This document shows positions 1 through 64,000 of a stretch of DNA of 64,000 bases, piece after piece. The notes below the pieces were generated by a model that did not search any database, was not told the DNA's origin, and saw nothing but the letters and a program-made list of their open reading frames with translations. How positions within the stretch are numbered: the stretch's first letter is position 1; every line of letters begins with the position of its first letter. Source of the DNA: Rhizomicrobium sp. (lineage in GTDB: Bacteria; Pseudomonadota; Alphaproteobacteria; Micropepsales; Micropepsaceae); contig JBBCGL010000001.1 of NCBI GenBank assembly GCA_037200385.1, positions 4,479,418 to 4,543,417 on the forward strand. Direction: 5' to 3'. The position numbers and the translations under genes are program-made.

Positions 1-136
1 CCCAGACGAAGGCGTCGCCGCCGGCGGGCGCCGCGGCCGCGAGCGCGCCCGGTGCCAGCCGCTCCAGCGCCGCGGCGATCCGCTTCAGCGTCGCGCCGTC
101 ACCGGCGCCGGAAACAGGTTTTCGAGGCTTGGGCAT
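1..136 (-). CDS. N-terminus of a probable DUF815-type ATP-binding protein (partial)
   Basis: Only the first 45 codons lie in the window; the frame is open to base 1. The start is the ATG at 136, reading MPKPRKPVSGAG, followed by a stretch of the type LKRIAAALERLAPG and an Ala/Gly-rich linker ending in DAFVW. In many alphaproteobacteria a DUF815 AAA-type ATPase sits divergently next to yajC and begins with a similar LxRIAxALERLAP segment, so position and N-terminus both point there. No nucleotide-binding motif is visible because the rest is missing, so the family assignment is an inference from context and a short match. It is divergent from yajC and shares the gap 137-253 as a promoter region. 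Confidence 0.5.
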   Translation of the reverse strand, partial: MPKPRKPVSGAGDGATLKRIAAALERLAPGALAAAAPAGGDAFVW

Positions 137-253
137 CCGCTAAGGCCTTGTTTTCTCATGGTTGCAAAGGAGGGCCGCACCGCTATATTCGCGCCCGAAA
201 AACCGCGCAAGCGTGAGCCCGGCTCGCGCGGGCCAAACTCCTTCGGACACCTG

Positions 254-562
254 ATGCAAGATTTCCTCGCCAATCCGCTCAGCATGCTCATTCTGATCGC
301 GCCGGTCATCTATTTCCTGGTCCTGCGCCCTCAGCAGCAGCAGGCCAAGCAGCATCGCGCGGCGATCGACAATCTGCGCCGCGGCGACACGGTGGTGACC
401 GCGGGCGGTGTGATCGGCCGCGTCGTGAAGGCCCCGGTCAAGGAAGACGCCGAAGTGACGGTCGAGATCGCCGACAATGTGCAGATCAAGGTGGTCAAGA
501 CGACGCTCGCCGAGATCCGTGCCAAGTCGCAGCCGGTCGACACCAAGTCGGACAAGAGCTGA
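254..562 (+). CDS. yajC: Preprotein translocase accessory subunit YajC
   Basis: Small inner-membrane protein of the SecDF-YajC complex that associates with SecYEG during protein export. The chosen start at 254 (MQDFLANPLSML) gives 102 residues, the normal family length; an in-frame ATG at 158 would add 32 unusual residues. One transmembrane segment spans roughly residues 7-25 and is followed by the typical LRPQQQQ charged turn, then a soluble basic domain with the family pattern GDxVVTAGGVIGRV. secD starts 6 bases after the stop, so the two are co-transcribed. The family call rests on this motif and on gene order. Confidence 0.95.
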   Translation: MQDFLANPLSMLILIAPVIYFLVLRPQQQQAKQHRAAIDNLRRGDTVVTAGGVIGRVVKAPVKEDAEVTVEIADNVQIKVVKTTLAEIRAKSQPVDTKSDKS

Positions 563-568
563 CGCGCG

Positions 569-2197
569 ATGCTGCAGGTCTCCAACTGGGTCCGCATTCT
601 CGTATCCGTCATCGTGCTGGCGGGCATCGCCATCGCGCTGCCGAACGCGCTGCCCGCCTCCGTGCGCGCCCATATCCCGTCCTGGCTGCCCAAGCAGACC
701 GTGGCGCTCGGCCTCGACCTGCAGGGCGGCTCCTACCTCCTGCTGGAGGTCCAGACAGACGTCGTCATCAAGGACAAGCTGGAATCGCTGACCGGCGACA
801 TCCGCCGCGCCATGCGCAAGGCGCACCCGCAGATCGCCTATGTCTTCACGCCCGTGACCGGCGATTCCATCGCCGTGCGGATCACCGATCCCAAGCGCCG
901 CGACGAGGCCAAGACGCTGATCCAGGCGCTCAATCCCTATGCCAGCGGCGGCCTGCTGTCGGTCGGCGCCCGGGCCTATGATTTCTCCGACGACGGACAG
1001 GGTCTCTACACCCTGCACATGACCGACACCTACAAGGCGCAGACCGAGCGGGACGTCGTGGCCCAGTCGATCGAGATCGTGCGCAAGCGCGTCGACCCGA
1101 CCGGCACGCGCGAGATGACGCTGGAGCGCGAAGGCGACAACCGCATCGTTCTGCAGGTGCCCGGTCTCAGCGATCCGCAAGGCCTGATCCGGCTGCTCGG
1201 CAAGACCGCCAAGATGAGCTTCCAGCTGGTCGACGAAGCTGCCGACCGCAACGAGGCGTCGCACCGGTCGCCGCCGCTGGGCGACGAGGTCCTGCCGCTG
1301 GCGGCGGACAAGAACGGCGTCCGCTCCGGCCTCACGATCGTGGTCGAGAAGCGCGTCATCGTCGCGGGCGACCGCCTGACCTCCGCCAAGCAGGGCTTCG
1401 ACCAGAACAACGAGCCGGTGGTGGAATTCCGCTTCGACAGCGTCGGCGCCAAGGAGTTCGGCGACGTCACCAAGGCCTATCCGGGCGGCACGCAGCGCTT
1501 CGCGATCGTGCTCGACAAGGAGATCATCTCGGCGCCGTCCATCCGGGAGCCGATCCTGGGCGGCTCGGGCCAGATCAGCGGCTCCTTCAGCATCCAGAGC
1601 GCCAGCGACCTGTCGCAGCTGCTGAGCGCCGGCGCGCTGCCCGCGCCGCTCAAGGTCGTCGCGCAAAGCACCGTCGGTCCCGAGCTCGGCGGCGACCAGA
1701 TCAAGGCGGGCCGGCTGTCCGCGTTGGCCGGCCTGCTCCTGGTCGCGCTGTTCATGGTGCTGCGCTACGGCCTGTTCGGCCTGTTCGCCAATGTCGCGCT
1801 GGTCCTCAACATCGTGCTGCTGCTGGCGATGCTCACATTGATGGGCGCCACCCTGACCCTGCCGGGAATCGCCGGCATCGTGCTCACCATGGGCATGGCG
1901 GTCGACGCCAACGTGCTGATCTTCGAGCGCATCCGCGAAGAACAGCGCAACGGCCGCAGCATGCTGGCCTCGATCGACCAGGGCTTCCAGCGGGCGCGGA
2001 CGACCATCACCGACGCCAACTCGACCCATGTGATTGCCGCCCTGATCCTGTTCGAGCTCGGGTCCGGACCGGTCCGCGGCTTCGCGGTGACGCTCGGCCT
2101 CGGCATCGCGACCTCGTTCTTCACCGCCGTCATGGTGACGCGCCTGATCGTCATCGCCTGGCTGAACATCCGGCGTCCCAAGCGGCTGACCATCTAG
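569..2197 (+). CDS. secD: Protein translocase subunit SecD
   Basis: Inner-membrane component that uses the proton gradient to help complete translocation through SecYEG. The 542-residue product has an N-terminal transmembrane segment (about residues 7-27), the conserved LGLDLQGG motif at about 47-54, a large periplasmic domain, and a C-terminal block of five membrane helices from about 375, with the family motif GMAVDANVLIFERIREE at about 441-457. Length is usual for alphaproteobacterial SecD and there is no fused SecF half. Unusually, the next gene is not secF: after the stop there are 92 non-coding bases and then a PuuD-like gene. No strong ribosome binding site is seen; translation is probably coupled to yajC. 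Confidence 0.96.
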   Translation: MLQVSNWVRILVSVIVLAGIAIALPNALPASVRAHIPSWLPKQTVALGLDLQGGSYLLLEVQTDVVIKDKLESLTGDIRRAMRKAHPQIAYVFTPVTGDSIAVRITDPKRRDEAKTLIQALNPYASGGLLSVGARAYDFSDDGQGLYTLHMTDTYKAQTERDVVAQSIEIVRKRVDPTGTREMTLEREGDNRIVLQVPGLSDPQGLIRLLGKTAKMSFQLVDEAADRNEASHRSPPLGDEVLPLAADKNGVRSGLTIVVEKRVIVAGDRLTSAKQGFDQNNEPVVEFRFDSVGAKEFGDVTKAYPGGTQRFAIVLDKEIISAPSIREPILGGSGQISGSFSIQSASDLSQLLSAGALPAPLKVVAQSTVGPELGGDQIKAGRLSALAGLLLVALFMVLRYGLFGLFANVALVLNIVLLLAMLTLMGATLTLPGIAGIVLTMGMAVDANVLIFERIREEQRNGRSMLASIDQGFQRARTTITDANSTHVIAALILFELGSGPVRGFAVTLGLGIATSFFTAVMVTRLIVIAWLNIRRPKRLTI

Positions 2198-2289
2198 CCC
2201 TGGGCGCCGGATCACCCTGCGGAGAAAAGGGCTGAAAACCCCGCGGGAACCGCCTAGAGTCCGGCCAGACTCATAGGGGAGGATGGTCC

Positions 2290-2922
2290 ATGGCGGCCTT
2301 TTTCGGGAATTTGCGCAATGTCGTGATCGCGGGCTTCGTGCTGGCGGTCCTCGTGTTCGTGCTGCATTGGAAACTGGCCGGCGCGACGTTCAGCCCGGCG
2401 GCGACCGAGCTGTTCACCATCCGCTGGCTGCACGTCATCTGCGGCGTGATGTGGATCGGCCTGCTGTGGTATTTCAACTTCGTCTCGACGCCGACCATGC
2501 CGAAGATCCCGCCGGAGCTGAAGCCGGCGCTCGGCAAGTTCATCACGCCGGCCGCGCTGTTCTGGTTCCGCTGGGCGGCGATGGGCACGATCGTGCTGGG
2601 CATCATCCTCGCCTGGCGCAACGGCTACCTCGTCCAGGCCTACACGCTCGACGCGGTCGACCCGGCGGGCGCCTTCGGCGACGAGAAGAGCATCATCATC
2701 GGCATCGGCATGTGGCTGGGCACGATCATGTGGTTCAACGTCTGGTTCGTGATCTGGCCGAACCAGCAGAAGGCGCTGAACATCGCCAATGCCTATCCCG
2801 ACCTCGCCCAGCCGGCGAAGGACGCTTCGGCCAAGACCGCCGGCCTGTTCAGCCGCATCAACACGTTGCTTTCCATCCCCATGCTGTTCTGCATGGTGGG
2901 TGCAACGCATCTCTTCGCCTGA
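2290..2922 (+). CDS. PuuD-like (urate oxidase N-terminal domain) membrane protein
   Basis: A 210-residue multipass membrane protein. It has about five hydrophobic segments, with signature stretches such as IRWLHVICGVMWIGLLW, FWFRWAAMGTIVLG and TIMWFNVWFVIWPNQQK. This His/Trp-rich pattern matches the N-terminal membrane domain of PuuD-type urate hydroxylases. The cytochrome c domain of PuuD is absent, so urate oxidation is not implied; stand-alone versions are common in alphaproteobacteria and of unproven function. The start at 2290 has a GGGGAGGA ribosome binding site just upstream. It sits where secF would be expected. A terminator-like hairpin follows at 2945-2968. Confidence 0.75.
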   Translation: MAAFFGNLRNVVIAGFVLAVLVFVLHWKLAGATFSPAATELFTIRWLHVICGVMWIGLLWYFNFVSTPTMPKIPPELKPALGKFITPAALFWFRWAAMGTIVLGIILAWRNGYLVQAYTLDAVDPAGAFGDEKSIIIGIGMWLGTIMWFNVWFVIWPNQQKALNIANAYPDLAQPAKDASAKTAGLFSRINTLLSIPMLFCMVGATHLFA

Positions 2923-2944
2923 CGGCGGGCCGAGATCGGAAGCG

Positions 2945-2976
2945 AGCCGCCGGAGCGATCCGGCGGCTTCTTCGTT
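2945..2976 (+). terminator. Probable intrinsic terminator after the PuuD-like gene
   Basis: Ten-base perfect stem AGCCGCCGGA / TCCGGCGGCT (2945-2954 and 2959-2968) with loop GCGA, followed by the T-rich TCTTCGTT. The T tract is interrupted, so termination may be partial. Confidence 0.6.
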
Positions 2977-2985
2977 GCTGAACCG

Positions 2986-3801
2986 ATGACCGCCGTCGCC
3001 CAGCTCGTCCGCCGTGCCGATCCCGACCGCTATCTCGCGACGCTGTTCGCGCCGGCGGACAAGCGGCCGTTGCTGCTCGCGCTCTACGCCTTCAATGTGG
3101 AGATCGCGCGCGTCGCCGATACGGTGCGCGAGCCGATGATGGGCGAGATCCGGCTCGAATGGTGGCGCGAGACGCTGGCCGGGGCGCGCCAGGGCATGCC
3201 GCGCAACCACGACGTCGCGCGGGCGCTGACCGATCTGTTCCTCGCCGTCGACCTGCCGGCCGAACCGTTCGAGGCGATGCTCGCGGCCCGCGCGTTCGAT
3301 TCCGCGGCCGAGATCTTCGCGGACCGCGCCGCGGTCGAGGCCTATTGCGATGCGACCTCGGGCAACCTGATGCGCCTCGCGGCCGGCATTCTGGGCCGGC
3401 CGGACGACGCCTTGGCGCGCGCGGGCGGGACGGCCTATGCGCTGGCCGGAATCCTGCGTTCGCTTCCGCATCACGCGGCCCGCCACAAGAGCTTCCTGCC
3501 CGAGAGCCTTCTGAACGCTGTCGACCTGACGAAGGAACAGCTTTTCCACGGCCATGAGCGCGCCAAGGTCAAGGCCGTCGTCGCGCAGATGGCGCTCTGG
3601 GCGCGCGAGCATCTCGCCAAGGCCCGCGCGCTGCGCCAGCCGCGCGCCGAATTGGCGGCCTATCTGCCGGCTTCGCTGACCGGGCTCTTCCTGCGGCGCG
3701 TGACAAAGCGCGGGTTCGATCCGCTCGCGCATTCGCCGGACGTTGCGGTCCACCGCCGCCAGATGCGATTGCTGGCCGCGGCGGTGCGCGGCCGGGTCTG
3801 A
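2986..3801 (+). CDS. Squalene/phytoene-synthase-fold protein, NDUFAF6-like
   Basis: A 271-residue all-helical protein of the squalene/phytoene synthase superfamily. The motif DTVREPMMGEIRLEWWRE (residues 45-62) is characteristic of the NDUFAF6 branch, whose mitochondrial member assists complex I assembly, rather than of true phytoene synthases with DxxxD pairs. The second aspartate-rich motif is not evident, which argues against prenyl transferase activity. In alphaproteobacteria this gene commonly lies in the yajC-secD-secF-Mth938 neighbourhood next to trmFO, as here. Its stop codon abuts the stop of convergent trmFO with no bases between. A carotenoid or hopanoid role cannot be excluded, but no such pathway genes are nearby. 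Confidence 0.75.
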   Translation: MTAVAQLVRRADPDRYLATLFAPADKRPLLLALYAFNVEIARVADTVREPMMGEIRLEWWRETLAGARQGMPRNHDVARALTDLFLAVDLPAEPFEAMLAARAFDSAAEIFADRAAVEAYCDATSGNLMRLAAGILGRPDDALARAGGTAYALAGILRSLPHHAARHKSFLPESLLNAVDLTKEQLFHGHERAKVKAVVAQMALWAREHLAKARALRQPRAELAAYLPASLTGLFLRRVTKRGFDPLAHSPDVAVHRRQMRLLAAAVRGRV

Positions 3802-5139
3802 CTATTCCGCCGCGACCTTGGCATGGCCGAGCCAGGCCTCGAGATCGGCGATGGCGCGGTGCGACTGCGCCTTCTTGCGTTCCTTGCCGCGGGTCTTCGG
3901 CGGCGGTTCCGGGAACATGCCGAAATTGACGTTCATGGGCTGGAAGGTTTTGGCGTCCGCGCCGCCCGTGATGTGGCCGAGCAGGGCACCGAGCGCCGTC
4001 GTGTTCGGCGGAGGCTGGACGTCGCGGCCCGCCAGCTCGCCGCTCGCAAAGCGGCCCGCGAGCAGGCCGATGGCGGCGCTTTCGACATAGCCCTCGACGC
4101 CCGTCACCTGTCCCGCGAAGCGCAGCGACGGCCGCGCCTTCAGGCGCAATTGCGCGTCCAGCAGGCGCGGCGAGTTGATGAAGGTGTTGCGATGCAGCCC
4201 GCCCAGCCGCGCGAAGGTCGCGTTCTGCAGGCCCGGGATCATCCGGAAGATGCGCGTCTGCTCGCCATGCTTGAGCTTGGTCTGGAAGCCCACCATGTTC
4301 CACAGCGTGCCGAGCGCGTTGTCCTGGCGCAACTGCACCACCGCGTAGGCGCGATGCGGCGTGCGCGGATCCTGCAGGCCCACCGGCTTCATCGGCCCGA
4401 AGCGCAGCGTTTCCGGCCCGCGCGATGCCATGACCTCGATCGGCAGGCAGCCTTCGAAATAGGGCGTGGTCTTTTCCCAGTCCTTGAAATCGGTCTTCTC
4501 GCCCGCCAGCAGCGCGGCGATGAAGGCCTCATAGTCGTCGCGGCTCATCGGGCAATTCACATAGTCGGCGCCGTCGCCCTTGTCGTAGCGCGATTGCATC
4601 CAGCAGATGTCGAAATCGATGCTCTCGCGATTCACGATTGGCGCGATGGCGTCGAAGAAGGACAGCGCATCCTCTCCGGTGAGGCTGCGCACCGCCTCGG
4701 CCAGCGGCGGCGAGGTGAGCGGTCCCGTCGCGATGATCGTGGACCGCCACGCCTCGGGCGGCAGCCCTGCGATCTCCTCGCGCGCGATCGCGATGTTGGG
4801 ATGAGCTTCGAGCAGGCGCGTGACGGTCTGCGAGAACGGCACCCGGTCCACCGCCAGCGCGCCGCCCGCCGGCAGGCGGTGCGCGTCGGCGGCGCGCATG
4901 ATCAGCGAGCCGGCGCGCCGCATCTCCTCGTGCAGCAGCCCGACCGCATTGTTCTCCCAATCGTCGGAACGGAAGGAATTGGAGCACACCAGTTCGGCCA
5001 GCCCGTCGGTGATATGCGCCTCGGTGCCGCGTACCGGGCGCATCTCGTGCAGGACCACGCTTGTGCCGCTTTCGGCCGCCTGCCAGGCCGCCTCGCTGCC
5101 GGCCAGTCCGCCGCCGATGATGTGGAGTTCGCTCGTCAT
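3802..5139 (-). CDS. trmFO: Methylenetetrahydrofolate-tRNA-(uracil-5-)-methyltransferase TrmFO
   Basis: FAD-dependent enzyme that makes 5-methyluridine at position 54 of the tRNA T-loop with methylenetetrahydrofolate as carbon donor. The start chosen is the ATG at 5139 ([18 protein letters not shown]), giving 445 residues, the usual length; an upstream in-frame start would place 25 atypical residues before the FAD motif. The dinucleotide-binding motif [10 protein letters not shown] is at about residues 8-17, followed by the conserved LHEMRP and [12 protein letters not shown] stretches typical of TrmFO. The C-terminal part carries [11 protein letters not shown], also a family hallmark. Convergent with the NDUFAF6-like gene and divergent from the methyltransferase at 5213. 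Confidence 0.95.
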
Positions 5140-5212
5140 GCGGGCCTGATACACGAAACCGGGCGCCGGCGTCGACCTTGTTGCTCCGTTCCGGCCGGGC
5201 GACAGTGTTCCC

Positions 5213-6676
5213 ATGTCGCCGAAACCGCCGCTCCACGCCGCAGCACTGGCCCATTGGGATGGCGGCCGCCTCGACCTGGCGCTGGTCGACGCCTGGGCGT
5301 TTTACGCCGCGGCGCCGGACGCGGTGGACGCCAAGGCACTGCTCGCGGACCTGCTCCATGCCGGGCCGCAATTTGCGCTTCCGTCGCAGCGAGCAGGCCT
5401 GCTGGGCCTGGTGCGCGATCCGTCCGTCAATCCCGCATCTGTCGCGCGCGCCGGGTGGCATGCCGCGCAGACCGATCCCGCCTTCGACGCGGCCGAACTG
5501 CCTGCGCTTGCCGCCATCGTCGCACGCGATGACCTTGTCCAAGCGCTTCTGGAAGAAACCCCCGTCACGACGCTCGCCGTCGAGCACAGGCTGACCGCGC
5601 TGCGCCGCTGGCTTCTGCTCGGCGGGCACGCGGCGGATTTTCCGCGGGCCGTGCAGGCGCTGGTCCGGCAAGCCGGACACAATGGCGGCGCCTGGCTGTT
5701 CGATGAACAAGAGCGCGCCTGTCTTGCGGCGGCGTCCGGCACGCCTCTCGCGGGCGCCTATATCGTTCCGCGGCTCGCTGCGGCGACCGGTGGCGGCTTC
5801 GCGGATTCGACGACCGTCGCCGTCGCCGATCAGTACGAGCGATGGCCCTATCCGCAGTGGAGCCGCGTCACGCGCCGCGCGCCGACGCCGCTGGCCGCCG
5901 TCATCCGCCGCGTCGATCCCGAAGGCCCCGACACCATTCCGGCGAATCCGTCCATCCTGGTCGCGGGTTGTGGCACCGGCCGGGAAATCGCCCTGCTGGC
6001 GGCGCGTCATCCCGAATCGCGGATCACGGCCATCGACCTCAGTTCGCACAGCCTCGGCTATGCCGGCGATCGCCTGGCGCAGGCCGGCTGGCACGGCATC
6101 GAGCTGATCCGGATGGACCTCCACGCCGTTGCCGCGCTCGGACGGCGGTTCGATTACATCTCCTGCAGCGGCGTGCTGCATCATCTGCCCGATCCGGAGG
6201 CGGGCTGGGCGGCCCTGGCCGGGGTGCTGGAGCCCGGCGGCGTGATGCACATCATGGTCTACAGCCGGATCGCGCGGCTGCGCGTCCAGGCGATGCGCCG
6301 ATCGTTCGCCGACCTGCTGGACCGTTCGCTGGACGACGATCTCCTGCGCGAGGCGCGGCGCCGCACCATGGAAAAAGGCGCCATGCGCTCGCTCGCCTCC
6401 GTCGATTTTTTCACGCTCGCCGGCGTGCACGACCTGCTGCTGCACCGGCATGAAGACCCGTTCGACGTGCCGCGCATCGGCCGTGCTCTCGACGCGCTTG
6501 GCCTGGAACTGCTCGGTTTCGATCTGCCCAATCGCGCTCGCCGCGCCAGCTACCGCGCCGCGCATCCGCACGATCTGCACTTTCGTGACCGTTCCGCCTG
6601 GGCGGCGCTCGAGCGCAGCAATCCGACCCTGTTCGCGGGCATGTACGGTTTCTGGTGCCGCAAGCCTATTCGTTGA
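5213..6676 (+). CDS. TPR-like/class I SAM-dependent methyltransferase
   Basis: A 487-residue protein with two parts. The N-terminal ~200 residues are alpha-helical and repeat-like (for example [19 protein letters not shown]), suggesting a TPR-type scaffold. The C-terminal part is a Rossmann methyltransferase: SAM-binding motif [14 protein letters not shown] at about 249-262, acidic loop AIDLSS, and the post-motif [16 protein letters not shown]. Between them lies YERWPYPQW, seen in a family of large alphaproteobacterial methyltransferases. The substrate is unknown. Its 3' end overlaps the convergent gene at 6666 by 11 bases. Confidence 0.75.
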
Positions 6677-7091
6677 TGTTCTGATAGGCGGTGAGCCGCC
6701 AGGCGCCGTTGCGCTGGGCAAAGATGAATTCGTTGCCGTTGCAGTCCGCCACCCAGGCGCCGGCGCCCAGCTCCTTGCCGTCGAGCTGGCGTGCCGGCGG
6801 CGCGGTCGCGATGCATTTGAGGACGTCCGGATCGCCGCCGCCGAACAGGATCGCGAAATAGTCGCCGTTCTTCAGGAACGCTGCCTCGCTCAGGGTCGGC
6901 GGGGAGCCGTAATTGTCGAGCGTCAGCGGGAATGCGATCAGCGCGGCGACGCCCTTGCGGTCATGCGCCGCCGCCGCCCGGGCCAGCGCCTGGCGTACAG
7001 CATCGAGCGCCGGCGGCGGTTTCAGCGGACCGGCCGCCAGCGCGCCGCCCCATGCGACGGCGAACGCGGCGAACAGGGCGACCGCTTTCAC
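6666..7091 (-). CDS. Small secreted protein of unknown function
   Basis: A 141-residue protein not recognised by family. The start is a GTG at 7091, only two bases after the stop of the upstream amidase gene, so the two are probably translationally coupled. The first ~20 residues (VKAVALFAAFAVAWGGALAAG) resemble a Sec signal peptide, with cleavage likely near AAG. The mature part contains AAAAHDRKGVAALIAFPLTLD and later WVADCNGNEFIFAQRNGAWRLT, a pattern seen in small periplasmic NTF2-like or DUF proteins. That resemblance is weak, and no function should be inferred from it. Confidence 0.7.
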   Translation of the reverse strand: MKAVALFAAFAVAWGGALAAGPLKPPPALDAVRQALARAAAAHDRKGVAALIAFPLTLDNYGSPPTLSEAAFLKNGDYFAILFGGGDPDVLKCIATAPPARQLDGKELGAGAWVADCNGNEFIFAQRNGAWRLTAYQNINE

Positions 7092-7093
7092 GC

Positions 7094-8527
7094 TCAATTC
7101 CAGATCGGCGGCTTGCGCCCGATCCAGGGCTGCGCCTGTTCGAGCTGCGCCGCGAGGCGGAACAGCGTCGCTTCGTCGGCATAGCGGCCGCTGAACATCA
7201 TCGCGAGCGGCAGCCCGTCGGTGGACAGGCCCATCGGCACCGACATCGAAGGCTGGCCCGTGAGATTGGCGAGCGGCGTCGGCCCGAAGGTCTGGCCCTG
7301 GCGGCGATTGAACTCGCGCGCCCGCACCATGGTGGGGTCGAGGAAGCCGAGCGGCGGCGGCGGCGTGATCTGGATCGGCTGCAGCAGCACGTCGAATTCG
7401 CGATAGAGCGCGAGGATCTCGCGGCCGATCAGCCGGATCGTCTGCAGGCCCCAGGCGGCGTCCTTGGCGCTCAATTCCTTCGCGCCGCGATAGCCGATCA
7501 GCGCCAGCCATTCGAGCGTCGTTTCGTTGAGCTCGCGGCCCATCTTCTGGGCCCAGTCCTCGTAACCGACGACCGCCATCGCGCCGGAGACGAAGCCCTG
7601 TGCCTTGTAAAGCTTGCGCAGATTGGGTCCCAGCACCGGCTTTTCGATCATGGTATGCCCCAGTTCGCCGAGCAGCTTCACCGTCGCCTCGAACGTGGCC
7701 TGCACCTCGGGGTGCAGCGGCGTGTCCTGGATCGTCTGGTTGCAGTAGGCGATGCGCAGCCTTCCCGGCGGCGTCTCGAGCTCCTCCGTGTAGAGCCGCG
7801 TCTTCGGCGGCGGCGCATAGGGCGCGTCGTCCTCCGGCGTGCCGGTCCAGTCGAGCATCGCGGCACTGTCGCGCACCGTCCGGCTCACGATGTGGTCGCA
7901 GATCAGGCCATGCGCCCGGCCGCGGTCGTCCGGCCCGCCGGGATTGCGGAATTGCGTCGGCTTGATGCCGAACAGGCCGCATTGCGCCGCCGGGATGCGG
8001 ATCGAGCCCAGCCCATCCGAAGCATGCGCCATCGGCACGATGCCGCTCGCCACCGCCGCCGCCGCGCCGCCCGACGAGCCGCCGGTGCTGTGGTCCGGAT
8101 TCCACGGATTGTGGCAATTGCCGAGGAAGCGGCCCTCGGTCGTGCCGGGGATGCCGAACTCCGGCGTGTTGGTCTTGCCCGCCAGCACCATGCCGGCGGC
8201 GCGGTAGCGCCTGGTCAGCTCGGAATCGGCGGCGGAGACATAGCCCTGGAGCAGGGCGCTGCCATTCGTCATCGGCCAGCCCGCGACCTCCATCGAGATG
8301 TCCTTGATCAGGAACGGCACGCCCTTGAACGGTCCGTCGGGCAGCTTGCCCTTGGCGACCGCGCGCGCCTCGTCATAGGCCTTGTAGACCACCGCGTTGA
8401 GCGTCGGATTGTGCTTCTCGATCCGCGCGATCGCTTCATCCAGGAGCTCGAGCGGCGTGACCTCGCCCTTGCGCACCAGATGCGCCAGCCCCAGGCCGTC
8501 GTAATCGGCGTATTGCGGAAACCCCAT
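7094..8527 (-). CDS. Amidase signature family hydrolase (copy 1)
   Basis: A 477-residue amidase signature enzyme that should hydrolyse an amide bond through a Ser-cisSer-Lys triad. The lysine is in FLIKDISME, and the Gly/Ser-rich signature [16 protein letters not shown] holds the two serines, followed by DGLGSIRIPAAQCGLFGIKPT. The start is the ATG at 8527 (MGFPQYADYDGLGLAHLV); upstream sequence in that frame belongs to the preceding gene. It lies two bases after the stop of the paralogous amidase at 8530, so it is in the same operon. The substrate is unknown; the family includes 6-aminohexanoate-cyclic-dimer hydrolases, glutamyl-tRNA amidotransferase A and aryl acylamidases. Confidence 0.88.
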   Translation of the reverse strand: MGFPQYADYDGLGLAHLVRKGEVTPLELLDEAIARIEKHNPTLNAVVYKAYDEARAVAKGKLPDGPFKGVPFLIKDISMEVAGWPMTNGSALLQGYVSAADSELTRRYRAAGMVLAGKTNTPEFGIPGTTEGRFLGNCHNPWNPDHSTGGSSGGAAAAVASGIVPMAHASDGLGSIRIPAAQCGLFGIKPTQFRNPGGPDDRGRAHGLICDHIVSRTVRDSAAMLDWTGTPEDDAPYAPPPKTRLYTEELETPPGRLRIAYCNQTIQDTPLHPEVQATFEATVKLLGELGHTMIEKPVLGPNLRKLYKAQGFVSGAMAVVGYEDWAQKMGRELNETTLEWLALIGYRGAKELSAKDAAWGLQTIRLIGREILALYREFDVLLQPIQITPPPPLGFLDPTMVRAREFNRRQGQTFGPTPLANLTGQPSMSVPMGLSTDGLPLAMMFSGRYADEATLFRLAAQLEQAQPWIGRKPPIWN

Positions 8528-8529
8528 GC

Positions 8530-9960
8530 TCAGATCCTCACTTGCGAATAGCGATGCGCCCAGGGCGCGGCCTTTTCCAGTTCGGCGGCGAGCTTGAGCA
8601 GCGTCATCTCGCCGCCGGCCCGCGCGGTGAACTGCACGCCGATCGGCAGGCCGTCCTTGCTCCAGTTGAGCGGCAGGTTGATGCCCGGTGTGCCGGTGGC
8701 GTTCTGCATCGAAGTGAACGGCACATAGCCGAAATTGGGCGCGAAGCCCTTCTGCACGTCGGTCTCGTCGATGTCGATCGTGCCGAGCTTCATCGGCGGC
8801 CGGCCCAGCGTCGCGGTGAGCCAGCAATCATGGGTCTCGTGCCATTTCGCGATCACCCGGCCCGCCCGCATCATCGTCTGGCGCGCCTCGGTCAGCTGCA
8901 CCGCGCTCACCGTCTTGCCCATCTCATAAAGCCCCCAGGTCAGGCCCTCGACAAGCTGCAGCGAGGGCGCGAGACCGGTCATCCGCTCGAGCATCGCGAG
9001 GCCATAGGCGACATTCGCCGACCAGATGGTCGAGAACGCTCCGACCAGCTCGCTGGCGTTGACCGGTGGATCGGTTACCTCGACATGATGACCGAGACTC
9101 TCGCACAGCTTGGCCGTCCTCTTGACCGCGGCGGTGACCTCCGGATCGTGCGGCGTGCCGTTCATCATCTTCGTGCTGACCGCGATCCGAAGGCGCTTGC
9201 CCTTGCGCTTGATGCCCTCGAGATAGGAACCCTCCGGCGGTGGTGCCCAATAGGGATCGCCATAATCGATGCCGCACAGCGCATCGAGCGCTGCGGCGGT
9301 GTCGCGCACGCTCCTGGTCACCACGCCGTCCATGGAAAGCCCGCTGGTGGCATCGGCCGCTTCGGGCCCTTGGCTGATCCGGCCGCGCGTCGATTTCAGC
9401 CCGACAAGGCCGCAGGCCGAGGCGGGAATGCGGATCGAGCCGCCGCCGTCGGTGGCATGGGCGATGGGGACGATTCCGGCGGCGACGGCCGCGGCCGAGC
9501 CGCCGGACGATCCACCCGTCGAATGCTCCCGATTCCACGGATTGCGCGCTGGGCCGTATAGCCGGCTTTCCGTCGTCGGCAGGATGCCGAACTCCGGTAC
9601 ATTGGTCTTGCCGAAGGGGATGAGCCCCGCGGCCTTGAAGCGCGTGACGGTGCCCGACTCCACCGTCGCCGCCACGGCGGGGACATAGCGCGAGCCCGAG
9701 CGGGTCGGCCAGCCGACGACATTGGCGCGCATGTCCTTGAGCAGCATCGGGACGCCGGCGAACACGCCTTTGGCCGGCTTGCCCTTCGCCGCAGTCCGCG
9801 CACCGTCATAGTCGGCGAAGACGATGGCGTTGAGCGCGGGGTTGAGCGTCTCGGCACGGGCGATCGCCGTTTCCATGACTTCGGCGGGCTTGATTTTCTT
9901 GGCCTTGATCAGTGCCGCCAGGCCCAGCGCGTCATAGGACGCATACGCTTCGAACTCCAT
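8530..9960 (-). CDS. Amidase signature family hydrolase (copy 2)
   Basis: A 476-residue paralogue of the adjacent downstream amidase. It begins [18 protein letters not shown] and carries the triad lysine in MLLKDMRAN and the signature [16 protein letters not shown], followed by [21 protein letters not shown]. There are no gatB or gatC genes nearby, so a catabolic or detoxifying amidase is likelier than a tRNA amidotransferase. The overall pattern resembles the NylA/6-aminohexanoate cyclic-dimer hydrolase branch, but the substrate cannot be read from sequence. First gene of a likely three-gene minus-strand operon (8530, 7094, 6666). Confidence 0.88.
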
Positions 9961-10105
9961 CCAACCCTCGTCTGCCGCCTCGATCCGACCTTAGCCGAGC
10001 CGTCGCGAATATGTCACGGCGCCGCTTCGCGGCATTGCAGCATGGCTGTCAATTGCCGAGCGGATACGCGCGCCCTAGTATCGCTCCACTGCGCGGGGGA
10101 AAGCC

Positions 10106-11044
10106 ATGAAGATTCCATTCGAAAACACGATATCCAGTGCCTACCGATTTGCCTTTTCGAACATCCTCTCGATCATCGGCATCGCCTGGTTTCCCTATCT
10201 GATCCTGTCGGCTGCCGTCGGTGCCTTGCTCTATCGGATGTGGCCTGTCTTCATCGCTTTCATGAACGCCGCGGATGCCGCCAAGGCTGCCGGCAAGAGG
10301 CCGGATCCCGCGGAGATACAGGCCTTCATGGTTTCTTTTTTCGGCAGCTACGCGCTGGTCGTGCCGCTGGTGCTCCTGATGACGGCGATGGTGGTTGTCG
10401 GCATGATGCGCAAGGCGCTCGGGCTGCATCCGCGACCCGTCTTCATTTTCTTTTCGCTCGGCGGCCAGGTCTGGCGCCTCATCGGCGCCTATTGTCTGCT
10501 CTTCATCATGGCGTATGGCGGCGCAATCCTTGCCGTCCTCCTGGTCGCCATCGCAGCAGCGCTGCTCAACGGCGTTTCGCAGCAAGCTTCCATCATTACG
10601 GCGGTCGTACTCGGTATCGTCGCGGCGCTCGCCTACATCTATAGCTTCGTCCGTTTGTATTTTTTCCTTCCTGCTGTCGTCGTGGCCGAGAACCGGATCG
10701 GTCTTGGGCGATCCTGGCAACTCGGCGGCGGCAATTTCTGGCGCATCGTCGGCACGGTCCTGCTGGTGACCTTGCCGCTCGCCTTGGTCACATCCGTCGT
10801 GCTCCCCTCGATCCTGCAGATTTTCGTCGTCACGGATCTGGGATCCCTGCCGTCGCATCCGGAATCCGCGCAGAAGACGCTGGAGGATATGTTGCGGATG
10901 GTCGGAAAGGTCCTGCCGATTTTTGTGGCTCTCCAGCTCATCCAGTCCATTCTGACGACTGCGCTCAATGTCGGCGCCGCGGCAGCCGCTTACAGATCCG
11001 TGACCGGTTACGGCGAGAGCGGCGCGCCAGAGGTCGCCGCATGA
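10106..11044 (+). CDS. Multipass membrane protein, paralogue 1 of 3
   Basis: A 312-residue protein with about six hydrophobic segments and no recognised domain. It begins MKIPFENTISSAYRFAFSN, which aligns with the N-termini of the genes at 11041 and 13283 (pattern P-x(3-4)-I-x-x-AY-x-F). A second shared motif is GRSWQLGGGNFWRI near residue 200, matched by IRSWQLTEGNFWRI and SRAWEITRGSTLRI in the other two. The C-terminal AAAAYRSVTGYGE is also shared (AFAYRALSG; AAAYRTVTGHE). These repeated blocks define a small local family. Its last four bases overlap the start of the next gene, showing coupling. The role is unknown; a transport or membrane-organising function is only a guess. Confidence 0.75.
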   Translation: MKIPFENTISSAYRFAFSNILSIIGIAWFPYLILSAAVGALLYRMWPVFIAFMNAADAAKAAGKRPDPAEIQAFMVSFFGSYALVVPLVLLMTAMVVVGMMRKALGLHPRPVFIFFSLGGQVWRLIGAYCLLFIMAYGGAILAVLLVAIAAALLNGVSQQASIITAVVLGIVAALAYIYSFVRLYFFLPAVVVAENRIGLGRSWQLGGGNFWRIVGTVLLVTLPLALVTSVVLPSILQIFVVTDLGSLPSHPESAQKTLEDMLRMVGKVLPIFVALQLIQSILTTALNVGAAAAAYRSVTGYGESGAPEVAA

Positions 11045-11934
11045 ACAAACTTCCGGTCGGCGCCACCATCCGGTTCGCCTATGGCTTCACCTTCGGCGAG
11101 ATCGGGACGGTCATCGGCCTGCTCTGGATTCCGACGCTGATCCAGGCGGTCGCGAGCTTCTTCGTGTTGCGCGCCTATTATCCCGTGCTGGCGCAAGCGC
11201 TGGAGACCGGCGGCCTGCCCACGGGGCCGGCGGCGCTCTTGCCGCTGCCGTTTTTCTTCCTGTCGCTGCTGGTCTTCGCGATGAACGGTGCGGCGCTCAC
11301 GCGACAGATCCTCGGCTTGCGCGAGGGCAGTGCGCTCGCCTATTTCTCGCTCGGCTGGACCGAGCTGAAGATCTTCGCGGGATATATCGCCATCTACGTC
11401 CTGGCGATGCTGTTTCTTCTTTTTCTGGGCCTGGCTACGGGCGTGCTCGCGGTCGTCGCCGCGCGGTCCGGCGCTGCATCGCTGCTGGGCTCGGTTTCGC
11501 TGCTGCTATGGCTGGTCGGGCTTTTCGCGCTGGTCTTCGCGGTCATTCGGCTCAGCTTTCTGCTGATTCCCGCGGTTCTGGGCGGAGCCGACATCGGGCT
11601 CATCCGCAGCTGGCAACTGACCGAAGGCAATTTCTGGCGGATACTCCTGATCGGGGTGGCCTGCGTCGTCCCGCTCTTCGTCGCGCTGGACATCGCCAAC
11701 GCGGTCATCCTCGGGCCGGGCGCGCCGGCAGGCGGTCCGCCTCCCGCTACGATGGCTGACCTCCTTCGCCAATTCGCAGCCGATCTGCGCAGCACACTGC
11801 CGCACATGCCCGTGCTCGCCGGCATCGGCCTGGTCGCGGCGCCGCTGACGTCGAGTCTCATGATTGCGCCCGCGGCCTTCGCCTATCGGGCGCTGTCGGG
11901 CAAGGTCGTGACTTCGTCGCGTGAGGTGGAATGA
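11041..11934 (+). CDS. Multipass membrane protein, paralogue 2 of 3
   Basis: A 297-residue hydrophobic protein beginning MNKLPVGATIRFAYGFTFG. It shares the N-terminal, central (IRSWQLTEGNFWRI) and C-terminal (AAFAYRALSG) blocks with the genes on either side and has about six membrane segments. The ATG overlaps the stop region of paralogue 1 by four bases. It precedes a Tet-type MFS gene by 35 bases, so the three may be one transcript. Function unknown. Confidence 0.75.
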   Translation: MNKLPVGATIRFAYGFTFGEIGTVIGLLWIPTLIQAVASFFVLRAYYPVLAQALETGGLPTGPAALLPLPFFFLSLLVFAMNGAALTRQILGLREGSALAYFSLGWTELKIFAGYIAIYVLAMLFLLFLGLATGVLAVVAARSGAASLLGSVSLLLWLVGLFALVFAVIRLSFLLIPAVLGGADIGLIRSWQLTEGNFWRILLIGVACVVPLFVALDIANAVILGPGAPAGGPPPATMADLLRQFAADLRSTLPHMPVLAGIGLVAAPLTSSLMIAPAAFAYRALSGKVVTSSREVE

Positions 11935-11969
11935 TCGCGGCGGAGTAGCCGCATTGGGAAGCATCGAGA

Positions 11970-13193
11970 TTGCGCAACATCCGTCTGGTTCTCGTCCTGG
12001 CCGTCGTCTTCATCGACATGCTGGGGGTCGGGCTCGCCTATCCCATCCTGCCGCGGCTGGTGGAGCAATTTCAGCACGGCAGCGTGTCGAACGCATCCTA
12101 TGTGTTCGGTCTCCTCGTATCGCTTTATGCCATCGCGCAGTTCGTCTTCGCGCCGCTGCTCGGCGCATTGTCGGACAGCTATGGCCGGCGGCCGGTCATT
12201 CTCGCCTCGCTGGCGGGCTCCGCGCTGACCTATCTTCTGATGGCCGTCGCGCCGGGACTTTTCGTGCTGGCGCTGGCACGCGTCCTCGCCGGGGTCATGG
12301 GCGGCTCCTTTACGACGGCAGGCGCCTATCTTGCCGACATCACGCCGCCCGAGAAGCGCTCCCAGAGCTTCGGCTTGATCGGTGCGGCCTTCGGCGTCGG
12401 ATTCATCACCGGTCCGGTGCTGGGCGGCCTGCTCGGGGGCATCGACCTGCGCCTGCCTTTCGTCGTCGCGGGGCTGCTCTGCGCCGCCAATCTGGCCTTC
12501 GGGCTTTTCGCTCTGCCCGAATCCTTGGCGCCGGAGCACCGCAGGGGATTCTCGTTCGCGCGCGCCAATCCGGTCGGTGCCCTGCGCGAGATCGGGCGCT
12601 ATCCCTCGATCTATCCGCTGCTGGCCATCTTCGTGCTCGCGACCTTCGCCAATCGCGTCTCCGAGATGATCTGGGTGCTCTACACCGGCTATCGCTTCCA
12701 CTGGAATTCGACGGAGATCGGCATCTCGCTCGCGCTCTTCGGCGTCGCCTTCGTCGTGGGCCAAGGCTGGTTTACCCGCGTGCTCATTCCGCGCATCGGG
12801 GAGCGCCGTGCCATCCTGATCGGCCTGGGCGTCAGCATATTGGTGAGCATCGGCTATGGCGCCGCCGACCGGGGCTGGATGGTCTATTGCCTCATGCCGC
12901 TCGTGATCAGCGGCTGGACCGTGGCGCAACCTGCGGTTCAAGGACTGATGTCACGTGCCGTCCCGGCCGACGAACAAGGACTGCTTCAAGGGGCGATGGC
13001 AAGCATCGTAAACTTGACCAGCATCGGCGGTCCGCTGATTTGGACCAGCCTGTTCGGCTATTTTGTCAGCCCCGCCGCGCCCTTCATCCTGCCCGGCATG
13101 GCATTCTACATCTCCGCCGCGATATTTTTCATCGCGCTTGTCATGGCCCTGCACTGGCAGCGGGCGGCGTCGCCCGAACCTGCCGTTGCATAA
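11970..13193 (+). CDS. MFS drug exporter of the TCR/Tet type
   Basis: A 407-residue major facilitator with 12 predicted membrane segments. The cytoplasmic loop between helices 2 and 3 has motif A as GALSDSYGRRPV, and helix 4-5 shows RVLAGVMGGSFTTAGAYLADITPPEKR, the arrangement typical of tetracycline-type proton antiporters. The best start is TTG at 11970 (reading MRNIRLVLVLAVVFIDMLGVGL), since no ATG fits the first helix. A substrate cannot be assigned; most chromosomal members are not tetracycline pumps. It lies within the run of three paralogous membrane proteins. Confidence 0.85.
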   Translation: MRNIRLVLVLAVVFIDMLGVGLAYPILPRLVEQFQHGSVSNASYVFGLLVSLYAIAQFVFAPLLGALSDSYGRRPVILASLAGSALTYLLMAVAPGLFVLALARVLAGVMGGSFTTAGAYLADITPPEKRSQSFGLIGAAFGVGFITGPVLGGLLGGIDLRLPFVVAGLLCAANLAFGLFALPESLAPEHRRGFSFARANPVGALREIGRYPSIYPLLAIFVLATFANRVSEMIWVLYTGYRFHWNSTEIGISLALFGVAFVVGQGWFTRVLIPRIGERRAILIGLGVSILVSIGYGAADRGWMVYCLMPLVISGWTVAQPAVQGLMSRAVPADEQGLLQGAMASIVNLTSIGGPLIWTSLFGYFVSPAAPFILPGMAFYISAAIFFIALVMALHWQRAASPEPAVA

Positions 13194-13282
13194 ATGCCAG
13201 CCGGAACTGTCTTATCGAGTTCACGCTCCTGCTGTAAGGTCAACGCCGGGTTAACCGAGCGTATTCGGGGTTGGGGGATCAG

Positions 13283-14668
13283 ATGAGCAGAGTACCGGTC
13301 GGCGGTAGCATCGCGCACGCCTACGAGTTTCTCTTCGGCCGTTTCTTTCAGATCATCGGAACGGCTTGGCTGCCGGCGCTGATCTACGGTGCAGCCTACT
13401 ACGTCATGCTGCAGAACCGGCATGCCTGGATGCCGGTCCATGGCGCCGACGCCGGTGCGATCGCCGGCGCCGTGGGAACGGCGCTGGCCGGCGCGTTGTT
13501 CTTCCTCCTGATCCGCTCGGTGATCGGCATTTCGCTGACCCAGGAAGCGCTCGGCGTGCGCAAGGACCTGACGCTGGCGCATTTCGTCGTCGGGCCGCGC
13601 GAGCTGCGCCTGTTCTTCGGCTATATCCGCTTCGAGTTGCTGTTCATCGTGCTCTATCTGGGCATTCTCGGCGTGTGCTTCGGCGTGCTCTTCGCGGCGA
13701 AGGCCTTCGGCGCGAAGCTGGCGCCCAATCTGGCGCTGCACGGTGTGCCGATCGCGACGGTGGCGGCGATCGCGTTTTCAGTCGTCCTGCTGATCTGGTT
13801 CGCGCTGTCGATGCTGCGTCTGGCGTTCCTCCTGGCCCCTGTCGCGTCGGCCGAGCATCGCACGCGCCTGTCGCGCGCCTGGGAGATCACGCGGGGCAGC
13901 ACGCTGCGCATCCTCTTCGTCCTCATCGGCACCTTCCTGCCGGTGGCGATCGCCGCGGGCGTGGCGGGCTACTACCTCCTCGGTCCGGCCGACGTCGCTG
14001 CCCTGCTGCAGGCCCTGCACAAGGCCAAGGCCGCCGATCATCCGCAGCTCATCCAGCAGTTCCTCTCGGGCCACGCCGTCCTGCTGGCCGGCTTCACCAC
14101 CGTTCTCGCCATCATCAACGGCGCCTTGCTGGCGGGCGCGTCGGCTGCGGCCTACCGCACCGTGACCGGTCATGAGGATCCCGAACCCGAAGACGACTCT
14201 GCGCTTGTCGCACCTTTGCTGGCGCCGGTCGCCGCCGAGGAAGAGCCGCTGCCGACCGTGCCCGACCACAACCATGGCCATGACAGCCATGACCATCACG
14301 AAGATCATGGACATCACAAGGATCATGGCCACCATGAAGAGGATCATGGCGGTCACGGTCATGACGACCATGGTCATGGCGAGCACGGACATCACGGACA
14401 TGATGACCATGGCGCGAAAGACGGCCATGCGCATGACGAAGACGACGACGAGGACGACACGGGCGACGATCAGGACGGGCACGGCCATGGCGCCCAGGAG
14501 ACGCATGGTCATTCCGGTCATGGCGACCATGGGTCGAGCGACCATGGCGATCACGGACACGGGAGCCATGATGATCACGGCCATGGCGGGCACGACGATC
14601 ACGGTCATCATGGTGGCGGCCACGACGATCACAGCGGCCATGGGCATCACCACGCAAGCGCGGCCTGA
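13283..14668 (+). CDS. Multipass membrane protein with a long histidine-rich C-terminal tail, paralogue 3 of 3
   Basis: A 461-residue protein. Residues 1-300 form the same six-helix module as the genes at 10106 and 11041, starting MSRVPVGGSIAHAYEF and carrying SRAWEITRGSTLRI and AAAYRTVTGHED. Residues ~327-461 are an extreme His/Asp/Gly tract with about 46 histidines in 135 residues, in units such as HGHDDHGHG. An acidic insert, DEDDDEDDTGDDQDG, sits in the middle. Such tails bind Zn, Ni, Co or Cu in metal transporters and chaperones, so metal buffering is plausible but unproven. The start is the ATG at 13283, preceded by a GGGGG box; the TTG 12 bases upstream would break the alignment with the paralogues. 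Confidence 0.78.
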   Translation: MSRVPVGGSIAHAYEFLFGRFFQIIGTAWLPALIYGAAYYVMLQNRHAWMPVHGADAGAIAGAVGTALAGALFFLLIRSVIGISLTQEALGVRKDLTLAHFVVGPRELRLFFGYIRFELLFIVLYLGILGVCFGVLFAAKAFGAKLAPNLALHGVPIATVAAIAFSVVLLIWFALSMLRLAFLLAPVASAEHRTRLSRAWEITRGSTLRILFVLIGTFLPVAIAAGVAGYYLLGPADVAALLQALHKAKAADHPQLIQQFLSGHAVLLAGFTTVLAIINGALLAGASAAAYRTVTGHEDPEPEDDSALVAPLLAPVAAEEEPLPTVPDHNHGHDSHDHHEDHGHHKDHGHHEEDHGGHGHDDHGHGEHGHHGHDDHGAKDGHAHDEDDDEDDTGDDQDGHGHGAQETHGHSGHGDHGSSDHGDHGHGSHDDHGHGGHDDHGHHGGGHDDHSGHGHHHASAA

Positions 14669-14892
14669 CATGCATTGAGTTCCTCTGGCCGGCCCATGCG
14701 TTGCGGCCGGCCACTTCGCGCCCGCGCGCGGACGCGCAAACATGAATTTGCCGTCATGCGCGGCGGGCCGGCCATCCCAACTTGTCACGGCGCAAAACCG
14801 TCATACATCCTGCGACAAATGGCGGACCTGTAACTGGTGCCGCTGCAGCGAACGCTCCGATAACGGCCGGCGACCGCAGCCGGAGCGCCTTC

Positions 14893-15750
14893 ATGTCCCA
14901 GGATCTCGACGCGCAGGCCATCACCGCGGTGTTTCTGCTTCCCGGCAGCGACGGTGCTTTCGAGCCCGAACAGGCGGCCTATCTCAGGACGCTCGGCGCC
15001 CGCCGGCCCTCCGTCCTGCTCGCCTTCGCCCCCAAGGCCGCAGGGACCTTCCTGCGGACGGCGGCGATCTATGCGGTCGACGGCCAGTTGACGCGCGTGG
15101 TCCATGCCCAGGGCGGGCGCGACGGCACGCCTTACCTGCCGGTCTATGTGCTCTATCTCGCCGGCGGCTTTCCGGACAGCACGCTGGTGACCCATGTCCA
15201 TATGCAGGCCCTGCCGGCGAACCGCCACTTCCTCGAAGCGCTGGGACTCAAGCCCGTCATCATGCTGCGCGACGTGCCCGACATGCTCACATCCTATCTC
15301 GACATGCTCGCGGCCGAGCCGGCCTCTCCGAGCCATTGGCTGAACGCCGCCATCCCGCCCGACTTCGCGCGGCTGAGCGATGCGACCAAGGCCGACTTCA
15401 TGATCGACACGATCCTGCCCTGGTATGCGAGCTACTTCGCGACCTGGCTGGACTATGTGCACCGGGCGCCGGACCGCGTCTGCGTGCTGCGCTACAGCGA
15501 CCTGCAGCGCGACCCGTCGGGCGTATTGCACAGGCTCCTGGCGCATTCCGGATTGCCGCGCTCGGAGGATATGTGCGAGCTCGCGATCGCGGCGGCGTGG
15601 AAGGACAAGCAGGACTATCGCTTCAACCGCGGCGAGGAAGGCCGCGGCCGCGCGCGGCTGAACGCACGCCAGCTGGCCCGGATCGAGCAGCTGCTGTTCG
15701 GCTATTACGACCTGGAGGCGTGGCGCCGGGAGCTGATGCCCAACGGCTAG
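14893..15750 (+). CDS. Sulfotransferase family protein
   Basis: A 285-residue cytoplasmic protein. The segment LLAFAPKAAGTFLRTAAIY near residue 42 matches the 5'-phosphosulfate-binding loop (PKxAGTxL) of PAPS-dependent sulfotransferases, and VIMLRDVPDMLTSYLDM matches the 3'-phosphate motif with the conserved Arg-Asp and Ser. The later CVLRYSDLQRDPSGVLHRLL is also typical of the family. The start is the ATG at 14893 (MSQDLDAQ). The acceptor is unknown. It stands alone, convergent with uvrA (12 bases between stops), and about 21 kb from the lasso-type cluster. Confidence 0.82.
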   Translation: MSQDLDAQAITAVFLLPGSDGAFEPEQAAYLRTLGARRPSVLLAFAPKAAGTFLRTAAIYAVDGQLTRVVHAQGGRDGTPYLPVYVLYLAGGFPDSTLVTHVHMQALPANRHFLEALGLKPVIMLRDVPDMLTSYLDMLAAEPASPSHWLNAAIPPDFARLSDATKADFMIDTILPWYASYFATWLDYVHRAPDRVCVLRYSDLQRDPSGVLHRLLAHSGLPRSEDMCELAIAAAWKDKQDYRFNRGEEGRGRARLNARQLARIEQLLFGYYDLEAWRRELMPNG

Positions 15751-15762
15751 AGGGCAACCGGT

Positions 15763-18654
15763 CTATTCCGCCGCCTTTAGCCTCTTCGCCGTCACCTTCT
15801 CCGGCACGCGGTTCTTCAGCAGCGGCTTGAGATACTGCCCGGTATAGCTCCGCGCCACCTTCGCCACCTCTTCCGGTGTGCCTTGCGCCACCACTTCGCC
15901 GCCGCCGTCGCCGCCTTCCGGCCCGAGGTCGATGATCCAGTCGGCGGTCTTGATGACCTCGAGGTTGTGCTCGATCACCACCACCGTGTTGCCGTTGTCG
16001 ACCAGCTCATGCAGCACCTCCAGCAGCTTCTTCACGTCGTGGAAGTGCAGGCCGGTGGTCGGCTCGTCGAGGATGTAGAGCGTCCGCCCCGTCGCGCGGC
16101 GCGACAATTCCTTGCTCAGCTTCACGCGCTGCGCCTCGCCGCCCGACAGGGTCGTCGCCTGCTGTCCGACATTGACGTAGCCCAGTCCGACGCGCTTGAG
16201 CGTCTCCATCTTCTCCGCGATCGACGGCACCGCCTTGAACAGGTCGGCGGCCGCCTCCACCGTCATGTCGAGCACGTCGGCGATGGAGTGGTCGCGGAAT
16301 TTCACCTCCAGCGTCTCGCGATTGTAGCGCTTGCCCTTGCAGACGTCGCACTGGACATAAACGTCGGGCAGGAAGTGCATCTCGATCTTGATCACGCCGT
16401 CGCCCTGGCACGCCTCGCAGCGTCCGCCCTTCACGTTGAACGAGAAGCGCCCGGGCTGGTAGCCACGCGCTTTCGCCTCCGGCAGCTCGGTGAACCAGTC
16501 GCGGATCGGCGTGAAGGCGCCGGTATAGGTCGCGGGGTTCGAGCGCGGCGTGCGCCCGATCGGGCTCTGGTCGATATCGATCACCTTGTCGAGATATTCG
16601 AGGCCCTCGATCCGGTCGTAGGGCGCGGGATGCTCGCGGCCCTGGTTCAGCTTGCGCGAGGCCGCCTTGAACAGCGTCTCGATGGTCAACGTCGACTTGC
16701 CGCCGCCCGACACGCCGGTGACGCAGGTCAGCGTGCCCAGCGGAATGTCCACCGACACGTTCTTGAGGTTGTTGCCCTTGGCGCCGACGACCTTGAGCCA
16801 GCGATTGTGCACCGATTTGCGCCGCGTTGCCGGCACGGGAATCTGCTCGATGCCGGTCAGGTATTTGCCCGTCAGGCTCTTGGGCGAGCGCATGATGTCG
16901 GCCGGCGTGCCTTCGGCGATGATCTCGCCGCCATGGATGCCGGCGCCCGGGCCCATGTCGATCACGTGATCGGCCTGGCGGATCGCGTCCTCGTCATGCT
17001 CGACAACCAGCACGGTGTTGCCCATGTCGCGCAGGCCCTTGAGCGACTCCAGAAGCTTGGCGTTGTCGCGCTGGTGCAGCCCGATGCTCGGCTCGTCGAG
17101 CACATAGAGCACGCCCGTCAGCCCCGAGCCGATCTGCGACGCCAGCCGGATACGCTGGCTCTCCCCGCCCGACAGCGTGCCCGAGGCGCGCGCCAGGGTG
17201 AGGTAATCGAGCCCCACATTGTTGAGGAATTTCAGCCGCGCCCGGATTTCCTTCAAGATGCGCGCCGCGATCTCGTTCTGCTGCTTGTTCAGCGTCTTGT
17301 CGATGTCGCGGAACCAGCCGTCGGCATTGCGGATCGACTGCGCGCAGACCTGGCTGATATGCAGCCCGCCGATCTTCACCGCCAGCGCCTCGGGCTTCAG
17401 CCGCGCGCCCTTGCACACGTCGCAGGGGCTGGTGTCCTGATAGCGCTCGAACTCCTCGCGCACCCAGGCCGAGTCGGTCTCCTTGAAGCGGCGCTGCATG
17501 TTCGGGATCACGCCCTCGAACGCCTTCTTGGTCTCATAGCGGCGCAGGCCGTCGTCATAGATGAACTTGATCTCGTCCTCGCCCGAGCCGTGCAGCACGA
17601 TCTCCCGCGCTTTCTTCGGCAGGTCTTCCCAAGCCTCGTTGAGCGAGAACTTGTAGTGCCGCGCCAGCGCCTCCAGCGTCTGCAGGTAATAGGGCGACGA
17701 GCCCTTCGACCACGGCGCGATCGCGCCCTTGCGCAGGGTCAGGCTTCCATCCGGCACGATCAGCGCGGGATCGAAATAGAGCTGGGTGCCCAGCCCGTCG
17801 CAGGCCGGGCAGGCGCCGTGCGGGTTGTTGAACGAGAACAGCCGCGGCTCGATCTCCGGGATCGTGAACCCCGACACCGGGCAGGCGAATTTCGACGACA
17901 TCAGGAGCTGGCGCGCCGAACCGTCCTTCTCCTTCTCGTCGGCGTATTCCGCGATGATCAATCCGTCCGCGATGCCGAGCGCGGTCTCGATGGAATCCGG
18001 CAAGCGATTGCCCAGGTCCTTCTTCACCGCGATGCGGTCGACCACCACCTCGATGTCGTGCTTGAGCTTCTTGTCGAGCGCCGGCACCGCGCCGATCTCG
18101 TAATATTTCCCGTCCACCTTGACGCGCTGGAAGCCCTTCTTCTGCAGCTCGGCGAATTCCTTGCGGTACTCGCCCTTGCGCCCGCGCACCATCGGCGCCA
18201 GCAGATAAAGCCGCGTGCCCTCCGGCAGCGCCAGGATCCGGTCCGCCATCTGGCTGACGGTCTGGCTCTCGATGGGCAGCCCGGTCGCCGGCGAATAGGG
18301 CACGCCGACGCGCGCGAACAGAAGGCGCAGATAGTCGTAGATCTCCGTGACGGTGCCGACCGTCGAGCGCGGATTGCGCGAGGTCGTCTTCTGCTCGATG
18401 GAGATCGCCGGGGACAGGCCCTCGATATGGTCGACGTCCGGCTTCTGCATCAGCTCAAGGAATTGCCGTGCATAGGCCGACAGCGACTCGACATAGCGCC
18501 GCTGCCCCTCGGCATAGATCGTGTCGAACGCGAGGCTCGACTTGCCGGAACCCGAAAGCCCCGTCAGCACGGTCAGCGTGTCGCGCGGAATCTCGACGTC
18601 GACGTTTTTCAGGTTGTGTTCGCGGGCGCCGCGGATGGAGATGTTCTTGAGCAT
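15763..18654 (-). CDS. uvrA: Excinuclease ABC subunit UvrA
   Basis: DNA damage recognition ATPase of nucleotide excision repair, acting with UvrB and UvrC. The 963-residue product has two ABC ATPase halves: Walker [10 protein letters not shown] at 32-40 and a second, GVSGGGKST, near 650, with signature motifs [12 protein letters not shown] and [12 protein letters not shown] and Walker B segments ending LDEPSIGLH and LDEPTTGLH. Zinc-finger cysteines are visible as CPVSG...CPACDGLG and CEACQGDG...CDVCKGKR. Full length with no interruption. A GAAC-N7-GAAC element about 175 bases upstream suggests LexA control. Confidence 0.97.
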
Positions 18655-18826
18655 CGAATGTCGAAACCTTCGTCGAAACGCGCACTTTGGCCGCCGGGCC
18701 CGAACCCCGCAACCGCGTGCCTGTCATGATCCCCTGGAGTTTCCGCGTTTCCAATGCATTGGCGGACCCGCCTATCTGGTGACGGAACCGGCAAACCACA
18801 AGGCGGCCATGGCCGGGAATCGTCTG

Positions 18827-18841
18827 GAACGTAACAAGAAC
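18827..18841 (-). promoter_or_regulatory. Candidate LexA (SOS) box upstream of uvrA
   Basis: On the minus strand this reads GTTC-TTGTTAC-GTTC, an exact match to the GTTC-N7-GTTC operator bound by LexA in alphaproteobacteria. It lies about 175 bases upstream of the uvrA start and oriented with it. uvrA is a classical SOS gene. The distance is somewhat long for an operator, so a promoter close to it and a long leader are implied. Confidence 0.65.
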
Positions 18842-18911
18842 GATATGGTCAGGCAATTGTCTGCCAGCGTAACAGGCCACGCGCCGGAATTTGGCAGCAG
18901 TGCGCTTCGCG

Positions 18912-20336
18912 TCAGGTCACGCTTTGGGCATGATGGAAAACGTTGCCCGGATCGGCTTTGGCCTTGATCCGGCGCAGGCGCGGCAGGTTCTGGCGCCAAT
19001 AGGCCTGCTGCCAGTCGGCAAGGTCGAGATCGCAATAGTTCACATAGGACCCGCCCGACCAGGGCCGCATGGCGGCGTAGAGCCTGCGGATGTCGGCGAG
19101 GCGGCGCTCGCCCGCGGCGGTGCTTCCCCAGCTTGTATAGTACTGGATGCAGAACTCGGTGCCCGCGCGATAGGCGAAGGCGGTGGCATCGTCCGGGGTC
19201 CGGGCCACCGCGCCGCCATAGGCGTCGCAGATCGCGATCACCTCGCCGGCCGGCAGGGCTGCCAGTCCGCCGATCAGCGCTTCGATCCCGCCATTGTCGA
19301 GCGGTCTGGTGATGTAGTCGGATTTTCCTTTCGAGAACTGCGAGTCGTAGTCCCAGGTCCCGGCGAAATGATTCACCGCCGCGAGGAACGGCATGCTCGT
19401 GACGACCGGACCGTCGACCGGCCTTGCCGTGGCGGTGAGCGCGCCGAGCTCGCGGCGCAGCGCGGCGACCGCGCCGCTCGACTGGCCCGCGATGTGCAGC
19501 GCGATGCGGCCGTCACGGCGCTTCGCGATCTTGAAGATCCCGGTGATGGTGTCGGGCGCGCGCGGCGCCCAGTCCTGCCACGCGCCGAACAGCGCGACGG
19601 CCTGCGGCACGTTGAGCGCCCAGCTCGCATGGAAGACCGCCAGCGGGCCGATCGGCGCGATCCGGAACTGCAGCCGCGTCGCCGCGCCGAAGGTGCCGCC
19701 GCCGCCGCCCCGGCTGGCCCAGAACAGGTCGCTGTTGCGCTCGGCATCGGCCGTTAGCGTCTTGCCGTTCGGGTCCACGAGATCGATCGCGGTCAGCGCA
19801 TCGCAGGCGAGGCCTCGGCTCCGTGCGATCAGCCCGAAGCCGCCGCCCATGGTGTGGCCGGCGATGCCCACGGTCGGACAGGAGCCGCCGGGAAACGCAA
19901 AGCCGCGCGGCCCCACGAAGCGATAGATGTCGCCCAGCGCGGTTCCCGCGCCGACCGACAAGGTGCTTGTCTTCGCATCGAACGCGATGTCCTTCATCGG
20001 CCGGGTGTCGATCACCACGCCGGCGCTCTGCGAGAAGCCCTCGAAGCAATGCCCGCCGCTGCGCAGTGCAAAAGGCAGGTTCTTGACGCGCACCCAGTCC
20101 AGCGCCTGCGCCACGCCACGCGCGCTCTTGGTCAGGATGCGCAAGGCCGGCTTCTGCTCGGTGCGCAAATTGTAGGCGGGCAGGGTGGCGGCATAAAGCG
20201 CGCTGCCCGGAAGCGCGAACGCGGCATCTTCCGGCGCGATGTTGGGAAGCGCGGCCAGCGGCGCCGCGCGCCCGCCCCGCAGGATCGCGGGCGCCGCCAA
20301 TAAGGCGGCGGTGAAATGTCGTCTGCTGATCGTCAT
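18912..20336 (-). CDS. Berberine-bridge-enzyme-like FAD oxidoreductase, Tat-exported
   Basis: A 474-residue FAD-binding oxidase of the PCMH/BBE family. The N-terminus MTISRRHFTAALLAAPAI has a twin-arginine signal (SRRHF), so the folded flavoprotein is likely exported by Tat. Two residues for bicovalent flavin attachment are visible: His96 in RSGGHCFEG and Cys153 in GGSCPTVGIAGH. The C-terminal YVNYCDLDL is the usual BBE-domain ending. The start at 20336 is chosen to place the Tat motif at the N-terminus. The substrate is unknown; relatives oxidise sugars, alcohols or alkaloids. A Nudix gene lies 22 bases upstream in the same direction. Confidence 0.88.
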   Translation of the reverse strand: MTISRRHFTAALLAAPAILRGGRAAPLAALPNIAPEDAAFALPGSALYAATLPAYNLRTEQKPALRILTKSARGVAQALDWVRVKNLPFALRSGGHCFEGFSQSAGVVIDTRPMKDIAFDAKTSTLSVGAGTALGDIYRFVGPRGFAFPGGSCPTVGIAGHTMGGGFGLIARSRGLACDALTAIDLVDPNGKTLTADAERNSDLFWASRGGGGGTFGAATRLQFRIAPIGPLAVFHASWALNVPQAVALFGAWQDWAPRAPDTITGIFKIAKRRDGRIALHIAGQSSGAVAALRRELGALTATARPVDGPVVTSMPFLAAVNHFAGTWDYDSQFSKGKSDYITRPLDNGGIEALIGGLAALPAGEVIAICDAYGGAVARTPDDATAFAYRAGTEFCIQYYTSWGSTAAGERRLADIRRLYAAMRPWSGGSYVNYCDLDLADWQQAYWRQNLPRLRRIKAKADPGNVFHHAQSVT

Positions 20337-20358
20337 GGCCGTGGCGGTGTTCGTGCTC

Positions 20359-20769
20359 TTAAGGCACCGCGTGCAGCGGCAGGACATGATCGCGTGTCAA
20401 CGGCGCCAACACCAGCGCCGATGCGGCCGATGGTGCGATCCAGACGAGCTCTTCGATCTCGGCGGCCGGTTGCACATCGGCATCGATATCGATGCGAAAA
20501 ATCTCCGCTTCGACAGTCCATCCGGGTTCGTGTGCGGCCGGCGCGCGGAAACATCCCAGATAACGGGCCTGTGACGGCATCACCGCAAGGCTCAGCTCCT
20601 CGCGCAACTCGCGCAGCAGGGCGGCAAGCGGCGCTTCGCCCGTCTCGATCTTCCCGCCCGGTTGCATGAAGGCGGATGTGCCGCGCTTGCGGACCAGAAG
20701 TGTGTGCCCGCCTGGCCTGCAAAGAAGCGCGGCGGCGATGCGGATCGTCGGGTCGGGACTCGGCATCAT
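20359..20769 (-). CDS. Nudix hydrolase
   Basis: A ~136-residue Nudix-fold pyrophosphatase. The Nudix box is read as GGKIETGEAPLAALLRELREELSL, with the REL-x-EE core intact (shown here across several motif blocks), which binds Mg for cleavage of nucleoside diphosphate derivatives. Two adjacent ATG codons at 20769 and 20766 begin the conserved domain (MPSPDPTIRIAAALL). An in-frame ATG at 20823 would add 18 residues and cannot be excluded. The phrase VRKRGTSAFMQPGGKIE is typical of small MutT-like hydrolases. Likely in one unit with the downstream oxidase. Confidence 0.82.
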   Translation of the reverse strand: MMPSPDPTIRIAAALLCRPGGHTLLVRKRGTSAFMQPGGKIETGEAPLAALLRELREELSLAVMPSQARYLGCFRAPAAHEPGWTVEAEIFRIDIDADVQPAAEIEELVWIAPSAASALVLAPLTRDHVLPLHAVP

Positions 20770-20918
20770 GGCCGTAGAATAGCGAAGTTGCATCGGAACA
20801 AACCATGAACTATAATGCTCCACAGGAGCCGGGGCCTGCGCCGGTGGTTCTTCGCGGCGGCGGAGTTTAGGTTCGCGGCGGATGTGATGAGCTAAGAAAG
20901 CTAGATAGGAGACGGGTC

Positions 20919-21362
20919 ATGGCGGGCAGCGTTAACAAGGTCATTCTGGTCGGAAATCTGGGCAAGGACCCGGAAACCCGCCGCATGCAGAGCGGCGATC
21001 CGGTCGTGAACCTTTCGATCGCCACCTCGGAGACCTGGCGCGACAAATCGAGCGGCGAGCGCAAGGAGAAGACCGAGTGGCACCGCGTCGTGATCTTCAA
21101 CAAGAACCTCGCCGAGGTCGCGGAGAAATATCTGCGCAAGGGTTCCAAGGTCTATGTGGAGGGCTCATTGCAGACCCGCAAATGGACCGACAAGGACGGG
21201 CAGGAGAAGTACTCGACCGAAGTCGTGCTGCAGAATTTCCGCGGCGAGCTCACGATGCTCGATACCCGCGGTGAGGGCGGTAGCGGCGGCGGCCGGGTGG
21301 GCACGAGCGAGGCGCCGGCCGCGTTCCAGCGCGAAGAGATGGACGACGAGATTCCGTTCTGA
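20919..21362 (+). CDS. ssb: Single-stranded DNA-binding protein
   Basis: A 147-residue OB-fold protein that coats single-stranded DNA in replication and repair. It begins [19 protein letters not shown] and has the typical [27 protein letters not shown] and [18 protein letters not shown] stretches. A short glycine-rich linker leads to the acidic tip DDEIPF, which docks partner proteins. The ribosome binding site TAGGAGA precedes the ATG. uvrA and ssb are neighbours in many bacteria; here two minus-strand genes lie between them. Confidence 0.97.
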
Positions 21363-21374
21363 TCTGGTCTGCGC

Positions 21375-22001
21375 ATGCGGCTCGCCATCGGGTTTCTCGC
21401 ACTGCTCGCCTTGGCGGGATGCGCTACATCGTCCGGCGAGCCGGCGGCGGCGTTCGTCAACCCTGAAGTGGCGCATGCCTATATCGCCTTGCAGGGGCGG
21501 AGCTATGTGCTGCTGGAAAGCCGTGGCGCCGCCTTCCTTATCGCCCCGGGTATCGCGGTCACCAATGCTCATAACGCCGATTTCATGGGCAATATCGCGA
21601 TCATCGGCCGGTCGCGCGATTACGATCTGCTGTTCTTCCGCGCCGACCGCGCCGCCGCGCCGATTTACGGCCGGCCCTCGGTCGGCGAGCCCGTGATCGC
21701 CTACGGCCAGGGTGCGCATGGCGAAGTGCGCGAGGCCAAGGGCGTGGTCCGCCAATTGAATGCGCCGGTCGAGGCGCGCTGCGCGACCTGCTCGATCCAG
21801 GGCGCCTTCATCTTCGAGGGCGATGCCGGGCCGGGCTTCAGCGGCGGGCCGGTGGTCGATGCAGCGAACGGTCAAATTGTCGGTGTCACCTTCGGCTATC
21901 TCGATACCGGCGGCCATCGCATGATGTATGCTTATCCGATGAGCCGCGTCCGCAACGAACTGGCCGCGATCGAAGGCAAGGTTCCAGAGGCCATCGAATG
22001 A
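21375..22001 (+). CDS. Lipoprotein trypsin-like serine protease
   Basis: A 208-residue predicted lipoprotein: signal peptide MRLAIGFLALLALAGCA with lipobox LAGC and acylated Cys16. The rest resembles a compact chymotrypsin-fold protease: His66 in GIAVTNAHN, Asp84 in SRDYDLLFF and Ser156 in GDAGPGFSGGPVVD form a recognisable catalytic triad, with a Cys-x-x-Cys in CATC. No PDZ domain is present, so it is not a full DegP/HtrA. It starts 12 bases after ssb and may be co-transcribed. The substrate is unknown. Confidence 0.75.
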   Translation: MRLAIGFLALLALAGCATSSGEPAAAFVNPEVAHAYIALQGRSYVLLESRGAAFLIAPGIAVTNAHNADFMGNIAIIGRSRDYDLLFFRADRAAAPIYGRPSVGEPVIAYGQGAHGEVREAKGVVRQLNAPVEARCATCSIQGAFIFEGDAGPGFSGGPVVDAANGQIVGVTFGYLDTGGHRMMYAYPMSRVRNELAAIEGKVPEAIE

Positions 22002-22058
22002 CACGCAGCCCTACGGGTGGCTGGGACGTTATGGCTCGGCTCGTTTAGATCGCACCGC

Positions 22059-23120
22059 ATGACGGCATCGCACCACAAGCCCATCGCCCCGGCCGGCGCA
22101 TCGAGCGCCCTCAGCCTGTTCCGCTTCTCGCTCGCCCTCATGGTGCTCGCGGAACATCTTGCGGGCGTCGAACCGCCGCAGACCGGCCGCCTCGCGGTGG
22201 AGGCGTTCTTCTGCATCAGCGGCTTCCTGATCACCATGGTCGCGACGACACGCTATGCGGACCGTCCCGGCGCGTTCCTCGCCAACCGCTTCCTGCGTAT
22301 CTATCCGACCTATTGGGCCTGTCTCGCCGTCGGCCTGGTCGTGGTGATGACGATTCCATCCAGCCCTGTGCTGCACCCTTCGCTGGTGCTGCCGGACACT
22401 GCGGCCGACTGGTCCGCCAACATCGCGGTCTTCGGCCTCACGCAGCAGACCGCGAGTCGGATCCTGCCTGCCGCCTGGTCGCTGCATACCGAACTCTGGT
22501 TCTATCTGGTGATCGGTCTGCTGACCGCGGCGCGGCCAAGGCTGACCTTCCTGCTGCTGCCGGTGTCGCTGCTTCTTTCGGCCTATTGCGCCTTCTGGTG
22601 GTCGCCGCTCTCGTTCTACGGCACGCCGCTCGGCAATGGCGATGCGTTCTTCATCGGCTCGGCGGTGTTCCTGCTGCGCGAGCGGCTGCAGCCGCGCCGT
22701 CCTCTCGTCGTCGCGGCGCTCGGCCTCGCCCTGTTCGAATTCCTCGCCTGGGGGCCGTTCGTCTACTCGCAGACGCTGAACGAATTCCTCGGCGCGCCCG
22801 CCGCCGCGATCTTCCTCATCGGGCTCTGGAATGCGCCGCTGGACGACGTGTTGCGGCCGTGGCGGCCGCTCGCGACCCAGCTCGGCCGGCTGTCCTATCC
22901 CTTGTTCCTGCTGCATTGGCCGCTTGGCGCCTTTGCGATCGCGCTGACCGGCTGGCATCAGAGCCCGCGCCTCGCCCTCGTCGCGGGCGCGATGTCGCTG
23001 GCCGTTTCGCTGCTGGTCCTGCGCTTCATCGAGGATCCGCTCGTTCGCGTCCGCGCCTCCATCCGCCGGCCGCAGCCCGAGCCCATCCCGGCGGAGGCCG
23101 CGTCCGGGATCGGCGACTGA
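22059..23120 (+). CDS. Acyltransferase 3 (OafA/YrhL type) membrane protein
   Basis: A 353-residue integral membrane acyltransferase of the acyltransferase-3 family, which transfers acetyl or other acyl groups to sugars or lipids at the cytoplasmic membrane. Family features include LFRFSLALMVLAEH near the N-terminus, with the conserved histidine, VEAFFCISGFLI and NRFLRIYPTYW. About ten membrane segments follow. The start is the ATG at 22059; a GTG 42 bases upstream is possible. It could decorate the surface polysaccharide encoded at 50722-59940, but it is not linked to it. Confidence 0.85.
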   Translation: MTASHHKPIAPAGASSALSLFRFSLALMVLAEHLAGVEPPQTGRLAVEAFFCISGFLITMVATTRYADRPGAFLANRFLRIYPTYWACLAVGLVVVMTIPSSPVLHPSLVLPDTAADWSANIAVFGLTQQTASRILPAAWSLHTELWFYLVIGLLTAARPRLTFLLLPVSLLLSAYCAFWWSPLSFYGTPLGNGDAFFIGSAVFLLRERLQPRRPLVVAALGLALFEFLAWGPFVYSQTLNEFLGAPAAAIFLIGLWNAPLDDVLRPWRPLATQLGRLSYPLFLLHWPLGAFAIALTGWHQSPRLALVAGAMSLAVSLLVLRFIEDPLVRVRASIRRPQPEPIPAEAASGIGD

Positions 23121-23148
23121 GCGCGCCGGCACTGCTACACAGGCGGCG

Positions 23149-23910
23149 ATGAATCCCCAGATCGCGCCCGCAACCGCCGCCGTCATCATCGCAGCGCCTT
23201 TCGTGGGCAGCTTCCTCGCGGTCGTGGTGCTGCGCCTGCCCGCGGGGCGGACGGTCCTGTTCGGCCGCTCCGCCTGCGATGCCTGCGGCCACGTGCTGGC
23301 AGCGCGCGAGCTCCTGCCCTTGGCGAGCTACGCGTTCCAGCGCGGCCGTTGCGGGCACTGCAGCGCCGCGATCGACCCGCTTCATCCCGCCATGGAGATT
23401 GCGGCCTTCGTGATCGCCGCCTGGGCGGCATTCGAGACGGAGGGCTGGGTTCTGGCCGCGAGCTGCCTGCTCGGATGGACCCTGCTCACCCTCGCCGCGA
23501 TCGACTGGCGGACCGGATTCCTGCCGGACGTGCTGACCCTGCCGCTGATCGCCGCCGGACTGGCCATTGCCTATCTGCTCGATCCAGGGTCGCTCGCCGA
23601 ACATGCGATCGGCGCCGCCGCCGGCTTCATCGTCTTCGCGGTGCTGTCGGAAACCTATCGCCGCTTGCGGGGCCGCGACGGGCTGGGGCTGGGCGACGCC
23701 AAGCTGCTGGCCGCGTCGGGCGCATGGCTGGGATGGGGCGCGCTGCCGAGCGTCGTGCTGTTCGCCGCCATCGCCGGCTTGGCCTTGGTGCTGGCGCGCC
23801 GCCTCACCGGCCATGCCGTTCAGGCCGCGGCGCGCATCGCCTTCGGCCCCGCGCTCGCCGCCGCGACGTGGATCGTGTGGCTCTACGGCCCGCTGGTTCC
23901 CGGCCGTTAA
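23149..23910 (+). CDS. gspO: Type II secretion prepilin peptidase GspO
   Basis: Inner-membrane aspartyl protease and N-methylase that processes the pseudopilins encoded next door. The 253-residue protein has the cytoplasmic zinc-type cysteine pairs CDAC (43-46) and CGHC (68-71) and the two catalytic aspartates in AIDWRTGFLPD (near 118) and GLGLGDAKLLA (near 183). It is divided from the rest of the gsp genes by direction: its stop overlaps the stop of gspK by four bases, on opposite strands. It could also serve type IV pili, but no pil genes are seen. Confidence 0.93.
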   Translation: MNPQIAPATAAVIIAAPFVGSFLAVVVLRLPAGRTVLFGRSACDACGHVLAARELLPLASYAFQRGRCGHCSAAIDPLHPAMEIAAFVIAAWAAFETEGWVLAASCLLGWTLLTLAAIDWRTGFLPDVLTLPLIAAGLAIAYLLDPGSLAEHAIGAAAGFIVFAVLSETYRRLRGRDGLGLGDAKLLAASGAWLGWGALPSVVLFAAIAGLALVLARRLTGHAVQAAARIAFGPALAAATWIVWLYGPLVPGR

Positions 23911-24713
23911 CGCCAGGCCATCGTGAGATAGGGCTTCGTCGCGTCGCCGGTGAATTGCACGGTTGCGACACGCACGACGCGCGCGGTGCCGACACGAACC
24001 TCGGCGGTGATCGTGAAAGTCGCGCCGGATGCGGCACGGGGTGCCGGTGCAGCGCCCGGCGCCGCCATCCGCGCCAACGCGTCCTCTCGCGCCCGCAACA
24101 GGTCGGCGATGGCGTGCGCGTCCAGGCCGGGTAGCACCTTCAGCACCGCTGGCGGCGCGACGGTCTGGTCCACCGCACCCGTCGTCCCATACACCGTCAG
24201 CAGCGGCGCGATCTTCGCGTAGAGCGCGCGGGTCATGCCGGGAAGTTCGAGCAGCGCGTCGATGGCTCGGAAGGCCAGCGGCGGCGCCGGTCCGCCCGGA
24301 ACCTGCGGCGCGCGGCGCGCGATGACGCGATCGGCGAGCGCCGCCGCCTGGTCGTCCGTCAGGCCGGCCGAAGCGAAGACGCTCCCCAGCAGGACTTTGT
24401 CGGCGAAGTTCAGGTTGATGCGGCCGCTCTCGTCCTGGATCCACAGGCGTGCCGTCACGCCGTCGAAGCCGGCCGCGGCGGCGGTGCCGTCGACCCGCGG
24501 CTGGCGGCCGCTGCGCCCGTCCATCAGCGACAGGATCGCGCGGCCGACGACCGCGTCCGCAATGCTGCCGGCGCGCGTGGCATTCCAGGCATTGCGGTCG
24601 AGCTGCGCCGAGGTCACCGAGGCCGTCAGCATCGCGGCGGCGATCAGCGACAGGATGGCGATGCCCCACAGGACGGAGACCAGCGCCAGCCCGCGCTGCC
24701 GCCGGCCGGTCAT
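23907..24713 (-). CDS. gspK: Type II secretion minor pseudopilin GspK
   Basis: A 268-residue minor pseudopilin forming the tip complex with GspI and GspJ. The N-terminus has a short positive leader and the prepilin site at RRQRG/LALVSVLWGIAIL; like other GspK it lacks the Glu at mature position 5. The conserved WIQDESGRINLNFAD and LPGMTRALYAKIAPLLTVYG are diagnostic for the GspK globular domain. It is the last gene of the minus-strand gsp operon and overlaps gspD by four bases. Confidence 0.92.
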   Translation of the reverse strand: MTGRRQRGLALVSVLWGIAILSLIAAAMLTASVTSAQLDRNAWNATRAGSIADAVVGRAILSLMDGRSGRQPRVDGTAAAAGFDGVTARLWIQDESGRINLNFADKVLLGSVFASAGLTDDQAAALADRVIARRAPQVPGGPAPPLAFRAIDALLELPGMTRALYAKIAPLLTVYGTTGAVDQTVAPPAVLKVLPGLDAHAIADLLRAREDALARMAAPGAAPAPRAASGATFTITAEVRVGTARVVRVATVQFTGDATKPYLTMAWR

Positions 24714-26866
24714 TTCCGCTCGAGCAGCGTCTGCAGGCCGGGAAGTTTGTGGCGCAGCTCTTCGGTGACGGCCCGCGACTTCTGCAGATTGTCGACGACG
24801 TGCGGCGTGATCAGCACGATCAGCTCGGTGCGGTCATGCTCGTGGCTCTTCGTGCCGAACAGCCCGCCCAGCACGGGAATCTCCGACAGATAGGGAAGGC
24901 CGCTCGAGCCGCGGCTGCGGGTGTCCTTGATCAGCCCGCCGAGCGCCACGGTCTCGTTGTCGTGCACCGCGATCGTGCTGTCGATCTTGCGCTGCGTGAT
25001 GGTCGGCGAGTCGAGCGAGGAGGTGTCGGTCGAGGCGACGTCGCTCACCTCCTGGCTGATGTCCATCGTCACCATGCCGCCCTGGTTCACCCGCGGCGTC
25101 ACCTTCAGGATGATCCCGGTCGCCCGGTATTCGATCGTGTTGATCACCGGCGAGTTGTTGCCGACGATCGCCTGGCCTTGGGAGGTCGCGATCGGCACTT
25201 GGTCGCCGACCTGCAGCTGGGCCTGGTGGTTGTTGAGAACCATGATCTGCGGCGACGACAGGACCTCGACATGCGTCAGCTGCGACAGCGTGTTGAGCAC
25301 GACTTTGATATTGCTGCCCGCGAACGCATAGGAGAATCCGGGAAAGGACGAGCCGATCGCGGCCGAGCCCGAGTTCGACAGCACGATCTGGTTGTGGCTG
25401 TCGCTGAAGGCGTATTGCACGCCATAGGACAGCTTGTCGGTGAGCGTCACCTCCGCGATCGCCGCCTCCAACAGCACCTGCAGCGGCGCGGCATCGAGCT
25501 GGCGCAGCGCCGCCTCTATGGTCGCGTATTCCTGCGGCGTGCCGTAGATCACCACCGCGTTGTTGTTCTCGTCCGCCGTGATGGTCGCGGCGCCCTGCGG
25601 CGTGCCCGCGCTGTCGCTCTCGGTGATGAGGCCGCCGCCGCTGGGCGGGGGTGCGGCGGGCGGTGGGCTGGGCGCGAAGGAGCCGCCGCTCGGTGACGGA
25701 GCCGGCGGATGATCGGCGGTCTCGCCATTGTCGCCGCTCTCGCCGTTGCCGCTGTCTTTGGTGCCGCCGCTGCCGCCGTAAAGCACCTTCTTCAGCGTTG
25801 CGGCGAGGTCGCTGGCGCGTCCGTTCTGCACGGCATAGACGAAGATGCGCCGGTCGCTGCCGACACCCGGCCGGTCGAGCCGCGCGACCCAATGCTGCAC
25901 CTGGTCGAGATAGCGCGGCTGGGGCGAGATCACGAGCACGGTGTTGAGCCGCTCGATCGGGATGAGCTTGACGATGCCGCCGAGCGGCCCGCCGGCGCCG
26001 CCGAGGATCTGGCTCAGTTCCTTCGCAAGGCCGCGCGCGTCGGTGTATTTCGGCGTGAACAGTCCGAACGACATCCCGGCCAGCCAGTCGACGTCGAACA
26101 ATGCGACCTCCTCGGCGACGGCTTGGCGCTCCTGCGCCGTGCCCTGCACGATGAGCAGGTTGCGGCCGCTGTCGGCGTGCACGATGGCCTGCGCCGGCGC
26201 CATCCCGTCGAGCAGGCGCTGCATCTCGCCCGCCGCGATGTAGTGCAGCGGCACGATCTGGGTGCCGTAGCCCGCTTCCGCGCCGCCATCCGCCGTGCCG
26301 CTGGAGGCCGGCGACGCGACCTCGCGCGGCGCATCGGCATTGAGCACGAGCTTGTAGACGCCGTTGTTCTTGACGATGGCGAGGCCGTTCATCCGCAGGA
26401 TTTGCTCGAACACCGGCAGGACCTCGGCGCGCGACAGCGGCTTGGAGGTCTGCACCGTGATCGTGCCCTGCACGCCGGCGCCGATCGTATAGTTCACGTT
26501 CAGGAAATCGCCGAACACGGCCTTGGCGACGTCGCGCACATCGGCATTGATGAAGTTGAGCGTGATGCCGCCCTCATCGGTGGTCGCGGCCTCCGCGGCG
26601 TGGGGGACCCGATGGCCGACGAGATCGCCGGTGCCCTTGATGATCTCCGGCGGCGTGGCGTCGTCCGGTGCAGGGGGCGCCGCGGCCGCTGCGGGCGCAG
26701 CTTGTGGCGGAGCCGGTGGTGCGGGATCGTTGGCATGCCGGGCCAGTTCAGCCGCGCTGGGCACGGTCTCAGGCGGCTTGGCGTATTGGTCGGCGCAGGC
26801 GGCAAGGCACAGCGCGCCCGTCAAGACGACCGCGGCAACGCTCCTGCGCCTGAATTCGACGGCCAT
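24710..26866 (-). CDS. gspD: Type II secretion outer-membrane secretin GspD
   Basis: Outer-membrane channel of the type II secretion system, 718 residues. The N-terminus has a lipobox-like LCLAACA, suggesting lipidation. N-domains follow (for example ITLNFINADVRDVAKAVFGDFLNVNYTI). A low-complexity insert rich in Gly, Ser and Pro (about residues 370-420) sits in an N-domain loop. The C-terminal secretin core carries VEVLSSPQIMVLNNHQAQLQVG and the signature VPILGGLFG-like EIPVLGGLFGTK, followed by TELIVLITPHVV. No pilotin gene is recognisable nearby. Confidence 0.95.
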   Translation of the reverse strand: MAVEFRRRSVAAVVLTGALCLAACADQYAKPPETVPSAAELARHANDPAPPAPPQAAPAAAAAPPAPDDATPPEIIKGTGDLVGHRVPHAAEAATTDEGGITLNFINADVRDVAKAVFGDFLNVNYTIGAGVQGTITVQTSKPLSRAEVLPVFEQILRMNGLAIVKNNGVYKLVLNADAPREVASPASSGTADGGAEAGYGTQIVPLHYIAAGEMQRLLDGMAPAQAIVHADSGRNLLIVQGTAQERQAVAEEVALFDVDWLAGMSFGLFTPKYTDARGLAKELSQILGGAGGPLGGIVKLIPIERLNTVLVISPQPRYLDQVQHWVARLDRPGVGSDRRIFVYAVQNGRASDLAATLKKVLYGGSGGTKDSGNGESGDNGETADHPPAPSPSGGSFAPSPPPAAPPPSGGGLITESDSAGTPQGAATITADENNNAVVIYGTPQEYATIEAALRQLDAAPLQVLLEAAIAEVTLTDKLSYGVQYAFSDSHNQIVLSNSGSAAIGSSFPGFSYAFAGSNIKVVLNTLSQLTHVEVLSSPQIMVLNNHQAQLQVGDQVPIATSQGQAIVGNNSPVINTIEYRATGIILKVTPRVNQGGMVTMDISQEVSDVASTDTSSLDSPTITQRKIDSTIAVHDNETVALGGLIKDTRSRGSSGLPYLSEIPVLGGLFGTKSHEHDRTELIVLITPHVVDNLQKSRAVTEELRHKLPGLQTLLERK

Positions 26867-26914
26867 GGAAATCTCGCCCCTCCTGGCGCTATAGGCTCTT
26901 TTTCTGTCGCAGTG

Positions 26915-27601
26915 TCAAAGGGTTGGTTCGCCGGTCGCCGGATTGATGATGGCGCCTTTGAGCGCGTCGGGCACCACGGTTTCGCGAAGCGGCTTGGCCG
27001 GAGCGGCGGGCGTCGCGGCGACGGGGCGGGGCGTGGTGGCGGACGGCGCCCCGGTCGTCATCGGCGGCGTCGGCGCTGCTGCCGCCGGTGCCTGGGTGAT
27101 AGGTGCGCTGGCCTGCGGCAGGGGCGCGCTCGGCGGCCGGTCGGCGGGACCTTCCAGCGGCACGGTGACCTCGCTGCCATTGGCCCGCAGCGTGATCGTG
27201 GTCGCATCGATCCGCGCGACACGCCAGCCGTTCACCGTTCCGCCGACGATGGCGCTCATCGTCGACGCGGTGCTCTTGATGCGCAGCAGGGCGACGGCAC
27301 GCTCGCTGCCCATGATCACGCCGACCAGCGAGAAATCCGACGCTGCCGAGGCCGCGCCATTGGCCTGCGCCGGATCGTTGAGCGGCTTGCGGGTCGAGGC
27401 GAACAGCGGCCGCGCGTCGAGGTCTGCGAAGCTCTCCTCCGCGGGCGGAACAAAGGGGACCGGCAGCTCGGCCCGGGGTCGCGCAAGCGGCGGCGCCGGC
27501 GCGACCTGCACGGGTTCGAGCGGTGCGATGGCCTCATACGCGATCGCGCCGGCCAGCAGCAGCGCCAGGACGAGCAGACCCGCGGACGGCGCCAGCCTCA
27601 T
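26915..27601 (-). CDS. gspC: GspC-like inner-membrane component of type II secretion
   Basis: A 228-residue bitopic protein: one membrane segment near the N-terminus (MRLAPSAGLLVLALLLAGAI), a proline-rich linker, then a homology-region domain (about 75-150) with FSLVGVIMGSERAVALLR and GWRVARIDATTITLRANGSEV, as in the part of GspC that contacts the secretin. The C-terminal third is Pro/Ala/Thr-rich, and no PDZ domain is visible, so this is a short GspC. It could equally be labelled GspN by position. The start at 27601 overlaps gspM by four bases. Confidence 0.7.
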   Translation of the reverse strand: MRLAPSAGLLVLALLLAGAIAYEAIAPLEPVQVAPAPPLARPRAELPVPFVPPAEESFADLDARPLFASTRKPLNDPAQANGAASAASDFSLVGVIMGSERAVALLRIKSTASTMSAIVGGTVNGWRVARIDATTITLRANGSEVTVPLEGPADRPPSAPLPQASAPITQAPAAAAPTPPMTTGAPSATTPRPVAATPAAPAKPLRETVVPDALKGAIINPATGEPTL

Positions 27602-28167
27602 TGCACGCCCGTCCAGCGGTAGCCGCGCACGGTCCAATGCACGTCGATATTGGGCGGATCGAGTTGAAGGCCGCTGGCGTCCCATGTCTCGGGCGCGCGC
27701 AGATCGACGCTGTCCAGGAACAGATAAGGCGTCACGGTCTCGATGCGATACACCATGTCCTTGAGCCGGGTCATGGGCAGCAAAAGGTCGTACTGGATCT
27801 CGATGCGCTGGAAGCCACCGGATGTGACGGGGGCGAGATTTTGCGCGCTGCGCATCTGGCCGGCGGCGCTTTCGATCAGCGTCTTCATCACGTTCTGGAT
27901 ATTCGCGGCCGCGAGTTCTGCGCTCGTGCCGCCGACGAGTCCCGTGCTGCCGGTTTCGCGGCTCCGCATCTGCGCCAGCTTCGCCTCGACGAGCGGCCGC
28001 ATCGCGATGCGGCCCTCATAGGCGGCCAGCATCCGGCGCGATTGTTCTATCCCATCGCGCTGTGCGGCGAAGGCATCGGCGATGGGCTGCACCACGGCCA
28101 GCCAGGCGAGTCCGAGGACGACCGCCAGGATGCCGAGAGCGATGAGGCGTTGGCGCGCGGGCGTCAC
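27598..28167 (-). CDS. gspM: Type II secretion inner-membrane protein GspM
   Basis: A 189-residue bitopic protein whose family binds GspL. It starts with GTG at 28167 (reading VTPARQRLIALGILAVVLGL), giving a membrane segment at about 9-29, a coiled-coil-like stretch (AAQRDGIEQSRRMLAAYEGR) and a ferredoxin-like periplasmic domain. The GTG overlaps the TGA of gspL by four bases. Assignment rests on size, topology and position between gspL and gspC. Confidence 0.82.
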   Translation of the reverse strand: MTPARQRLIALGILAVVLGLAWLAVVQPIADAFAAQRDGIEQSRRMLAAYEGRIAMRPLVEAKLAQMRSRETGSTGLVGGTSAELAAANIQNVMKTLIESAAGQMRSAQNLAPVTSGGFQRIEIQYDLLLPMTRLKDMVYRIETVTPYLFLDSVDLRAPETWDASGLQLDPPNIDVHWTVRGYRWTGVQ

Positions 28168-29258
28168 GTCGCCCCCTTCTTCAGCCGCACCGACAGATCG
28201 AAGCGCTGCAGGCCGGGGCTCGGCCCCTGCATCAGCGGGCTGCGGAATTGTGCATCGGAAAAGAATGCGGCGGCATCGAACAGTGCGATGAGCGACGCGG
28301 CTTCCGGCGAGAAGCCATGCAGCCGGACCTCGTCGCCGTTCAGCTCGAACTCGTAGAGCCAGGTGTCGTCGGGCAGCAGACGCGCGACGCGCGCCAGCAC
28401 GGCGATGGCGGCGGGATTGCGCTTCTGCTGCGCGAGGAAGACGGCGCGGCGGTTGGCGGCATCGAGCCTGTGCTGCAATCGCTCGACGGTCATCGCCCTT
28501 GCGCGCGCCGCATCGACCCGGTCGGACAGGTCGGCGGCGACGGCCTCGCCGCGCAGATAGAGGCTCGCCACCATGCCCGCCGCCAGCAGCAGCACGAGGC
28601 CGGCGAGCATCGGCACGATCCGTGGGGCCCAGCGCAGGCGTTGCGCCGCCGCGGGGTCGGCGGGAAAGGTCCCGCCATCGGCCTTGCGCGCATCGCCGTC
28701 GAAGGCGACCGCCGAAAGCGCGATGCCGGCCTCGCGGCACAATGCGACGGCATCGTCCACCGGTTCGCGGCGGATGATGCGCAGCGCGACGTCGAGCCCG
28801 TCGCGGTCCGTGTTCGCCACGCGATAGTCGTAATAGATGTCCTCGGTCCCGATGGGACTCTGGCGCACCACCTCGTGGCGCAGGATGTCGTCCAGGTTGC
28901 GCGCCGCGCCGCGCGGCAGGCGCAGCGGCCGCACCAGCGCATCCTCCGCCGGCAATTGCAGGATCACCGGATCGGCCAGCCATGCGGCGAGGCCGGTGGC
29001 GCGGGGTGTCGACAGGCGCAAGGTCCGGGCCGCGAAGGCATCGCGCGGGATGCGCGCGATCATCGTCTCGAACGCCGTCGTCCGCCGCGCCACGATGAGC
29101 TCGGCCGGCCGGACCTCGATCAGGATCGCGTCGCGCCCGGTCTCGAACGCGTCGCGCAACCGCCGCGGCACCAGCGACGCGAGCTCGTCCAGCCACCAGC
29201 GCCAGCCGGCGCGCAGCCGATAGATCCATTCGCTCGGACCGGGCTCAGCGCCGTCCAT
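28164..29258 (-). CDS. gspL: Type II secretion inner-membrane protein GspL
   Basis: A 364-residue protein linking the cytoplasmic ATPase GspE to the membrane. The N-terminal half is an actin-like cytoplasmic domain, then a single membrane segment near 215-235 (APRIVPMLAGLVLLLAAGMV), then a PilN-like periplasmic domain with LARVARLLPDDTWLYEFELNGDEVRLHGFS, a clear GspL/PilN feature. The ATG at 29258 overlaps the gspJ stop by one base (TGATG); a TTG one codon earlier is the alternative. Confidence 0.88.
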   Translation of the reverse strand: MDGAEPGPSEWIYRLRAGWRWWLDELASLVPRRLRDAFETGRDAILIEVRPAELIVARRTTAFETMIARIPRDAFAARTLRLSTPRATGLAAWLADPVILQLPAEDALVRPLRLPRGAARNLDDILRHEVVRQSPIGTEDIYYDYRVANTDRDGLDVALRIIRREPVDDAVALCREAGIALSAVAFDGDARKADGGTFPADPAAAQRLRWAPRIVPMLAGLVLLLAAGMVASLYLRGEAVAADLSDRVDAARARAMTVERLQHRLDAANRRAVFLAQQKRNPAAIAVLARVARLLPDDTWLYEFELNGDEVRLHGFSPEAASLIALFDAAAFFSDAQFRSPLMQGPSPGLQRFDLSVRLKKGAT

Positions 29259-29875
29259 CAAGGGCCTCTGCAGGATTTTGTGGCGGGATCATAGGTGCAA
29301 TCGGCCTCGGCCGAAATGCGAGGCACGACGAAAAGTTCGGGCCAGGCCCGCACATCGCCTTTCGAGAACGTCACGCGCAGCCGCACGGCAGTGGGCAGCT
29401 CGCTCCGGCCGCTCCAATCCGTCGTCCAGGTGCCGTCCGTGGCGCGATAGCCGAATTCGACGCCTTGCACATGGCGCAACAGATCCCCACCGGCCGCGCC
29501 GAACGCCATCGACAGGCGCCTGAGCGGTCCGTCCGGCCGCATCGCGACCAGGAGGTTCGCGCAGCTGCGGTCTCCGGCGGCGCCTGGCAGAGGCGCAAGG
29601 AAGCGCAGCGACGCCTGCGTCCCTGAAAATTGCACGCGCGGCGGACCGCCTGGCGGCGCGGCGGACGCGATGCGGCGCGGACAGGCGCGCTCGATCTCGC
29701 TGCGCAGGAGGTTCTGCGCCGAACGGACCGTATCGCCCGCGTCGGCGTTGGCGGTGCTGTGCTCCCAGGCGCGGCTGCCGAACCGCAGGCCGCCCAGCAG
29801 CAGGACGAACAACAGGCCGAGCAGCGTCATCGAGACGAGAAGCTCGATCAACGTGAATCCCGCCTGTGCCTTCAC
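29258..29875 (-). CDS. gspJ: Type II secretion minor pseudopilin GspJ
   Basis: A 205-residue minor pseudopilin. The start is GTG at 29875, reading VKAQAGFTLIELLVSMTLLG, with the prepilin peptidase site AG/FTLIE and Glu5 of the mature protein. The mature globular part contains FGSRAWEHSTAN and LLVAMRPDGPLRRLSMAFG. The GTG overlaps the stop of gspI. The order H-I-J agrees with other gsp operons. Confidence 0.9.
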   Translation of the reverse strand: MKAQAGFTLIELLVSMTLLGLLFVLLLGGLRFGSRAWEHSTANADAGDTVRSAQNLLRSEIERACPRRIASAAPPGGPPRVQFSGTQASLRFLAPLPGAAGDRSCANLLVAMRPDGPLRRLSMAFGAAGGDLLRHVQGVEFGYRATDGTWTTDWSGRSELPTAVRLRVTFSKGDVRAWPELFVVPRISAEADCTYDPATKSCRGP

Positions 29876-30258
29876 GGCGGTTTCACCGGCGCAACGAGGC
29901 GCAGTGCGGCGAGCGAGCGCTCGCCATCGCGCCACGAGACGGTGGCGCGCACGGCATAGGCGGACATCTTCCATGCCTTCGCGTCGTCCGTGTCGCCATA
30001 GGGACGTACGTTCAGGCGCCAACGGAATCCGTTCGAATAGATCCCGCTCGCCTGCCCGGGCGCCAAGGCATCGTCGCTGGCCGCGCGCGCCAGCAGGGAT
30101 TGCGCCAGCGCCGCTGCGGTGGCGTCGTCCCGCGCCTTGCGGGTCCGGTCGAGCGAATCGGAGATCGCGCCGAACAGCACCGTCATCGCGATGCTGAGGA
30201 TCGCGAGCGAGACCAGGAGTTCCACCAGCGTGAAGCCGCGCTCGCGCCGCTCATTCAT
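29872..30258 (-). CDS. gspI: Type II secretion minor pseudopilin GspI
   Basis: A 128-residue minor pseudopilin. It starts MNERRERGFTLVELLVSLAI, with cleavage expected at RG/FTLVE and Glu5 present. The size and the short C-terminal domain (ATVSWRDGERSLAALRLVAP) agree with GspI. The ATG overlaps the end of gspH by eight bases. Confidence 0.9.
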   Translation of the reverse strand: MNERRERGFTLVELLVSLAILSIAMTVLFGAISDSLDRTRKARDDATAAALAQSLLARAASDDALAPGQASGIYSNGFRWRLNVRPYGDTDDAKAWKMSAYAVRATVSWRDGERSLAALRLVAPVKPP

Positions 30259-30694
30259 CGATGCTGACCCGTCCGGTGAGCCAGTCGACGGCGACCCGAT
30301 GCTTGCGCGTTTCCTGTCCGACCAGGATCGCGCCGCCGGTCGAGCTTCCATCGGCGGCAAAGCCGATCTCGGCTGCCGCTCTTCCCGGCACGAGCACGAA
30401 CGGAACGCCGCCGGGCAGCGTCCGCCGGCGGTCGCCGGGCTCGATCAGATAGACCTGATGCGCCGCATCGAAGCGGACGGACGTCGCGCCGCCGCCGGCG
30501 ACCGCATTGCCGCGCGCCGCGCGCAGGTCGCCCGCCAGTGCCCGCGCCGCGGCCAGCGAGCGGGTGCCCGGCAAGGCCGACTGAAGCAGGATGGGGATCG
30601 CGGCGACCAGCAGGCCTATGATCGCGAGGACGACCAGCAGCTCGACCAGCGTGAAGCCGGCCTCACCAGTTCTTGACGGGCGGATCGGCGCCAT
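30251..30694 (-). CDS. gspH: Type II secretion minor pseudopilin GspH
   Basis: A 147-residue pseudopilin with leader MAPIRPSRTGEAG and methylation site G/FTLVELLVVLAIIG. The nearest usable start, ATG at 30694, lies inside the end of gspG, overlapping it by 32 bases. The C-terminal domain has VAVDWLTGRVSIDE. It belongs to the GspH/FimT group by length and by position after gspG. Confidence 0.88.
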   Translation of the reverse strand: MAPIRPSRTGEAGFTLVELLVVLAIIGLLVAAIPILLQSALPGTRSLAAARALAGDLRAARGNAVAGGGATSVRFDAAHQVYLIEPGDRRRTLPGGVPFVLVPGRAAAEIGFAADGSSTGGAILVGQETRKHRVAVDWLTGRVSIDE

Positions 30695-31097
30695 TGCTCG
30701 CTTCTCCGTCGGGCCCGTTGCTCGACAGGTCGTAGTCGTTGTTGTGCTTGCCCGGCGTCACATAGACGTAAGGATGGCCCCAGGGATCGTTCAGGCTGGT
30801 CGTGGCTTTCACATATGGCCCGTTCCAGTTGTCGGCGCCGGGCGGCTTCGCCTTGAGCGCCGCAAGCCCTTCCTGCGTCGTCGGATAGCGTCCCACGTCC
30901 ATCTTGTAGAGGTCGAGCGTCGAAGACAGGCTCTCGATCTGCGCATGCGCCGTGCTCATCTTGGCGGAGCCGAGATAGCGCAGCAGGATCGGCGTCGCGA
31001 TGGTCGCCAGCAGGCCGATGATGGCGAGCACCACCAGCAGCTCGACCAGCGTATAGCCCTCCTCGCGGCGGCGGGTTTTCCGTGTCCAGGTCTTCAT
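30663..31097 (-). CDS. gspG: Type II secretion major pseudopilin GspG
   Basis: The main pseudopilus subunit, 144 residues. It starts MKTWTRKTRRREEGYTLVEL, with prepilin cleavage at EG/YTLVE. The globular domain has the conserved YKMDVGRYPTTQEGLAAL and DPWGHPYVYVTPG, and the C-terminal YDLSSNGPDGE, the calcium-binding loop typical of GspG. It is the most recognisable gene of the system and lies 11 bases after gspF. Confidence 0.96.
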   Translation of the reverse strand: MKTWTRKTRRREEGYTLVELLVVLAIIGLLATIATPILLRYLGSAKMSTAHAQIESLSSTLDLYKMDVGRYPTTQEGLAALKAKPPGADNWNGPYVKATTSLNDPWGHPYVYVTPGKHNNDYDLSSNGPDGEASNGADPPVKNW

Positions 31098-31108
31098 CGT
31101 CTTGCCCT

Positions 31109-32335
31109 TCAGATCGCCACGTCGTTCACGCTCAGGATCGCGACCAGTATCGAGCCTATCAGACCGGCGACGATCAAGCCCATCAGGACCGTCATGCAGG
31201 GCACCAGCAGGGCGACCAGCCGGTCGATCGTGTGCCGCACCTCGCGCTCGTAGAGGTCCGCCTGGCGCAGCAGCATGCCGTCGAGCTGCCCGCTCTCCTC
31301 TCCCACCCGCATCATGTCGAGCGCAAGGGCCGGAAAGGTTCCTGTTGCCCGCAGATGGCGCGACAGCGAGTCGCCCTCCTTGAGGCCCGTCGCCGCGCCG
31401 TGCACCGCGCCGGCGATGACCGTGTTGCCCAGCGTGTCGCCGGTGACGATCAGCGCCTGGGGCAGCGAAACGCCGTTCTTCAGCAACGTTCCCAAGGTGC
31501 GCGCGAAGCGCTCCACATCGATCTTGGCGAGCAGGCTCCCGATCAAGGGAATCCGCAGCAGGGCGCCGTCCCAGCGCCTGCGAAACGCCGCATCCTGCAG
31601 GCCGCGCCGCAGCGCGAGGCCGAGCGCCGCCAGGCCGAGCAGGATCGCCCAGGACCAGGTGGTGACGAAATCGCCCACGGCGATGACGAACTGCGTTTCG
31701 GGCGGCAGCGCCTTGCCGGCTTCCGCGAACATCGGCTTGAAGGCGGGCAGCACATAGACGAGCACGACGATGATCGACAGCCCCGCCGTCGCCAGAAGGA
31801 TCATCGGATAGATGAGCGCCGAGATCACCGCCTCGCGCACCGCGAGCGAGCGCCCGAGATATTCGCCGAGCTGCTCCAGCGCCGCCTGCAGATCGCCGCC
31901 CTGCTCGCCGGCCCGCGCGATGTTGACGTAGAATTTCGGGAAGGCCGCACTTTCGGCCAGCGCGTCGGCGAAGGTCGCGCCGCTGCGCACCTGCGCGAGG
32001 ATGCGCTCGAAGACGGGCCGCATCGGCTTGGTCTCGTCGAGATTGACCAGGATCTCCAGCGCACGGTCTAGTTCGAGCCCCGCCTGCAGCAGCGCCGACA
32101 ATTCCTGCGTCGCGACCACCAGGCTGCGGGGCGAGAAGCGCTTGCGCGGCAACAGGTCCTTGCGCAGCCGCGCGCGCCACGACGTGCGCCCGGCGGCAAC
32201 GCCCTGCTCGGCATGGATCGGATAATGTCCGCGATTGCGGATCTCCTCGATCGCGCCCGCTTCCGTGGCGGCGTCCAGCACGCCCGTCACGATGCTGCCC
32301 GAGGCCGTCATGGCGCGATAGCGGAAGCGCGGCAT
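31109..32335 (-). CDS. gspF: Type II secretion inner-membrane platform protein GspF
   Basis: A 408-residue polytopic protein of the GspF/PilC family that forms the platform for pseudopilus assembly. It starts MPRFRYRAMTASGSIVTG, has the two repeated GspF cytoplasmic domains (first with LSALLQAGLELDRALEIL, second with LGTLLKNGVSLPQALIVTGD), and three membrane segments, the last at SVNDVAI. It lies two bases after gspE. Confidence 0.95.
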   Translation of the reverse strand: MPRFRYRAMTASGSIVTGVLDAATEAGAIEEIRNRGHYPIHAEQGVAAGRTSWRARLRKDLLPRKRFSPRSLVVATQELSALLQAGLELDRALEILVNLDETKPMRPVFERILAQVRSGATFADALAESAAFPKFYVNIARAGEQGGDLQAALEQLGEYLGRSLAVREAVISALIYPMILLATAGLSIIVVLVYVLPAFKPMFAEAGKALPPETQFVIAVGDFVTTWSWAILLGLAALGLALRRGLQDAAFRRRWDGALLRIPLIGSLLAKIDVERFARTLGTLLKNGVSLPQALIVTGDTLGNTVIAGAVHGAATGLKEGDSLSRHLRATGTFPALALDMMRVGEESGQLDGMLLRQADLYEREVRHTIDRLVALLVPCMTVLMGLIVAGLIGSILVAILSVNDVAI

Positions 32336-32337
32336 CG

Positions 32338-34074
32338 TCAGGCGGCCCGCGTCGCGCGCAGGACTTCCTCGACGCTCGTCAGCCCCGCCAGCACCTTCGC
32401 CATGCCGTCGGCATGCATGCTGCGCATGCCCTCCGTCGCGGCCTGACGGCGGATCGCGCCGGCTTCCGCATGTTCGAGCACCAGGTGGCGCAGCGCGTCC
32501 GACATCACCAGCACCTCGACGATGGTGGTGCGGCCGGCATAGCCCGTGCCGTTGCATTGCGCGCAGCCCTGCGCCGCAAAAAGCGTCGTGCCGCCGGGCT
32601 GCGGCGCGATCTGCAGCCGTGCGAGCAGGGCGGGGTCGGCCTGATAGGCCCGGCGGCAATGCGGGCACAAGGTGCGCACCAGCCGCTGCGCCAGGACGCC
32701 GCTGATCGTCGAGGTCAGGAGATAGTCCTCGATCCCCATGTCGAGCAGGCGCGTCACCGCGCTGGGCGCGTCGTTGGTATGCAAGGTCGAAAGGATGAGA
32801 TGACCGGTCAGTGCGGCCTGGACCGCGGTCTGCGCGGTCTCCAGGTCGCGCACCTCGCCGACCATCATGATGTCCGGATCCTGGCGCAGGAAGCCGCGCA
32901 TCGCGCTCGCGAAGGTGAGGCCCACCTGCGGCTTGACCTGCACCTGGTTGACCCCGGCCATCTGGTATTCGACCGGATCCTCGATGGTGAGGATCTTGCG
33001 GTCCTTCGTGTTGAGCTCCGACAGCCCGGCATAGAGCGTCGTCGTCTTGCCGCTGCCGGTGGGACCGGTCACCAGGATGATGCCGTGCGGCTGGGCCAGC
33101 AGGGTGCGGATCGTGGCGATCGTATCCGGATCGAAGCCGAGTTCGACGAAGTCGAGCTTCAGGTTGCCGCGGTCCAGGATGCGCAGCACCGCGCATTCGC
33201 CGTGGATCGTCGGCATCATCGAGACGCGGAAGTCGATGTCCTTGCCGCGCACCGCGAGCCGGATGCGCCCATCCTGCGCGACGCGGCGCTCGGCGATGTT
33301 CAGCTTGGCCATCACCTTGATGCGCGACAGCACCGCGGCCGCGAGATTGCGCGGCGGCGACTCCACTTCATGCAGGACGCCGTCGACGCGGTAGCGCACC
33401 CGCAACTCGCCGTCCATCGGCTCGATATGGATGTCGGAAGCACGCACCTCGACGGCACGCGTGATCAGCAGGTTGACCAGGCGGATGACCGGCGCCTCGC
33501 TCGCGCTGTCCTTGATGCGGTCGACGTCGTCGCTGGCGCTCTCCTCCGCACGGTCGCGCGTTTCGTGCGCGATCTGGTGGATTTCCGATTTGCCGCTGCC
33601 GTAGAGCCGGGCGAACGCCGTCTCGAAATCGGCCGGCAGCGCGACCCGCCGCAGGACGGGTTTGCCGGATGCGAAGCGCGCCGCCTCGGCGGCATAGTCG
33701 TTCAGAGGGTCGACCATGGCGAGGACGAGCCCGCTCGCACCGTCCGCCAGCGGCAGCACCTGCGCCTCGCGCAGGAATTGGCGGCTCAACCGTTCCTCGA
33801 ACAGCGGCGAGCCGGGATAATCGGCCGCCACGGCGAGGTCGAGGCCCAGCAGCGCCGCGAGGCTCTCCGCGATATCGCGTTCCGATGCCAGGCCGAGCCG
33901 TGCCAGTACGAGTTCGAGCCGCTCGCCGCTTTCCGCCGCAAGCCGTTCCGCGCGCTGCGCGCCTGCCGGCGCGAGCTTGCCCGCCGCGATCAGATGGGCG
34001 CCGAGCGCCTTGCGGACCGGATGTGACGGTGCCGCTACGCTTTGTCCCAAAACCGCTTCCTGGCCTGCCGGCAT
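32338..34074 (-). CDS. gspE: Type II secretion ATPase GspE
   Basis: Hexameric cytoplasmic ATPase that drives pseudopilus assembly, 578 residues. It has the N-terminal domain that binds GspL, Walker A GPTGSGKTTT near 335, the Asp-box TIEDPVEYQM, Walker B-like DIMMVGEVRD and the tetracysteine zinc motif CPHC...CAQC near 470-515, which is specific to GspE/PilB types. It is the first gene of the minus-strand operon E-F-G-H-I-J-L-M-C-D-K and divergent from the DUF192 gene (83-base gap holding the promoters). Confidence 0.96.
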   Translation of the reverse strand: MPAGQEAVLGQSVAAPSHPVRKALGAHLIAAGKLAPAGAQRAERLAAESGERLELVLARLGLASERDIAESLAALLGLDLAVAADYPGSPLFEERLSRQFLREAQVLPLADGASGLVLAMVDPLNDYAAEAARFASGKPVLRRVALPADFETAFARLYGSGKSEIHQIAHETRDRAEESASDDVDRIKDSASEAPVIRLVNLLITRAVEVRASDIHIEPMDGELRVRYRVDGVLHEVESPPRNLAAAVLSRIKVMAKLNIAERRVAQDGRIRLAVRGKDIDFRVSMMPTIHGECAVLRILDRGNLKLDFVELGFDPDTIATIRTLLAQPHGIILVTGPTGSGKTTTLYAGLSELNTKDRKILTIEDPVEYQMAGVNQVQVKPQVGLTFASAMRGFLRQDPDIMMVGEVRDLETAQTAVQAALTGHLILSTLHTNDAPSAVTRLLDMGIEDYLLTSTISGVLAQRLVRTLCPHCRRAYQADPALLARLQIAPQPGGTTLFAAQGCAQCNGTGYAGRTTIVEVLVMSDALRHLVLEHAEAGAIRRQAATEGMRSMHADGMAKVLAGLTSVEEVLRATRAA

Positions 34075-34157
34075 CTATGCACTCCCGCTCCGGGCACTAT
34101 ACGGTCGCGCAGGAAGCGACGCCACAAAGCGTCTCGCAGCCGAGGGATATCGCCGCC

Positions 34158-34619
34158 ATGCGCATGTCATTCGCCGCCTTTGCGCTCGTCCTGCTGGCCG
34201 CGGTTCCGGCCAGCGCGGCGCCGCGGCTGCCGGTCGAGACGGTCGTCATCCAGACCGGCCATGGCGAACACGCTTTCCAGATGGAGGTCGCGGCCGACGA
34301 GACGTCACGGGCGACCGGCCTGATGCGCCGCACCCATCTGGCACGCGACGCCGGCATGCTGTTCGATTTCCGCACCGTCGTGATGACCGCGTTCTGGATG
34401 AAGGACACGCCGCTGCCGCTCGACATAATCTTCGTCCGGGCCGATGGAACCATCTCGACCATTGCGGCGAACGCGGTGCCTTATTCAACCGCCGAGATCG
34501 CGGCGGCGGAACCCATTCGCGCGGTGATTGAAATCCGTGGCGGCCTGTCGCGAGAACTCGGTATTGTTCCCGGAAACCGGGTCCGCGCGCCAATATTCAC
34601 GGAACCTTCAAGGCATTAG
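34158..34619 (+). CDS. Exported DUF192 family protein
   Basis: A 153-residue protein with signal peptide MRMSFAAFALVLLAAVPASA and cleavage after AxA. The mature part is a DUF192 domain: RATGLMRRTHLARDAGMLFDF, then MTAFWMKDTPLPLDIIFVRADG and the ending IEIRGGLSRELGIVPGNRV. The family is widespread in bacteria and archaea with no agreed function. A second in-frame ATG is at 34164. Divergent from gspE; shared regulation with secretion is possible but not shown. Confidence 0.88.
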   Translation: MRMSFAAFALVLLAAVPASAAPRLPVETVVIQTGHGEHAFQMEVAADETSRATGLMRRTHLARDAGMLFDFRTVVMTAFWMKDTPLPLDIIFVRADGTISTIAANAVPYSTAEIAAAEPIRAVIEIRGGLSRELGIVPGNRVRAPIFTEPSRH

Positions 34620-34795
34620 ATTGTGGCCCACAATATTATTTCTCCACTATGAGAACCGCGCGCGAATATTTGGCGATGGACCCCGGCGGAACGAGTAGTT
34701 AACGGCGCAAACCTGTGCTAGACGAACGCCCAATCCGGGGGGATTCCGTTCAAAGCCCCGACATATTCGATGGCACAAGGTGGCATGGCCGCGCT

Positions 34796-35809
34796 CGCGT
34801 GCCTGTGGAGGAGACGAAAATGCTCAAATTCACGAAACTGTCCGGCATGTTCGCGGCGACGCTCGTTGCGCTGATGTGGATCGCTCCGGCGCAGGCGCAG
34901 GCGACGCGCACCTGGATCTCGGGCGTCGGCGACGACGCCAATCCCTGCAGCCGTACGGCACCCTGCAGGACCTTTGCCGGCGCGATCTCCAAGACCGCAG
35001 GCGGCGGCGCGATCGACTGCCTCGATCCGGCTGGCGTCGGTGCCCTCACGGTCACCAAGGCGATCACCCTCGAATGCTCCGAGGGCGCGGGCGAGGCCGG
35101 CATCCTGGTCGCCGGAACCAATGGCGTCACGGTCAACGCCGGCGCCAACGACGTCGTCATCCTGACCGGCCTGCAGATCGACGGCGGCCCGATCGGCTCC
35201 AACTCGCTTGCCGGCGTGAGGTTCATCGCCGGACGGGTGCTGGAAATCCAGAACTGCCAAATCCGCAACTTCACGGGTGGCTCGCCCAACGGCTATGGCG
35301 TTTCCTTCGTGCCGGCCACGGGCGCCACGACGCAGCAGCTGATCATCACCGACACCACCATCACGACCAACGGCTCCGGTACCGGGGCCACGGGAACCGG
35401 CGCTGCGATCAATGTCGCGCCGACGGGCAGCGGCACGGTCAACGTGACGCTCGACCGGGTCGAGGTCGTCAACAACGCGCAAGGCGTGACGATCAACAGC
35501 ACTGGCATGAGCGGCGGCGCGGTCACGGCCACGATCAGCGACAGCACCCTGGCCAGCAGCCAGACCGGCTTGACCGTGGCGGGTACGACCCCCGTGACGG
35601 CCATGCTGATCCGCGACCGGATCTCCAACAATGCCGGCTTCGGCATCATCACGGCCGGTTCGGGCTCTTCGGTGAAGGTGGGCTATTCGACGATCACCGG
35701 GAACGGCACCAGCCTGATCCAGGCCGCCGGCTCGCTGCTGTCCTATGGCAACAACCAGATCGACGGCAACGGCACCAATACCCTGCCGGGAACGACGGCC
35801 ACGCATTAA
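34796..35809 (+). repeat. First unit of a ~1,048-bp tandem duplication
   Basis: The unit includes an 18-base block before the gene (CGCGTGCCTGTGGAGGAG at 34796-34813) and the whole coding region. The second unit begins at 35844. The offset between copies is constant at 1,048 bases. The 3' two thirds (from about 35158) are nearly identical to the other copy, while the 5' third differs at many positions. Confidence 0.9.
34820..35809 (+). CDS. Secreted right-handed beta-helix protein, copy 1
   Basis: A 329-residue exported protein. Signal peptide MLKFTKLSGMFAATLVALMW with cleavage after AQAQA gives a mature start TRTWISGVGDDANPC. Two early cysteine pairs occur in NPCSRTAPC. The rest is a Thr/Asn/Gly-rich pattern of short repeats (ITVNAGANDVVILTGLQIDGG-like, TTITTNGSGTGATG, TLASSQTGLTV), as in parallel right-handed beta-helices. 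No catalytic residues of pectate lyases are evident, so a structural or adhesive role is as likely as an enzymatic one. A GGAGGAG ribosome binding site precedes the ATG. It could be a substrate of the adjacent type II system, but this is conjecture. Confidence 0.8.
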   Translation: MLKFTKLSGMFAATLVALMWIAPAQAQATRTWISGVGDDANPCSRTAPCRTFAGAISKTAGGGAIDCLDPAGVGALTVTKAITLECSEGAGEAGILVAGTNGVTVNAGANDVVILTGLQIDGGPIGSNSLAGVRFIAGRVLEIQNCQIRNFTGGSPNGYGVSFVPATGATTQQLIITDTTITTNGSGTGATGTGAAINVAPTGSGTVNVTLDRVEVVNNAQGVTINSTGMSGGAVTATISDSTLASSQTGLTVAGTTPVTAMLIRDRISNNAGFGIITAGSGSSVKVGYSTITGNGTSLIQAAGSLLSYGNNQIDGNGTNTLPGTTATH

Positions 35810-35843
35810 CTTCGATGGAAATAATGAAATTAAGGCCGCATTT

Positions 35844-36857
35844 CGCGTGCCTGTGGAGGAGGTAAGAATGCTCAAATTCTCGAAACTGACCGGCTTGGCG
35901 GCTGTGGCGCTCGTTGCGCTGGTCTGGGCCGCCCCTGCCCAGGCGCAGGCGACGCGCACCTGGGTGTCGGGCGTCGGCGACGACGTCAATCCCTGCAGCC
36001 GCACCGCACCGTGCAAGACGTTTCCCGGTGCGATCTCCAAGACCGCGCCGGGCGGTTCGATCGATTGCCTCGATCCGGCTGGCTTCGGTGCCCTCACGGT
36101 CACCAAGGCGATCACTCTCGAATGCTCCGAGGGCGCGGGCGAGGGCGGCATCCTGGTCGCCGGAACCAATGGCATCACGGTCAATGCCGGCGCCAACGAC
36201 GTCGTCATCCTGACCGGCCTGCAGATCGACGGCGGCCCGATCGGCTCCAACTCGCTTGCCGGCGTGAGGTTCATCGCCGGACGGGTGCTGGAAATCCAGA
36301 ACTGCCAAATCCGCAACTTCACGGGTGGCTCGCCCAACGGCTATGGCGTTTCCTTCGTGCCGGCCGCGGGTGCCACGACGCAGCAGCTGATCATCACCGA
36401 CACCACCATCACGACCAACGGCTCCGGTACCGGGGCCACGGGAACCGGCGCTGCGATCAATGTCGCGCCGACGGGCAGCGGCACGGTCAACGTGACGCTC
36501 GACCGGGTCGAGGTCGTCAACAACGCGCAAGGCGTGACGATCAACAGCACTGGCATGAGCGGCGGCGCGGTCACGGCCACGATCAGCGACAGCACCCTGG
36601 CCAGCAGCCAGACCGGCTTGACCGTGGCGGGTACGACCCCCGTGACGGCCATGCTGATCCGCGACCGGATCTCCAACAATGCCGGCTTCGGCATCATCAC
36701 GGCCGGTTCGGGCTCTTCGGTGAAGGTGGGCTATTCGACGATCACAGGAAACGGCACCAGCCTGATCCAGGCCGCCGGCTCGCTGCTGTCCTATGGCAAC
36801 AACCAGATCGACGGCAACGGCACCAATACCCTGCCGGGAACGACGGCCACGCACTGA
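35844..36857 (+). repeat. Second unit of the ~1,048-bp tandem duplication
   Basis: Starts with the same 18-base block (35844-35861). From about 36206 to the stop only six base differences from copy 1 are seen by eye over roughly 650 bases; most of these are silent and one changes Thr to Ala. Confidence 0.9.
35868..36857 (+). CDS. Secreted right-handed beta-helix protein, copy 2
   Basis: A 329-residue paralogue of the gene before it, of equal length. The signal peptide differs (MLKFSKLTGLAAVALVALVW), as do about 20 of the first 108 residues, for example ISGVGDDAN versus VSGVGDDVN, but the remaining ~220 residues are the same apart from one Thr/Ala exchange. The 58-base gap between the copies has no terminator, so both may be on one transcript, ended by the strong terminator at 36892. 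The two alternative N-terminal regions may indicate divergence in targeting, or the C-terminal part may have been homogenised by gene conversion. Confidence 0.8.
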   Translation: MLKFSKLTGLAAVALVALVWAAPAQAQATRTWVSGVGDDVNPCSRTAPCKTFPGAISKTAPGGSIDCLDPAGFGALTVTKAITLECSEGAGEGGILVAGTNGITVNAGANDVVILTGLQIDGGPIGSNSLAGVRFIAGRVLEIQNCQIRNFTGGSPNGYGVSFVPAAGATTQQLIITDTTITTNGSGTGATGTGAAINVAPTGSGTVNVTLDRVEVVNNAQGVTINSTGMSGGAVTATISDSTLASSQTGLTVAGTTPVTAMLIRDRISNNAGFGIITAGSGSSVKVGYSTITGNGTSLIQAAGSLLSYGNNQIDGNGTNTLPGTTATH

Positions 36858-36891
36858 CCGACGCTGCCTCTTGGAGGCAGTAATAAAACAG

Positions 36892-36928
36892 AAGCCTTGG
36901 GCGGATATTCCGCCCAAGGCTTTTTTTT
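36892..36928 (+). terminator. Strong intrinsic terminator after the beta-helix genes
   Basis: Perfect 14-base stem AAGCCTTGGGCGGA / TCCGCCCAAGGCTT (36892-36905 and 36909-36922) with a TAT loop, running into eight consecutive T. It isolates the beta-helix genes from the lasso-type cluster. Confidence 0.95.
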
Positions 36929-36976
36929 GATCATCTCACAAAAGGCCGGCTTTGCTTTGCAATGGTCTGAACGCAA

Positions 36977-37004
36977 AAAACCGCGCACAACCGTGCGCGG
37001 TTTT
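36977..37004 (-). terminator. Bidirectional intrinsic terminator downstream of the RiPP precursor
   Basis: Twelve-base stem AAAACCGCGCAC / GTGCGCGGTTTT with loop AACC. On the minus strand it lies 22 bases after the precursor stop and ends with a T run (complement of the A tract 36975-36980), so it most likely ends the K-C-A transcript. It would also work, more weakly, on the plus strand. Confidence 0.85.
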
Positions 37005-37025
37005 GAGCAGCAACTTCGCGTCGTC

Positions 37026-37172
37026 TTACGAGAAGACGGCGTTGTCCGTAAGATTGAGACCCGTGAGTTCAGCGTCGCGGGCATCGAGCTTGCGCAAGGC
37101 CGGCCGCTGCCATTCCGCACGTGCCGAGGTCGTTTCGACCTGCGCCGTGATGTCGTTGCGATTCTCGCTCAT
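37026..37172 (-). CDS. Lasso-type RiPP precursor peptide (48 residues)
   Basis: A short gene that is easy to miss, read directly from the minus strand: ATG at 37172, TAA at 37026-37028. A GGGAGCAGGGG box lies just upstream. Residues 1-20 are polar (MSENRNDITA, then QVETTSARAE); residues 21-26 are WQRPAL, matching the Y/W-x-x-P-x-L motif bound by lasso recognition elements. Taking W21 as -17, P24 and L26 fall at the canonical -14 and -12, and +1 is Gly38. The segment from there is GLNLTDNAVFS. Its only acidic residue is at position 6, not the usual 7-9, and the helper Thr is at -1, not -2, so the exact core is uncertain. The peptide ends in Ser, the residue phosphorylated in paeninodin-type systems. 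It is the last gene before a terminator. Confidence 0.78.
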   Translation of the reverse strand: MSENRNDITAQVETTSARAEWQRPALRKLDARDAELTGLNLTDNAVFS

Positions 37173-37321
37173 GCGTAGACCCCTGCTCCCAAATTCCAGA
37201 AAACTGGTGAATTTCCGCCTGTAAAGGCTTCATGGTAACTCAGACACTACAGAATAGTTGCTTCTCGCGCAAGCTTTGCGGGCAAAATCATTGTAAAGCA
37301 AGCGCTTGCCCGACAAGGCCG

Positions 37322-39262
37322 TCACGCATTGCTTCCGCTGGCGCGGCGGAGAAAATGACCGCTGGAAATCCCGCGCAACAGCGCCAAACGATACGGGACC
37401 ATCACGTTAACTTTTTCCCATCCGCCCTCCGGCCAGTCCGCCATCAGCTGGCGCAGGCGCTGAAGATCGAGCGCCGTTGCAGCCGGGCCACAGTCCTCAA
37501 GCCGGCCGAGTTCTTCGAGGAGCTTGGGGCGTGCCGCCTCCAGACCCTCATGCCAGTCGACTGCCTGATAGCCGCGGATATGGTCCGTGAGTACCTCCGG
37601 CACCAGCCGCGCGCCAAAGGCGCGGCGCGTGAGAGCCTTCATCTGGCCGTTCGCCAGGAACTGCTCCTCGGGGATATTGAGACTGAACTCCAGCAGCCGG
37701 CGGTCCGCCGTGGGATCGCGCTGGTCGACCGACCATCCTGCGAGCTGCCCCTTGTTGTAGTTGCCCAGATCGACGCGACGCAGCACCCATAACCGCGTTT
37801 CGAATCCGTTCGTCCGGGGCCGGTAGCTCAAGTCGAGGCCGCGTGCGCGGGCCCGCTTTTCGATATCCAGTTCCTCGCGGCGCGCGGCGCTCAGCGCGCT
37901 GTAGACGTCGATGGTCGCATTGCGGTCTTCCAGGACCCTGTTGATCCAGCGGAACAGCGGCGTCGGCGTATAGGGTCCGAACGAGACGTTCAGAACGGCG
38001 AGCCAGCGCAGGTGCCGGCGGCGGACGATGCCGCGGCCTTCCCGCAGCCATTTGACGAGCCGGCCGCGGCGAAGCAGCTCCGGCAGGAGCGTCAGCCCGT
38101 CATAGCTGATGCTCATATTGCCCATCTGGCCGTTCAGCATCACGCGCAGCTTGCGTGCTTTCGCTGCGTCGTTGATCCCGTCCGACCAGACCGCATTGCA
38201 CAGATTGAGGACCGGCCGCTCATAGAGGAAGAAGCTGCGGTCGAGATTGTCGAGCGGCGTGCGTCCCGACGGGCGGATCCGAACATGCTCCATGTTCGGA
38301 TATATCGCGGCGGTGCGCGCCGCGATGGTGCCTTCGTCGCCCAGCCGGCCGCGCGGCGCCTTTCCGTCATAGCCTTCGCGGGGAACGGATGTGTAGGCCA
38401 CGACCCGGCCGCCGCGCTTGGCCTGCTGGATGGCGGCGCTGGTCGCGACGATGGCGCTGTCGAAGCCGGAGCTGAGATGGGCCCCGACCTCGCCGCCCGC
38501 ACCGCGCAGGCGGACGCGCACCGCCTCGTCGAGACGATGGCGCAACTCCTCGGCATAGGCGTCGGCATTCGCGAGATTGACCGGTTTGCGCACGGGCTCC
38601 CAATGCCGGCGGGCGATCAGGCTGGTCGGCGTGATGGTGACGAAACAGCCCGGTTCGACCCGCCGGACGTCCCGGAAATAGGTTTCCGGTCCCGTTTCCG
38701 GCAGGAGCGCGAGCTGCTCCGCGACGCGCTCTTCATCCGGCTGGCGCGGGATTTCGGCCAGCGCGTGGAGGCCCTTGGGCATCGACGCGAACGCGACAAA
38801 GCGGTCGGCACGATGATAGTGCAGGGGCCGGTTGCCGAGCGGGTCGCGGGCCAGCACGAGCTTCTGCTGCGCAAAATCGAACAGGGCGAAGGCATAGTCG
38901 CCGAACAAGCGGTCGAAACAGGTGTCTTCCCAGCGCGCCCACGCCGCCAGCAGGATGGCGGAATCGGCCAGCTCCCGCGCCTGCTCGGGCGCGATGCGGA
39001 GCGCCGCGATCAGCTCGTCCCGGTTGTCGAGCCGGACATCGGCCACCATGGCGAAGCGTCCCTCGCCGCCGCTCAGGGGCTGGTTGTCGTGGACGTCTTC
39101 GGGCAGCGTGCGGAACAGTCGCCGCCCCAGCGCGATAGTGCCCATGTCGGTCTGGGCGCTGTCATCCGGTCCGTAGATCGCCTGTGCCGCCAGCATGTTC
39201 GCGCAGGCGCGCCCGGCGTCCGGCTTGCCGTCGAAATTCCATCTGCCGGCGAGCGCCGTCAT
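37322..39262 (-). CDS. Lasso peptide macrolactam synthetase (asparagine-synthetase-like cyclase)
   Basis: A 646-residue asparagine synthetase B homologue. In lasso systems this enzyme adenylates an Asp/Glu side chain of the core and closes the ring with the N-terminal amine. The N-terminal class II amidotransferase-like domain lacks the catalytic Cys2 (it begins MTALAGRWNF), so it cannot release ammonia from glutamine; this is typical of lasso cyclases and argues against true AsnB. The ATP pyrophosphatase loop is SSGFDSAIVA near 262-271. The C-terminal part is divergent and Arg-rich. It lies one base downstream of the kinase gene and 149 bases upstream of the precursor. Confidence 0.88.
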   Translation of the reverse strand: MTALAGRWNFDGKPDAGRACANMLAAQAIYGPDDSAQTDMGTIALGRRLFRTLPEDVHDNQPLSGGEGRFAMVADVRLDNRDELIAALRIAPEQARELADSAILLAAWARWEDTCFDRLFGDYAFALFDFAQQKLVLARDPLGNRPLHYHRADRFVAFASMPKGLHALAEIPRQPDEERVAEQLALLPETGPETYFRDVRRVEPGCFVTITPTSLIARRHWEPVRKPVNLANADAYAEELRHRLDEAVRVRLRGAGGEVGAHLSSGFDSAIVATSAAIQQAKRGGRVVAYTSVPREGYDGKAPRGRLGDEGTIAARTAAIYPNMEHVRIRPSGRTPLDNLDRSFFLYERPVLNLCNAVWSDGINDAAKARKLRVMLNGQMGNMSISYDGLTLLPELLRRGRLVKWLREGRGIVRRRHLRWLAVLNVSFGPYTPTPLFRWINRVLEDRNATIDVYSALSAARREELDIEKRARARGLDLSYRPRTNGFETRLWVLRRVDLGNYNKGQLAGWSVDQRDPTADRRLLEFSLNIPEEQFLANGQMKALTRRAFGARLVPEVLTDHIRGYQAVDWHEGLEAARPKLLEELGRLEDCGPAATALDLQRLRQLMADWPEGGWEKVNVMVPYRLALLRGISSGHFLRRASGSNA

Positions 39263-39263
39263 G

Positions 39264-40091
39264 TCAGCGGACCGCCGCTTCGACCGCGTCGGCCAGTGCC
39301 TGCACCGGCCGCGAGCGATCGCTTTGCAGGCGCAGGGTCACGCAGGCGGCCGCGATGCGTGCAACGATCCGCACATGCTCGTTCTGCGTCCCCAGCGGCA
39401 CGATGTGACTCGGCCGGTAGGTGTTGCGGCTGACCAGCGCCATCTTGTCGCCGGCCGACAAAGGGCTGCCCGTGGCGTCGGCGGCAAGTTCCAGGATCGT
39501 TCCGAGCCGGATGGGTTCATCGCGCGATGCGACGTGGATGTAGAACTTTTCCATATCTTTCATCACCGGTTCCAGCGCCGCGGTGTCGATGCCGGCGGCT
39601 TCACAGGCGTCCTTCCACAATTTGATGCTGTCGCGGCTCGGCCAGGCGAGCGGATGATCGCCGTTCCAGGTGACGCGCGTGGTGTCGTCGGCCACCAACG
39701 TCCAGCCGCGCCGGCTGAGTTCCGCCGCCAGCGTCGACTTGCCGGCGCCCGAATGGCCGCAGATCGCGAGCGCACGATCGCCGCCCGGCGGAACCAGCGT
39801 GGCCGCATGCAGCGGAAGCTCGCCGCGCTGATGGATCAGGGCGCCGCGCGCCGTGCCGTGCAGAAACAGCGCGATCGCACCGCTGTCCGCGTCGTCGTCA
39901 TGCGCGAACTCGATGACCGCGCCGTCCCGCGCCAGGAATCTTCCGATGCCGGGATAGACCAGCAGGAGCTGGCCCGGCTTGGCCTGCATCTGCGGACCGG
40001 CGGGCGCGCTGCCCGGCAGATCTGCCGGGAGCGCGTCGACGCGCCGGATGACGGCGCCGGGGATGCCTGGGACAGGCTTTTGGGGACTCAT
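39264..40091 (-). CDS. HprK-like kinase of a lasso peptide cluster
   Basis: A 275-residue protein related to the C-terminal domain of HPr kinase. The P-loop is CGHSGAGKSTLAAELSRRG near 110-128, followed by LVADDTTRV, the Asp-rich loop used by HprK. In paeninodin-type lasso clusters a kinase of this family phosphorylates the side chain of the C-terminal serine of the precursor; here the precursor ends in Ser. There is no HPr or PTS gene nearby. The ATG at 40091 is divergent from the PqqD-like gene (119-base shared promoter gap). Confidence 0.82.
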   Translation of the reverse strand: MSPQKPVPGIPGAVIRRVDALPADLPGSAPAGPQMQAKPGQLLLVYPGIGRFLARDGAVIEFAHDDDADSGAIALFLHGTARGALIHQRGELPLHAATLVPPGGDRALAICGHSGAGKSTLAAELSRRGWTLVADDTTRVTWNGDHPLAWPSRDSIKLWKDACEAAGIDTAALEPVMKDMEKFYIHVASRDEPIRLGTILELAADATGSPLSAGDKMALVSRNTYRPSHIVPLGTQNEHVRIVARIAAACVTLRLQSDRSRPVQALADAVEAAVR

Positions 40092-40210
40092 TGGGCTTGC
40101 ATAACGGAGTTGGGCCGGGCAGGGAAGTTGCTGGAGCCGGGTGCTGCAGTTTGCCCGGCAACGGCCTGCGGTATAGGGTCATGCATCCGTTTCGTTTGGA
40201 ACCTTGAACA
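40092..40210. promoter_or_regulatory. Divergent promoter region of the lasso-type cluster
   Basis: A 119-base non-coding gap between the starts of the kinase (minus) and the PqqD-like gene (plus). Both halves of the biosynthetic operon must start transcription from or near here. No confident -35/-10 pair or operator palindrome could be picked out by eye. Confidence 0.4.
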
Positions 40211-40489
40211 ATGTCTTCCGACAGCCTGTACGCGCGAACCAGCGACGTCATCGAAGCCGATGTCGGCGGCGAAGTCGTGCTGTTGCACACCCAGAACTGG
40301 CAATATTTCGAATTCGACAAGGTCGGTGCTGCGATCTGGACCCTGCTGAACACGCCGATCACGCTCGACGGGCTGGTTAACGGCCTCACCGAGCAGTTCG
40401 ACGTCGACCAGGCGCGCTGCCGCGAAGAAACCAAGACCTTTCTCGACGAGATGATCGCACAAGGTCTCGTCACCGTCGGCAATGGCTGA
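40211..40489 (+). CDS. PqqD-like RiPP recognition element (lasso B1)
   Basis: A 92-residue stand-alone PqqD-type protein. This winged-helix fold binds the leader peptide and presents it to the leader protease and cyclase. It begins MSSDSLYARTSDVIEADVGG and shows the family pattern VLLHTQNWQYFEFDKVGAAIW, followed by an acidic helix (EQFDVDQARCREETKTFL) and EMIAQGLVTV. In proteobacterial lasso clusters this domain is often fused to the protease, but here it is separate, as in Gram-positive systems. Its stop overlaps the next gene by eight bases. Confidence 0.88.
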   Translation: MSSDSLYARTSDVIEADVGGEVVLLHTQNWQYFEFDKVGAAIWTLLNTPITLDGLVNGLTEQFDVDQARCREETKTFLDEMIAQGLVTVGNG

Positions 40490-41015
40490 AGCGCGCGAAC
40501 CTGACGTGTCCGCCGCGCAGAAGAGGGAGCCGCGGGCCTTCCCGCTTGCAGCTTGGCGGCCGCGCTTCCTGCGCTGGATGGCGCGCCGCTTCTATCGTCT
40601 GCCGGTCCGCCGCAAATTGCAGGTCCTCGAGGCCGTGATCTGCCTCGCCCTGGCCCGGATCGCGCTCTTTTTCGTGCCCTTCCGCATTCTCGCGGCGCGC
40701 TTTGGCGTCCTCGCCGGCTCGGGCGCGCCAGGCGGCCCGGTGCTCTCCGAAACACAGTGCGCGAAAGCCCGGGAGATCGGCTGGGCCGTGACGCGCGCCG
40801 CGCGCTATACGCCGTTCCGTGCCGTCTGCCTGCCGCAGGCCATCGCGGCAAAGGCGATGCTGAGCCGGCGCGGCATCGGCAGCGTGATGCATTTCGGCGT
40901 CGCCAAAATGGCCGACGCGCCGCTCGCGGCGCATGCCTGGCTCGATGCCGGGCCGGTCGAGGTGACCGGCTTTCCGGTGGGTGAGGGCTTCGTCGAAGTC
41001 GCGCGGTTTCTGTGA
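40482..41015 (+). CDS. Lasso leader peptidase, transglutaminase-like (B2)
   Basis: A 177-residue cysteine protease of the lasso B2 family, which cuts off the leader to free the core N-terminus. The Cys-His-Asp triad is visible: Cys116 in FRAVCLPQAIAAKAML, His151 in AAHAWLDAG and Asp155. A hydrophobic segment at about 50-75 (AVICLALARIALFFVPFRIL) is common in this family and may anchor it to the membrane. It is translationally coupled to both neighbours: the start overlaps the PqqD-like gene, and its TGA overlaps the GTG of the next gene. Confidence 0.9.
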   Translation: MAEAREPDVSAAQKREPRAFPLAAWRPRFLRWMARRFYRLPVRRKLQVLEAVICLALARIALFFVPFRILAARFGVLAGSGAPGGPVLSETQCAKAREIGWAVTRAARYTPFRAVCLPQAIAAKAMLSRRGIGSVMHFGVAKMADAPLAAHAWLDAGPVEVTGFPVGEGFVEVARFL

Positions 41016-42196
41016 ACGCCGCCGCACTGCCGGCCGAGTTCCGCCTCGGCGCCGCGTGCTGTATCTGGCCGCCGGGCGAGCGGCGCAATCGCGCGATCCG
41101 CGCCGCGGCGGCCGGCGCCATCGACTGGGACGCCTTCCTGCGCTTCGTCCGGCGCCAGCGCATCGCCGGGCTTGCCAATGACGGCCTGAAGAGTGCGGAA
41201 ATCGCCGTCCCGCCGGACGCCGCCGCCGCTCTCACGATCGAGGCGGGCGCCATCGCGAAGCAGGCCCTGCAGCTCGCCTCCGAGGCTCTGCGCCTGCAGG
41301 CCGCGTTCGACACGGCCGGAATCCCCGCGCTGTTCGTGAAGGGCAGCGCGCTCGCGGTGCTGGCCTACGGCAATCTCGGCATCAAACACGCCTGGGACAT
41401 CGATCTGCTGGTGACGCCGTCCGATGTCCGCCAGGCCTGCGCCCTGCTCGAAGGCGCGGGCTATACGCGCATCATGCCGCCGGCCAGCTTCGCCGACGAG
41501 CGCTTCCATGCCTGGCTCGAATTCGCGCGCGAAGGCATCTTCCACAATGCGGCACGCCACAGCCATGTCGAGCTGCATTGGCGGCTGTCGGACAACCGCA
41601 CCCAGCTGGCCGACGTCACCGCCCGCTCCCCCGCCAACAGCGTCGCGATTTCGCCGCGCCATCCGCCGCTGCGCACGCTGTGCGACGAGGATCTCTTCGC
41701 CTATCTCTGCCTGCATGGCGCCCATCATGCCTGGGCGCGGATGAAATGGCTGGCCGATCTTGCCGCCTGGTTGTCGGGCAAGCCGCCTGCCGAGATCGCG
41801 CGACTCTATGCGGTCGCCGATGCCCATCGTGCCGGCCGCGCGGCGGCGCAGGCGCTTCTGTTGTGCGCAGATCTGTTCGGCTTGCCGCTGCCCGCGCCGC
41901 TGGCCGAAGAGATGCGGGCCGATCGTGCGACACGCTGGCTCGTGGCGATCGCGCTCGAAGCGATGACCGGCGAGCGGCTGCTGCACAATTTCAAGATCGA
42001 AGGCTCGCATTTCCTGCTGGCGCCCGGCTTCGGCCACTGGCTCGCCGAACTGCAGAGCAAATCGGTCGGCTGGACGGATTTCCAGGCCGTGCAACTGCCG
42101 CGGCCGCTCTACTTCCTCTATCCCATCCTGCGGCTGCCGTCCTGGGTCTGGCGCCGCCTGACCGAGGCCCTCAAGCCGGGTCAGCCGGCCGCCTGA
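41012..42196 (+). CDS. Nucleotidyltransferase-family protein of the lasso-type cluster
   Basis: A 394-residue protein of the NTP_transf_5 group (nucleotidyltransferase fold). The conserved core is ALFVKGSALAVLAYGNLGIK followed by HAWDIDLLVTPSDVRQA near 118-145, in which the DxD (DID) would bind the metal-nucleotide. Such proteins recur in lasso clusters with HprK-like kinases; their reaction there is not established. The GTG start at 41012 overlaps the stop of B2 by four bases. Its 3' end overlaps the convergent ABC gene by 16 bases. Confidence 0.8.
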   Translation: MNAAALPAEFRLGAACCIWPPGERRNRAIRAAAAGAIDWDAFLRFVRRQRIAGLANDGLKSAEIAVPPDAAAALTIEAGAIAKQALQLASEALRLQAAFDTAGIPALFVKGSALAVLAYGNLGIKHAWDIDLLVTPSDVRQACALLEGAGYTRIMPPASFADERFHAWLEFAREGIFHNAARHSHVELHWRLSDNRTQLADVTARSPANSVAISPRHPPLRTLCDEDLFAYLCLHGAHHAWARMKWLADLAAWLSGKPPAEIARLYAVADAHRAGRAAAQALLLCADLFGLPLPAPLAEEMRADRATRWLVAIALEAMTGERLLHNFKIEGSHFLLAPGFGHWLAELQSKSVGWTDFQAVQLPRPLYFLYPILRLPSWVWRRLTEALKPGQPAA

Positions 42197-43956
42197 GCCG
42201 GCACGTCGTCGTGGAGCTCGCCGTTCTCCATCCGCACGACATGGTCGCATAGCGCCAGGCTCTCGGCGCGGTGCGCGATCATCACGATCGTCGGCCGCGG
42301 CGCGGTCGCCAGCAGGCGCTCCAGCAGCGCCCGCTCGCCGGCGATGTCGATGGCATTGGTCGCCTCGTCCATGACCAGCAGCTTGGGCTTGCGCAACAAG
42401 GCCCGCGCCAGCGCGATCCGCTGGCGCTCGCCGCCCGAGACCAGCGTGCCGCGCTCGCCGACCACACCGTCGAGCCCGCCGTCCATCCGCCGCACGATCC
42501 CATCGGCGCCGGCCAGCGTCAGCGCGTCCCACATGTCGCTTTCGCTCGCCTCGGGCCGCGCCCAGAGCAGGTTGCGCCGCACCGTGTCGTGGAAAAGAAA
42601 CGGATCCTGCGAGATGTAGCCGAGCTGCGTGCGCCATGCCGGCAGGGTGGTCTCGTCGAGCACACAGCCGCCTGCCACGACGCGGCCCGACTGTGGCCGA
42701 AGCAATCCCACCAGCAGGTCGGCGAGCGTCGTCTTGCCCGATCCGGAGGCCCCCGCGATGCCGATGAAGCTGCCGGGCGGCAATGTCAGGCTCGCACGCC
42801 GCACGCCGTGCGATTGCGTCCCGTCGGTCTGTGCATGCTGGAAGCTCACGTCTTCCAGCACGATGGGGCCGGCGGGGATCTCCCGCGCCGCGCCGCGCGG
42901 CAGCGTCACGCTATGCAGCTCGGCAAGCAGCTCGGTGATGGATTCATAAGCCGGCAGGCCGTGCGCCAGCTGCTGGAAGCCCTGCTGGATCTGCGCCACC
43001 GGTCCGCTCATGCGCGCGATGACCAGAAGGAACGCGATCAGAACCGGCGCCGCCAGGCCGAATACGCCATAGCCCAAAAGCACCACCACGGCGCCGACGA
43101 TGGCCGACAATGTGGTGAGGGCGATGCGCTGCAGCGTCGCCTGCCGGAAATAGCCGGTCTGGCGGTGGATCAGGCTGCGGATCGTCTCGCGGAATTCCAC
43201 GACGAAGCCGCCTTGCAGATCCTGGCTGACCGCTAGCTTGAGTCCGTTGAGGAACTGCGACGCGGTATCGATCAGCGCCAGATTGGCGCCGCTGACATGA
43301 CGCCCCAGCAGGCGGGCCCGCCGCAGCGCGGGGACCATCGCGATGGCGGTGATCGCCAGCAGCCCGAAGGCGAACAGGGCCAGGCCGGGCGACAGCACGA
43401 ACGCCAGGACGCATTGCGCGATCAGCAGGACGATGGAGATGCCCGCCTGGAGAAGGAATTGCGACATCGTGGCGATGCGCGTGATGTCGTTGCTCAGGAT
43501 GTTGATGATCCTGGCATGCCGAAGGCGCAGGATCTGGTCCCAGCCCGCATTGGCGAGGGCGGCCGCGATCTCGCCGCGCAGATGGCCGATGAATTCGGCC
43601 TGCAGGTTCATCGTCGTGATGTCGCGCAGCGCGATCACGATCCCGCGAATCACCATGATCAGCGCGAATGCCGACAGCATCAGCGCCAGGCGGCCGAACG
43701 GGGTCGTGATGCCGAACACCGCGAAGATGCGGGCCATCGCGTCATGCAGCATGCCGTGGCCGCCGCCGCCGCCCATCACGACGGCCAGAAGCGGGACGAT
43801 GAGGATGATCCCGACGCCCTCGAACAGCGCCCCGGCCGCGATATAGCCGATCGCCAGCAGGCCCCTTCGCCCGGCAAACGCGGCCAAGGTCCGGATGAGC
43901 GACAGGAAGGCGCGGCCGCCGGCGCGGGCCGATGTCGGGTCTGCTTTGTTGGCCAT
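42181..43956 (-). CDS. ABC exporter (membrane-ATPase fusion) of the lasso-type cluster
   Basis: A 591-residue half transporter with six membrane helices, then a nucleotide-binding domain. Walker A is GASGSGKTTLADL near 402, the signature is VSGGERQRIALARAL, and Walker B is LLVMDEATNAID. Lasso D proteins of this type export the mature peptide and give self-protection, which is the likely role here given the neighbours. No peptidase C39 domain is present, in agreement with leader removal by B2. It is convergent with the nucleotidyltransferase gene and is thus expressed separately from the divergent core genes. Confidence 0.85.
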   Translation of the reverse strand: MANKADPTSARAGGRAFLSLIRTLAAFAGRRGLLAIGYIAAGALFEGVGIILIVPLLAVVMGGGGGHGMLHDAMARIFAVFGITTPFGRLALMLSAFALIMVIRGIVIALRDITTMNLQAEFIGHLRGEIAAALANAGWDQILRLRHARIINILSNDITRIATMSQFLLQAGISIVLLIAQCVLAFVLSPGLALFAFGLLAITAIAMVPALRRARLLGRHVSGANLALIDTASQFLNGLKLAVSQDLQGGFVVEFRETIRSLIHRQTGYFRQATLQRIALTTLSAIVGAVVVLLGYGVFGLAAPVLIAFLLVIARMSGPVAQIQQGFQQLAHGLPAYESITELLAELHSVTLPRGAAREIPAGPIVLEDVSFQHAQTDGTQSHGVRRASLTLPPGSFIGIAGASGSGKTTLADLLVGLLRPQSGRVVAGGCVLDETTLPAWRTQLGYISQDPFLFHDTVRRNLLWARPEASESDMWDALTLAGADGIVRRMDGGLDGVVGERGTLVSGGERQRIALARALLRKPKLLVMDEATNAIDIAGERALLERLLATAPRPTIVMIAHRAESLALCDHVVRMENGELHDDVPAQAAG

Positions 43957-44101
43957 GCCGGTCCCAAGCGGTTCGAGGGTCCCTAAAGCCCCGATTTCGC
44001 GGGTGAAAGCAAGGGCGTGCCCGGGCGTTTTTCCTAGGCGAATCGAACCCCGGAATGCTACTTAAGCGCCTTGGATTTCGGCCCTTCCGGGCCCTCGCAT
44101 C

Positions 44102-44113
44102 AGGGACGTGATT

Positions 44114-44116
<3 letters not shown>
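44102..44116 (+). promoter_or_regulatory. Ribosome binding site deciding the gyrA start
   Basis: AGGGA (44102-44106) lies seven bases before a TTG at 44114 but only one base before the GTG at 44108. This favours the TTG as the start codon, giving the usual GyrA N-terminus MSDTPPP. Confidence 0.6.
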
Positions 44117-46846
<2,730 letters not shown>

Positions 46847-46847
46847 C

Positions 46848-47384
46848 ATGACGGTCGAGGACAGCAGCCGCGGCGGCAGCAAGCCGCTGATCGGGCTTTA
46901 TCCGGGGACTTTCGATCCCCTGACGCTCGGCCATCTCGACATCGTCAAGCGCGCGGTGAAGCTGGTCGATCATCTTGTGATCGGCGTCGCCACCAATGCC
47001 TCGAAGTCGCCGCTGTTCTCGCTCGACGAGCGCATCGCCATGATGCGCTACGAGGTCGAAAAGCTGCCGCCGGGCCGCGCCACGGTCGAGGTCCTGCCGG
47101 TGTCCGACATCCTGCTCGTCGAATTCGCGCGCAGCATCGGCGCGAACATGATCATCCGCGGCCTGCGCGCCGTGTCGGACTTCGAATACGAATTCCAGAT
47201 GGCGGCGATGAACCAGCGCCTCAACATGGACATCGAGACCGTGGTCCTGATGGCCGATCCGCGCATGCAGGCCATCGCCTCCAAGCTGGTGAAGGAGATC
47301 GCCGTCCTGGGCGGCGACGTGAAACCTTTCACCTCGCCTTACGTTGCCGAACAACTCGTGAAACGCAGCAAGGAACGTTCCTAA
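46848..47384 (+). CDS. coaD: Phosphopantetheine adenylyltransferase
   Basis: Penultimate enzyme of coenzyme A synthesis, transferring AMP from ATP to 4'-phosphopantetheine. The 178-residue protein has the nucleotidyltransferase motif GTFDPLTLGHLDI near 20-32 and the distal RGLRAVSDFEYEFQM, both diagnostic. A ten-residue N-terminal extension (MTVEDSSRGG) precedes the domain. The ATG follows the gyrA stop by one base, so it is coupled to it; gyrA-coaD linkage is seen in other alphaproteobacteria. Confidence 0.95.
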   Translation: MTVEDSSRGGSKPLIGLYPGTFDPLTLGHLDIVKRAVKLVDHLVIGVATNASKSPLFSLDERIAMMRYEVEKLPPGRATVEVLPVSDILLVEFARSIGANMIIRGLRAVSDFEYEFQMAAMNQRLNMDIETVVLMADPRMQAIASKLVKEIAVLGGDVKPFTSPYVAEQLVKRSKERS

Positions 47385-47385
47385 A

Positions 47386-47871
47386 ATGGCCCGCGACAAG
47401 GAAAATACGATCATCATGGATTTGAAGACCGGCCCGGTCGTGATCGCGCTGCGGCCCGACCTCGCGCCCGGCCACGTCGCCCGCATCAAGGAGCTGACCC
47501 GCAAGGGCTTCTATGACGGCGTCGTCTTCCATCGCGTGATCCCCGACTTCATGGCGCAGACCGGCGATCCCACCGGCACCGGCTCCGGCGGCTCGGACCT
47601 GCCGGACCTCAAGGCGGAATTCTCGAACGAGAAGCACAAGCGCGGCACCGTCAGCGCGGCGCGGACCAACAATCCGAACAGCGCCAACAGCCAGTTCTTC
47701 GTCTGCTTCGGCGACGCGCCCTGGCTCGACCGGCAGTATTCCATCTGGGGCGAGGTGGTCGAGGGCATGGAGCATATCGATTCGATCAAGAAGGGCGGCG
47801 AGCACAACAACGGCCAGATCAGCGGTGCTCCCGACAAGATCCTCAAGATGCGCGTCGAGGCGGACGCTTAG
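47386..47871 (+). CDS. Cyclophilin-type peptidyl-prolyl cis-trans isomerase
   Basis: A 161-residue cytoplasmic cyclophilin without signal peptide. Core motifs are VIPDFMAQTGDPTGTGSGG, the active-site loop, and SQFFVCFGDAPWLD, with the conserved Phe and Gln. It accelerates proline isomerisation in protein folding. It begins one base after the coaD stop, forming a gyrA-coaD-cyclophilin unit. Confidence 0.94.
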   Translation: MARDKENTIIMDLKTGPVVIALRPDLAPGHVARIKELTRKGFYDGVVFHRVIPDFMAQTGDPTGTGSGGSDLPDLKAEFSNEKHKRGTVSAARTNNPNSANSQFFVCFGDAPWLDRQYSIWGEVVEGMEHIDSIKKGGEHNNGQISGAPDKILKMRVEADA

Positions 47872-48242
47872 AAAGGTTCCTCGCGCGCGCCGCGCAAAGC
47901 GGAAGCGGAGCCCGGCATGAGCGCTGAGGGAGGCTTGCGGAGACTCCGAAAGCGCCAATGATGACGTTCATCCGTATAGAGACGAAGTAAAGGTTCCCGC
48001 GTTCATCTTGGTTCCGGGCGATATGGGCCTTATAAACCGGGCTTTCCGCATGTCGCCGGATGCCGCTGAAAGTTCCTCGCAGGAACTCCCAACGACGATC
48101 GCTTTCGCTCTCGACAAGTCGAATGGCTGCGGTAAAGCTTCGTTTGCAAAACGAGCCGCATGCGATTGCGCGCGCTGCGGCAAGGGGTTTTGTTCAAGAC
48201 AATCGAACAGGGGGCCGCCGCTTCGCCGGCGGCTGGCGAGCC
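47872..48242. other. Non-coding gap of about 370 bases
   Basis: No convincing gene is seen; the longest local frames are short or lack a start with ribosome binding site. A perfect hairpin GTTCCT-CGC-AGGAAC lies at 48072-48086. Its role is unknown. The region is presumably the promoter and leader for the gene at 48243. Confidence 0.5.
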
Positions 48243-49931
48243 ATGCGAAGGGGCAGTGCGTTTGCGCTGGTGACGGCGCTGATCTCGGCAATGGCGTGCG
48301 CGCAGGCCGCACGCGCCGATGCCGATACGAGCGATCTGCATCGCCTCTACGACCGCGGCACCGATTGCGCCGTGTTCGACACGCCGGCCTTCCCGGCGGG
48401 GCGCGCCACCTGGGACGGGCCCTGCCGCCGCGGTCTGGCGGATGGCCGCGGCACCGCAACTTATTTCGGCAAGAACGACATTTCGCTGAGCCTCTCGGCG
48501 CAATTCGCGGATGGCGTCGCGGTGGACGGCAAGGCGGAGATCGCCTGGAGCGACGGGGCGCACTATTCCGGCCTGACGGTCGACGGCGCGCCGAGCGGCG
48601 CGGGCGTGCTGCGCGACGCGAAGGGCAATCGCTTCGACGGCGAGTGGAAGGACGGCGCGCTCAACGGGCACGGCTCGGTCGTCTGGGCCAATGGCGACCG
48701 CTATGACGGCGAATGGTTGAACGGCAAGGCCGAGGGCCATGGCGTACAGGTCTGGGCCGACGGCCAGAAATATGACGGCCCATGGCACAACGACCAGCCG
48801 AACGGGCAGGGTACCGTCACCCGCAAGGACGGCAGCAGCTTCGCGGCGCTGTTCGTCGACGGCAAGCGCGCGCCGGACGCCGCCGCAGCGGCGCCGGTCG
48901 CGGCAGCACCCGTCGCAACGGCCGCGGTGCCGGCGCAGTTCTTCGACTCGTTTGCCGGCAGGACGCTCGCCGCGCTGGATGGTTCGACCGTCGCCTTCAC
49001 CTCCGGCGAAGGCGGCTTCGTTCGCACCATCACCGGCCCGGACGGCACGGTGCAGAAGGCGGCTTTCATCGCCCTCGGGAACGGGCTGGGCTCCATCTCC
49101 GACGCCGGTCGGCCGCCGCAGGTGCGCGGCGTGTTCCGGCCGGCCGCGAACGGGATCGAGGCGGACTACGCCGACGGTCATTCCGAATGGCTCAGCCGGG
49201 TCTCCGACGGTCTCGCGATCACGCTCAAAAGCGCTTCGGGCGAACAGGCCTGCGCCGCCTGGTATCCGGCCGGTCATGTCTTCAGCGCCGAGGAGCGCAA
49301 GGCCGCGGTCGCCGCCTATGCCCGCCGCCTGGGCGTTTCCGACGGAACGGCGCCGCCGCGCACCAGCTGCGCGCTCGAAGCCGCCGAGCCGGCCGGTCCG
49401 CGTCCTATGCCGATGGCCAAGCCGCGTCGCACGCACGCCCCTTCGCAATCCGCGCTGACCGGCCCCGCGACGCCGGCGGCGGCAAGCGGCCTCGAGACCG
49501 TGCCCGTCAGGCCGTCGACCGTCCACCTGATCGACGGCCCGGCCGGCGACGCCGCCGACGCCCTGCCGGCAGACGCTCCGCCCACGGACGAAGCGATCGC
49601 GTCCAACTGCCTCAAGATCGACAGCGACGGCGCCTATTGGGGCTTCCGCAACCACTGTGGCTACACCGTTCAGTTCGCCTATTGCCTGCTGCATGGGACG
49701 GACCGGCTGACGGCCTGCGACGGCGCCGCGAGCGTGCCGGGCAGCGTCTCCGCCAACGGATTCGGCGCGCTGTTCGCCGATGACAGCCTGGGCGAGCGCG
49801 GCGTCGAGCACAATTTCCGCTGGGTCGGCTGCCGCGGCGGCGCCGGCGAGGTCACCGCGCATCTGGAAGCGCCGGACCCGGCATCGGGACGCTGCGTGCG
49901 CGGGGCGCGGACGTTGGCAAGGGGAAACTGA
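48243..49931 (+). CDS. Exported MORN-repeat protein with Cys-containing C-terminal domain
   Basis: A 562-residue exported protein: signal peptide MRRGSAFALVTALISAMACA with cleavage after ARA. Residues ~100-215 hold MORN repeats, for example NRFDGEWKDGALNGHGSVVW, DRYDGEWLNGKAEGHGVQVW and QKYDGPWHNDQPNGQGTV, which usually form an extended beta-sheet binding lipids or proteins. An Ala/Pro-rich linker and a middle domain follow. The last ~100 residues carry several cysteines (CLKIDSDGAYWGFRNHCGY...CLLHG...CDGA...GCRGG...CVRG), suggesting disulfides. The start at 48243 places the signal peptide correctly; earlier ATGs give non-signal N-termini. Function unknown. Confidence 0.8.
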   Translation: MRRGSAFALVTALISAMACAQAARADADTSDLHRLYDRGTDCAVFDTPAFPAGRATWDGPCRRGLADGRGTATYFGKNDISLSLSAQFADGVAVDGKAEIAWSDGAHYSGLTVDGAPSGAGVLRDAKGNRFDGEWKDGALNGHGSVVWANGDRYDGEWLNGKAEGHGVQVWADGQKYDGPWHNDQPNGQGTVTRKDGSSFAALFVDGKRAPDAAAAAPVAAAPVATAAVPAQFFDSFAGRTLAALDGSTVAFTSGEGGFVRTITGPDGTVQKAAFIALGNGLGSISDAGRPPQVRGVFRPAANGIEADYADGHSEWLSRVSDGLAITLKSASGEQACAAWYPAGHVFSAEERKAAVAAYARRLGVSDGTAPPRTSCALEAAEPAGPRPMPMAKPRRTHAPSQSALTGPATPAAASGLETVPVRPSTVHLIDGPAGDAADALPADAPPTDEAIASNCLKIDSDGAYWGFRNHCGYTVQFAYCLLHGTDRLTACDGAASVPGSVSANGFGALFADDSLGERGVEHNFRWVGCRGGAGEVTAHLEAPDPASGRCVRGARTLARGN

Positions 49932-49956
49932 ACGGGCGAACGACAAGGGCTGGGCG

Positions 49957-50607
49957 ATGAAGAAACCGATGACGAGAACGGCCGCGGGTCTGCTTGCGGC
50001 GCAGGCTGCGATCACGGGCGCCTGGGCGGGCGGCTGCGCCTCCGCGATCGACACTGCGGCGCTCAAGGTCGCCGCACTGCAACAGGAGTTGATGGTCGCA
50101 GCCTTCAGTTGCCATGACGTTCGCCGCTACAACGATTTCGTGCTGGCGCACCAGCCGGAACTGATCCGGTCCGACGCGGTGCTCAAATCCTTCTTCGTCC
50201 ATCGCACGAGCGAGGCCGCCTATCACACCTACAAGACCGAGCTCGCCAACGGCGCCTCGCTGCGTTCGATCCGCGACGCCGACGCGTTCTGCGGCCAGGC
50301 CGAAGATGCCTTCGCCGCCGCGGATGGGCAGGCGAGCCTTGCCGACACGTTCGGCGGCTGGCATTGGGCCGCGGCTTCGACGCTCGCCTGTCCGGGCACG
50401 GAGCTGCAGACGGCATCGGCCGCGCCGCCGCCGGTGCGCACGCCATGGCGCGAGCGGAGCGCGCTTGTCTCCGACGGCGACGCCATCCCCGCGCCATCGC
50501 GCGACGATGGCGAGGTTCCCGCCCCTCGCCGCCGTCATTCCGGCGACGCGATGTCGGCCGGCATGTCCGCACCCGCGCCGCATCGCCGCCTCGACGACAC
50601 GCTGTAG
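49957..50607 (+). CDS. Exported protein of unknown function
   Basis: A 216-residue protein not recognised by family. The N-terminus MKKPMTRTAAGLLAAQAAIT is a signal peptide. The mature N-terminal half has AALKVAALQQELMVAAFSCHDVRRYNDFVLAHQPELIRSD (given as consecutive motifs), with FSCHD and CGQAEDAF, a helical pattern seen in small alphaproteobacterial periplasmic proteins. The C-terminal ~75 residues are Pro/Arg/Asp-rich and probably disordered. It lies 25 bases after the MORN gene and is probably co-transcribed. Confidence 0.7.
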   Translation: MKKPMTRTAAGLLAAQAAITGAWAGGCASAIDTAALKVAALQQELMVAAFSCHDVRRYNDFVLAHQPELIRSDAVLKSFFVHRTSEAAYHTYKTELANGASLRSIRDADAFCGQAEDAFAAADGQASLADTFGGWHWAAASTLACPGTELQTASAAPPPVRTPWRERSALVSDGDAIPAPSRDDGEVPAPRRRHSGDAMSAGMSAPAPHRRLDDTL

Positions 50608-50721
50608 TGCGGCAACCGGCGCGGCGGTGCTGACGCAATCCGCAACATATCTTGTGTCGCGCTCGGCGGGAGGCCGCGCCTACAAAACGGCGTCCCGATA
50701 CCGCTTGCGCTGGAGTTCGCC

Positions 50722-51852
50722 GTGGCCGCCGACATTCCCTTCATCGATCTCCAGGCCCAGCGCGCGCGCCTGGGCGAACCGCTCAACAAGGCGATCCTGG
50801 CGGCGGTGGAAGGCGGCCAATGGGTGATGGGTCCGCAGGTCGCCGAACTCGAGCGCGAGCTCGCCGAATTCGCCGGCGTGAGGCATTGCATCGCCTGCGC
50901 CAACGGCACCGACGCGATCCTGATCGTCCTGCGGGCCTGGGATATCGGTCCCGGCGACGCGGTGTTCGTGCCGGCCTTCACCTTTGCGGCGACTGCCGAG
51001 GTGGTCGCGCTGGTCGGTGCCTCGCCGGTCTTCGTCGATGTGCTGCCCGACACCTACAACATGGATCCCGCGAGTCTCGAATCCGCCATCGCGTTGGTGC
51101 GGCGCGACGGCAAGCTGACGCCCAAGGCCGTCATCCCCGTCGACCTGTTCGGCCAGCCCGCCGATTATCGCGTGCTGGCGCCCATCGTCGCGGGCGCGGG
51201 CCTCAAGATGCTGTGCGACACGGCGCAGGGCTTCGGCGGCGTGCTCGAAGGCAAGCGCACCGGCGCCATCGGTCACGCGGCGACGACGAGCTTCTTTCCC
51301 GCCAAGCCGCTCGGCTGCTACGGCGACGGCGGCGCCGCCTTCACCGACGACGACGCGCTGGCCGAGTTGCTGCGCTCGATCCGCATCCACGGCCAGGGCA
51401 GCCATCGCTACGAGAATGTCCGCATCGGCGTGAACTCGCGCCTGGACACGATCCAGGCCGCCATCCTTCTCGAGAAGATGAAGATCTTCGCCGACGAGAT
51501 CGAAGCCCGCGAAGCCGCGGCGCAGCGCTACAACGCGGCGCTGTCGAAATCGAACCGCATCCGCGTGCCGCATGTCATCGCCGGCGCGCAATCGACCTGG
51601 GCGCAATACACGATCCAGGTGCCCGATCGCGACAAGCTCCAGGCCGACCTGAAAGCCTTGGGCATCCCGACCGCCGTCTACTATCCGATCCCGCTGTCGC
51701 GCCAGAAGGGCTATGCGCATTATCCGTCCGCGCCGATCCCCGCCACGGAGGCGATCAGCAACACGGTCGTCAGCCTGCCGATGCACCCCTATCTGTCGGC
51801 CGAGACGCAGAAGACGATCAGCGACGCCGTGCTCGCCTCCGTCGGCGCCTAG
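50722..51852 (+). CDS. DegT/DnrJ/EryC1-type sugar aminotransferase
   Basis: A 376-residue PLP-dependent enzyme that aminates keto-sugar nucleotides. The PLP lysine (~195) is in SFFPAKPLGCYGDGG, and other conserved parts are CANGTDAILIVLRAWDIGPGD (in two blocks), PAFTFAATAEVV and LCDTAQGFGG. It resembles WbpE/VioA-like aminotransferases that make 3- or 4-amino sugars for surface polysaccharides. The start is GTG at 50722. First gene of the sugar cluster; its end overlaps the convergent glycosyltransferase by four bases. Confidence 0.9.
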   Translation: MAADIPFIDLQAQRARLGEPLNKAILAAVEGGQWVMGPQVAELERELAEFAGVRHCIACANGTDAILIVLRAWDIGPGDAVFVPAFTFAATAEVVALVGASPVFVDVLPDTYNMDPASLESAIALVRRDGKLTPKAVIPVDLFGQPADYRVLAPIVAGAGLKMLCDTAQGFGGVLEGKRTGAIGHAATTSFFPAKPLGCYGDGGAAFTDDDALAELLRSIRIHGQGSHRYENVRIGVNSRLDTIQAAILLEKMKIFADEIEAREAAAQRYNAALSKSNRIRVPHVIAGAQSTWAQYTIQVPDRDKLQADLKALGIPTAVYYPIPLSRQKGYAHYPSAPIPATEAISNTVVSLPMHPYLSAETQKTISDAVLASVGA

Positions 51853-52613
51853 CCCTTGTAGTAGCCGCGCAGCCGCCGCAGCTCGAACAGCTTGCGCAAG
51901 GGCCGCAGGAACAGCGCCGCGTCCACCGGCGGCGCGCCCAGATGGATGCGCCTGGCGCGCAGGCATTCGAGGTTGCCGTCGATCGTCGCGCGCCAGTTGC
52001 GCGTGCTGATGCCGCCCAGCTGGAAGTCGGCCAGGATCTGCGGGATGTAGCGGATGCGGAAATCGTTCAGCTCCATCGCCCGCAGCATCAGGTCGTAGTC
52101 GGCGGTCGCGCGATAGGAGATGTCGAATTCGCCGACGCGGTCCAGGACCGCGCGCCGCGCATAGAAGGTGGGATGCGGCGGCATCCAGCCCGTCCGGAAC
52201 AGGCCGCGGCGGAATTCGCCGGCCCGCCATTCGCGCATGACGGTCTTGGTCCGGTGGTCGCTCACGAAGTCCAGGTCGCCATAGACGATGTCGGCATCGG
52301 CCAATCCCGCCGCGATGCGCGTCAATGCCAGGTCGTCATGGAACGTGTCGTCGGAATTGAGCACGCCGACCGCCTCGCCGCTGTAGAGCCGAAGCCCCTT
52401 GTTCATCGCGTCGAAAGGCCCCTTGTCGCGCTCGGAGATGATGCGGATCGACGGGGCGTTGTAAGCGCGGGCGATGTTAACCGTATCATCGGTCGACTGG
52501 CCGTCGACGACGAGGAGTTCCTTGTCGGCGTGCCGCTGTGCAAGAAAAGAGGCAATCGTGTCGCCGATGGTCGCGCTGGAATTCCAGCAGACTGTGATCA
52601 CGCTGATTTTCAT
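51849..52613 (-). CDS. Family 2 glycosyltransferase
   Basis: A 254-residue GT-A enzyme transferring a sugar from a nucleotide donor. It begins MKISVITVCWNSSATIGDTI, has VVDGQSTDDTVN and the metal-binding VLNSDDTFHDD, then the acceptor-domain GWMPPHPTFYARR and RATADYDLMLRAME. The sugar and linkage are unknown. It is the only minus-strand gene in this part of the cluster and is divergent from the dehydratase at 52840. Confidence 0.88.
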   Translation of the reverse strand: MKISVITVCWNSSATIGDTIASFLAQRHADKELLVVDGQSTDDTVNIARAYNAPSIRIISERDKGPFDAMNKGLRLYSGEAVGVLNSDDTFHDDLALTRIAAGLADADIVYGDLDFVSDHRTKTVMREWRAGEFRRGLFRTGWMPPHPTFYARRAVLDRVGEFDISYRATADYDLMLRAMELNDFRIRYIPQILADFQLGGISTRNWRATIDGNLECLRARRIHLGAPPVDAALFLRPLRKLFELRRLRGYYKG

Positions 52614-52839
52614 GCTCGGTGTGTCAATCCTTCAACGGCTCCGACGGACCAGCCGGGAACACCGCAAAGCAATGGAACGACTAGGTAATCTTCCGCGTTG
52701 AGGTATCGCCGGAGTAGGTCGATAGATCATTTTGCGCTTCGCATGCCAAGCGTTGTTACCCCGGCGGGCAGCTTGTAACGTGGTGTCACGAATATCGCGT
52801 TCACTTTGTTGGTTCGGTTGGGTATTTCACGTGCGATGA

Positions 52840-54804
52840 ATGCAGAAGCACGGTAGGGGAATTTTATTGCGCAGGTCAGTGCAAGTCCGCGCGGTCTTCA
52901 CGCGGTTGTGGCGTCTTACGGCGGATATGGGGCTGTCTGTGGCGGCCTTCGCGACCATATCCATGATTCCGCTCTTCCACCGCGAGTTCCTTCCGGGTGC
53001 CCTGTCCATCGATATCGCCAAGCCCTTGCTGGCCTATGGTTGTGTCGCGGGCATTGCCGCAGCCTATACCCGGACATACCGGATGATCTGGCGCTATGTG
53101 AGCTTCCAGGATCTCCTCGTCCTCATACGCGCCGCGACCCTGACCGCGGCGGGATTCGCCGCCCTCGAATTGTTCGTCGCCAGCTGGAACATGCCGCATT
53201 CGATTGCGCGGGCCGGCGTGACGATGCTGATGCTGTGGCTCGCCACGGTTGGCTTTCTCACGGCACCCAGGCTCCTCGCCCGCGCTTTCAGTGAGGCGCG
53301 CAATCTGAACTGGCATCGTGGCGGAGCGTGGTCGGACGATTCCATCCCGGCCCTGATCACCGGCGACGTCGAGCGGATGGAGGCTTTCATCCGCGAGTCG
53401 AGCCGCAATCCGGGATCGCGCTACCGCATCGTCGGCGTGGTGACCGACCAGCGAAGCCTGCACGGCAGCTATCTCCATGGCGTTCAGGTTCTGGACGATA
53501 TCGCCCATCTCGCCGATGCGCTGTTCCAGCTGCGCGAGCGCGGCATCCGGCCGGAGACGCTGATCCTGGCGCGCGACAACGCGACGCGCCGCGACTTCGA
53601 GGATCTTCTCGCGCTCTCCAGTCCCATCGGCCTCAAGGTGGGCCGCCTGCCGCCGCACGGCGCGTTCCGCGATGCGACGACGGTCCAGCCCATCGAGCTC
53701 GCCGACCTTCTCGGCCGTCCGGAGATCGTCTCCGATACCAGCGCCATCGCCGCCATGGTCCAGGGCAAGGTCGTCCTGATCACCGGCGCGGGCGGCAGCA
53801 TCGGCGGCGAGTTGTCGCGCCAGATCGCCAAGCTGGGACCGGCCAAGTTGGTGGTTGCCGATTCCTGCGAGTTCAATCTTTACTCGATCGATCAGGAGCT
53901 TAGTGAGGTCTATGACGACGTTCCGCGCGAGGCTGCGCTGCTCGACGTCCGCGACGGCGATCTCGTCGCGCGCTGGATGGAAAGGGTGCGGCCCGACGTC
54001 GTGTTCCATGCCGCCGCGCTCAAGCACGTGCCGCTGCTCGAACATCATCCGATCGAGGCGGTGAAGACCAATGTGATCGGCACGGTCAATGTCGCCGAGG
54101 CTTGCCTCAAATTCGGCGTCGCGACCATGGTCACGATTTCGACCGACAAGGCGGTCAATCCGAGCAACGTCATGGGCGCCACCAAGCGTCTGGCGGAGGC
54201 CTATTGCCAGGGCCTCGACCAGGCCGACGCCCGCGCTCACGCCACGCGCTTCATCACCGTGCGCTTCGGCAATGTGCTGGGCTCCGCCGGCTCCGTCGTT
54301 CCGCTGTTCCGCCGCCAGATCGAGGCGGGCGGGCCCGTGACGGTCACCCACACCGACATCACGCGCTATTTCATGACGATTCCCGAAGCGGTGTCGCTGG
54401 TCCTGCAGGCCGGTGCGCACGGCATCGGCTCGGAGGAAGAGCGCGGCGTCATCTACGTGCTGGAGATGGGACAGCCCGTGAAGATCATGGACCTGGCGCG
54501 ACAGATGATCCAGCTCTCCGGCCAGCGCCCCGATGTCGACATCAAGATCGAAGTCGTCGGCCTGCGTCCCGGCGAGAAGCTCTACGAGGAAGTCGTCCAC
54601 AGCGACGAGTCGGTCGTGCCGACGCGGACGAAGTCGGTGCTGAAATTCCAACCGCGCGCGACCGACCTGCGCATCATCCGCCAGCAGGTGCAGGAGCTGC
54701 GGCATGCCGCGGGCAATTGCGACGCCGAACGGGCGCTGCGCCTCCTCAAAATCTCCGTGCCGGAGTATCTTCCCGGCACGCCCGAACGGGCGGCGCTGTC
54801 CTAG
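52840..54804 (+). CDS. WbpM/CapD-type nucleotide-sugar 4,6-dehydratase
   Basis: A 654-residue membrane-anchored dehydratase acting on UDP-GlcNAc-type sugars to give the 4-keto-6-deoxy product. The N-terminal third has four to five membrane helices. The catalytic domain has the NAD motif VLITGAGGSIGGELSRQ near 312, and STDKAVNPSNVMGATK, in which Ser-Met-Lys replaces the usual Ser-Tyr-Lys, as in WbpM. VGLRPGEKLYEE is the typical ending. An AGGGGA box six bases before a TTG at 52867 suggests that translation may start there rather than at ATG 52840. Confidence 0.9.
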   Translation: MQKHGRGILLRRSVQVRAVFTRLWRLTADMGLSVAAFATISMIPLFHREFLPGALSIDIAKPLLAYGCVAGIAAAYTRTYRMIWRYVSFQDLLVLIRAATLTAAGFAALELFVASWNMPHSIARAGVTMLMLWLATVGFLTAPRLLARAFSEARNLNWHRGGAWSDDSIPALITGDVERMEAFIRESSRNPGSRYRIVGVVTDQRSLHGSYLHGVQVLDDIAHLADALFQLRERGIRPETLILARDNATRRDFEDLLALSSPIGLKVGRLPPHGAFRDATTVQPIELADLLGRPEIVSDTSAIAAMVQGKVVLITGAGGSIGGELSRQIAKLGPAKLVVADSCEFNLYSIDQELSEVYDDVPREAALLDVRDGDLVARWMERVRPDVVFHAAALKHVPLLEHHPIEAVKTNVIGTVNVAEACLKFGVATMVTISTDKAVNPSNVMGATKRLAEAYCQGLDQADARAHATRFITVRFGNVLGSAGSVVPLFRRQIEAGGPVTVTHTDITRYFMTIPEAVSLVLQAGAHGIGSEEERGVIYVLEMGQPVKIMDLARQMIQLSGQRPDVDIKIEVVGLRPGEKLYEEVVHSDESVVPTRTKSVLKFQPRATDLRIIRQQVQELRHAAGNCDAERALRLLKISVPEYLPGTPERAALS

Positions 54805-54842
54805 GTTCGCGGCCGGCGATTCGTTTCGGGGCGCTCTTGCGG

Positions 54843-55778
54843 ATGACATCCTGGATTTTTGCCGGCGGCCTCGCGCTGCTCTCCCTGCTGGGTGCTCTGG
54901 CCTATCGCAGCCTCTGGCGGGCGCTGCGCCCCGACGGCGCAACCCCGACCGGATATGGCGGCGTCCTGGCGCTCGTTCTGCTGGGGGCCGGCCTCTGGCA
55001 GGGCGCGCCGCGCGACATCGCGCTGTGTTACGCCGTCATCGCCGCCACGACGGCGCTCTACTGGATAGACGATGCCTTCGAGCTGAACGCCAGGCTGCGG
55101 TTCTTCGTGCAATTCGCCTCGGGCCTCGCGCTGGCCGCCATCGTTCTGGGCGTGGCGGATCCGCTCAACCTCGGGCTTTGCGTGCTCGGCGGACTGACGA
55201 ACGTCGTGCTGACAAATGTGATCAATTTCTGCGACGGTGCCGATCTCAACCTCGCCGTACTGCCGGTCCTCACCGCGGCGATCGTGCTGTTCGCCGGACC
55301 GCCCGACGTCTTCGCCGGCGCCGCCGTCGCCACGCTCGCCTTTGTCCTGCCCTTCGCCGCCGTGAACGCGCGGCCGAAGACGCTCTATTTCGGAGATTCG
55401 GGCTGCTTCGCCTTCGCCTGCCTGCTGACCCTGATGGCGGCCTATTACGTCCGCGAGCGCAGCACGGCGCAGATCTATGCCGCGGTGCCGATGGCGCTGC
55501 CCCTGTTCGACGCGTTCTATGTGTTCGTCACGCGGGTGCGGAACAAGGAAGACCTGCTCAGCCGCAACTATCTGCATCTCTACCAGAAGCTTCAGGCCCG
55601 CTTCGGCGGTTTCCATTATCTGTGGCCGCAGGTCCTGAATGTCGCGGTGGTGATCGCGCTGGCACTGGCGCTTCGTGCCGCGGGCTTCGCGGCGCTCTAT
55701 GCGGTTCCGCTGGCGATGGCCCTGGCGACCCCGGCCTTCTATCTCATCTATCGCCGTCTCTCGCTGCGGGAGGCCTGA
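54843..55778 (+). CDS. Polyprenyl-phosphate sugar-phosphate transferase (WbpL/WecA-like)
   Basis: A 311-residue integral membrane protein of the MraY/WecA superfamily, which starts glycan synthesis by moving a sugar phosphate to undecaprenyl phosphate. Motifs are ALYWIDDAFELNARLRFFVQ with the Asp pair, VINFCDGADLN with the conserved Asn and Asp, and TLYFGDSGCFAFA. About ten membrane helices. It follows the dehydratase by 38 bases, so the dehydratase product may be its donor. Confidence 0.87.
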   Translation: MTSWIFAGGLALLSLLGALAYRSLWRALRPDGATPTGYGGVLALVLLGAGLWQGAPRDIALCYAVIAATTALYWIDDAFELNARLRFFVQFASGLALAAIVLGVADPLNLGLCVLGGLTNVVLTNVINFCDGADLNLAVLPVLTAAIVLFAGPPDVFAGAAVATLAFVLPFAAVNARPKTLYFGDSGCFAFACLLTLMAAYYVRERSTAQIYAAVPMALPLFDAFYVFVTRVRNKEDLLSRNYLHLYQKLQARFGGFHYLWPQVLNVAVVIALALALRAAGFAALYAVPLAMALATPAFYLIYRRLSLREA

Positions 55779-55782
55779 GCCG

Positions 55783-56730
55783 ATGTCGCAAGACCGCCCC
55801 TTCGGCGCCTTCTGCCTCGTCGGCATGGGCGCCCATGCCCGGACCAAGCTGCTCCCGGCGCTGCAGGCCAGCGGGCAAGTGATCGCCGGCGTCGTCTCGA
55901 AGACCTTCGCCGAGCCGGGCATGCGCGTCTTTGCCGAGCTGGACGAGGCGCTCGACGCTCTTCCGCGCGAGACGGTGTTCTTCATAGCCTCGCCGCCCGC
56001 CGCCCATTATGCGCAATCGAAGGCGATCCTCGCGCGCGGCTTCGATCTTTTCGTCGAAAAGCCCGCCTTCCTCTTTCCGGACGAAGCCGAGGAGATCGCC
56101 GCCCTGGCCGACGCGCAGGGCGCCGTTCTCGCCGAGGCGATGATGTATCGCCATGCTGTGCTCTACGCCCGCCTGCTCGACCATTGGGGCCGCAACCGCG
56201 ACCGCATCCGCGCGCTCGCGCTGACCTTCGTCATCGACAGGATGCCCGCGGGGACCTTCCGGCTCGAGGACGGCATGGCGGCCTCCTCGACCTACGATAT
56301 CGGCTGCTACCCGGTATCCCTGCTGGCCGATCTGGGGCTCGGCGAGGCGGCGATCGCGGTGACCGGCGTCGACCATCCCGGGGCGCGCGACCGGGAGCGC
56401 GTCCATGCCGCGGGCGAGGGCGGAACGGTAAGCTTCACCCTCGATTACGGCGTGGCCCCCGCCTATGCGAACACGGTTACCGTCGTCCACGACGGTGGCG
56501 AGACGGCGACCTTTTCGCCGTTCTTCTACGGCCGCCCGGGCGAGCGTCGGATCGTCACGGCGGCGGGCGCCGAAACGGTCGAGGAGGCGAACAGCTTCGA
56601 GACCATGCTCCGGCGGCCCCGCCGCGAGTGGCTCGCAGAGCAGGGGGAGCGGAACCGCCGGATGGCGGCGGTAACGGGGAAATTATGGGCCCTCGCCAGC
56701 GCCGTCGCCGCTTTCGGCAAATCCCCGTGA
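55783..56730 (+). CDS. Gfo/Idh/MocA-family oxidoreductase
   Basis: A 315-residue NAD(P)-dependent oxidoreductase. It starts MSQDRPFGAFCLVGMGAHAR, a somewhat degenerate Rossmann motif, and has LFVEKPAFLFPDEAEEI, the EKP signature of the family, plus STYDIGCYPVSLLADLG. In sugar clusters such enzymes oxidise or reduce ring hydroxyls of nucleotide sugars. It is four bases from the preceding gene. Confidence 0.82.
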   Translation: MSQDRPFGAFCLVGMGAHARTKLLPALQASGQVIAGVVSKTFAEPGMRVFAELDEALDALPRETVFFIASPPAAHYAQSKAILARGFDLFVEKPAFLFPDEAEEIAALADAQGAVLAEAMMYRHAVLYARLLDHWGRNRDRIRALALTFVIDRMPAGTFRLEDGMAASSTYDIGCYPVSLLADLGLGEAAIAVTGVDHPGARDRERVHAAGEGGTVSFTLDYGVAPAYANTVTVVHDGGETATFSPFFYGRPGERRIVTAAGAETVEEANSFETMLRRPRREWLAEQGERNRRMAAVTGKLWALASAVAAFGKSP

Positions 56731-56795
56731 AACCGCGATTTTTTTGCGCTCTTGGCGGCGCGCGAGGCTTGCGCTAGAGCATACGTCTCACGCCC

Positions 56796-57236
56796 ATGAC
56801 GGATGAGACGATGACGCTGCCCCGAAAATCCACGCTGGTTCCCAATGTCCAGCGCGACGCCGACAAGCGCGGCGGGATCCTTTCCATCGTCGACGAGCCG
56901 GTGAGCAACGTCTCGATCATCACCTGCACGCCGGGTTCGGTGCGCTCGAACCACTTTCACCACAGCGACTGGCACCTGATGTACGTGCTGGAAGGCCAGA
57001 TCGATTATTTCTTCAAGGACGTCGACACCGGCGAGATCAAATATCTCCGCGTCAAGGAAGGCGACAACATCTTCACCCCGCCCAATGAACTGCACGCGAC
57101 GTATTTCCCGGTGAAGACCACGCTGATCGTCTCGAGCAAGAATCCGCGCGATCAGGAAACCTATGAGGCCGACACGGTCCGCGAGCGCTTCATCGACGAA
57201 GACAACATCCAGGACATGCTGGCGAGATATTCCTGA
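56796..57236 (+). CDS. Cupin-domain protein of the sugar cluster
   Basis: A 146-residue single cupin. The two metal-binding cupin motifs are visible: GSVRSNHFHHSDWHLMYVLEG, with the His cluster, and GDNIFTPPNELHATYFP. Relatives in sugar clusters isomerise or epimerise keto sugars, but a chaperone-like or regulatory role is also known for small cupins. Its last base overlaps the start of the methyltransferase (TGATG). Confidence 0.8.
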   Translation: MTDETMTLPRKSTLVPNVQRDADKRGGILSIVDEPVSNVSIITCTPGSVRSNHFHHSDWHLMYVLEGQIDYFFKDVDTGEIKYLRVKEGDNIFTPPNELHATYFPVKTTLIVSSKNPRDQETYEADTVRERFIDEDNIQDMLARYS

Positions 57237-58483
57237 TGGCCGATTTCCGGACCATCGCCGCCTGCCGCCTGTGCGGCGGCGCGGAGCTGGGCGAGATCGT
57301 CGATTTCGGGAATGTCGCGCTGGGCAACAACCTGCTCGAGGATGCGGCCGCCGCCCGCGCCGCGGCGAGCTATCCGCTTACCCTGAATCGCTGCGCCGCC
57401 TGCGGCCATTTCCAGCTCGGCTGTGCGGTGGCGCCGCATCTGCTCTATGCGACGAACTACACCTATCTCTCGGGCATCGGTCCCAGCTTCGTGAAGCATC
57501 TCGACGACTACGCCGCCTGGGCCTATGGCAAGGACCTCGTGCCGCCGGACGGCCTAGTCGTCGACATCGGCTCCAATGACGGGACGGCGCTCAAGGCGTT
57601 CCAGCGGCGCGGCGCGCGCGTCTGCGGCGTCGATCCGGCCAGCCTGCCGGCCAAGATCGCCAACGAGAACGGCGTCGATACCCTCAACGTCTTTTTCGAC
57701 GCCGATGCGGTGGCGCAGATCGCGGCGAAATACGGCGCCGCGGACTACGTCACCAGCCACAACGTGCTCGCCCATGTCGACGACCTCGGTGCCGTCTTCG
57801 CCGATATCCACGCCCTCCTGAAGGACGGCGGGGTGTTCTGCTTCGAGATCGGCTATTTCCGCGAGGTGCTGCGGCTGGGCTATTTCGACACGATCTATCA
57901 CGAGCATCTCGACTACCATCACGCCGCGCCGCTGGCGCGCCACCTGACGAAGCTCGGCTTCGACATCGAGGAGTTCAGCGTCAACGCCGCGCAGGGCGGC
58001 ACCCTGCGCACGCTCTGCCGCAAGACCGGCGCGGGCAGGGTCTCCGCCGCGGCACGGGCCTTCCTCGATGCCGAGCGGCAGTCTGAAGTGAACGACACGG
58101 CCTTCCTGCGGGACTGGCAGGGAAGCATCCTGCGCAAGATGGCCGGCTTCGCGGCGCTGCTGCGCGAAAGGGCGGCCAAGGGCCTGGCGATCGCCGGCTA
58201 TGGCGCGCCGACCAAGGCGACTCTGCTGATGAAGATGGCCGGCATCGGCGCGGCGGATGTCCGCTACGTGGTCGACGACAATGCCCTGAAGGTGGGGCGC
58301 TTCCTGCCGGTGACGGGCATCCCGATCCGGCCGACGGCGCAGCTCTTTGCCGAGCCGCTCGACGCCGTCGTGGTGTTCGCGTGGAATTTCGCCGATGATA
58401 TCTCCGCCAAGCTGGGTGGCCGCTTCGGTCGCCCGGTCGAGATGATCGTGCCGCTGCCCGAACCGAGGACCATCGCGCTGTGA
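57236..58483 (+). CDS. Sugar C-methyltransferase-like SAM enzyme
   Basis: A 415-residue enzyme with the three-part layout of sugar C-methyltransferases such as TcaB9. An N-terminal zinc-type domain has CRLCGGAEL and CAACGHFQLG. A SAM domain has VVDIGSNDGTALKAFQ near 104 and SHNVLAHVDDLGAVF. The C-terminal domain has IAGYGAPTKATLLMK. YHEHLDYHH supplies the conserved His residues of the active site. These enzymes add a methyl to C3 of a 4-keto sugar, giving branched sugars. The start overlaps the cupin stop by one base; the stop overlaps the next gene by four. Confidence 0.85.
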   Translation: MADFRTIAACRLCGGAELGEIVDFGNVALGNNLLEDAAAARAAASYPLTLNRCAACGHFQLGCAVAPHLLYATNYTYLSGIGPSFVKHLDDYAAWAYGKDLVPPDGLVVDIGSNDGTALKAFQRRGARVCGVDPASLPAKIANENGVDTLNVFFDADAVAQIAAKYGAADYVTSHNVLAHVDDLGAVFADIHALLKDGGVFCFEIGYFREVLRLGYFDTIYHEHLDYHHAAPLARHLTKLGFDIEEFSVNAAQGGTLRTLCRKTGAGRVSAAARAFLDAERQSEVNDTAFLRDWQGSILRKMAGFAALLRERAAKGLAIAGYGAPTKATLLMKMAGIGAADVRYVVDDNALKVGRFLPVTGIPIRPTAQLFAEPLDAVVVFAWNFADDISAKLGGRFGRPVEMIVPLPEPRTIAL

Positions 58484-59145
58484 GCCCCCGCAAGATCGTG
58501 GTTATCGCGCCGCATCCCGACGACGAGACGCTGGGCGCCGGCGGCACCATCGCCCGCTTCGCGGCGGAGGGCGCCGAGGTTGCGATCCTGGTGGTGAGCG
58601 GCCACCTGCCGCCGGTCTACAAGCCCGAAGTGTTCGAGACGACGCTCCGCGAGGCCAATGCCGCGTTCCAGGTCATGGGCGTGGCGCACAGCGAATTCCT
58701 CCGCATCCCCGCGACCAAGGTGCATGAGACGCCGGTCGCCGAGCTGAACGGCGCGATCCACGGCTTCGTCCGCCGCCACGCGCCCGATACCGTGTTGATG
58801 CCGTTTCCCGACCGTCACATCGACCATCGCGCGATCTTCGACGCCTGCGTCGTCGCCTGCCGGCCTGTCGGCCCCGCCTTCCCGCGGACCGTGCTGTGCT
58901 ACGAGACCCTGTCCGAGACGCATTGGAACGTGCCGGGGATCGAAGCGTCCTTCGTGCCCGAATACTTCGTCGACACCACCGCCTATATGGACAAGAAGCG
59001 CGCGGCGCTGTCCGCCTATGCCTCGCAGATCGACGAAGCGCCATCGCGCTCGATCGAGGCCTGCATGGCGCTGGCGAAATTCCGCGGCAGCCAGAACGGC
59101 TGCGGCTATGCCGAGGCCTTCAAGGTCGTGCGCATCGTCGTTTAG
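58480..59145 (+). CDS. PIG-L family deacetylase
   Basis: A 221-residue zinc-dependent N-acetyl-sugar deacetylase of the PIG-L/LmbE family. The catalytic metal motif PHPDDE is at 11-16 and the distal His is in PDRHIDHRAIFD. The start is GTG at 58480 and the gene is coupled to the methyltransferase. In this context it may remove the acetyl from an amino sugar before N-acylation by the gene at 59305. Confidence 0.87.
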   Translation: MSPRKIVVIAPHPDDETLGAGGTIARFAAEGAEVAILVVSGHLPPVYKPEVFETTLREANAAFQVMGVAHSEFLRIPATKVHETPVAELNGAIHGFVRRHAPDTVLMPFPDRHIDHRAIFDACVVACRPVGPAFPRTVLCYETLSETHWNVPGIEASFVPEYFVDTTAYMDKKRAALSAYASQIDEAPSRSIEACMALAKFRGSQNGCGYAEAFKVVRIVV

Positions 59146-59174
59146 AGTCTGTTGTGATTGGTTTGAATCACGAC

Positions 59175-59277
59175 TGTCATCCCGGCCAAGCGATGCGTCA
59201 GCATCGCGCTGAGCCGGGACCCATTGCGCAAGCGTCTCGATGGATCCCGGCTCTCGCTCCGCTCGGCCGGGATGACA
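59175..59277. repeat. Dispersed palindromic element with 13-bp terminal inverted repeats
   Basis: A 103-base element bounded by TGTCATCCCGGCC and its exact reverse complement GGCCGGGATGACA, with an internal hairpin GCGATGC-GTCA-GCATCGC. Elements of this form, with CCCGGCTC/GAGCCGGG arms, are widespread repeats in alphaproteobacterial intergenic regions. It could also act as a weak transcription barrier between the convergent genes at 58480 and 59305. Only one copy is seen in this window. Confidence 0.75.
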
Positions 59278-59304
59278 TTTGCGTAAGACGGATCGCAACT
59301 TGTT

Positions 59305-59940
59305 CTATCCGCGCTTCTGGATCAGCCGCGCGCCCGGCGCGACGTCCTTGGTCACCACGGAGCCTGCCGCGATCATCGCGCCGTCGCCGATGGTCAAGGG
59401 CGGCACGATCAGCGCGCCGGAGCCCACGACCACGCGTGCGCCCACCGTCGTGGCCAAGCGCCTGCCGGCGTCGTAATTGCAGAACACGACGCCCGCGCCG
59501 ACGATCGTCTCGTCCCCCAGCACCGCATCGCCAATGAATGCGCGATGCGAGATCTTCACCCCCGAGCCGAAGCGCGACCGCGCCGCTTCGAGATGCGCGC
59601 CGAGGATGCAATCGTCGCCCGCCACGCAATCGTCGCGGATGAAGCAGAATGGACCGAAGATGTTGTTCCGTCCCGCCGCCAGCCGCGCGAGAACGGAATG
59701 CGCCCGGACATTGCAGCCGGCGCCGAGCGTCACGTCGGTCAACTGGCAACCCTGCTCGACGTTCAGCGGTCCGTCGAGCCGGCAGGTTCCCTGGAACACG
59801 ACGTCCGGTCCCAGCGTGATCGCGCCGCTGAAGTGCAGGCGTCCGCCGGCGGCGAGGTAAAGGCGGTCGGTTTGGAAAGCCGTCCGCAGCGCCGCCTCGG
59901 CGGCGATCTCGGTCGGCTCGGCAAAGGTCGCGCTGAACAT
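59305..59940 (-). CDS. Left-handed beta-helix acyltransferase-like protein (GlmU C-terminal type)
   Basis: A 211-residue protein made of hexapeptide repeats forming a left-handed parallel beta-helix (for example [35 protein letters not shown] and [21 protein letters not shown]). The segment [10 protein letters not shown] mirrors the NYDGxxK of the GlmU acetyltransferase domain, so acetyl-CoA-dependent sugar acetylation is likely. The pyrophosphorylase half of GlmU is absent. It closes the sugar cluster, facing the PIG-L gene. Confidence 0.8.
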
Positions 59941-60014
59941 GCCCGATCATAGCGCTCCGGCCCTTGGGCGCAATTCGCCCTTGCGCCGGCCTGCGGCATC
60001 GCCGATGGAGAGCG

Positions 60015-61082
60015 ATGCGCGTGGACCAATTCGACTTCGACCTGCCCGAAGATCTGATCGCGTTGCGGCCGGCTGCGCCGCGCGACAGCGCGCGACTGCT
60101 GGTCGTCGGGCCGGACGGGGCGTTGGCGCATCGTCGCGTCCGCGATCTGCCGGCGCTCCTTGCGGCGGGCGATACGCTGGTCCTCAACGACACGAAGGTG
60201 ATATCCGCGCGCCTGCGCGGCGTTCGCAGCGGTCGCGGCGCCACCGCGCCGAAGATCGAAGTGATGCTCCACAAGCGCCTCGCTCCGGACCGGTTCCTCG
60301 CCTTCGCGCGACCCGCGCGCAAGCTCGAGGCGGGCGATAGCCTCCTGCTCGGCGCGTCGCTGGCCGCCCGTGTGTGCCGCAAGGGCGAGGGTGGCGAGAT
60401 CGAAGTCGCGTTCGAGACGTCGGGCGCCGCGCTCGACGCTGCCATCGCAATCGAGGGCGAGATTCCGCTGCCGCCCTATATCGCCGGCAAGCGCAAGCCG
60501 GACGATCGCGACCTCGCGGACTACCAGACCGTCTATGCCGCGCAGGACGGTTCGGTCGCCGCGCCGACCGCCGGCCTGCACTTCACGTCCGATCTGTTCG
60601 ACGCGCTGCATGCGCAGGGCATCGGGCGCGAGATGGTCACGCTTCATGTCGGTGCCGGCACCTTCCTGCCGGTGAGCGCCGAAGACACCGCCGCCCACCG
60701 CATGCATGCCGAATGGGCGAGCGTCTCGGCGCGGACGGCGCAGCATCTCAATGTCGCGCGCGCGCGTGGCGGCCGCACCGTCGCGGTCGGCACCACCTCG
60801 CTGCGCACCCTGGAAAGCGCCGCGCGGGACGACGATACGGTTGCGCCGTTCGAAGGCGAGACCGATATCTTCATCCTGCCCGGCTACCGCTTCCGGGCGG
60901 TGGATGTGCTGCTCACCAATTTCCACCTGCCGCGCTCGACGCTGTTCATGCTGGTCAGCGCCTTCTGCGGCGGCGATGTCATGAAAGCGGCCTATGCCGA
61001 GGCGATCCGCGAGCGCTATCGCTTCTATTCCTATGGCGACGCGTGCCTTTTATTTCGTCCCGCGATACAAGTCGCCTCATGA
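60015..61082 (+). CDS. queA: S-adenosylmethionine:tRNA ribosyltransferase-isomerase
   Basis: Makes epoxyqueuosine in tRNA from the base inserted by Tgt, using SAM as ribosyl donor. The 355-residue protein starts [20 protein letters not shown] and has the family stretches [29 protein letters not shown] and [14 protein letters not shown]. Full length. The start at 60015 places the FDFDLPxxLIA motif at the N-terminus. Its stop overlaps the start of the Sel1-repeat gene by four bases. Confidence 0.95.
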
Positions 61083-61795
61083 GAACGCACAGGATACCTC
61101 TCGGATTGATTGCGTTTGCCGCGCTGCTCGCCTCAGCCGCCACCGCACAGTCATTGGCAGCGCTCAACGGCATGGACGCCTACAACCGGGGTGATATTCC
61201 CACGGCGTACCGCTTGCTGCGTGCCGCCGCCGATACCGGCGACGCGGAAGCCGAAGTCAATCTCGGCTACATGTACGCTCGCGGCCAGGGCGTCGCGGCC
61301 GACGACGTGGCGGCTTTTCGTCTCTATGAGAAATCCGCCGCGCAGGGCGATGGCGAAGGGATGAACGCGCTGGGCTACAAATATTATCACGGCTCCGGCG
61401 TGGCACAGAACACGCAGCAGGCAATCCACTGGCTTTGCCTTGCTGTGCTGGAAGGCAATCCCCGCGCAATGAACAATCTGGCGGGATTGCTTTATGCCGG
61501 ATCGGATGTCGAACGCGATATCGCCGAGGCTGAATCGCTCTGGCTGCAGGCGGCAGCGCTCGGCCATACCAATGCGATGATGAACCTGGCCGGTTTGTAC
61601 AGGCAGACCGATCCGGCGAAAGCAAAGGAATGGGTTGTGCGCGCTGCGGAAAAGGGCCAGCCGACCGCCCAACAGGTGCTGCGCAATGCCGGCTATCGCG
61701 GACCGCTGCCGCCGCCATTCGACGAGACCGGTGCAATGATCCCCTTCGTGAAACGCGCCGCCGGGCACGCGAAGATCTGCGGCCTGACGTCGTGA
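61079..61795 (+). CDS. Exported Sel1-repeat protein
   Basis: A 238-residue exported protein with signal peptide [20 protein letters not shown] and cleavage after TAQ. Residues ~35-205 are Sel1-like TPR repeats: [60 protein letters not shown] and [20 protein letters not shown]. These usually form a protein-binding superhelix. It is coupled to queA and 13 bases before tgt, an unusual insertion between two enzymes of one pathway. A role in queuosine synthesis is not implied. Confidence 0.85.
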
Positions 61796-61808
61796 CAAGC
61801 ATCACGCG

Positions 61809-62951
61809 ATGAGCAGCTTCGCCTTCGAGATTTCCGCCCGCGACGGCAAGGCCCGCACCGGCCTCATCCGCACGCCGCGCGGCGACATCCGCACGCCCGC
61901 CTTCATGCCGGTCGGCACCGCCGGCACGGTGAAGGCGATGATGCCGCAATCGGTGCGCGCGGCGGGCGCCGACATCCTGCTCGGCAACACCTATCACCTG
62001 ATGCTGCGGCCGGGCGCCGAGCGCGTCGCACGCCTCGGCGGTCTGCATGCGTTCATGGATTGGGAGCGCCCCATCCTCACCGATTCCGGCGGCTTCCAGG
62101 TGATGTCGCTGGCCAAGCTGCGGAAGATCACCGAAGCCGGCGTCACGTTCCGCTCGCATATCGACGGCTCGGAGCAGTTCCTTTCGCCCGAGCGCGCGAT
62201 GGAAATCCAGCGCCTGTTGGGCTCCGACATCCAGATGGTGCTGGACGAGTGTCCCGCCTATCCCGCCACCCGCGGCGACATCGAGGCATCGCTGGCGCTT
62301 TCGATGCGCTGGGCGGCGCGCTCGAAGACGGCGTTCGGCGAGCAGCCGGGACACGCCTGTTTCGGCATCGTGCAGGGCGGCGTCTTCGCCGACCTGCGCG
62401 TCCGCTCGGCGCAGGCATTGCGCGATATCGGCTTCGATGGTTACGCCATCGGCGGGCTCGCGGTGGGCGAATCGCAGGCCGCGATGTTCGAGACCATCGA
62501 GGCGACGGAACCCCATCTGCCGCCGGACCGGCCGCGCTATCTCATGGGGGTCGGCAAGCCCGACGATCTGGTGGGCGCGGTGCTGCGCGGGGTCGACATG
62601 TTCGATTGCGTTCTTCCGACCCGCTCGGGCCGCAACGGCCAGGCCTTCACCCGCGGCGGCACGGCGAATCTGCGCAATGCCCGCTTCGCCGACGATTCGG
62701 GGCCGCTCGATCCCGGGTGCGGCTGTCCCGCCTGCCGCCAGTTCAGCCGCGCCTATCTCCACCACCTCGTCAAATCCCAGGAGATCATGGCCTCGATGCT
62801 GCTGAGCTGGCACAACGTCCAATATTACCAGGACGTGATGGCCGAGCTGCGGGCGGGGATCGCCGCCGGCCGGGCGGCCGAGGTCGCCGCGCGGGTGATC
62901 GCCGCCTATCCCCGCGATTCGACGCCAAAAACCGACGAAAACCTCGATTGA
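61809..62951 (+). CDS. tgt: Queuine/preQ1 tRNA-guanine transglycosylase
   Basis: Exchanges guanine-34 of GUN-anticodon tRNAs for preQ1. The 380-residue protein has Asp92 in [13 protein letters not shown], the binding loop [15 protein letters not shown], the nucleophile region [17 protein letters not shown] and the zinc site [17 protein letters not shown]. Full length, matching the bacterial enzyme. It forms a queuosine operon with queA. Confidence 0.97.
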
Positions 62952-62993
62952 CCCTGACCCAACCCCCACATATGGTCCGCGCCCGCGCTGGAC

Positions 62994-63068
62994 GGGCCCA
63001 TAGCTCAGCGGCAGAGCATCTGACTTTTAATCAGAGGGTCGATGGTTCGATCCCATCTGGGCTCACCA
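62994..63068 (+). tRNA. tRNA-Lys (anticodon UUU)
   Basis: A complete cloverleaf of 75 bases. The acceptor stem GGGCCCA pairs with TGGGCTC (one G-U pair), the D-arm is AGCTCAGCGGCAGAGC, the anticodon loop CTTTTAA gives anticodon TTT at 63026-63028, and the T-arm is GATGGTTCGATCCCATC. The 3' CCA is encoded (63066-63068). No variable arm is present, as expected for tRNA-Lys. Confidence 0.97.
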
Positions 63069-63180
63069 GCGCAGGAAACCTCTCCTTGCACCACGCGTTC
63101 CCGATAGCGAATGCAGGGCTTTTCTTCCCCATTGGCGCCTATATTGTTGCCGCCAAGCAACAGATAAATGGGCCATTTGG

Positions 63181-63209
63181 TTGACAAAACTTGGCTCGTC
63201 GCGTTAAGT
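63181..63209 (+). promoter_or_regulatory. Candidate sigma-70-type promoter for the gene at 63238
   Basis: A perfect -35 TTGACA (63181-63186), a 17-base spacer, and TTAAGT (63204-63209) as a weak -10. An AGGAGGA ribosome binding site follows at 63226-63232. Confidence 0.55.
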
Positions 63210-63237
63210 GAACTCTAGTTTGGTCAGGAGGATTTTC

Positions 63238-63486
63238 ATGGTGCGGAAATTTGGTGCGGCCGTTATCGCGGCGGCTCTGTTGGTCTCGTCGGGTACGGCA
63301 GCGTTCGCGGCGGATCAGGCTGCGCTTGCTCCTGGCAAAGCCGCTGGCGTACGTGAAGCCGCGCTGCGCGCTCCGCTGTGGGTTTGGGTTGCCGGCGTCG
63401 GCTTCGTCGCGCTGGGCGTTGGCCTCGTCGCGTCGGGCAATGGCAATGGCCATTCGGGCGGATCGAGCACGACGACTCGCCTCTAA
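63238..63486 (+). CDS. Small exported or membrane protein of unknown function
   Basis: An 82-residue protein. MVRKFGAAVIAAALLVSSGT followed by AAFAADQ is a clear signal peptide, cleaved after AFA. A second hydrophobic stretch (LWVWVAGVGFVALGVGLVAS) spans the membrane or packs as a short anchor, then a Gly/Ser/Thr tail, GNGNGHSGGSSTTTRL. The ATG has an ideal AGGAGGA box five bases upstream. No family is recognised. It has its own promoter and terminator and so is a monocistronic gene. Confidence 0.78.
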   Translation: MVRKFGAAVIAAALLVSSGTAAFAADQAALAPGKAAGVREAALRAPLWVWVAGVGFVALGVGLVASGNGNGHSGGSSTTTRL

Positions 63487-63512
63487 GCGAGACCGTTTCT
63501 TTCGAATCTACG

Positions 63513-63545
63513 AAAAGCGTTGACCTTCGCGGGTCAGCGCTTTTT
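63513..63545 (+). terminator. Intrinsic terminator after the gene at 63238
   Basis: Stem AAAAGCGTTGACC / GGTCAGCGCTTTT with one G-T pair and loop TTCGCG (63526-63531), followed by a T run (63541-63545). Confidence 0.9.
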
Positions 63546-63633
63546 GGTTTTGGTCGGGGAAGCGGCTGTTCGCGGAACAATCGCCGTCGAGCATGACGGT
63601 ATGACGGTATCATGCGATTTTACCGCAGACGGC

Positions 63634-64000
63634 TCAGCCTTCACTGAGCGGCGGCCGTAGCAGTTCGATCTCCAGCGTCAGCCCATTGGGGTGGACGTTC
63701 TGGATCGACCGCCAGACCCGGCCGGTCGCGGCGCTCACCCAGTAGGAATTGGCAAAGCTCCAGTCCAGCCGCTCGGCCCGGCAGCTCTCATCCACCCGGA
63801 TGGTATCGAGCTGCTTGCCGAGAATTGTGATCGGGTCGGGACCGGCCGGCACCATCCGGCAGACCACCGGAACGGAATAGATGCCGCGATCTGCGAAATC
63901 GGCGTTCCAGGTGAAGCTGTGCGGCCGGGTCCAGCCCGACGGATCGCCGGCGGCGGCCTGATAGCCCGTCAGGTCTGTCCCGAAGCCGGCCGTCCGGACG
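63634..64000 (-). CDS. Unknown protein, C-terminal part (partial at window edge)
   Basis: The frame is open from the stop at 63634 to the end of the window, so the start lies outside; an internal GTG at 63867 is not needed as the start. About 121 residues are visible, including SGWTRPHSFTWNADFADRG, VVCRMVPAGPDPITILGKQL, WSFANSYWVSAATGRVWRS and NGLTLEIELLRPPLSEG at the end. The pattern resembles the C-terminus of an exported protein of unknown function that describes measured or modelled values in other genomes, but no family can be named with confidence. Confidence 0.6.
   Translation of the reverse strand, partial: VRTAGFGTDLTGYQAAAGDPSGWTRPHSFTWNADFADRGIYSVPVVCRMVPAGPDPITILGKQLDTIRVDESCRAERLDWSFANSYWVSAATGRVWRSIQNVHPNGLTLEIELLRPPLSEG

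Follow-up and report, generated by a model that had tools for sequence, protein, structure and literature searches.

The genome from which the window was taken (the window being the whole stretch of 64,000 nucleotides analysed here) encodes a kinase-type lasso cluster with its own precursor, located within the window, and 13 or more other precursors of the same family, whose genes are scattered over the chromosome between unrelated genes. Taken alone, this cluster is not new, and the surprise lies in the precursors found outside the window. The sequence comparisons suggest that few shared enzymes mature the whole peptide family, and the best explanation, with a probability of roughly 70%, is a phospho-lasso system formed by a complete cluster of the paeninodin/Bsf kind and many unlinked precursors, on which a few B1, B2, and K enzymes would act in trans.

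The lasso cluster in the window

The cluster comprises seven genes (A, C, K, B1, B2, N, and D), all of which were recovered where the first-pass annotation had placed them, and which together make up a lasso cluster of the kinase type, its precursor gene being linked to the enzyme genes. The precursor gene A (37026..37172, minus strand) starts 149 bases downstream of the cyclase gene C (37322..39262, minus strand), which is separated by a single base from the kinase gene K (39264..40091) on the same strand. The B1 (40211..40489), B2 (40482..41015), and N (41012..42196) genes follow on the plus strand, with overlaps of 8 and 4 bases, and the exporter gene D (42181..43956, minus strand) is convergent with N, overlapping it by 16 bases. 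The proposed layout of three units is borne out by strand and spacing, and the C-K, B1-B2-N, and D arrangement was found again in a genus mate (L024). The three separate transcripts read into it are a prediction from strand and spacing only, given that the terminator-like sites of the region (six observed, versus 4.5 in shuffles), which include a hairpin on the minus strand 3' of A (36984..36999; hairpin scan), are close to the shuffled background, and that the promoter/terminator scan found no sigma-70-type promoter in the cluster region.

The macrolactam cyclase C (646 residues) is of the lasso type and starts with MTALAG, hence without Cys2. It scores 279 bits against the lasso cyclase model NF033535 and 158 bits against the asparagine synthase model TIGR01536, both below the curated cut-offs (525 and 267, respectively), and the NF033535 score is the higher in eight of the nine proteins scanned from this genome, with the opposite being found in AsnB (L248). 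The lasso assignment had been made to depend on C standing apart from the housekeeping asparagine synthetases, and in a midpoint-rooted tree of 32 rows it sits among the cluster-borne cyclases (nearest to L086, L024, and L087), with the AsnB of the same genome on a long outer branch. The tree and the higher NF033535 score rule out a housekeeping asparagine synthetase, and leave a cyclase of the asparagine-synthetase kind that is distinct from AsnB, albeit below the curated cut-off.

The B1 protein (92 residues) is an RRE/PqqD-like protein that is predicted to bind the leader, with 70.6 bits against NF033536 (cut-off 80) and 61 bits against the PqqD family PF05402 (above the cut-off of 23.4), and its top match in the PDB, 9x90 chain B (E 7e-13), points to the same function. 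The transglutaminase-like leader peptidase B2 (177 residues; PF13471) scores 89 bits against the lasso B2 model NF033537, above the cut-off of 33, has Cys116 and His151 at the positions claimed for them, and has no solved relative by sequence in the PDB. The predicted peptide kinase K (275 residues) has an HprK-like P-loop from residue 112, together with H95, K118, and D135/D136, in an alignment of 12 kinases; its match to the HprK models is weak (Hpr_kinase_C, 28.3 bits, cut-off 33.3), and the PDB sequence search recovered weak HprK matches only. These kinase residues, combined with a precursor that ends in Ser, are those of the paeninodin type, and the corresponding activity is predicted here. 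The N protein (394 residues; PF14907, 174 bits) is an NTP_transf_5 protein assigned by annotation to the PsmN/BsfN-homologous family, for which the PDB sequence search gave nothing at E ≤ 0.1, and D (591 residues; PF00664 and PF00005) is an ABC exporter.

The first-pass annotation considered the pair of kinase and nucleotidyltransferase to belong mainly to the Bacillales, and the locus to combine two layouts. The literature does not support the former, given the bsf cluster of Bradymonas sediminis and SyanK of Sphingobium yanoikuyae (PMC10368454, PMC9266682), and there is no support either for the locus being the first such combination, as bsf has all seven gene kinds (PMC10368454) and the layout is also present in L024. 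The annotation also took a consistent lack of a precursor at this position in homologous clusters as evidence against its proposal. This is the case in part, with no convincing precursor found beside several related enzyme loci in two local ORF scans, which is read here as a consequence of many precursors lying elsewhere in the genome.

The precursor family and its distribution

The precursor A (48 residues) has a leader (residues 1–35) with the motif W21xxP24xL26, and Ala34 and Glu35 at positions −2 and −1, followed by a proposed core of 13 residues, LTGLNLTDNAVFS, with a predicted ring between Leu1 and Asp8 and a C-terminal Ser. No NCBIfam or Pfam family matched A at E ≤ 1, and a loose precursor pattern was found in two of the 647 window ORFs of at least 36 codons, A being the only one that also ends in Ser. 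The pattern of the family is W(−15)xxP(−12)xL(−10), Ala or Ser at −2, and a core of 13–16 residues that has Asp or Glu at position 8 or 9 and ends in Ser. In the 49 compiled precursors (the alignment of A with 48 others), the Pro of the motif (P4) is present in all 49, and the Trp (W1) in 48, while position −2 is occupied by Ala (36), Ser (11), Thr (1), or Ile (1), that is, by Ala or Ser in 47 of the 49. An Asp or Glu is found at core position 8 in 38, and at positions 7–9 in 47, the two exceptions being G000:4273438 and G000:3787658; in A, with Leu36 taken as the first core residue, this acid is Asp8. Whereas the lasso precursors reported earlier have Thr at −2 (PMC10368454), A has Ala34 and the family has Ala or Ser, and the Ile found at −2 in BsfA represents a tested precedent for a residue other than Thr (PMC10368454).

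The same spacing of W−15, P−12, and L−10 is found in PbaA in its complex with PbaB1, 9x90 (PMC13381572), and the core start based on W(−15) is preferred given this precedent. A start at the canonical W(−17) was rejected, as the cores would then have 11 residues and the acid would fall at position 6, short of the 7–9 residues given for the rings (PMC10368454). A Gly stands one residue past the proposed core start in 19 of the 49 precursors, and the core may conceivably begin one residue later than proposed.

The presence of a C-terminal Ser in all 49 precursors is partly the result of selection, as the listing behind the compiled set was limited to ORFs with a Ser or Thr end, and the fairer figure is therefore that of the held-out matches (E ≤ 1e-3, not in the HMM A3), of which 14 of 16 combine an acid (Asp or Glu) at core position 8 or 9 with Ser as the last residue, two of these 14 (G000:23969 and G066:932828) having near relatives in A3. 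The two failures are L200 and L213, the former being L149 (G026:C31, E 1.6e-4), which the limit to Ser and Thr ends had kept out of the 49. For L230–L236, the ORFs considered were those with Ser or Thr ends only, and weak matches without a precursor-like ORF were excluded from the 49 (for example, L084, L085, L090, L092, and L096, and further weak matches at L110, L112, and L114–L121).

At E ≤ 1e-3, the search of the own genome with A3 recovered at least 15 precursor places, and for 13 of these the distance to the closest of the lasso-type cyclases, full-length K, and B2 found is 22–678 kb. The enzymes comprise eight lasso-type cyclases (excluding four of the 13 TIGR01536 matches, namely L255, L258, L259, and one without a locus) and five full-length K (excluding a partial K at 1835809 and a P-loop-only match at 1206930), at about seven loci, together with two B2. 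The flanks of the scattered genes (approximately 4–5 kb on each side, in 11 stretches with 13 genes) gave no match to the cluster HMMs for C, K, B1, B2, or N. Two genus mates have at least 17 and at least 12 precursor places (E ≤ 0.01), the former (G035) with one B2 match, and all of these counts are lower bounds, with 111 first-look candidates scored per genus genome, and 19 per genome of the class sample. As with the prochlorosins, the precursors are numerous, lie apart from the enzymes, and are recognisable by a common leader.

Within the genus, precursors (E ≤ 1e-3) were found in at least eight of the 14 genomes with a full-length K, versus none of the 55 without it (Fisher p 3.6e-7), and in at least seven of the 12 with B2, versus at least one of the 57 without it (p 5e-6), with matches at E 1e-3 to 0.01 (G023, G028, G042, G052, G073, and a few others) left uncounted. 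In the class sample, precursors were found in at least five of the 38 B2-bearing genomes, versus at least two of the 349 others, although the absences here are weak, with 19 candidates scored per genome. The genome G031 has precursors, K, B1, and C, and no B2 match; B2 is either not strictly required or was missed in this genome. Three matches in the E 1e-3–0.01 band (G035:C8:134179, G035:C2:420664, and G029:C8:131888) look genuine.

Explanations for the scattered genes

In the phospho-lasso reading, B1 would bind the WxxPxL leader of any precursor of the family, as its fold, its pocket residues, and the motif suggest, K would phosphorylate the C-terminal Ser, by comparison with SyanK and PadeK, and B2 would cut after Ala/Ser(−2)-Glu(−1). 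One of the C proteins would join residue 1 to the Asp or Glu at position 8 or 9, giving a lasso with a tail of approximately 5–8 residues, N, if it is like PsmN, may cap the phosphate with a group such as a hexose, and D would export the product. The predicted [M+H]+ of the macrolactam is 1346.6950 for A, 1324.6015 for the scattered precursor beside rplI (G000:4423050), 1249.5906 for G000:297000, and 1419.8821 for G000:3923907, with phosphorylation adding 79.9663. As B2 and the complete gene set are rare in the genome in comparison with the precursors, trans action by one or two B2, together with a small number of B1, K, and C, would be needed, and given the eight cyclases and five full-length K of the genome, it may be a locus other than the window cluster that serves the scattered precursors. 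Cores of 13–14 residues are very short for a threaded lasso, and a branched, unthreaded ring is possible.

A fuller version, which is given slightly less than an even chance, is a genome-wide in-trans phospho-lasso system of this alphaproteobacterial genus, in which the precursors would share a common pool of B1, B2, and K, and several cyclases, to yield a library of lassos of 13–16 residues. Each of about a dozen or more precursors would occupy its own chromosomal niche, possibly under its own control, and some may have dedicated partners (a 2OG-Fe(II) oxygenase, or a TPR and alpha/beta-hydrolase protein), while the phosphorylated, perhaps sugar-capped, C-terminal Ser may serve as a plug that keeps the short tail of the lasso in place.

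The scattered precursors may instead be served by parallel pathways at the other partial lasso loci, with synteny having been lost, and the window cluster making its own peptide only. This alternative is tentative but substantial, considering that the genome has A-B1-C at L244, B1-C at L261, K and C at L262, B1, K, and C at L263, A-C plus K and B1 at L264, and C at L260, and that the cyclases form distinct clades. However, with two B2 genes only in the genome, leader removal would be shared in any case, as also in G035, with its single B2 match, and the scattered leaders match the pattern of the window A, and not that of the L022/L264 precursor, which A3 missed. Threaded lassos may also not be the end product, and the very short cores, together with the fact that K, N, D, and the RRE are common to the LPP and paeninodin clusters (PMC13381572), would fit linear or branched, LPP-like phosphopeptides. 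This is unlikely, as the LPP clusters have an SpI-like peptidase in place of the cyclase and B2, and use YxxP (PMC13381572), whereas C and B2 are present here, the WxxP is kept (W21 in A), the acid at core 7–9 is all but constant, and no SpI model is found among the NCBIfam and Pfam matches of the seven cluster proteins.

It is very improbable that the scattered genes make no product, being gene relics or ORFs that arose by chance, even though they are short, fast-evolving, and weakly similar outside the pattern, and some of them have no clear ribosome-binding site. Pattern matches numbered 13 in the real stretches (which were chosen for hits), versus two in the Markov controls (10 x 313,521 bases) and none in reversed DNA, and the fit of the held-out matches argues in the same direction. 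The scattered precursor at the rplI site is syntenic in four genomes (G000, G066, G035, and G029), with core codons that are not clearly conserved (synonymous to non-synonymous differences of 4:2, 4:4, and 4:5), and a pair of unlinked copies in G030 differs by 12 synonymous codons and one non-synonymous codon over 24 codons.

Known systems and the setting of the scattered genes

The Bsf system of Bradymonas sediminis resembles the window in having A, B1, B2, C, D, K, and N, and a −2 residue other than Thr, but BsfK acts on Ser3, and BsfA ends in Asp and uses Y−17, in contrast with the W−15 and final Ser found here (PMC10368454); the part of PMC10368454 consulted mentions no unlinked precursors. 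The paeninodin-type systems, including PbaA, share the WxxPxL at −15/−12/−10 and the separate B1 and B2 (PMC13381572), as well as the C-terminal-Ser kinase and NTP transferase (PMC9266682, PMC8498205, PMC13381572), although their precursors lie inside the cluster (PMC13381572). The paeninodin RRE clade is described as restricted to the Bacillota (PMC13381572), and the window cluster is not filed as paeninodin for this reason. SyanA/SyanK of Sphingobium yanoikuyae is also alphaproteobacterial, and SyanK (poly)phosphorylates the C-terminal Ser (PMC9266682, PMC8498205). The caulosegnins I–III provide an example of several lasso precursors with one enzyme set, with all three precursors inside one cluster (PMC13352647).

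The prochlorosins and synechococsins likewise have many scattered precursors, which are processed by one or few promiscuous enzymes, but they are lanthipeptides with Nif11 leaders and a ProcM-type synthetase, in contrast with the multi-enzyme lasso route predicted here for about 12–17 precursors (PMC10783134). A prochlorosin-like arrangement, with few enzymes maturing many precursors, may be inferred from the two B2 genes versus the at least 15 precursor places, and no lasso system with scattered precursors was found in the portions of the open-licence PubMed Central literature available. If true, this would be a lasso counterpart of the prochlorosin system, in which a biosynthetic set tolerates many cores, useful both for libraries and for probing the requirements of B1, B2, K, and C, and the short cores would provide a direct test of the minimum size of a threaded lasso. 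Lasso mining looks for precursors beside enzymes, and would miss most of the family if the precursors are unlinked; in the own genome, such a search would find few precursors and overlook 13.

The conserved sites lie next to housekeeping genes such as rplI, and not in mobile islands, and hint at a physiological role, as a signal or internal regulator, and not that of a single antibiotic. A shared upstream motif of the scattered genes is not established, given that an EM motif search of 25 upstream stretches scored above five simple shuffles at widths of 10 and 16, but not at 28. A 2OG-Fe(II) oxygenase, as at L176:3491-4651, lies directly downstream, in the same direction, of the scattered precursors G000:909695 and G035:43094, and an unnamed TPR and alpha/beta-hydrolase protein, as at L164:4994-6256, adjoins six of the 33 scattered loci examined.

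Dispersal of the precursor genes

When used as a query, the 48-residue precursor (A) of the window finds matches far from any cluster gene, which keep its W..P, A..A[EQ], aspartate, and final serine. The stepwise alignment of such open reading frames (ORFs) gave the profiles A1, A2, and A3 (16, 23, and 49 rows, respectively). With A3, at least 15 precursor places were recovered in the window's own genome (G000), every one at E<=2.1e-5, at least 17 and 12 at E<=0.01 in its genus mates G035 and G029, three each in G026 and G066, and two each in G030, G031, and G067, all of these counts being lower bounds because only part of the first-look candidates was scored.

The distance to the nearest listed cyclase (C), full-length HprK-like kinase (K), or leader peptidase (B2) is 22-678 kb for 13 of the 15 own-genome places, the other two being the window precursor itself and a gene at 23969, which adjoins the leader-binding protein (B1) and C. 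Across the 11 stretches fetched around these 13 genes, the cluster HMMs gave a single partial ABC match and no C, K, B1, B2, or PF14907 protein (N). The same five were absent within the fetched 1-5 kb on each side of 16 of the 17 places in G035, C8:134179 being the sole one with K nearby. The neighbors of five own-genome cases (ten genes scanned with Pfam) include trigger factor, PanB, ribosomal proteins L9 and S20, DnaA, SelO, YkuD, an MFS protein, and a GNAT protein, with one gene assigned to no family.

At six of the 33 scattered loci compared, three of them at the rplI site, the precursor adjoins a TPR plus alpha/beta-hydrolase-like protein, mostly tail to tail (L080:3631-5055, L083:3513-4967, L164:4994-6256, L168:4419-6611, L172:4729-6882, and L174:4804-6183). 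The members of this family are some 420-480 aa long (longer in two gene calls) and 34-65% identical, and those scanned had no Pfam or NCBIfam match. In the predicted structure (pLDDT 83.4, pTM 0.82), one half consists of helical repeats and the other is alpha/beta. The Foldseek matches are TPR glycosyltransferases and serine esterases, with E values between about 1e-5 and 1e-3 and low TM scores over the whole chain. Ser295 is invariant and lies in a GxSxxG turn, and the invariant Asp375 and His399 are candidates. In two genomes, a TPR plus 2OG-Fe(II) oxygenase-like protein stands directly 3' of scattered precursors (L176:3491-4651 and L167:3358-4614); the oxygenase match is PF13759 at G000:909695 and a weak TIGR02466 at the corresponding site of G035. 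By inference, both kinds of neighbor may be tailoring or breakdown enzymes.

Leader, core, and conservation of the precursors

Numbered from the tryptophan as position 1, the 49 compiled precursors share P4 (49/49), W1 (48/49), alanine or serine at 14 (47/49), and glutamate at 15 (35/49). The core, counted from the first residue after the leader, has 13-16 residues (14 in 27 cases), with an acidic residue at position 8 in 38 and at positions 7-9 in 47. All 49 end in serine, a figure which is partly selected, given that the ORF listing had shown Ser/Thr ends alone. Fourteen of 16 hits at E<=1e-3 outside A3 also fit this pattern, the misfits being L200 (Ala end, acid at 11) and L213 (no such ORF). 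The pattern occurs 13 times in 313,521 bases of real stretches, which were picked for containing hits, versus two matches in ten runs of a Markov-1 control over the same length, and none in reversed DNA.

In the crystal structure described in PMC13381572, PbaB1 binds the paeninodin-like leader PbaA via W-15, P-12, and L-10, a spacing that is found here provided that the core begins at position 16. The top PDB match of the window B1 is 9x90, the entry of this complex (E 7e-13). When mapped by hand onto that alignment, the PbaB1 pocket residues I44, L65, Y69, V71, I48, F83, Y39, L41, L87, and L92 correspond to V, L, F, V, I, F, F, F, M, and L in the window B1. The two residues that form hydrogen bonds with the tryptophan, E75 and Q79, are replaced there by R and E.

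The rplI-adjacent precursor occupies the same site in G000, G066, G035, and G029, with neighbors up to 94% identical, and common flanking genes match the G000:909695/909918 pair to G035:43094, and G029:C11 to G035:C33. Synonymous and non-synonymous codons stand at 15:0 between G000:23969 and a cluster-borne G067 copy, 11:1 against G066, and 12:1 between two unlinked G030 copies, but at 5:2 in the ADHG pair and 4:2, 4:4, and 4:5 among the rplI-site cores, and therefore indicate constraint on some copies and drift in the rplI-site cores. The core of G000:23969, TGIQFGPEILILLS, is identical to precursor cores within the K-B2-A-B1-C clusters of G066 and G067, which ties the precursor family directly to lasso enzymes.

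Lasso enzymes of the window and its genome

All seven ORFs that the first-pass annotation had read as a lasso-type cluster are present in the window. In the family scan, B2 matched the lasso B2 model above its curated cut-off, and the lasso B1 and cyclase models were the top matches of B1 and C, yet below their cut-offs; the other proteins are an HprK-like P-loop protein, a PF14907 protein, and an ABC exporter (D). Cys116 and His151 of B2 are in place, as are H95, K118, and D135/D136 in K, a His-Lys-Asp-Asp motif having been described for lasso kinases in the review PMC9266682. The cyclase begins with MTALAG and lacks Cys2, as had been noted, and a 32-row tree places it with the cyclases of other lasso loci (the nearest being L086, L024, and L087), the own-genome AsnB forming a long outer branch.

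Taken alone, the cluster, which had been read as a combination of two layouts, is not new. According to PMC10368454, bsf of a deltaproteobacterium comprises the same seven gene kinds (A, B1, B2, C, D, K, and N), and PMC9266682 describes the phosphorylation of a C-terminal serine by SyanK (Sphingobium) and the addition of a hexose onto the phosphate by PsmN. The arrangement C-K, B1-B2-N, and D recurs in G035 (L024), where the precursor place lies beyond the contig end, and a Roseiarcaceae genome has a more distant set (L043; K 58% identical in A4, an alignment of 12 kinases). Adjoining the window precursor is a tandem duplication on the plus strand (ORFs 34715-35809, 364 aa, and 35745-36857, 370 aa), with long near-identical stretches.

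The own genome has two B2, five full-length K, and eight cyclases for which the lasso model outscores the asparagine synthase model. Its loci L260-L264 and L244 are incomplete: each has a cyclase and lacks B2, and K and B1 occur in only some of them (L244 A-B1-C; L261 B1-C; L262 K and C; L263 B1, K, and C; L264 A-C with K and B1). Since there are only two B2 genes, and among these loci the window alone has a complete set with N and D alongside, it is hard to avoid the conclusion that a small common B2 pool removes the leaders of the scattered precursors.

Co-occurrence and probable working of the system

Within the genus, a full-length K is present in 14 genomes, eight of which have precursors at E<=1e-3, against none of the 55 that lack it (Fisher p 3.6e-7); for B2, the figures are 7 of 12 with and 1 of 57 without (p 5e-6). 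These p values overstate independence because the genomes are related. The exception to the B2 association is G031, which has K, B1, and C. Among 387 genomes of the class, seven have precursor hits, 38 have B2, and five have both; the two hits without B2 are G031 and G348 (a false hit). In one other family, G183 carries four precursor places, distributed over three contigs, together with three B2 genes. Any B2 on the contig of a precursor is more than 250 kb away from it, and one of the precursors has a B1-like gene nearby. The nearly complete genome of G031 has a lasso locus (L049) with C, B1, and K, precursors both linked and unlinked, no B2 match, and a cyclase on a long branch.

The genes, the precursor pattern, the scatter, the co-occurrence, and the conserved sites are observed. 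In the most likely working, proposed here, B1 would capture any WxxPxL leader, K would phosphorylate the C-terminal serine, B2 would cleave after position -1, C would form the ring at Asp/Glu 8 or 9, N may modify the phosphate, and D would provide the export step. Kinases of this kind make little demand on the remaining peptide, according to PMC8498205. The arrangement resembles the prochlorosin system, in which a single promiscuous enzyme can serve precursor genes that are dispersed through the genome (PMC10783134). The enzyme set of the caulosegnins matures three precursors, all of one cluster (PMC13352647). No report of genome-scattered lasso precursors was found among the open-licence PubMed Central papers listed by the searches.

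In Emticicia sp. 21SJ11W-3 (Bacteroidota), which also has a K-B1-C locus (L050), tandem runs of short, Ser-ending WxxP ORFs occur in two places (L160 and L156); their weak profile scores make them no more than a hint of scatter beyond the Alphaproteobacteria. A further precursor-like ORF (L041:7505-7666, WPKPHV...GPDGFSGVS), with threonine at -2, lies near a K-B2 locus of G029.
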